Shown here: positions 1 through 25,131 of the stretch, one piece after another
Layout: each line of letters opens with the position of its first letter
Position numbering within the stretch: position 1 is the stretch's first letter
Virus record (IMG/VR): IMGVR_UViG_3300021957_000279
Coordinates: 1 to 25,131 of that record
Direction: 5' to 3' (one strand)
Origin: a virus
DNA: 25,131 nucleotides
The notes under the pieces: model-generated
What the model was told of the DNA's origin: nothing
Seen by the model: only the letters and a program-made list of their open reading frames with translations
Databases searched by the model: none
Made by a program: the position numbers and the translations under genes

Positions 1-4
1 CAAT

Positions 5-259
5 ATGATTGTATATATTAAAAGTGATAATGAGTTTGAACTCTGGGACTTAATGCGTTTAAACAACGACCACATAGAAACAAATTGGAAAACAATAGAA
101 CTACCAAGCGATGAAAAAGGACAAGACAATATTGAAGTTGATACATTGCAAGTAGAAATTAAAAATGAAGAAGAAGATACAAAATGGGATAAAAGGAAAA
201 AGTATGACAAGATATTCGATACTTTAAAATTAGCAATTAAATTAGGAGTAGTAAAATAA
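5..259 (+). CDS. Small acidic hypothetical protein
   Basis: 84-aa protein of unknown function, rich in Asp, Glu and Lys. It has no recognisable domain, signal peptide or membrane segment. The start lies four bases from the window edge, so the ribosome binding site is barely visible and a start further upstream outside the window cannot be excluded. Its stop overlaps the next start (TAATG), so the two are probably translationally coupled. It opens a string of tiny co-directional genes typical of phage early or host-takeover regions. Confidence 0.6.
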   Translation: MIVYIKSDNEFELWDLMRLNNDHIETNWKTIELPSDEKGQDNIEVDTLQVEIKNEEEDTKWDKRKKYDKIFDTLKLAIKLGVVK

Positions 260-765
260 TGGGCAGATATTATGATGGTGACATAGAAGGTAAATTTTGG
301 TTCGCTGTTCAATCCAGTGATGATGGGGAATTCTTTGGTTCAGAAGAACAAACCAGTAACCAAATAGAATATTATCTAGATAGACAAACTTGGGAAGATG
401 TTGGTGTTAAAGCAATAGCAGAATGTAAAGAAGAACTGAAAATAACACCAAAATTAAATCATTGGGATTTGTGGAATAAATGGAGTACCTTTGTAGATGA
501 ATGGCAAAAAGATCCAAAAAATGCAGAAAACCCATGGCAATATATATGCTATGAAGACTGGTTATTAGAACATAAAAAGATAGGCAAAGGAAAACCTAAA
601 AACAGTGAAGCTGGAACAAAATCACATGACGAATATATAAAGCATGAACAAGCTATGCGTCCAGTATGGGAATGGTTAGCAAGACTGCACATGGGTATGA
701 AAATGAAGAAATTCTTCGATGATAACCCAGATACAGACGAACTATACTATAACGCAGAATGTTAA
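259..765 (+). CDS. Hypothetical phage protein, 168 aa
   Basis: A 168-aa soluble, charged protein with no domain I can assign. The N-terminus (MGRYYDGDIEGKFWF) and several Trp-rich stretches around residues 65-95 look constrained rather than random. I have the impression that this N-terminal pattern recurs in marine phage genomes, but I cannot verify that here. It starts inside the stop of the previous gene (TAATG overlap). No catalytic motif is apparent. Confidence 0.75.
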   Translation: MGRYYDGDIEGKFWFAVQSSDDGEFFGSEEQTSNQIEYYLDRQTWEDVGVKAIAECKEELKITPKLNHWDLWNKWSTFVDEWQKDPKNAENPWQYICYEDWLLEHKKIGKGKPKNSEAGTKSHDEYIKHEQAMRPVWEWLARLHMGMKMKKFFDDNPDTDELYYNAEC

Positions 766-781
766 ATGCTGTTGTTCTTTC

Positions 782-798
782 AGTTGTTTATAACAACT
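782..798 (+). promoter_or_regulatory. 7-bp hairpin with 3-nt loop in early intergenic gap
   Basis: AGTTGTT (782-788), loop TAT, AACAACT (792-798) form a perfect inverted repeat in the only clear gap (766-838) of the early gene string. N4 virion RNA polymerase promoters are known to be hairpins with 5-7 bp stems and 3-nt loops, and this window encodes an N4-like polymerase, so this is a promoter candidate. The stem is AT-rich, unlike the G/C-rich N4 examples, and no second copy with a 3-nt loop was found. A small transcript structure is the alternative. Confidence 0.35.
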
Positions 799-838
799 AT
801 GATAATAATAATTGTATGGCAAATAATAAGGTTTTGAC

Positions 839-1123
839 ATGAATGAAAGACTATTAGAAATGAGAATAGGTGTGGTCATATGGGACATTATAGAAAATGA
901 AATAGATAAAAGATGTCCAGAAGTATTAGATATGAGTCCACAAGAAAGAGAAAATATATATGGAAGTTGTGTTAGAGGTGTTGCAGAAATGATACTTGAA
1001 GACACTGTAGAAAGAACACAAGAAGTTGTTGATGAATTACAAAGAGAATATTCATGGGGTGCATATACACTAGATGAAGATGAGCGTAAATTTTCTTATG
1101 AAGAAGCATCAAGGGGGTATTAA
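839..1123 (+). CDS. Small acidic helical hypothetical protein
   Basis: 94-aa protein of unknown function, predicted from composition to be mostly helical, with an acidic surface and a basic tail. The start follows an AATAAGG ribosome-binding stretch. Its stop overlaps the ATG of the next gene (TAATG). There is no membrane segment or metal-binding motif. It is the first gene after the intergenic hairpin at 782-798, so it could head a transcript. Confidence 0.65.
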   Translation: MNERLLEMRIGVVIWDIIENEIDKRCPEVLDMSPQERENIYGSCVRGVAEMILEDTVERTQEVVDELQREYSWGAYTLDEDERKFSYEEASRGY

Positions 1124-1416
1124 TGGAAATACTGCAAAGAGAATATATATACCCAACAGGAATGAAGACTCATCCAAATGAAGATGTGTACTATGATTAC
1201 GCAAGTGGTAAACCGTTTAAAGAATTATATCCAAGTATGTATAAAGAGGGCTGGGGATTCATTGGTATAAGAGTAGTAGATGAAGAAATATACTTTATCA
1301 ATGATGAAGAAGCAGAAGAATACATTCTTAAAAAATATAGACTAAGAAGTATGCAAAGTAGTTATGACAAAGGTTATCACTATTACTCTGAATGGGAAAG
1401 AGAAGCATGGCAATAG
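1123..1416 (+). CDS. Small Tyr/Glu-rich hypothetical protein
   Basis: 97-aa protein rich in aromatic (Tyr, Trp) and acidic residues, with no family I recognise. It is coupled to the preceding gene by a one-base stop/start overlap and overlaps the following zinc-ribbon gene by 10 bases in another frame. The dense packing and matching codon style support it as a real member of the early operon. Confidence 0.65.
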   Translation: MEILQREYIYPTGMKTHPNEDVYYDYASGKPFKELYPSMYKEGWGFIGIRVVDEEIYFINDEEAEEYILKKYRLRSMQSSYDKGYHYYSEWEREAWQ

Positions 1417-1565
1417 ATACACAATGTGATGATTGCAAAGAAGAACTTTACTGGGATATAGAAGTTGATTCAGAACATGAAAATTGGTACTGTCCAAAAT
1501 GTGATAATAATTATTTAGTACCAATAGAAATTAATCGCTTCTTTCAATACAAGGAAAAACAATGA
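1407..1565 (+). CDS. Tiny zinc-ribbon protein
   Basis: A 52-aa protein with two CxxC pairs: C7-D-D-C10 and C29-P-K-C32. The 18-residue spacing between pairs is that of a zinc ribbon. Such minimal zinc ribbons in phage early regions often bind nucleic acid or host transcription proteins, but no function can be assigned. The frame fills what would otherwise be a 145-bp gap and overlaps its neighbours at both ends (10 bases with the upstream gene; ATGA with the next), which supports it as coding despite its size. Confidence 0.65.
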   Translation: MAIDTQCDDCKEELYWDIEVDSEHENWYCPKCDNNYLVPIEINRFFQYKEKQ

Positions 1566-1810
1566 GCTCAGAAGATACTGAATGGGAACTACTGGAAAAA
1601 AGAATAAATGACGCAAAAATAGACGCTGTTGCTCCAACATTAAGGCGAGCAACGATCAAAATAGATGATGAACTAAACAATATGATTAAAGAAGTGCTTA
1701 ATCATCACAGAGAATCATTAGTTATAAATACTAATATCATTGAAGGGTTATTAAAAACAACTGAAAGAATAGAAATAACATTAATAACAACAGATGGTGA
1801 TGAAGAATGA
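1562..1810 (+). CDS. Small hypothetical protein with coiled-coil character
   Basis: 82-aa protein, helical by composition. A possible short coiled coil covers about residues 30-70, where Leu/Ile spacing alternates with charged residues. Start and stop both overlap neighbours by ATGA, indicating translational coupling. No known family was recognised. Confidence 0.65.
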   Translation: MSSEDTEWELLEKRINDAKIDAVAPTLRRATIKIDDELNNMIKEVLNHHRESLVINTNIIEGLLKTTERIEITLITTDGDEE

Positions 1811-2094
1811 TAATTTATCAGAAAACAAATAACTGGTGTAAAGACAAAGATGTAACAGAAGACGAAAAGTTTTTATATTTTTCGTCTTACTATGCAACAA
1901 AAGAAGAGGCTTTGGCTATCCCCACTAAAGGTACGCACATATATAAAATAACAATAGACACTCTTGGCAGAGAAGAGGTTGCGTCTTTATTAAACATGGG
2001 GCATGTCAGCTTTGAACATTCTAAACTAGCTGGTGGTTATCATGAAATACATGACATTAGCAAAATATCAAAACACAGGGAGTTAATACAATGA
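1807..2094 (+). CDS. Small hypothetical protein, 95 aa
   Basis: 95-aa mixed alpha/beta protein of unknown function. The middle (around residues 27-55, YYATKEEALAIPTKGTHIY) has an alternating pattern suggesting a strand-turn-strand fold. It overlaps both neighbours by ATGA junctions. No catalytic, zinc or membrane motif is visible. Confidence 0.65.
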   Translation: MIIYQKTNNWCKDKDVTEDEKFLYFSSYYATKEEALAIPTKGTHIYKITIDTLGREEVASLLNMGHVSFEHSKLAGGYHEIHDISKISKHRELIQ

Positions 2095-2321
2095 AAAACT
2101 GGTCAGAAGATGCAACTAAATTATTTAAAGGAAAAGTAGTAGCCAAAATAGGTTACTTAAACAATATGGAACAAGAAGCTATGGGTTGGGAAGCAACACC
2201 ATTCATAGAATTTACTGATGGTCATTCAATAGTTGCAAGTAGTGACGATGAAGGAAATAGTGGAGGAGCTTTCTATACATCTATGGAAAATATGATGATA
2301 ATTCCTCAAGGTGGTCAATAA
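2091..2321 (+). CDS. Small protein with TDG...DDEGN-GGA motif
   Basis: 76-aa protein. The segment FTDGHSIVASSDDEGNSGGA (around residues 43-62) has the look of a small conserved family of phage and bacterial proteins with beta strands and a DDEGN turn. I recall similar proteins in aquatic phages, but function is unknown and I cannot confirm homology here. It is coupled to both neighbours by overlaps (ATGA upstream, TAATG downstream). Confidence 0.7.
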   Translation: MKNWSEDATKLFKGKVVAKIGYLNNMEQEAMGWEATPFIEFTDGHSIVASSDDEGNSGGAFYTSMENMMIIPQGGQ

Positions 2322-2506
2322 TGTATGACCATATATTGACAAGTGACAACCGTGATAAAGCACTAGAAATGGTAGAAGAAGGTCGAGTAACAGCAGACCA
2401 TCTTCTGCTATGCTGTCTTAAATATATGTCTAACGATGATGTACATGATATGTTAGATTGTAATGAATTAACTGAGAGGTTCGATAATGATGGCGAAGAA
2501 GAATGA
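2321..2506 (+). CDS. Small hypothetical protein (LLLCCLKYMS motif)
   Basis: 61-aa acidic helical protein. The core (LLLCCLKYMSNDDVHDMLD, about residues 28-46) looks like a compact helix-turn-helix-like bundle, and similar cores seem to recur in small marine phage proteins. That recollection is unverified and there is no evidence of DNA binding. It is coupled to the upstream gene by a one-base overlap and overlaps the next gene by 20 bases. Confidence 0.65.
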   Translation: MYDHILTSDNRDKALEMVEEGRVTADHLLLCCLKYMSNDDVHDMLDCNELTERFDNDGEEE

Positions 2507-2669
2507 ATGGAAAGGAATGCTAACAGGTAGAGAAATTAAAAAATATACAGTCTGGGTAGATGGTAAAAAAATGACACCAAAATTAGTAACATATACTGAA
2601 GCAAAAGATACACTGGCAAGTTACGAATTAGATGGATATAAAGATGTAGTAATTACAGGAGCAAGATAA
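2487..2669 (+). CDS. Small basic hypothetical protein
   Basis: 60-aa basic protein, in contrast to its acidic neighbours, rich in Lys with alternating hydrophobic residues suggesting a small beta sheet. Two adjacent ATG codons (2487 and 2490) follow a GAGAGG ribosome binding site, so either could be used. It overlaps the previous gene by 20 bases and the next by one. A nucleic-acid-binding role is possible from charge alone. Confidence 0.6.
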   Translation: MMAKKNEWKGMLTGREIKKYTVWVDGKKMTPKLVTYTEAKDTLASYELDGYKDVVITGAR

Positions 2670-2941
2670 TGGCAGAAGAAACACCAACATTAAAACACTA
2701 TCATGTAGAAATAAGCAAAGTATGTCATGTAACATTTGAAGATGTATTTGCATATAGCAAAGAAGGTGCAGAAGAAGCAGCAGAATCAAGCGCATATGGT
2801 GGAGCAGGTCAAGACTGTTTTGATGATTATCATTTTGAAATGGAAGCACATATGCAAACAAGCGATCCAAAAGAAGTTAGAAAAGAATGGGAAGGGTTCT
2901 TTGGTGATGTAGATTCAGAAGAAATGTTTGAGAGAGGATAA
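2669..2941 (+). CDS. Small acidic hypothetical protein
   Basis: 90-aa, very acidic protein of unknown function. The first half reads as beta strands followed by an Ala/Glu-rich helix (around residues 30-45), a layout seen in many small phage proteins that mimic nucleic acid or bind host factors; here that is only a compositional impression. The start overlaps the previous stop. Confidence 0.65.
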   Translation: MAEETPTLKHYHVEISKVCHVTFEDVFAYSKEGAEEAAESSAYGGAGQDCFDDYHFEMEAHMQTSDPKEVRKEWEGFFGDVDSEEMFERG

Positions 2942-2942
2942 T

Positions 2943-3419
2943 ATGACAAAAAAATTATTATTAGATGAATATCAAAGAAAATATTATGATGTAGAAATAC
3001 AATATCAATGTGTTGTAACAGTAGATAAAAGAATCTATGTAGATGAAATGGCACAATTTGTAGACACATACTATGATTGTGACTACTTAGAAAAAAAAGG
3101 AATAATATGTGAAGAAATAGGTGAAGATGATTTCCATAATAATAATCAATTATTTGCAGAAATGGTTGCACCAGATAGAGTAGAAGATGAAGAACTGCAT
3201 CATGGACTAGAAATAACAGATACATTTGTAGCTGGCTCAACAGAAGGAAGTGAACGTAAAGGTAAAGAAATATGGCAATGTGTAATATGTAAAGAACACT
3301 TCACAGGGTTCGGTAATAATCCAGACCCTGTAAAACCAGATGGTGATTGTTGTGATGCATGTAACACTAATCATGTAATACCAGCAAGAATGTCAGAGTT
3401 GTTCGTAAATTATTCATAA
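2943..3419 (+). CDS. Acidic protein with C-terminal zinc ribbon
   Basis: 158-aa protein. The N-terminal 100 residues are acidic and Tyr-rich with no recognised fold. The C-terminal part holds CVIC (about residues 113-116) and CCDAC (about 136-140), a likely zinc-binding pair. I chose ATG 2943 because GAGAGGA lies a few bases upstream; an in-frame TTG at 2928 is possible but has no obvious ribosome binding site. It overlaps the next tiny gene by one base (TAATG). Confidence 0.7.
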   Translation: MTKKLLLDEYQRKYYDVEIQYQCVVTVDKRIYVDEMAQFVDTYYDCDYLEKKGIICEEIGEDDFHNNNQLFAEMVAPDRVEDEELHHGLEITDTFVAGSTEGSERKGKEIWQCVICKEHFTGFGNNPDPVKPDGDCCDACNTNHVIPARMSELFVNYS

Positions 3420-3520
3420 TGCTATTACTAAGCTTTATAGTATTTTGTGCTTGGCTAGTATTATTTAGTTACGAAATGCATAAAGACAAAAAGAATAAAA
3501 AAGAATGGAAAGGCAAATAA
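3419..3520 (+). CDS. 33-aa single-span membrane peptide
   Basis: A 33-aa peptide starting inside the previous stop (TAATG). Residues 2-18 (LLLSFIVFCAWLVLFSY) are hydrophobic enough to span a membrane and are followed by a strongly basic tail rich in Lys, as expected for an inner-membrane peptide with its tail in the cytoplasm. It ends just before the terminator at 3526. Its small size makes the call less certain, but junction, composition and position all fit. Confidence 0.55.
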   Translation: MLLLSFIVFCAWLVLFSYEMHKDKKNKKEWKGK

Positions 3521-3525
3521 GAAAT

Positions 3526-3561
3526 AAAACACAAATGGATCGTAAATCATTTGTGTTTTTT
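3526..3561 (+). terminator. Rho-independent terminator after early genes
   Basis: AAAACACAAATG (3526-3537) and CATTTGTGTTTT (3548-3559) form a perfect 12-bp stem with a 10-nt loop, followed by further T residues to 3561. It ends the early gene string immediately before the RNA polymerase gene, separating the two transcription units. The A-tract at the other end could also give weak termination from the opposite strand. Confidence 0.8.
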
Positions 3562-3576
3562 GTAAACCATCTTTAC

Positions 3577-3609
3577 TAATAAGGGTATTTACTTTTTTAA
3601 TAAGGGTAT
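3577..3609 (+). repeat. Two 12-bp direct repeats 21 bp apart, upstream of RNAP gene
   Basis: TAATAAGGGTAT occurs at 3577-3588 and again at 3598-3609. The 21-bp spacing is two helical turns, so a protein bound at both copies would sit on one face of the DNA. The repeats lie between the early terminator and the RNA polymerase start, so they may be operator sites or promoter elements for that gene. Function is inferred from position only. Confidence 0.5.
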
Positions 3610-3643
3610 GATGTAGTGGTAAAAATTAACTTTACGGAGGTGT

Positions 3644-6088
3644 ATGGAAACAAATTTAATAAATAATATAGCAGATATATTAGAAAACAGAGTCACCAGT
3701 AGAGCAAATAATGCCTCTGGAGCTGCACAAATCTTTAGGGATACACAATGTGTCTACAATGATTATCGTACAGTAAAAATGCTGAACATAATATTCTCAT
3801 ATTTAATACAAAAGTTTAAACAAGAAGAAGGAATTATAAAATTAACAAACACATCTAAACATATTGGTGATATTGTGCTAAATATCTTAGACGCACGAGA
3901 ATCCAATTCTAGCGACTCTAAGTCAATCATGGTAGGTGACTTCATATTAGAACAATTAATTGAAGGAGGATACCTTATCTTAACCCGTGAGCCATTCTTT
4001 AGAGTAGAAGATGTATACTTTCAAAATAAAAAGAAAAAGTTCAATTACAATCCCTATATACTGGAAATGGGCACACAATTTCCAAAAATATCTATAAGTC
4101 CTGCTGAAAGAATCGGCATGTCATTACATAAATACACACCATGGCATAAAGATGAACGCATAAACCAAGGTCAAAAAGAAAAACTAATAAAATCTAATAT
4201 TGAACTAACAAAAGAATGTAACAAAAAACCTTTTATAAAATCAATAAATGCACTTGAAAATGTTAAATGGCAAATAAATCCAGATATAGCTAAGGTTAGC
4301 TTAGAACTAAAACCTCAACTAATATCAACTAACATAGAATTAGAAGACATAGACGGCAACTCAATAGATTTTAATGCTGTCGATATTAGAAGACAGGATA
4401 TTAATAAACATTTAAAAGATATAAAACTATATAGAAATAAAGATATATTTGAGCCTCATTTAGGCAACTCAAGTGCTGTACCTAAACTAGAAAAAGAACT
4501 AGAAACATTAAAAAACAGACACCTCAAGCTTAAAAACATACAGAAAAAACAAGAAACACAAGAAAAAATAGAAAAAATAACACAGACTTACAATATTGAG
4601 AACAGAAGATGGACAGATAAGCAATATTGTCTAAGAATTCAATCACAATCTGCAAGAAACAAGGCAATAATAGAAACAATTAGTGGAAATGAAACCGAAC
4701 CGGGCTGGTTAGGATATAAATTTTATCAATCAATGTATTTAGATTACAGAGGTAGAATATATAACCGTGATCCATACTTTAGTTATCAGTCTAATGACTT
4801 GGCAAGAGCACATTTCTTATTTGCTGAAGAAAAGCCTGTAACACAAGAGGGAGCAGAGTATACATTTATACATGCAGCAACATCATTTAATCAAACTTAT
4901 AAAATAAAAGAACTGCCTCTTCAAAAATGGCTTACATTTGACTATACAAAACCATTAGAGGCTGATGGACTAGTAGATATATCTGTAGATAAAATGGGTG
5001 TCATGGACAAACATAATTGGACTATAGAACATATTGAACGCATGTTAGATGTTGCAGAAAATCCTATTGGAACTCAAAATTATTGGATGTCTGCAGAAAA
5101 ACCTTGGGTATTTTTATCTTTATGTTTTGAAATTGGTGGAATTATTGGCAGTGCCCTCAGTGGTGAACCTTATTATTCTTCAATGCCAATCTCAATTGAC
5201 GGAGTTAACAACGGAACGCAACATTTAGCAGCAATGTCTTTAGATGAAAAAGCTGGTAAGCTTGTGGGTTTAATGCCAATGGATATACCAAAAGATTTTT
5301 ATCTTGTTATGGGTAAAGAAATATTAGAAATAAATAAACAATCAGAGATTGGAAAGAAGCTAAAAGAAATACCAATGAAACTAATACGCAAAGGCATAAG
5401 CAAAAGAGGCTCAATGACAAGAGCTTATGACGCAGGTGCTAGAAAGATTGGTGAAATAATATATCAGGATTCATACGATGCTGGTATTACATCTAAATAT
5501 AACATCACAAGATCAGACTCTAAAATGCTAGGCAAAGACTTAGTAAAAGCATACGACTCTGTATGTCATGGACCAGTAGAAATCAAAAGATATCTACAAG
5601 CATTAGTCAAATATAAAATAGAGTCAATGAACATGAAAGACATATCATGGACTACGCCAAGTGGCTTCCCAGTACTCACTCAGAAATGGGTAGCACGCAA
5701 AAAAGTATACCAAGGTTCGCTGCAAGGAAAAAAGATTAGTCATGTTTACTTAGAGGTAACTGACAAACCAGCATTAGCTGAACACCTGTCAGCTATTGGG
5801 GCAAACTGGGTACACTCATACGATGCAAGCCATATGTCGTTAGTTATTAATAAGCTAGGGCTTGCGAGTTTCGGGGCTATACACGATAGCTTTAGTGTGC
5901 ATGCCTCTGATGTTGAAGAGCTTATATACACAACAAAAAGCGAGTTCATTAAAATGTATGCAACAGATGTGTTTGCCAACATGCGAAAAGAAATCATATG
6001 GAACGATGAATTATTCAACGAGAACACACCAGAATTAGGTAAATTAATATTGGAAGATATATATAACTCAGACTTCTTCTTCTGCTGA
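3644..6088 (+). CDS. T7-type single-subunit DNA-directed RNA polymerase
   Basis: 814 aa (T7 RNAP has 883). It transcribes phage genes from phage promoters without host subunits. Visible motifs: LDYRGRIY (residues 366-373, the DxxGR element); motif A with catalytic Asp519 in SIDGVNNGTQH; motif B with Lys587 and Tyr595 in SKRGSMTRAY; motif C with catalytic Asp748 in IHDSF, preceded by VHSYDASH (723-730). The C-terminus ends in an aromatic FFF run, like the FAFA foot of T7 RNAP. The specificity-loop region lies about residues 670-710. At the motif B position where T7 has Gly640 there is Asp596. The start has a strong GGAGGT site. The gene stands alone between the terminator/repeats upstream and an 100-bp gap downstream. 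In N4 the comparable cytoplasmic enzyme is split in two genes; here it is one. Confidence 0.97.
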   Translation: METNLINNIADILENRVTSRANNASGAAQIFRDTQCVYNDYRTVKMLNIIFSYLIQKFKQEEGIIKLTNTSKHIGDIVLNILDARESNSSDSKSIMVGDFILEQLIEGGYLILTREPFFRVEDVYFQNKKKKFNYNPYILEMGTQFPKISISPAERIGMSLHKYTPWHKDERINQGQKEKLIKSNIELTKECNKKPFIKSINALENVKWQINPDIAKVSLELKPQLISTNIELEDIDGNSIDFNAVDIRRQDINKHLKDIKLYRNKDIFEPHLGNSSAVPKLEKELETLKNRHLKLKNIQKKQETQEKIEKITQTYNIENRRWTDKQYCLRIQSQSARNKAIIETISGNETEPGWLGYKFYQSMYLDYRGRIYNRDPYFSYQSNDLARAHFLFAEEKPVTQEGAEYTFIHAATSFNQTYKIKELPLQKWLTFDYTKPLEADGLVDISVDKMGVMDKHNWTIEHIERMLDVAENPIGTQNYWMSAEKPWVFLSLCFEIGGIIGSALSGEPYYSSMPISIDGVNNGTQHLAAMSLDEKAGKLVGLMPMDIPKDFYLVMGKEILEINKQSEIGKKLKEIPMKLIRKGISKRGSMTRAYDAGARKIGEIIYQDSYDAGITSKYNITRSDSKMLGKDLVKAYDSVCHGPVEIKRYLQALVKYKIESMNMKDISWTTPSGFPVLTQKWVARKKVYQGSLQGKKISHVYLEVTDKPALAEHLSAIGANWVHSYDASHMSLVINKLGLASFGAIHDSFSVHASDVEELIYTTKSEFIKMYATDVFANMRKEIIWNDELFNENTPELGKLILEDIYNSDFFFC

Positions 6089-6189
6089 TGTACTCTAGGT
6101 GGGGTAAAAGTAAAAAATAATGTATTAAAATACTTATTAATACTATATAAATCAAAGACTTATATCAATAAATAAAAATGCGAGGTAAC

Positions 6190-6630
6190 ATGGAAACAAG
6201 TTTTGCAAAAGACCTTGAACGAGGTCAAAGAATAGAAAAAGAAATATTAGTATGGGTTAAAAAGAAATACGATGACGCTTACTTAGTTGAAGGATACTGT
6301 AAAGAATGGGATATACATATACCCTGCGATGACAAAGGAGTTGAAGTTAAATACGATCCAATGTCACAACAAACAGGAAACCTTGTGGTTGAGATAGAAT
6401 ACAACGACAAACCGTCCGCCCTCTCAACTACTAAAGCTTATCGATGGGTATTTCATACAGGAAAAGAAGTAATAGTAACAACACCAGGAATTCTATTTGA
6501 GGTCATAGCAAAGAACAACTTGCACCCTGCTAGATTTAAAGGACCCGGTGATCCGTACTACAAACGAGCGTATCTAATCAAGAAACATTTAATAATAGAT
6601 ACTGCATTACACGTGAGGAAAATACAATGA
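6190..6630 (+). CDS. Putative PD-(D/E)XK-type nuclease
   Basis: 146 aa from ATG 6190, chosen because CGAGGT lies 4-5 bases upstream; an in-frame ATG at 6178 lacks such a site. The pattern W-D-I-H-I-P (Asp41) followed by V-E-V-K (Glu52, Lys54) on predicted strands, after an N-terminal helix, fits the PD-(D/E)XK nuclease core, which cleaves DNA using Mg2+. The later TTKAYRWVF segment fits the following helix. It overlaps the next gene by ATGA and sits at the head of the DNA metabolism cluster. The family is inferred from the motif alone; substrate unknown. Confidence 0.55.
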   Translation: METSFAKDLERGQRIEKEILVWVKKKYDDAYLVEGYCKEWDIHIPCDDKGVEVKYDPMSQQTGNLVVEIEYNDKPSALSTTKAYRWVFHTGKEVIVTTPGILFEVIAKNNLHPARFKGPGDPYYKRAYLIKKHLIIDTALHVRKIQ

Positions 6631-6995
6631 CACTACAAGAAAAAGCTATTGCTGCAAGCAATAAAAGAAGTGAGTTAGCTGCTGACTGTAATACAAAATG
6701 GATGCCATTAACATCAGATGATGATGAAGAATTGCTTCCTTATGAACCAAACAAAAATGAAATTAAAGTAAAATGGAATGAAAACAGACCATCAGATGAA
6801 CCAGATAAAATTAACCCAGCACACTATCAACAAGGTAAAATAGAGGTTATAGATTTTATACTAGACCAGAAGATGGATTATCTAACAGCAACTATAATAA
6901 AATATACATCTCGCTGGAGATTTAAAGACGGGGTGTGTGATTTAAAGAAAGCTAGATGGTTCCTAGATAAACTCATAGAACAAGAAGAAAAATAA
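6627..6995 (+). CDS. DUF3310 protein (T7 gp1.7-like)
   Basis: 122 aa. The C-terminal half carries the DUF3310 signature: PAHYQQGKIEVIDFI (residues 68-82), a YLTATIIKYTSR stretch and DLKKARWFLDKLIE. In T7 the related gp1.7 is a nucleoside monophosphate kinase acting on dTMP and dGMP; whether this shorter protein has that activity is not shown. The N-terminal 60 residues are variable and acidic. It overlaps the upstream gene by ATGA and is followed by the palindrome and structured element before the SSB gene. Confidence 0.8.
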   Translation: MTLQEKAIAASNKRSELAADCNTKWMPLTSDDDEELLPYEPNKNEIKVKWNENRPSDEPDKINPAHYQQGKIEVIDFILDQKMDYLTATIIKYTSRWRFKDGVCDLKKARWFLDKLIEQEEK

Positions 6996-7025
6996 TTTGT
7001 TCCACCCCCTATAGGGAAACAAATT
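6994..7025 (+). promoter_or_regulatory. Palindromic CCCTATAGGG element, candidate phage RNAP promoter
   Basis: CCCTATAGGG (7007-7016) is a perfect 10-bp palindrome. Around it AATTTGTT (6994-7001) and AACAAATT (7018-7025) form a second, slightly offset inverted repeat. TATAGGGAAA resembles the -4 to +6 part of T7-family promoters, which would start transcription at GGG 7014, directly ahead of the hairpin element. The upstream -17 to -5 part does not match T7, as expected for a divergent polymerase. I saw no second copy in the window. A regulator binding site is the alternative. Confidence 0.45.
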
Positions 7026-7028
7026 TAA

Positions 7029-7203
7029 AAGTTGTTAAGCGTGGTAGTAAAAACAACTTCATTAAAGATGCGCCAGACACTCTCATACTACCACACCTCC
7101 ATGAGATTTGTCTGGCACTTTTATTTAAGACAGCGCAAGCGCTGTCTGTAAGGAACAAGTCATCTACCTTGGTAGATACTTAAGGCGATGAGAAACCCTC
7201 ATC
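7029..7203 (+). ncRNA. Structured RNA candidate: five hairpins with an 8-nt kissing loop
   Basis: Five inverted repeats in a row in a 235-bp gap without a gene. H1: AAGTTGTT 7029-7036 with AACAACTT 7052-7059, 15-nt loop. H2: GCCAGACA 7072-7079 with TGTCTGGC 7109-7116, plus TCTCAT 7081-7086 with ATGAGA 7101-7106, 14-nt loop. H3: AGACAGCGC 7128-7136 with GCGCTGTCT 7139-7147. H4: ATCTACC 7162-7168 with GGTAGAT 7171-7177, extended by AAGT/ACTT. H5: GATGAG 7187-7192 with CTCATC 7198-7203. GTGGTAGT in the H1 loop (7041-7048) is perfectly complementary to ACTACCAC in the H2 loop (7087-7094). H2 is followed by CTTTTATTT, so it might also terminate. No riboswitch or tRNA class fits. It may be a phage RNA, the SSB mRNA leader or a replication origin. 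Confidence 0.6.
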
Positions 7204-7230
7204 ATTTATAACTAGTAATAAGGAAACCTT

Positions 7231-7749
7231 ATGATACTAACTAATGTAAAAGTAAAATGGGCTAGAGTTGGAAGCAACCCTGCCAACAAGTATGCTTCTG
7301 AAGATACAGAATGGACAGTAGACTGTCATGTAACTGCAGAGCAATCTAAAGAATGGGTAGCCAGAGGATTGGCACAGAAAGAACGCTTCGATCCTGAAGA
7401 TGGCACACCATTTGTAAAAATAAAACGCAACACACACTTCAATAAAAAGAATCCTATAACAGGGACAATGGAAAAGATGGAAATCTCTGCACCATTTGTT
7501 AAAGATAAATACGGTGACAACCTAGGCGACACAGCCATAGGCAATGGTTCATTATGCAACGTACAATACATGGAAAGACCATGGGAGTACGCTGGAAAAA
7601 GTGGCATCGCTGCTACACTCGTAGGTGTACAGGTCATGGAACTAGTAGAGTATGAAGGTGGAGCTGGTGGAGATGAGTTTACTTATCTTGAAAGACCAAC
7701 TGCTGAAATTACTGAAACTGACGATTCGGATGAAAATATTCCGTTCTAA
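7231..7749 (+). CDS. Single-stranded DNA-binding protein (phage type)
   Basis: 172 aa. It probably coats single-stranded DNA during replication and recombination. The order of strands and the segment AIGNGSLCNVQYMERPWEY...GIAATLVGVQVMELVEY (about residues 102-142) match OB-fold phage SSB-like proteins (DUF2815/T7 gp2.5 kind of layout). The C-terminus is acidic and ends DDSDENIPF, very like the DDDIPF tip by which bacterial SSB recruits partners; T7 gp2.5 has an acidic tail instead. The start follows AAGGA. The next genes are a helicase of the RadD kind (E. coli RadD binds the SSB tip) and a primase. Family placement is by pattern. Confidence 0.75.
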   Translation: MILTNVKVKWARVGSNPANKYASEDTEWTVDCHVTAEQSKEWVARGLAQKERFDPEDGTPFVKIKRNTHFNKKNPITGTMEKMEISAPFVKDKYGDNLGDTAIGNGSLCNVQYMERPWEYAGKSGIAATLVGVQVMELVEYEGGAGGDEFTYLERPTAEITETDDSDENIPF

Positions 7750-7801
7750 GTTTTTACGTCCTGAGCACGACCTAAAAAGGCTCACTTAACATGGAGGAAT
7801 A

Positions 7802-7987
7802 ATGGTAAACCCTAATAATAATAAACACTTTAACGATGAAGCACTAAGGATTAATCGTACATTAAAAAAAGAAAACGATTCTCTTAAAGAAACAATAGTG
7901 CAAATGAAAGCAGCTCTTAAAGCGTTAGGAGTTAGCTATGAGGAGGACAATGATGGCATTAAGACAGTATCAAAAAGACACTCTTAA
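7802..7987 (+). CDS. Small coiled-coil hypothetical protein
   Basis: 61 aa. Residues about 15-45 are heptad-like (LKKENDSLKETIVQMKAALK), predicting a short coiled coil that could form dimers. The start has a good GGAGGA site. The gene overlaps the start of the helicase gene by 35 bases, which suggests coupled translation and possibly a partner role for the helicase. No family recognised. Confidence 0.6.
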   Translation: MVNPNNNKHFNDEALRINRTLKKENDSLKETIVQMKAALKALGVSYEEDNDGIKTVSKRHS

Positions 7988-9452
7988 TAATATCATTCGG
8001 TCTCAAAGAAAAGGAAACAAAAACATACTACTACAAGCAGCTACTGGCTCTGGCAAAACTGTCATGGCTTCTGCGTTTGTTAATCACTCAATAAAAAAAA
8101 ACCAAAAGGTTTTATTTCTTGCACACAGGCGTGAGTTAATAACTCAATGTTCTAGTAAGCTTACTGATGAAGGCGTAAGACACGGAATCATTATGGCTGG
8201 AGAGCGTTCAGAGTTCTGGCATAACACTCAAGTAGCTTCTATAGATACACTAAGGTCACGGTCAATAACAAATAAGAAAGAAGCTCTGCCAAAAGCAGAC
8301 TTAATAATTATTGACGAGGCTCACAGATGCTTAAGCAATACTTACTTAAAGATTATTAGAATGTATGGTCAAAGTCAAGTCTTAGGATTGACTGCTACAC
8401 CTATACGTTCTGATGGTAGAGGTCTTGGTCATATCTTTTCAGATATGGTTCAAGCTCCATCAATTGGTAAACTAATACAAGAAGGACACTTAGTTAGCTG
8501 CGAGTATTACGCACCAACTATTCCAGACCTTAATGGTATTCAAACATCTATGGGAGATTACAACTCCGTACAATTAGCAAACAGGATGGATCATCCCAAG
8601 CTAATAGGAGACATAGTATCCTCATGGAATAAGATAGCAAACAATAAAAAGACTATTGTATTTGCTTCTTCAGTAGCTCACAGCAAGAACCTTGCAGAAT
8701 CTTTTATAGATATGGGGATTAAAGCTGCCCATATAGACGGCTCTACAGATCATGCTGAAAGAGAACGAGTCCTAGACGAATTCAACAATGGCAATATGAA
8801 AATAATTTGTAATTGCATGGTGTTGACTGAAGGATTTGACTGCCCCCCAGCTGAAGTTTGTGTGCTTGCTCGACCAACTAAATCGTTAGGCATGTATATT
8901 CAAATGGTTGGCAGAGTTCTTAGACCTTATGAGGGTAAAGAGAAAGCTACTATCATAGACCATTCTGGTGCTGTATACACGCACGGATTTGTAGAAGATG
9001 ATATTGAATGGGTTCTTGATCCTAAGAAACCAATGACAATTAAAGAAAGAAAGCTGGCGAAACCTAAAGAGGAGGCTCAAATAATATGTGAGGGCTGCTT
9101 CTCTATGTTCTCTGGTTCAAACATATGCAGCAAGTGTGGGCATGTGCAATTAAAGAAATCAAAATATGTAGCTGTACTTGATAAAGAGCTTGGCTTTGTT
9201 GATAAACAAACTAAGACTGTCAAGAAGAAACTAAGCTATGCTCCAGAGTTTAGAAAGGAATTTTATAGTATGCTATTAGGATACTGTAAGATACACAACT
9301 ATAAACCGGGATGGGCTTATCATACTTACAAAGCAAGATTCAATAACTTTCCAGAGTTTGGAAACATTGAAGCAATTAAACCAAGTAGTGAGTGTACAAG
9401 TTACATTAGACACTTACAAATAAAGAAAAGAAAAAGTAAATATAATAAATAA
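7953..9452 (+). CDS. RadD-like superfamily 2 DNA helicase
   Basis: 499 aa from ATG 7953, chosen because AGGAGG (7941-7946) is ideally spaced; ATG 7938 and 7950 are in frame. ATP-dependent helicase or translocase acting on DNA during repair, recombination or replication. Motifs: LRQYQ (residues 3-7); Walker A ATGSGKT (30-36); DEAH box (121-124); LTATP (146-150); motif VI QMVGRVLRP (317-325). A C-terminal zinc site uses C379, C382, C392 and C395. This order matches bacterial RadD and phage relatives. It is not a ring-shaped replicative helicase, so it may aid origin opening or fork repair. It lies between SSB-like and primase genes. Confidence 0.9.
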   Translation: MALRQYQKDTLNNIIRSQRKGNKNILLQAATGSGKTVMASAFVNHSIKKNQKVLFLAHRRELITQCSSKLTDEGVRHGIIMAGERSEFWHNTQVASIDTLRSRSITNKKEALPKADLIIIDEAHRCLSNTYLKIIRMYGQSQVLGLTATPIRSDGRGLGHIFSDMVQAPSIGKLIQEGHLVSCEYYAPTIPDLNGIQTSMGDYNSVQLANRMDHPKLIGDIVSSWNKIANNKKTIVFASSVAHSKNLAESFIDMGIKAAHIDGSTDHAERERVLDEFNNGNMKIICNCMVLTEGFDCPPAEVCVLARPTKSLGMYIQMVGRVLRPYEGKEKATIIDHSGAVYTHGFVEDDIEWVLDPKKPMTIKERKLAKPKEEAQIICEGCFSMFSGSNICSKCGHVQLKKSKYVAVLDKELGFVDKQTKTVKKKLSYAPEFRKEFYSMLLGYCKIHNYKPGWAYHTYKARFNNFPEFGNIEAIKPSSECTSYIRHLQIKKRKSKYNK

Positions 9453-9462
9453 AAGGAATAAC

Positions 9463-10395
9463 ATGGATAATAAATTAGATGTAACAGGTAAATGGTACGG
9501 TGTGCTGTCCTCATTAGGGATAGATAGACAATACCTACAGAATAAACATGGTCCTTGTCCAATATGTATGGAAGGGACAGACAGATTTAGGTTTGATGAT
9601 AAAGATGGTCGTGGCACATACTACTGTAACTCTTGTGGTGCTGGCGATGGGTTCGAACTATTACAGAAAGTACACGGCTGGAGTTTTACAGATTGTTTAG
9701 ATGCTATAAGACCTATTATAGATCACACGACATTTCAACCAGCTAAACCAAAGAAAGACCCGACACCTGCACTACGCAAAGTAGCCAAGATGTCGACACA
9801 AGTAAAACACAATGGTGATATAGATAACTATCTAACCCTGCGTGGATTGTCTGAATACCCAGAGACACTTAAAGAAGCTCAACTATATACATGGGAACAT
9901 GGTGCTAAGCTTGGACCATTCCCTACCATGATGGGTTTAATACAAGATGCAAAAGGTGTTGGGGTATCATGGCACTTAACATATACACAAAACGGTAGGA
10001 AACTTAAAGGCTGCACATCAAGAAAGATAATGCCACCTAAAGGTACAATTACTGGTGCTGCAATTAGACTTCACGAACACGAAGGCACTATATGCTTAGC
10101 CGAAGGTATAGAAACAGCACTAGCTGCGAGTCAAATCTCTAAGCTACCTGCCTTTTCTGTAATGAATGCACACTGCATGGCAACTTTTGAACCACCCGTT
10201 GACATAGAATGTGTTAAGATATACGCTGACAATGATAAATCATATGTCGGTCAGAAGTCTGCTTACCAACTGGCTGAGAGGCTAGCTGCCAAAAGCATAG
10301 ATGTAGAAGTACTGATATCACCCACTCCCGGAGAGGATTGGCTTGATGAATTTAATAAACTTAAACTAAAGGAAATGTTCAATGAAAATAATTAA
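9463..10395 (+). CDS. DNA primase with zinc ribbon and Toprim domain
   Basis: 310 aa. It makes RNA primers for DNA synthesis. The N-terminal zinc ribbon uses C32, C35 (CPIC) and C55, C58 (CNSC), a form that reads template trinucleotides. The C-terminal Toprim fold shows Glu214 in LAEGIETALA and Asp256/Asp258 in IYADND, the metal-binding residues. The layout resembles the primase part of P4 alpha and T7 gp4 but there is no helicase domain, so it must work with another unwinding enzyme. The start follows AAGGAA; it overlaps the next gene by 14 bases. Confidence 0.92.
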   Translation: MDNKLDVTGKWYGVLSSLGIDRQYLQNKHGPCPICMEGTDRFRFDDKDGRGTYYCNSCGAGDGFELLQKVHGWSFTDCLDAIRPIIDHTTFQPAKPKKDPTPALRKVAKMSTQVKHNGDIDNYLTLRGLSEYPETLKEAQLYTWEHGAKLGPFPTMMGLIQDAKGVGVSWHLTYTQNGRKLKGCTSRKIMPPKGTITGAAIRLHEHEGTICLAEGIETALAASQISKLPAFSVMNAHCMATFEPPVDIECVKIYADNDKSYVGQKSAYQLAERLAAKSIDVEVLISPTPGEDWLDEFNKLKLKEMFNENN

Positions 10396-11263
10396 AGATA
10401 AAGACCTACCGCAAGGGTCACAAGAATGGTTAGATGTACGTAGTAAATGTGGTATGGCATCAGAAGTTGGTGCATTACTAGGTGGTTCTAAATGGGAACC
10501 AAAAACACCTCTAGCTTTATGGAATATAAAGAATGGCATAGTAAAAATAGAAACAAACTTTGCCATGGAACACGGAAACAAATACGAAGATGAAGCTCGC
10601 AACATGTTCGAAGATGACATGGGAGCAAAATATCCACCTGTTGTTGTTATCAATGAGTTTGATGGTGTGCCTATCGGTGCATCATTAGATGGCTATAGAG
10701 AAACAGACAACACCATATTAGAAATCAAATGTCCTCTCAAAGGAACTGGTTCTGATCTATGGAAAGAAGTTGCTGCAACTGCATTGTTACCTGAACAATA
10801 CTGGTTACAATGTCAACAACAATTGCTAGTTACAAACGCAAGCAAGCTGTACTTCTGGGTATATGATGTTAAGAATACATCTGGATTACTACAAGTTGTA
10901 GTGCCACACCTGAAGACACAATCTAAAATAATAAATGCTTGGACTAAATACTTTTCAGTAGACAAACCAGAGGCAACAGCTGAGGATTTAATACAAACAG
11001 AAGATGCCCAATGGCTTAAGAAAGCTAAAGAGTGGAGAGAAATTCATGCTGCACTTCAAGCCATCAAAGAAACAGAAGATACTGTCCGCAAAGAACTCAT
11101 TGAGTTATCTAAAGGTCAGTCTTTTATTGGTGGAGGCATTCAATTAAAGCACGGAACCTCTAAAGGTAGAGTAAACTACAAGGCAATTCCTGAATTAAAA
11201 GGTGTAAACTTGGAAGATTACAGAGGTGACGACATAACTAAACACTACTTGAAAATGCTATGA
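10382..11263 (+). CDS. YqaJ/lambda-type 5'-3' exonuclease
   Basis: 293 aa. Degrades one strand from DNA ends to expose single strands for recombination. Visible signature: QGSQEWLDVRSKCGMASE (residues 11-28); HGNKYEDEAR (64-73); Asp103 and LEIKCP with Glu114 and Lys116, the metal site; and WLQCQQQLLV (141-150) on the following helix. These match the lambda exonuclease/YqaJ branch of PD-(D/E)XK enzymes. The C-terminal 80 residues are helical. Such enzymes normally pair with an annealing protein; none is obvious here unless the SSB-like protein serves. It overlaps RusA by ATGA. Confidence 0.92.
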   Translation: MKIIKDKDLPQGSQEWLDVRSKCGMASEVGALLGGSKWEPKTPLALWNIKNGIVKIETNFAMEHGNKYEDEARNMFEDDMGAKYPPVVVINEFDGVPIGASLDGYRETDNTILEIKCPLKGTGSDLWKEVAATALLPEQYWLQCQQQLLVTNASKLYFWVYDVKNTSGLLQVVVPHLKTQSKIINAWTKYFSVDKPEATAEDLIQTEDAQWLKKAKEWREIHAALQAIKETEDTVRKELIELSKGQSFIGGGIQLKHGTSKGRVNYKAIPELKGVNLEDYRGDDITKHYLKML

Positions 11264-11691
11264 ACTCTACTATCGGATTAATATTTGATATAAATCCAGT
11301 ACCCGCCTCAAGACCTAGAGTCACGAGGTGGGGTACATTTTATGGTAAAAAATATAAACAATTCAAATTAGAGATGGGACTATTACTTATAGATTCAGAC
11401 AAAACTAACTCTGTTAATCCTACAAAATGGCTTGAGGGTTTGATATCTGCTGATATGACATTCTTTGTGCCTATCCCTAAGTCATGGTCTAAGAAAAAGA
11501 AATCGTCCAAAAATGGACAGTTCTGTGACAATAATGCTGATCTTGATAATTATGAGAAAGCAATCTTAGATTCTTTAAGTGGTATATTCTTTTACGATGA
11601 TAGACAAATAGTAAAACAAAAGTCTCAGAAAATCTGGGCAGACAAAGGTAGTATTAAAATTATATTAAAGGAAATTAAAGATGATAATTGA
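11260..11691 (+). CDS. rusA: RusA-type Holliday junction resolvase
   Basis: 143 aa. Homodimeric endonuclease that cuts four-way DNA junctions. Motifs: VPASRPRVTRWG (residues 14-25), the lysine-rich FFVPIPKSWSKKKK segment (68-81), catalytic ADLDNYEKAILDSL (Asp94, Asp96) and the later FYDD (Asp113, Asp114), all in the standard RusA order and length. It is coupled to the exonuclease gene and overlaps the next gene by 11 bases, forming a recombination set. A second junction-cutting enzyme, endonuclease VII, is encoded at 13894. Confidence 0.93.
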   Translation: MNSTIGLIFDINPVPASRPRVTRWGTFYGKKYKQFKLEMGLLLIDSDKTNSVNPTKWLEGLISADMTFFVPIPKSWSKKKKSSKNGQFCDNNADLDNYEKAILDSLSGIFFYDDRQIVKQKSQKIWADKGSIKIILKEIKDDN

Positions 11692-11884
11692 AGATATATA
11701 TATAGTATTGTGGGCTATATTAGCAGGAGGAATATACTATTCCTTCAAAAAACATGGCGAAAATCAATACAATGAAGGAATGTCAGACGCAATATGCATG
11801 CACCATACTGGAGAATTACAGTATAGAATTGTAAAAAGCAAAAATGGCGAGGACAAAGTACAAATAAAAATAAAAGGAGGATAA
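11681..11884 (+). CDS. Small single-span membrane protein
   Basis: 67 aa. Residues about 4-22 (EDIYIVLWAILAGGIYYSF) form one likely membrane helix, followed by a short polar domain with CMHH and a basic tail. It starts inside the RusA gene with an AAAGGAA site and ends shortly before the reductase ribosome binding site. Function unknown. Confidence 0.6.
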   Translation: MIIEDIYIVLWAILAGGIYYSFKKHGENQYNEGMSDAICMHHTGELQYRIVKSKNGEDKVQIKIKGG

Positions 11885-11890
11885 GTAATA

Positions 11891-13852
11891 ATGAATAAGT
11901 TACCTAATGATTATCAAAACTTTATAGCATTAAGCAGGTACGCCAGATGGCTACCAGAAAAGAACAGAAGAGAAACATGGGAAGAAACTGTAGCTAGATA
12001 CTTTAACTTCATGGAAGAGCATCTAAAGAACAATACAAATCAAGAGCTAGTCCCAAAAACTAGGAAGATACTTGAAGAAGCAGTGCTTAAACTAGAGATT
12101 ATGCCTAGTATGAGAGCACTAATGACTGCTGGTCCAGCTCTAGCCAAAAATCATATAGCTGGATACAACTGTGCATACTTAAGTGTTGACCACCCTAAAG
12201 CATTTGACGAATGTCTTTATGTTTTAATGCACGGTACTGGTGTAGGCTTTAGTGTTGAACGCCAACACATTAATAAATTGCCTGAAGTACCAGAAGAATT
12301 AATAGATGTAGATGATGTCATCGTAGTACAAGATAGTAAAGAAGGATGGCAGTCTGCATTCCGTAAACTAATTACTTATCTTTATGATGGCGAGAGTCCT
12401 AAGTGGGACTTTTCTAGAGTAAGATCAAAGGGTTCAAGGTTACAAACATTTGGCGGTAGAGCCAGTGGACCTGAGCCTTTAGTAGATTTGTTTCATTTCT
12501 CTACTAACATTTTCAAAGAAGCTGCAGGCAGAAGACTAACCAGTTATGAATGTCATCGTATGATGTGCAAGATAGCAGAGGTTGTTGTTGTCGGTGGTGT
12601 TAGACGTAGTGCCTTGATTTCACTCAGTAATTTGACAGATGAACGCATGAGAAATGCTAAGTCTGGTCAGTGGTGGACAGATACACCAGAGATGGCACTC
12701 AGTAATAACAGCGTATGCTATACAGAAAAGCCTGACATGAGTATCTTTATGAAAGAATGGTTAGCTCTTTACGAATCTAAATCTGGAGAGCGTGGCATTT
12801 TTAATAGAGAAGCTGCAGTACAGCAGGTTAAATCTATAGGCAGACGTGATCCCGAACATGACTTTGGTTGCAACCCTTGCAGCGAAATCATATTAAGGGA
12901 CGGTCAGTTCTGTAACCTTACAGAGGTTGTTGTTAGAGCTGAAGATACACAGAAAGATATATTACGCAAGGTTAGATTGGCTACCATACTTGGTACGTTC
13001 CAAGCCTCCCTTACTAATATCAAAAGACTACGACCTAAATGGGTCAGAAATACAGAAGAAGAAGCATTACTAGGTGTGTCTTTAACTGGCATCATGGACA
13101 ACTCGTTTATGAATGGCACTAAAGATAGAGGATACTATGGCAAGAAAAGTCTGCCTGATTTCCTTAATACACTTAGAAAAGAAACTGTAGAAACAAACAA
13201 GCACTGGTCGGAATTACTTGGGATCAGTCAGGCTACTGCAACTACTGCTATTAAACCTAGCGGTACAGTTAGCCAACTAGTAGACTCAGCGTCAGGTATC
13301 CACACCAGACACAATGACTACTACTTCCGTAGGGTTAGAGCAGACTCAAAAGATCCGATTGCTCAGCTTATGGAAGACCAAGGTATACCATGTGAAGCAG
13401 ACGTAATGAAACCAAACAGCGTCAAAGTCTTTACATTTCCTATGAAAGCACCCGAAGGTGCGGTGCTAAGGAATGATAGAAATGCTATTGAACAACTTGA
13501 GTTGTGGCTCACATATCAAAGGTATTACTGCGAACATAAACCTAGTGTTACTATTTCCGTCAAGGAACATGAATGGATGGAAGTAGGTGCGTGGGTATAC
13601 AAACACTTTGACGAGGTGTCAGGTGTTAGTTTCCTACCGCATTCAGACCACACGTACCAGCAAGCTCCGTATGAAGACTGCACAAAAGCAGAGTACAATA
13701 AGCTTGCCAAGACAATGCCTAAGTCTGTTGACTGGGACTTGATTAGTAAGTACGAACTGGAAGATACAACAGTAGGTAATAAAACACTAGCCTGTACAGG
13801 TAGTGTATGCGAGTTAGTTGACCTAGTGGAAGAAGATAACGACCAAGAGTGA
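11891..13852 (+). CDS. nrdJ: Adenosylcobalamin-dependent class II ribonucleotide reductase
   Basis: 653 aa, versus 739 for the Lactobacillus leichmannii enzyme. Reduces ribonucleotides (probably triphosphates) to deoxyribonucleotides using vitamin B12 as radical source, so it needs no oxygen and no NrdB subunit. Active-site layout is intact: NPCSE with Cys330 (thiyl radical) and Glu332, Cys341 in FCNL as redox partner to Cys94 in GYNCAYLS, and a C-terminal CTGSVC pair (Cys635, Cys640) for re-reduction. Cys spacings (Cys330-Glu332-Cys341 and CxxxxC) equal those of the Lactobacillus enzyme. It has a strong AAAGGAGGA site. It would raise deoxynucleotide supply for phage replication, provided the host has B12. 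Confidence 0.95.
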   Translation: MNKLPNDYQNFIALSRYARWLPEKNRRETWEETVARYFNFMEEHLKNNTNQELVPKTRKILEEAVLKLEIMPSMRALMTAGPALAKNHIAGYNCAYLSVDHPKAFDECLYVLMHGTGVGFSVERQHINKLPEVPEELIDVDDVIVVQDSKEGWQSAFRKLITYLYDGESPKWDFSRVRSKGSRLQTFGGRASGPEPLVDLFHFSTNIFKEAAGRRLTSYECHRMMCKIAEVVVVGGVRRSALISLSNLTDERMRNAKSGQWWTDTPEMALSNNSVCYTEKPDMSIFMKEWLALYESKSGERGIFNREAAVQQVKSIGRRDPEHDFGCNPCSEIILRDGQFCNLTEVVVRAEDTQKDILRKVRLATILGTFQASLTNIKRLRPKWVRNTEEEALLGVSLTGIMDNSFMNGTKDRGYYGKKSLPDFLNTLRKETVETNKHWSELLGISQATATTAIKPSGTVSQLVDSASGIHTRHNDYYFRRVRADSKDPIAQLMEDQGIPCEADVMKPNSVKVFTFPMKAPEGAVLRNDRNAIEQLELWLTYQRYYCEHKPSVTISVKEHEWMEVGAWVYKHFDEVSGVSFLPHSDHTYQQAPYEDCTKAEYNKLAKTMPKSVDWDLISKYELEDTTVGNKTLACTGSVCELVDLVEEDNDQE

Positions 13853-13893
13853 GAGTAAGCTTAATGCGTAAGCTCTGGAAAGCAGGAGATGTT

Positions 13894-14313
13894 ATGTCAA
13901 ATGTACTTAAGATTAGATGTACAATATGTGAAGAAGTAAAAGATGAAGAAAATTTTCATAATGAAGTACGAACTTCTCTTGGCAAAAGGAAAACATGTAA
14001 ATCTTGTACTAACGAAGCCTCCAGACAATGGCGTTTAAACCATCCCGGATGGCATCTCAAGAAATATAATATAACTCTTGAAGATTTTGACAACATGTTA
14101 AAAGAACAAGGGGGCACTTGCGCAAATGAAGCTTGCAACTACGGACTGGATGACGATCATAAACTTTATGTTGACCACTGCCATGAAACAAACACGGTAA
14201 GAGGATTGTTGTGCCACTGGTGCAATACAGCAGAAGGTCTTTTGAAAAGCGATCCTGAAGTAGCTCAAGGTCTTATAGACTACATGAAGAAACACAATCT
14301 TAAAACAAAATGA
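13894..14313 (+). CDS. Endonuclease VII-like nuclease with extra zinc ribbon
   Basis: 139 aa from ATG 13894, after an AGGAGA site; GTG 13849 and ATG 13864 are in frame but lack one. The C-terminal domain matches T4 recombination endonuclease VII: C76 and C81, LYVDHCHE with Asp94 and His95 at the active site, and C107-x-x-C110 followed by Asn111. It would resolve branched DNA before packaging. The N-terminus adds another zinc pair set (C9/C12, C35/C38). Homing-type or generic HNH nuclease activity is the alternative. Confidence 0.88.
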   Translation: MSNVLKIRCTICEEVKDEENFHNEVRTSLGKRKTCKSCTNEASRQWRLNHPGWHLKKYNITLEDFDNMLKEQGGTCANEACNYGLDDDHKLYVDHCHETNTVRGLLCHWCNTAEGLLKSDPEVAQGLIDYMKKHNLKTK

Positions 14314-14324
14314 AAGGAGTTAAT

Positions 14325-14567
14325 ATGTTAGAAAAAATAAAGAACGGTGCTGATGCTGCGATAGATGTAGGCATCAAACTAATCAGCTTGTCAATTGTAT
14401 TGCAAGTTATCTTTGGTCAGAAGGTAGCCTTCTTAACTGGAGATGTAATTGGTTCTATACTTAATATAGTATGGACATTAGGTAACGCTGGACTAGCAGG
14501 AATTATTGCTGCTGGAATCATCTGGAAGTTACTTGACAAGGATATAACGAGTGAGTTATCTAAGTAA
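14325..14567 (+). CDS. Putative holin-like two-span membrane protein
   Basis: 80 aa. Two hydrophobic segments (about residues 16-32 and 42-70, the second possibly split by a Gly-rich turn) and a charged C-terminal tail give the topology of a small holin. ATG 14325 was chosen over 14310 because AAAGGAG sits just before it. It is followed by two tiny genes, as in lysis cassettes, but no endolysin or spanin signature lies nearby, so the holin role is a guess. Confidence 0.55.
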   Translation: MLEKIKNGADAAIDVGIKLISLSIVLQVIFGQKVAFLTGDVIGSILNIVWTLGNAGLAGIIAAGIIWKLLDKDITSELSK

Positions 14568-14576
14568 GGAGAACCT

Positions 14577-14693
14577 ATGACTTGGAGAATCGATCCAAAA
14601 ACCTTGAAAGAAAAAGCTAGTGAGAATAAAAGCATTAGCATCTTTGTTGGCATTGTAATAGTAGCAATACTAGCACGATGGCTCGGAGCGTAA
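14577..14693 (+). CDS. 38-aa single-span membrane peptide
   Basis: A 38-aa peptide with a polar N-terminal half and a hydrophobic stretch near residues 20-33 (ISIFVGIVIVAILA), ending in RWLGA. It has a strong AAGGAGA site and overlaps the next gene by 16 bases in another frame. It may be a lysis accessory or membrane peptide; function not shown. Confidence 0.55.
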   Translation: MTWRIDPKTLKEKASENKSISIFVGIVIVAILARWLGA

Positions 14694-14812
14694 GCCCCAA
14701 GGAAAAACAAAAAGAACCCGGTGGTCTTGTCCGTAAAGATAAGACTGCCGAACTTTACAGAAAATTAAATAAAAAACCCAGACCACTTTGGAAAAGTGAC
14801 TGGAATAAATAA
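14678..14812 (+). CDS. 44-aa basic hypothetical peptide
   Basis: A 44-aa, strongly basic peptide (many Lys/Arg, with PRPLWKSDW near the end). The start lies within the previous gene and no clear ribosome binding site is visible, so it would be read by coupled translation. It fills an otherwise empty stretch before the AAGGA site of the following gene. Moderate certainty. Confidence 0.45.
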   Translation: MARSVSPKEKQKEPGGLVRKDKTAELYRKLNKKPRPLWKSDWNK

Positions 14813-14823
14813 AGGAAATTATA

Positions 14824-15018
14824 ATGACTGAAGAACAGCATAACAAAGCATACTCGTTAGTCGACATGACTAACACATGTATACACGTACTAGAGCAAGA
14901 GACTGTATCAGATGAGATTAAATCTGCAGCAGAAGATGCTCTTAGAAGTTTAATTAAAAGCATGGCTATCTTAGGATACAACATGGTGTCAGGAGATTCG
15001 CATGCAAACCATGGTTAA
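14824..15018 (+). CDS. Small helical hypothetical protein
   Basis: 64-aa helical, acidic protein of unknown function with an AAAGGA ribosome binding site. Its end overlaps the next gene by 17 bases. No motif recognised. Confidence 0.6.
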   Translation: MTEEQHNKAYSLVDMTNTCIHVLEQETVSDEIKSAAEDALRSLIKSMAILGYNMVSGDSHANHG

Positions 15019-15187
15019 AGCAACCTTTACCATCATAGATGATGACGACAAGGCAAAGAGAACTGAAGTAATTGAAATGGTATACCCTATGGATGAGGAC
15101 AGAAACTTTCTAAAATCATTAATGGAATACTTAGAAGACGACAGTGAAGAATCAAAAGCTTCAGCCATACTAACAGCAGGACATTGA
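15002..15187 (+). CDS. Small acidic hypothetical protein
   Basis: 61 aa, with a beta-like N-terminal half (VKATFTIIDD) and an acidic helical C-terminal half. ATG 15002 follows AGGAG with six-base spacing. It overlaps the gene upstream and abuts the gene downstream. Function unknown. Confidence 0.6.
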   Translation: MQTMVKATFTIIDDDDKAKRTEVIEMVYPMDEDRNFLKSLMEYLEDDSEESKASAILTAGH

Positions 15188-15188
15188 T

Positions 15189-15479
15189 ATGGCAGAGGAA
15201 AATAAAAGAAGTTATAACATCCTATCTATGGAAGGAATAACAGACCAAGATTATGTAAATGATTTTGGAGCACCACAAGAATTAGCTTACACTAAAGGAA
15301 TAAACAAGTGGCTAATAGAAGACACTTATAAAAAGAATATAGACGCAGAGTATAGAAAAGCAATTAAGCAAGGAAGAACAGAAGAAGAAGCAAACAAGTT
15401 TGCAAAAGAGGTGGCTGAGAAAGGACGCAAAGACGCTTGGAGAGCTCTTAGTAAAGCACAAAAAGCTAGAGGATATTAA
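15189..15479 (+). CDS. Small helical hypothetical protein, last gene of + strand unit
   Basis: 96 aa. The first 50 residues are mixed; the rest is a long charged helix rich in Lys, Glu and Ala (about residues 52-94), perhaps a scaffold- or nucleic-acid-binding type helix. It has an AGGA site and ends just before the bidirectional terminator, closing the rightward unit. Function unknown. Confidence 0.65.
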   Translation: MAEENKRSYNILSMEGITDQDYVNDFGAPQELAYTKGINKWLIEDTYKKNIDAEYRKAIKQGRTEEEANKFAKEVAEKGRKDAWRALSKAQKARGY

Positions 15480-15481
15480 AT

Positions 15482-15530
15482 AAAAAACCCCCCAACAGGT
15501 TCCATTACGGATTCTGTTGGGGGGTTTTTT
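15482..15530. terminator. Bidirectional rho-independent terminator
   Basis: AAAAAACCCCCCAACAG (15482-15498) and CTGTTGGGGGGTTTTTT (15514-15530) form a 17-bp stem with an 11-bp GC-rich core, a 15-nt loop and a run of A on one side and T on the other. It can stop transcripts arriving from both sides, which fits its place between the rightward genes and the leftward late genes. The - strand gene's stop codon begins directly next to it. Confidence 0.92.
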
Positions 15531-18500
15531 TTATTTACCAGACCTCCAAGTCATAGCGTCTAAATCAGCATTGCCTTTATAGTTTTTAATCTGATTGTCA
15601 AGATTATCAGTAGAATAAAAGAACTGTTTGTAGTGTTGCTTATTTCTAGCAAACTGTTTCTTAGCAGTAAACAAAGCGCCCTCACCTCTAAAGTATTTAT
15701 TAAAATACCATTGAGTACCTCTTACTTTCTTACCTCTTACTGTTTTATCAGGAGTCTTCCAATCAAAAGATTGAGCCTCACGAATTAATCTACCATTAGA
15801 AGTCTCTGCCTTGTTAAACTTAGGGTCCCATGTAGAAGGTCCATCATCGACCATAGTTTCTGCTTTAGCTTCTGGCTTGAGCTTTCTTCTATAACGATGA
15901 TGACTCTGAAGTTTTTCCCAAACCTCATCTGTCATAGTTCCTTGACCTCTTTTAAAGATAGGATCACGCTTGTAGTTTTCATCCTTTATTTTTTGACCAT
16001 TAGAATCTAACTCAAATGTTAATGCAGTATAAAGAGCATGCATATGACTCCACTCTGGGTCAGTATTCATATCTCTGAATACATCATTCAACATGTCAGC
16101 ATATTCTTCAGCCTCTTTAGGCGTAACTAACAAGCCATCAAAGATATGTAAAGCAGTATTAACTTCTTTGTTTCTGGCAAGCTTAGTCTCGTGCATCTTA
16201 AAGATAGCTCTTTGCATGTTAGTATTGTCATTAGCATGAGTCAACATTACTGCCATCTGTGTTGCAGCCTTAAAGATTCTTATAGAATTACCAACACCTG
16301 ACAGGTCTTCTATATCTCTGCCAGCTTCGGTATCCCATTTCTTTTTCATGTGCTGCACTTGGATAGTCGATGCCGTCTTACCGTCAGGAAGTGTCCACGT
16401 TTGCTGTCTTTTGTCTCCGGGTTCTTTACTTATCCAAAACTGTGTGTCACCGATTGGAATCAAATGACCATCCATTGTAGGTATAAATAATTCAAAGCCT
16501 TGATTCACTGCTTCAGCACCCATTGCAGATAAAGCATTAGCAAATGTTTTGATCTGTCCAAAGTTAGTGTTAACAGCTTCCGCCATCATTACACCAAGAG
16601 GTTCAATGAAATCTCTATCAATATCTATACCAGCATCAGTTAATTTTTGCTGGAATTGAGCTCCATTCTGTCTCATAACTCCATCTACATAAGACCTAAC
16701 CTCTTCAATATGTCTAGCATCACCAGCACCATAAGCAAAAATCATCACAGGTTTCTTAGTAAATGCCCTTCCAAAAGTACTCTCACCAAACATATCCAAA
16801 GCTAAAGAAAACTTTTCAAGTCCACCATTATCTTGTGCGTCTTGCATTATAACTTTAAACTTCTTGCTCGTACCTTCCCTTAACATACCCGGGAAAGTAA
16901 CCAAGTCTCCAGACTCATTTACTCCAGCTCTAATGTTAGCAAAGTCTTTTACTAAAGAAGTGTTTACACTATTGTAAGCATCAAGATATGCAGTTAAAGC
17001 ACCCGGCTCTAAATCATATTTCTTTTCAAGCTCACGAACCTTCTCAGGATCATTCTGAATTTTTTCAAACTCATCATAATGTTTATTCCATAAAGCATAA
17101 TCTTCTTCACCAAATATAAGAGCACGACTTCCTGAAATTAAATCACCCGATTGTGCAGAAGCATGAGCAAGACCATTTGTTTTGCCGTCAATCTCTGTAA
17201 AGAAATTAGAAGTATAAGTAGGATTGTTTCCACTCATATGCTTCTTAAGTTTAATGCCCTCAAGTATTGCAGCAACTGAAGCAAACCCTTCCTCCTTTCC
17301 AGCTATTTTAAGTATGCCTTTAAGGTCTTGAGTAGCATCTAACTGCATCCACTTATCAATAGCTGCATCATATTCTAACGCTGCTTCAATAGGGTTCTTC
17401 ATATCCATACCAAAGCGTTTCATAATGCCAGCTTTAATTTGAATAACATCTTTTTTCTTTTTAAGATTGTAATTAACAGGAACACCAGCAGCAATTAAAG
17501 ACCTAGCAAACTTATTATGTTGATAGTTACCAACTGTTTGATCTACGTTAAGCCTCCAGTTCTTTCCATACTTATAAGTATAATAAAAAATCTTATTAAG
17601 ATTCGTTGTAGCAAACTCAATTGTATTTATAAACTGTTGGTCTTTAACTTTGTCACTAAAGTCCATATGTTGTGCAGCTTCTTCAGTACTTCTACCATTA
17701 TCTTTGGTATAAGTTTTTTCTTTTGCTCCTTCTATATTTAAATGAGGAGAATCTTTATGATAAAACCTTCCCTGTCTATCAGTTAAATAAACAAACCCCG
17801 GTCTACTTTGAAAGCTACCCTTGTTTCCATAGCCATTACCTTTTGTATTAAAGAAATTAGCACCATCTAATTCATTTAAAATAGTAGATGGTTCTGCACC
17901 CTGTGTCATTGCTTCTCGTTCTAACTCGTTTTGGTATTGAGTATATAACTTATCCCAAAACTCTTGCGACACACCATGAACAGCAACAGGTGTATTATCA
18001 GCCTGCTGTTTATGCATGGCTGCGATAGTTGTATCACCAAAAGGAATTGTCTCCTCTGTGTCATTGATACGTGTACCAATTAACTTTTCAATAGCTGTCT
18101 TATCTGTAAGTAAAGTACCGTACCTAACATTTCTTTGTGACTTAGGCATAACAACTTCAAACAAACCTTTCATATCTTGAGCTAAAGCAAGCCCACCTTT
18201 TGTTAAAGTGTATCCTATTAATGTTACTGGAACACCTTCCTTAACAGTAGGTACTTCTTCCTTTCTAAATAGCTGGTCTTTTTTAGTTTGATTTTTATCA
18301 AAAGTTTTAAACACTATGTCCATTGCTATAGCACCCATAGCTTCTTGCTGTTCAGAAGTAGTCTTCTCAAAACCCATGTTGTTTAAAATAGTTCTACCTA
18401 TTTGTTTTTGATCAGCAGCACCAGACATTAATGTTGCATCGTATCTTTTTATAGCAGCCTCAGTAGCCTCATTTTCTAACGAGCCTTCAGCTTCAGGGTC

Positions 18501-19673
18501 TTGCTTCTTTCCCTCATATCTATATACATTTTGAAGAGCATGATCAAATACTGACAACATCATTATGTCTGAAAAAGCTTGGGCAGCTGCTTCTGATTTC
18601 TCTTCTAATGCAGCATGAGTATGAATAAAAAGATTAATCATATCATTAATAGACTCACCTTTAAATTCATCGTATCTATTGCCAGTTATCTTTTCAGCAA
18701 ACCTTGTAGCAGCCATAGGAGAACGATTAATACTTGCAGCATGTACGCTTCTCACAAAAGAGCTCAATGTTTTTTGAGTCTTTGCTGCCATTTCTGCTGC
18801 ACGAATTACTGTTTCATCCTCTTGAGGAAAATTAGTGTTAGCTATTAAAGATTCAGTAGTGTCTAAATTACCAGCTTGATTCCAAGCTTCAATAGCATCA
18901 GCTTCTGAAACACCTTGTGCCATTTCCTTTTTAATATAATCCTTCATGTTGCCTCTATACTTCTGAGCAACAGGATTGTCTTTAATCTTTGTGCCTATAC
19001 CTGTAACCTGTGAAACAAATTTAGGTTGCACCCATGGCGTCCATGTTTTATAGTTTTGATTGTTGTTATCTTTAAGGTTGTCACCATTAGCATCGTATGC
19101 GTAATACTTTTCATTACTCATAGAGCCGGTAGACAAACCTAAAAATCTACCAAAAGCTTCATAAAGCCTAGGGTCAGAAGCAACTTGCTCAGGGTCAACG
19201 CCTGCTTGTCTAGCAAACTCTTCAAGCAATCTTGCTTCTTCATCGTAACTCAAGTCAGGGTCTTGCCCCATATTAGAATTATCAAACCTAGGATTAGCCA
19301 ACATAGCGTCAGCATAAGTTTGCGATTGACCAATAGCAGCAGCATCCGACTTAGCTAATGTAGCATCGCCCTCTGTTCTAGCTTGTCCTTGATTATATAC
19401 TGATGGTGTTTTTCTACCAGTGCCAGCCATAGAACTTAAAGCTGCTACACTTGTATCATATGCAGCATCAACCGCTTTGTAATTTTCATCCAGTTGAGCT
19501 CTTGTATCTGCAACAGACTGACCTGTTTCTTTTTTACCTTTTGGTTTTTGTGAAACAGGATCAACTTGTAATGCAGCAGTCCCTTCTAAAATACTTTTTA
19601 GAATTGGATTGTTTGATGCATCAACAAGACTTCTTCCACCCATTTGATTAGTGGTTTGTAGATTTAGAGCCAT
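15531..19673 (-). CDS. N4-like virion RNA polymerase candidate
   Basis: 1380 aa. The middle of the protein shows the complete set of single-subunit RNA polymerase motifs: TDRQGRFY (Asp632, Arg636, the DxxGR element); motif A EIDGKTNGLAH (catalytic Asp829); motif B RAFTKKPVMIFAYG (Arg969, Lys973, Tyr981, the same spacing as Arg627/Lys631/Tyr639 of T7 and Arg666/Lys670/Tyr678 of N4 mini-vRNAP); THANDNTNMQR (1145-1155); motif C LHIFDG (catalytic Asp1179). In T7 motif C has His before the Asp; here it is Phe. About 600 residues precede and 200 follow the core. It sits on the late strand next to internal virion protein genes, as gp50 does in N4, so it is probably packaged and injected to transcribe early genes. 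N4's enzyme is 3500 aa, so this one is greatly reduced. The start has an AGGAGAG site. Packaging is inferred. Confidence 0.85.
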   Translation of the reverse strand: MALNLQTTNQMGGRSLVDASNNPILKSILEGTAALQVDPVSQKPKGKKETGQSVADTRAQLDENYKAVDAAYDTSVAALSSMAGTGRKTPSVYNQGQARTEGDATLAKSDAAAIGQSQTYADAMLANPRFDNSNMGQDPDLSYDEEARLLEEFARQAGVDPEQVASDPRLYEAFGRFLGLSTGSMSNEKYYAYDANGDNLKDNNNQNYKTWTPWVQPKFVSQVTGIGTKIKDNPVAQKYRGNMKDYIKKEMAQGVSEADAIEAWNQAGNLDTTESLIANTNFPQEDETVIRAAEMAAKTQKTLSSFVRSVHAASINRSPMAATRFAEKITGNRYDEFKGESINDMINLFIHTHAALEEKSEAAAQAFSDIMMLSVFDHALQNVYRYEGKKQDPEAEGSLENEATEAAIKRYDATLMSGAADQKQIGRTILNNMGFEKTTSEQQEAMGAIAMDIVFKTFDKNQTKKDQLFRKEEVPTVKEGVPVTLIGYTLTKGGLALAQDMKGLFEVVMPKSQRNVRYGTLLTDKTAIEKLIGTRINDTEETIPFGDTTIAAMHKQQADNTPVAVHGVSQEFWDKLYTQYQNELEREAMTQGAEPSTILNELDGANFFNTKGNGYGNKGSFQSRPGFVYLTDRQGRFYHKDSPHLNIEGAKEKTYTKDNGRSTEEAAQHMDFSDKVKDQQFINTIEFATTNLNKIFYYTYKYGKNWRLNVDQTVGNYQHNKFARSLIAAGVPVNYNLKKKKDVIQIKAGIMKRFGMDMKNPIEAALEYDAAIDKWMQLDATQDLKGILKIAGKEEGFASVAAILEGIKLKKHMSGNNPTYTSNFFTEIDGKTNGLAHASAQSGDLISGSRALIFGEEDYALWNKHYDEFEKIQNDPEKVRELEKKYDLEPGALTAYLDAYNSVNTSLVKDFANIRAGVNESGDLVTFPGMLREGTSKKFKVIMQDAQDNGGLEKFSLALDMFGESTFGRAFTKKPVMIFAYGAGDARHIEEVRSYVDGVMRQNGAQFQQKLTDAGIDIDRDFIEPLGVMMAEAVNTNFGQIKTFANALSAMGAEAVNQGFELFIPTMDGHLIPIGDTQFWISKEPGDKRQQTWTLPDGKTASTIQVQHMKKKWDTEAGRDIEDLSGVGNSIRIFKAATQMAVMLTHANDNTNMQRAIFKMHETKLARNKEVNTALHIFDGLLVTPKEAEEYADMLNDVFRDMNTDPEWSHMHALYTALTFELDSNGQKIKDENYKRDPIFKRGQGTMTDEVWEKLQSHHRYRRKLKPEAKAETMVDDGPSTWDPKFNKAETSNGRLIREAQSFDWKTPDKTVRGKKVRGTQWYFNKYFRGEGALFTAKKQFARNKQHYKQFFYSTDNLDNQIKNYKGNADLDAMTWRSGK

Positions 19674-19688
19674 GCGGTCTCTCCTATA

Positions 19689-22600
19689 TTATAAAAGTGG
19701 TACTGATCTTTTAAGAGCTTCATTTATATTTATATCTCCCCTTCCTAAATTGTAATCTTTCCAGTATTTATTCTTACCTAAGAAAGGTATTTCTTTTGAA
19801 AGATACATGTTTCTTCTATTTAAATCACCATCAAGCTGTGACATAAAAATCTTAGCCAACTGTTCACCATGTGCATAGGTTGGACCAAGAAATTCTTTAA
19901 GTGCATGTCCACTCTTACGAGCTCCATAATCAAATGTAGATTCCCAAGGCTTCCTACTGTCATCATATATAGGACTAACAGCAGATAGAATTTTCTCAGG
20001 AGTTCCAAGAAGACCTGAAGAAGCAACGCCTCTTTGTACAAATCCTTTCTCAGAAAGCCAGCCCGGTCTTCCTCCATATCTCCACTCATCTTTCATTGCT
20101 TGACTAAGAAAACCTAGAACAATCATGGCAGATGCAATTGCAACAGCACTGTATTTAGCTGTCGGGTCTTGACCTTTAACTCTCTTCCATATCCTAGGAA
20201 GAATTGATGCAGTAAAGACAGACATAAAACCATTATACTGTGTAAACAATCGGTAGTATGGATTAGAATAAAACAAAGGTCTGTTCATTGCATCTGGATG
20301 AGCAATAGCATTATCTACCCAAGTCATTCTAGCAATGTCCATGTCCTCTATAAAGGTTGGGTCCATCTGTAATATTCTATCATAAAGAGTTTGCGTATCA
20401 TGACCTTCATTTAAAGTCATCCTTGCAGCATCAACCAAAGGCTTAAACCTGTTAGCAACTACATCAGGATCAATATTAAGTTCCCTCATTCTTTCAAAGG
20501 CATCATGAAACAAACCTGTGTTTCTATTCTCATGTCCCGGTGGGAACATTGCAATTATTTCTAAGTCTCCAAAGATAGCATCATTAGCTATAGCTAAACG
20601 TGCAACCCTAGTAGTATCAGTGTATATCTTTAAAAGGTTTGCTCTAAAGAATGTGCTCATTGCAAACTCTTTTATCTTAGAAGCTTTGTACACTCCTTCA
20701 TCAATACCTACTTGTCCAATAGCACCGTGAGTTGATGTACCAAAACCATACCTATAAAAGTCTGCTAGATTCCTGGTGTATTGTTCTCTTGTCATACCAA
20801 CCGTAGGGTTAATATAAGAGTAGCCATGCTTGCCTTCTGTAACATACTTTCGAGCAAAGTCATTAACACCCATTTGAAAAAGCTCCATAAGCTTTTTATC
20901 TCTTGTAGCGCCCATTAAAACAATCGCTGCTTCTGGCAGAGAAGCTAGAGCTGACAAGTCTAAGTGAGAAAAAGTATTGAAAAAAGTTATATGTCCAATC
21001 ATTCTCTCAGCTCTCTTGCTGCTCATTCTTCTATAGTCACCACGAGATGCAGCAATACTATCTGTAAAATGTGTTAGCATTCTTGGGTCCCAAGCATCTC
21101 CCATCTCATCTTTAAGCATCAACATTAATTTTTTAAATCGCTCTCCATCTCTACCAAGATATCGTCTATCAACAGCATAGTTAACCTGCTCTTGAATATT
21201 TTCTCTTAGTCTTTGAAACGGATCGTTCTCTAAGAATTTAGAATCTTCGCCAAATATTTTATAAAGTTGATCCTTAGATTGTTTAAGAGATCGTGATGGA
21301 AAGTTTAAGAAGCCAAGCTCTCGCAATGTAGCCTTGTCATAATGCATAGGTCCACTCTCAAGATATTCAAAGAACTCTTCTGCCTCTGTTTGTGACCAAC
21401 CAGAATTAGTAAGCCTCTCAATAAAACCATCTTTGTCTTTTACTACTTCAGCTAACTTAAGCTTTGCACTGTCTTGAAACCAAAAAGGTTTTCTTTGTAC
21501 TTCAGCTGTGTCACCAAGAAGTTTATTAATCTCTGTAAGTATATTGTCTGTAATACCTTTATTGCTTCCTTCAATTTGCCCACCAATTTTTTCAACCATT
21601 GCATCTAGTTGGTCAGCTATTTGATGATATTCTGGATTGGTTGGCTTACCTTCTCGTTTAGCTTTAAGATAATCTATAAATATTTTTGTAGCTTCTGCAT
21701 CTGTCTTGCCACCTATACCAACACCAAGCAAAGTATTTAAATCTGCTTTAAATTCTGCAACTTCAAACAATAACTTTTGTTGTAACAATCTTTTTGTATT
21801 ACCAAGATCAGTACCCTGCATCCATGCGTTCTTACCCATGCCTGCTATTGTTTGTATAATAGCAAAAAGCTCTAAGCCTTTTGTGTTTCCAGTCTTCTCC
21901 AGCTCTTTAACAACTCTGTTCTCCCAAAATGAACCTACCTTTTGAGTAAACTTCTTAGGAAATTCTTTAAGGTTTTGCCAAAGCGTTTTCTCTCCACCTC
22001 TAGTCTTAGATAAGTCTTGTTGATGACCTGTCTTATACTCCTCATCATACTCTGCTTTCCAATCTCTACCAGCACCTTCAAAGCTGTATACTGGTTCAGC
22101 ATCTGGGTCTCCTTCTTCCTTAACAATAGGGTTTCCATCTTCATCAAGAATAACTGAAACCTTTTCCTCGTCTTTAGATTGCAACATATCATCTGCTCTA
22201 TCTAAAACATTTCCACCAAACCAATTCTTATTCTTTTCAGCAGGGCTTACGTCTCTTTTTAATCTGTTAAACCCAGCAATCTCACCATAAGTAGTTGTTG
22301 TTCCAGCAATACCTCCACCCAAAACAAAGCCTCCAGCAGTTGCGTTAATCGCAATGCGTTGCCATTCGTCCATATCAAGGTCAGGTCTTATACTACTGTC
22401 AGTTCCAAAGTGTCCAGCAAAATAACCTGCAGACTCTTGAAGAAATTCTGTTCCTCCTTCTACGCCCATACCTTTAGCAGTTCTTTTTCCTACAGACTTA
22501 GCTAATAATGTTTTGTTTAATTGCATGTCTGCCATTGATGCTATATCTTTTAAAGCTAATGCCTTAAGATTACCCATCTTGTCAGTAATGATTTTTGTGG

Positions 22601-23783
22601 CTGCGTCTTCTGGTATGCCTTCTTTCTTTGCATACTCTTTAGCTATCATTCTTATACCGTCTTTTCTAAGAGCTGTTGATGCACCCATAATACCTTTAAG
22701 ACCTAGCATATCTAATGCAGCCATAACAATACCAGCTGAAAGAGCAAGACCTGCATTCTTTTGATCCATGCCACCTTGCATATTACCGTAAGCTTCACCC
22801 GCATATACCCAAACAGCAGGAGCAAAAGCCATAGTCATACCAACACCAAATGCACCGGGTCCTAATATTGGAGAAGTCGCAGCTATCACACCACCAACTG
22901 CTCTAGTTCCTATTAGTCCAAGCATGTATGGCAAAGCAACTCCAGAAATACCAGCAACCCAACTACCAAAACTCTTTGCGTCAGTTACATCCATCAAGTC
23001 GTTACTAAAAATAGGTCGCTTAGAATTGTCATAGTCAGCTTCTCGAGAGCGCACCATACCCCATTCATACATGTCTTCATTATCTAACATGTCACCAAAC
23101 ATAGCTACAGCTTCTGTTGCAGACTGCTTAATAGAACCCCATCCAACTGCCCAGCCAGTTCTAAAATTACTATTGGCAATATTGTCTAAGTCTCTATCTT
23201 CATGTCTATACTGTACATCATGCTGATAAAGAGGGCTGTAACTTTTTCCAAAGTAAGCATTGTATTCAGCTAGTTCTGCTTCATCAGTAGCCATTTCTTT
23301 AAAGCCACCCATGGTTTCATTCATGTATGTTGTCTGCTCGTCTCTAGCTTGTTGCCAGATGTCGTCTTTCTCGCCCTCAACTTCAGACCTAAAAGCTCTA
23401 GCAAATACACCCATGTCAGCAAGCTCTTGTGTTGCTTCATCTTTAGGTCTAGCTAAGCCTTCATAATAAAGTTTGTCTGAAAAAGATTCGCCATACTCAT
23501 CTTGTCTACCGCCTAAATCTCTGCCGTAATATCCTTTATCACCAGTACGATATGTACCAGTGTATCCAGATTCATTTGCAAGGTTAGCATATAGCTTAGT
23601 ATAGAACTCGCCTCCCCAATCTCCGGGAACAAAGCCGTCCTTTTTCATATGGTCAACTTCAGGAGCGTTTAAGTTGTCATACCTTATATCTCCAGCAGAA
23701 TCTCTTACAGTATCTGCATCAAGGTCAAACACCAATGGCATTTTTTCTTGTAGCATTTGCATGTAAGTTTTTTCTTCAGCCAT
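19689..23783 (-). CDS. Large internal virion protein with N-terminal staphylococcal-nuclease-like domain
   Basis: 1364 aa. Residues about 16-113 match the SNase fold: DADTVRD (Asp24), Arg34, NAPE (Glu42), and YYGRDLG (Arg88), then YYEGLARP as in the final SNase helix. Arg34-Glu42 spacing (8) and Glu42-Arg88 spacing (46, versus 44) follow the known enzyme; Asp40 of SNase is Asn39 here. The rest is not an enzyme I recognise: a hydrophobic Gly/Ala-rich region (about 274-368), another near 480-500 and one near 1230, with long helical stretches, as in ejection proteins that insert into host membranes. The gene lies between the polymerase and a third late gene. The start follows a GGAG site. Virion location is inferred from position, size and composition. 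Confidence 0.75.
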   Translation of the reverse strand: MAEEKTYMQMLQEKMPLVFDLDADTVRDSAGDIRYDNLNAPEVDHMKKDGFVPGDWGGEFYTKLYANLANESGYTGTYRTGDKGYYGRDLGGRQDEYGESFSDKLYYEGLARPKDEATQELADMGVFARAFRSEVEGEKDDIWQQARDEQTTYMNETMGGFKEMATDEAELAEYNAYFGKSYSPLYQHDVQYRHEDRDLDNIANSNFRTGWAVGWGSIKQSATEAVAMFGDMLDNEDMYEWGMVRSREADYDNSKRPIFSNDLMDVTDAKSFGSWVAGISGVALPYMLGLIGTRAVGGVIAATSPILGPGAFGVGMTMAFAPAVWVYAGEAYGNMQGGMDQKNAGLALSAGIVMAALDMLGLKGIMGASTALRKDGIRMIAKEYAKKEGIPEDAATKIITDKMGNLKALALKDIASMADMQLNKTLLAKSVGKRTAKGMGVEGGTEFLQESAGYFAGHFGTDSSIRPDLDMDEWQRIAINATAGGFVLGGGIAGTTTTYGEIAGFNRLKRDVSPAEKNKNWFGGNVLDRADDMLQSKDEEKVSVILDEDGNPIVKEEGDPDAEPVYSFEGAGRDWKAEYDEEYKTGHQQDLSKTRGGEKTLWQNLKEFPKKFTQKVGSFWENRVVKELEKTGNTKGLELFAIIQTIAGMGKNAWMQGTDLGNTKRLLQQKLLFEVAEFKADLNTLLGVGIGGKTDAEATKIFIDYLKAKREGKPTNPEYHQIADQLDAMVEKIGGQIEGSNKGITDNILTEINKLLGDTAEVQRKPFWFQDSAKLKLAEVVKDKDGFIERLTNSGWSQTEAEEFFEYLESGPMHYDKATLRELGFLNFPSRSLKQSKDQLYKIFGEDSKFLENDPFQRLRENIQEQVNYAVDRRYLGRDGERFKKLMLMLKDEMGDAWDPRMLTHFTDSIAASRGDYRRMSSKRAERMIGHITFFNTFSHLDLSALASLPEAAIVLMGATRDKKLMELFQMGVNDFARKYVTEGKHGYSYINPTVGMTREQYTRNLADFYRYGFGTSTHGAIGQVGIDEGVYKASKIKEFAMSTFFRANLLKIYTDTTRVARLAIANDAIFGDLEIIAMFPPGHENRNTGLFHDAFERMRELNIDPDVVANRFKPLVDAARMTLNEGHDTQTLYDRILQMDPTFIEDMDIARMTWVDNAIAHPDAMNRPLFYSNPYYRLFTQYNGFMSVFTASILPRIWKRVKGQDPTAKYSAVAIASAMIVLGFLSQAMKDEWRYGGRPGWLSEKGFVQRGVASSGLLGTPEKILSAVSPIYDDSRKPWESTFDYGARKSGHALKEFLGPTYAHGEQLAKIFMSQLDGDLNRRNMYLSKEIPFLGKNKYWKDYNLGRGDININEALKRSVPLL

Positions 23784-23792
23784 TATAGACTC

Positions 23793-25131
23793 CTATTTTT
23801 TTGGTGTTACAACAATACCTTTATCTATTAAATACTTAATAGCAAAATCTGTTCTTTCCTGATTAGATTTTCCAACAAAGTCAGGGTCATACTTTGTGCC
23901 TATTTGATCTAATGCTTTAACATGTTTATTAACATACCAAATAAAACCACCAATGCCTTGTTGATTAGCTCGTTCAACCATCTCTGCATGCTCTTCAGGT
24001 TTAGACTTCTGCCAATCGTAATAATCTTTAGCCATCAAAACAAGAGTTCCACGCTCATTAAAGCCCTCAGAATAACTTTGAATTTTACTGTAAGCTCCAT
24101 TAGTTGCTTCCATGCCTGCTTTAAAATTAATGTCATCAGTATTAATACCCATGCCTCTTAAATCATCAACACTTGGATTGGTATCCTTCATAGATAATGG
24201 AGAATCTTCTTCCATTCTTATTTTAATAAAGGCATCTTGCATATAATTTGCAAAAGCTGGTACGCCTTTTCCAAAATTATTACTAGGATTTGTTTTATCT
24301 GAAAACCATTTTTCAAACTGTGTATTAAATGCAACCCTTTGATCATTGTTGTTTTTTAAATCCCATACAACATTTGGCTGGAGTCTTTTAACGGTTTGCA
24401 AAGCACGGTCATATTCAAATTCAAAATTATACGGACCAATGCTTTTCTTTTGGTCGTCAGTAAGAATGCTTTCATAATGAGTACCCTGATCTTTTATCCA
24501 ATCTTGATTGCCACTAGTTCTAGCTTTAACTTCTGCTTCTGCTTCCTTAGCTGCTTCAACTCCTTTTTCAACCCTAAGCTTTTCCATTTCTAAAGTAAAG
24601 TCTCTAAGCTTTCTACGATCATTTTCTATGTTCGCTCTGTTTTCTTTAGCAACAGTCTTAGCTAACTCAGCAGCTGTTGCAGCTTCCGCTGCTTCTGCAG
24701 CTTCTTCTGCTGCGTAATCATCAGCAACTACACCAAACCCTGTGTTCATAGCAGTCGTAAAGTCATCGCCAAATAACATAGCAAGCATGCCAATAGCCAT
24801 AGCTTTTCTAAATCTTCTGTCTACTGATGGAGAGTCTTTAAGATTTTGTAAATAATCTTCAGCTTCTTTAATAGCTACTTCATCTGAAACTGTATCAGCC
24901 CATGTAGCAAACTCATTAAGAACTTTAATGCCTTCAGGATTTGTGTTCTTAATTTCTGTGATAGCATCTACAACAACATCTTCATCCTTTTTGCTAGTTA
25001 TATCTGTAGTAGCCTCTTTTTTTACGTCCTTAGTTATTTCATTTATATCTAAATTAGCAAAAGTAGAATCAATAACTTGTCCTTTAGAATCAAATAAAGG
25101 TGTAGAGTTTTCAGCTGCAATAGTTTCTAAA
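23793..25131 (-). CDS. Third internal virion protein, partial at window edge
   Basis: The frame stays open from its stop at 23793 to the window end at 25131 (about 446 codons), so the gene starts beyond the window. An ATG at 24798-24800 has no ribosome binding site, and the reading continues upstream with acidic residues (NPEGIKV..., KDSPSVDRRFRK), so it is an internal Met. Features: a short hydrophobic patch (MAIGMLAMLFG), then an Ala/Glu-rich helix likely to form a coiled coil (roughly the next 90 residues), then a mixed domain. This is typical of ejection or core proteins. No catalytic motif seen. It is separated from the 1364-aa gene by nine bases. Confidence 0.8.
   Translation of the reverse strand, partial: LETIAAENSTPLFDSKGQVIDSTFANLDINEITKDVKKEATTDITSKKDEDVVVDAITEIKNTNPEGIKVLNEFATWADTVSDEVAIKEAEDYLQNLKDSPSVDRRFRKAMAIGMLAMLFGDDFTTAMNTGFGVVADDYAAEEAAEAAEAATAAELAKTVAKENRANIENDRRKLRDFTLEMEKLRVEKGVEAAKEAEAEVKARTSGNQDWIKDQGTHYESILTDDQKKSIGPYNFEFEYDRALQTVKRLQPNVVWDLKNNNDQRVAFNTQFEKWFSDKTNPSNNFGKGVPAFANYMQDAFIKIRMEEDSPLSMKDTNPSVDDLRGMGINTDDINFKAGMEATNGAYSKIQSYSEGFNERGTLVLMAKDYYDWQKSKPEEHAEMVERANQQGIGGFIWYVNKHVKALDQIGTKYDPDFVGKSNQERTDFAIKYLIDKGIVVTPKK

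Follow-up and report, generated by a model that had tools for sequence, protein, structure and literature searches.

The virion RNA polymerase (vRNAP) of phage N4 has been regarded as a giant enzyme typical of the Schitoviridae. N4 gp50 is 3500 amino acids (aa) long; reference N4 vRNAPs span 2,842-3,820 aa, and the ExDGxxxG motif is the family filter that defines them (PMC10654107). Outside the Schitoviridae, a large cysteine-free protein of StenR_269/DES1 has been proposed as a vRNAP, an argument that, in the sections of the source drawn on here, is built on size, cysteine absence and helicity, without catalytic motifs (PMC10747016). Compared with the proposal as set out in those sections, the locus described here has a polymerase core demonstrated by sequence and model.

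The window, a 25,131-nucleotide stretch of DNA from a marine phage, carries on its minus strand an open reading frame (15531..19673) that we annotate, from profile matches and orthologues, as a putative compact N4-type virion RNA polymerase. Its product is 1380 aa long and free of cysteine, and the gene is the last of the late operon; ORF analysis upheld the length given in a first-pass annotation and showed an ATG start. In profile searches the whole protein matches PF00940 (4.9e-4), and its core fragment matches both the N4 virion RNA polymerase family phrog_2206 (6.5e-12) and the T7-type RNAP family phrog_414 (4.6e-10). An orthologue, P0007, matches phrog_2206 at 1.5e-12, and the relative L049 gives profile matches of 4.7e-16 and 4.8e-13. 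Aligned by hhalign, an N4/Vibrio vRNAP profile matches the 1380-aa protein (97%, 8.5e-11) with N4 residues R424, D559, K670 and Y678 in register; phmmer returned no match between the protein and PDB sequences.

The first-pass annotation had reported polymerase motifs A, B and C in the canonical order, with motif B spaced as in T7 and N4, and both observations hold. Motif A reads E827-I-D829-G-K-T-N-G834 (17172..17195, minus strand; N4 E557 and D559), motif B reads R969-AFT-K973-KPVMIFA-Y981-G-A-G984 (16722..16769, minus strand), with the spacing of T7 R627/K631/Y639 and N4 R666/K670/Y678, and motif C reads LHIFD1179GLLVT (16122..16151, minus strand; N4 D951 in KIFDG). Single motifs are weak evidence (R-x3-K-x7-YG arose in 51 of 5000 protein shuffles, ExDGxxNG in 12 of 5000), whereas the ordered A-B-C set arose in none of 5000. 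The DxxGR that the same annotation had counted among the motifs (DRQGR, residues 632-636; 17766..17780, minus strand) did not survive. It occurs by chance in 1296 of 5000 shuffles of the 1380-aa protein and varies among relatives, D632 being replaced by N in 3/7 aligned proteins and R636 by Q or N in 5/7, and we reject it as a catalytic motif on both grounds. The actual motif T, G703-K-N-W-R707, corresponds in alignment to N4 TRVGR (R424), pVa5 WKNGR and T7 DWRGR; the region continues to K721xxR724 (17502..17567, minus strand), equivalent to N4 K437 and R440. In a full-protein alignment of seven sequences (the window protein and six others, 35-84% identical), every row keeps R707, D829, R969, K973, Y981 and D1179, and these residues are equally invariant in each relative whose sequence covers them.

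A structural model of the core (residues 560-1262; 15888..17996, minus strand) reached pLDDT 72 and pTM 0.69 with AlphaFold2. The 50 PDB matches listed for it, the best at 5.7e-10, are without exception RNAPs of T7 or mitochondrial type, and several N4-type vRNAPs are among its BFVD matches; global TM is about 0.46, with an inaccurate domain arrangement. In the comparison with N4 mini-vRNAP and T7 RNAP that the first-pass annotation suggested, the fold search favours T7 and mitochondrial RNAPs, and the 50 listed PDB matches include no entry for N4 mini-vRNAP. By itself this fold search does not tell N4-type from T7-type. An earlier model of residues 240-1380, built from ten sequences, was poor (pLDDT 49, pTM 0.32) and serves as a hint only. 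Because profile matches, motif alignment and fold agree, we conclude from sequence and model that the 1380-aa protein is a single-subunit RNA polymerase of the T7/N4 superfamily with an intact active site, and one far smaller than that of N4, as had been claimed.

The assignment to the N4 type rests on sequence: ExDGxxxG, present as E827-IDGKTN-G834, KxPxxxxxYGxG, a motif C of the form IFDG, and the match to phrog_2206. In these the protein resembles the Schitoviridae vRNAPs (N4 gp50, phrog_2206), which share motif T, the ExDGxxxG motif A, the R-x3-K-x-P-x5-YGxG motif B and the IFDG motif C. Compared with T7-like RNAPs (Autographiviridae; phrog_414) and with the T7-type RNAP that the phage itself encodes, the fold and catalytic residues are alike, but the 1380-aa protein has neither the DxxGR Asp nor the motif C HDS found in T7-like enzymes, and its E827, the second residue ahead of the motif A Asp, is missing from T7 and from the phage's own second enzyme. 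It also differs from them in being cysteine-free and in lying in the late operon. The giant size of the reference enzymes, with their N- and C-terminal domains, is found neither in this protein nor in its relatives of 1184-1668 aa: the roughly 1,400-aa C-terminal domain of N4 is absent here, and the sequence before the core is far shorter than N4's 1,000 aa. The evidence supports a new, compact version of the already known N4-type virion RNAP.

The surroundings of the gene also recall N4 gp50, which is likewise cysteine-free, last in its late operon, convergent with replication genes and adjacent to cysteine-free ejection proteins. Upstream lies a putative ejection protein of 1364 aa (19689..23783, minus strand; no Cys) with hydrophobic segments at ~344-362 and ~1208-1226, homologous to annotated particle or structural proteins of Vibrio and Pseudomonas phages. 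A third late-operon protein (23793..25130, minus strand) is open at the window edge; the 445 aa seen contain no Cys, and it is syntenic with a 732-aa, cysteine-free ORF in the related contig G001. These neighbours of 1364 and ~732 aa differ in size from N4 gp51 (644) and gp52 (150). The late-strand position beside internal virion proteins noted at first pass is confirmed, as the last late gene adjoining putative ejection proteins. On the opposite side, a 96-aa protein of unassigned function (15189..15479, plus strand) is encoded convergently to the vRNAP gene, an arrangement conserved in every relative, Roseobacter phage CRP-7 included. N4 hallmarks (portal, TerL, MCP, DNA polymerase) were not seen in the window or in the scanned ORFs of G001, both being incomplete records.

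Absence of cysteine has been tied to ejection (PMC3715699, PMC2784036). N4 gp50, gp51 and gp52 have 0 Cys in 4294 aa, and the syntenic proteins of the relatives are cysteine-free like the three late proteins here, apart from a single Cys in a fragment of the frame-broken G001 copy (intact relatives have 0). Replication-side proteins carry 60 Cys in 3411 aa, a rate at which zero would have a probability of about 2e-11 (4e-5 at the rate of the phage's second RNAP), with the caveat that other virion proteins, such as the N4 MCP, may also be Cys-free. Further, some relatives keep their replication genes at about 90% identity (82-100% for RNR, primase and helicase), yet their vRNAPs are just 31-42% identical and the neighbours of these 50-59%. 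Because the gene sits in a Cys-free ejection cassette like gp50-gp52, in an N4-like gene order, and diverges together with virion genes, we infer that the 1380-aa protein is packaged in the virion. Altogether we put the probability of a compact virion RNA polymerase at about 84%.

The strongest alternative is an active single-subunit RNAP that is made late and acts inside the cell, unpackaged. The superfamily in which sequence and fold place the protein is mostly non-virion, and packaging is argued indirectly. Against this, the phage already encodes an ordinary RNAP, the absence of Cys is common to N4 ejection proteins but not to that second RNAP or the replication proteins, and the gene lies within the virion module and diverges with it; we consider this alternative unlikely. 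The ordinary enzyme is a T7-type RNA polymerase of 814 aa with 6 Cys (3644..6088, plus strand), presumed to be the middle/late enzyme. The first-pass annotation did not mention this non-virion polymerase. N4, too, encodes a second phage RNAP in its early region, and every relative contig that reaches the relevant gene encodes a separate T7-like RNAP. A gp2.5-like ssDNA-binding protein is annotated from sequence at 7231..7749 (plus strand); the SSB role matters for the N4 early-promoter model.

At least nine further IMG/VR contigs encode compact relatives, 1184-1668 aa long. A search of bacterial genomes found none, and tblastn against cultured phages returned just the giant vRNAPs of Schitoviridae and a few scattered hits of low significance. 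In an unrooted tree of the core, made from a distant alignment, the giant vRNAPs form a clade (support 92) and the compact proteins form a separate one that is not nested within it. Recurrence of full-length compact orthologues, with the giants as their own clade, leads us to reject a Schitovirus gene shortened by frameshift or truncation. Among cultured phages, the nearest relative of the 814-aa RNAP is gp30 of Roseobacter phage CRP-7 (MK613349; 30.5%, full length), whose gp34 and gp32 are homologous to the 1364-aa (4e-23) and 96-aa proteins. At the locus equivalent to that of the 1380-aa gene, CRP-7 encodes gp33, a Cys-free protein of 1235 aa in which BLAST and hhalign detect no sequence or profile similarity to the 1380-aa protein; it is at most a possible orthologue, despite the common locus and motif-like stretches (E-x-D, YG, HDA).

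Two relatives carry repeated hairpins with a 3-nt loop close to where the early region begins: two in G006 (GGTTTCATTGCATGAAACC; 0/5000 shuffles) and two in tandem plus one in G004 (GACAAACTTACAGTTTGTC; 0/2000 shuffles), with compensatory changes in the stems. They look as N4-style promoters should, and are candidates for such promoters. No repeated hairpins were found in the window, which stops short of the genome end where early promoters are expected, or in G001, G005 and G009, and CRP-7 has one repeated hairpin core that is not significant.

These hairpins bear on a second alternative, in which the protein would be a degenerate ejection protein, descended from a vRNAP but no longer polymerising, with an internal structural or DNA-internalising role. 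Such decay could be read from the rapid divergence of the protein among relatives and from the dissimilarity of CRP-7 gp33 at the same locus, but the invariance of the catalytic residues is unlike a dead enzyme and the hairpin repeats resemble vRNAP promoters, making this very improbable. That the motifs are chance features of a large helical internal virion protein without a polymerase fold is scarcely credible: DxxGR was indeed chance and the first model was poor, but phrog profile matches, hhalign and the fold search combined refute it, together with the invariant catalytic set, its order and a pTM 0.69 model that matched RNAPs only among the matches listed.

If the 1380-aa protein is a compact virion RNA polymerase, it would be packed in the head beside its Cys-free neighbours, leave through the tail and then a channel built by the ejection proteins as a threaded chain, and refold in the host cytoplasm, where it would transcribe early genes, with small DNA hairpins as promoters. 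The 814-aa RNAP would be one early product, and middle and late transcription would then pass to it. Set against N4, the 1380-aa protein would correspond in function to gp50, and the 814-aa protein to RNAPII (gp15/gp16).

A natural family of 1.2-1.7 kaa with a conserved active site suggests that about 40% of the N4 length may be enough for packaging, ejection and early transcription, and offers small enzymes and candidate hairpin promoters for comparison. If packaged, the enzyme would let the phage start transcribing its own genes on arrival without a host enzyme. Phage groups with a compact RNAP seem to have been missed because an IMG/VR survey of N4-like phages dropped vRNAP relatives below 2,500 aa (PMC10654107). 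Tentatively, and at slightly less than even odds, virion-carried single-subunit RNAPs may extend beyond the Schitoviridae giants to a separate compact lineage in several uncultured phage groups, perhaps including the nearly unrecognisable CRP-7 gp33, with hairpin early promoters that differ from group to group. If so, the giant N4 form would be one elaboration of a broader class, not the norm.

The plus strand of the window (25,131 bases of an IMG/VR virus record) carries early and replication genes for an 814-aa RNAP, SSB, helicase, primase, exonuclease, RusA, a B12-dependent RNR and endonuclease VII, and its minus strand carries three large late genes. The last of these (15531-19673, -) encodes a 1380-aa protein that we regard as close to certainly an RNA polymerase. 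A fragment covering its core matched phrog_2206 (virion RNA polymerase, vRNAP; 6.5e-12) and phrog_414 (RNA polymerase; 4.6e-10), the full protein matched PF00940 at 4.9e-4, under the curated cut-off, and tblastn reached vRNAPs of Vibrio Schitoviridae at 3e-5. When a profile of ten relatives was aligned with one built from N4, pVa5 and 49B3 (97%, 8.5e-11), the residues of motifs T, A and B fell into register. All motifs match up when the protein is aligned jointly with the giant vRNAPs: R707, E827-x-D829, R969/K973/Y981 and D1179 correspond to R424, E557/D559, R666/K670/Y678 and D951 of N4 (numbering from PMC2784036, PMC4496689 and this analysis). Motifs A, B and C are as the first-pass annotation described them; the DxxGR that it placed at 632-636 has to be given up, as position 632 is D or N and position 636 is R, Q or N among relatives, and such a pattern is common by chance. 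The true motif T is G703KNWR707.

We modeled residues 560-1262 with AlphaFold2 from 21 sequences (pLDDT 72, pTM 0.69). Among the PDB matches listed, all were T7 or mitochondrial RNAPs (best 5.7e-10), and matches in BFVD included both T7-type RNAPs and N4-type vRNAPs. With a global TM-score of no more than about 0.46, the model speaks for the fold but is no guide to the domain arrangement, and alone it does not tell N4-type from T7-type. The N4-type assignment, as first proposed, is borne out by sequence, through the motifs and the phrog_2206 match.

The protein shares the N4-type traits ExDGxxxG (a filter used in PMC10654107), KxPx5YGxG and IFDG in motif C, but is distinct from the giants by size (1380 aa versus 2,842-3,820 aa) and in a tree, unrooted and from a difficult alignment, where the compact clade stands separately beside the giant (support 92) and T7-like (support 100) clades. 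It also lacks the C-terminal domain described for N4 (PMC12633501). N4-like virion RNAPs have been stated to occur only in N4-like phages and prophages, almost always fused to a metallopeptidase (PMC5512222); no metallopeptidase domain was detected in the window protein. IMG/VR relatives under 2,500 aa were removed in PMC10654107, a step that would have excluded the compact class, and PMC10747016 proposed vRNAPs outside Schitoviridae because the proteins are large, helical and cysteine-free.

Searching with the window protein, and with patterns for motifs A and B, recovered relatives, some full-length and some partial, from at least nine further contigs of IMG/VR, at 83-86% identity (G001, G002), 40-42% (G003, G004), 31-33% (G005, G006, G007, G008, G010) and about 30%, locally (G009). 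Their open frames span 1184-1414 aa, except in G009 (1668 aa), where an N-terminal DEDD-type exonuclease domain (PF00929, 8.3e-13) is fused to the RNAP core (L073:10503-15509, -); the G001 copy is split over several frames, probably through sequencing errors. Every record extending far enough also encodes a T7-type RNAP of 809-823 aa. Matches in the phage collection were giant Schitoviridae vRNAPs of about 3,500 aa (for example EcP1, 3502 aa), and the bacterial genome contigs searched yielded no relative. A 96-aa protein with no assigned function (15189-15479, +) adjoins the locus in every relative (37-89% identity), has homologues in the cultured roseophage CRP-7 and its relatives (27-32%; 31% in CRP-7 itself), and may be a partner of the vRNAP or of the ejection cassette. 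In the window and G006, both incomplete records, the early and replication genes include helicase, primase, SSB, exonuclease and RNR, but none that was recognised as a DNA polymerase.

CRP-7 has the same layout as the window. Its authors reported an RNAP for ORF30 only (PMC6918029); gp30 is a T7-type RNAP (30.5% over its full length to the 814-aa RNAP), and gp34 is homologous to the 1364-aa late protein neighbouring the vRNAP (4e-23). At the vRNAP position lies gp33 (1235 aa, cysteine-free), in which neither BLAST nor hhalign detected similarity to the window protein, though it contains motif-like stretches. Cysteine-free proteins of about 1235 aa form a family at this locus (L012, L015, L016 and gp33 itself, L007:17859-21566, -), with motif-like ESDARQSNAG, KDYxRGLVVAGLYG and AIHDALI and no profile similarity to any RNAP.

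We also searched early regions for hairpin promoters. In N4, the positive control, 3-nt-loop hairpins were recovered at 90, 557 and 4546; their placement and shared sequence lead us to equate them with the published P1-P3 promoters. The 6.8-kb early region of G006 holds only two hairpins with an 8-bp stem and 3-nt loop, both within the first 181 bases (60-78 and 163-181); they have TTCAYTGCRTGAA and a TTRATGAT tail in common, and their stem pairs differ with compensation. Near the head of the G004 early region (24701-24754) a pair of 8-bp hairpins, core CTTACAG, stands in tandem within a 35-base repeat and so does not count as two independent cases; 1.5 kb downstream (23158-23182) the core recurs in a third hairpin, and the stem changes are again compensated. 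Such pairs arose in 0 of 5000 shuffles of the G006 stretch and 0 of 2000 for G004, in regions picked after the scan. The hairpin sequences of the two contigs are unlike each other; no repeated core was found in G005 or G009, the one repeated core in CRP-7 was not significant, and the window and G001 end before this genome end is reached. The G004 and G006 hairpins are suggestive of N4-style promoters, short of proof.

The signs of packaging are strong but indirect. Cysteine is absent from all three late proteins of the window (0/1380, 0/1364 and 0/445 aa) and from the intact syntenic proteins of relatives, the one exception being a single cysteine in a frame-broken piece in G001; elsewhere in the window it occurs at 60/3411 in replication-side proteins and 6/814 in the second RNAP. 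Published work has connected the absence of cysteine from vRNAPs with entry into the cell (PMC3715699, PMC2784036). The three ejected N4 proteins (gp50, gp51, gp52) are likewise cysteine-free and most other N4 proteins checked contain cysteine, with the exception of the major capsid protein, cysteine-free though not among the ejected three. As in N4, the vRNAP gene closes the late operon, which runs leftward, and lies directly against replication genes that converge on it. The 1364-aa neighbour (19689-23783, -) has relatives in Vibrio and Pseudomonas phages whose annotation is particle or structural protein. In Vibrio phage IME271 a homologue of this neighbour (4741-7524) is the final long gene of the late set and no vRNAP follows it, which suggests that the vRNAP gene came in or dropped out at the end of the operon.

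Where records agree at 82-100% in RNR, primase and helicase, their vRNAPs share 31-42% identity and the neighbours 50-59%; judged by these identities the polymerase evolves, and probably recombines, with the virion module and not with the gene-expression module. The packaging that the first-pass annotation read from late-strand position is now also favoured by cysteine absence, the N4-like locus, the structural-type neighbour and co-evolution with virion genes, all of them indirect, and we consider it likely (probability roughly 0.84) that the 1380-aa protein is a packaged early-transcription enzyme.
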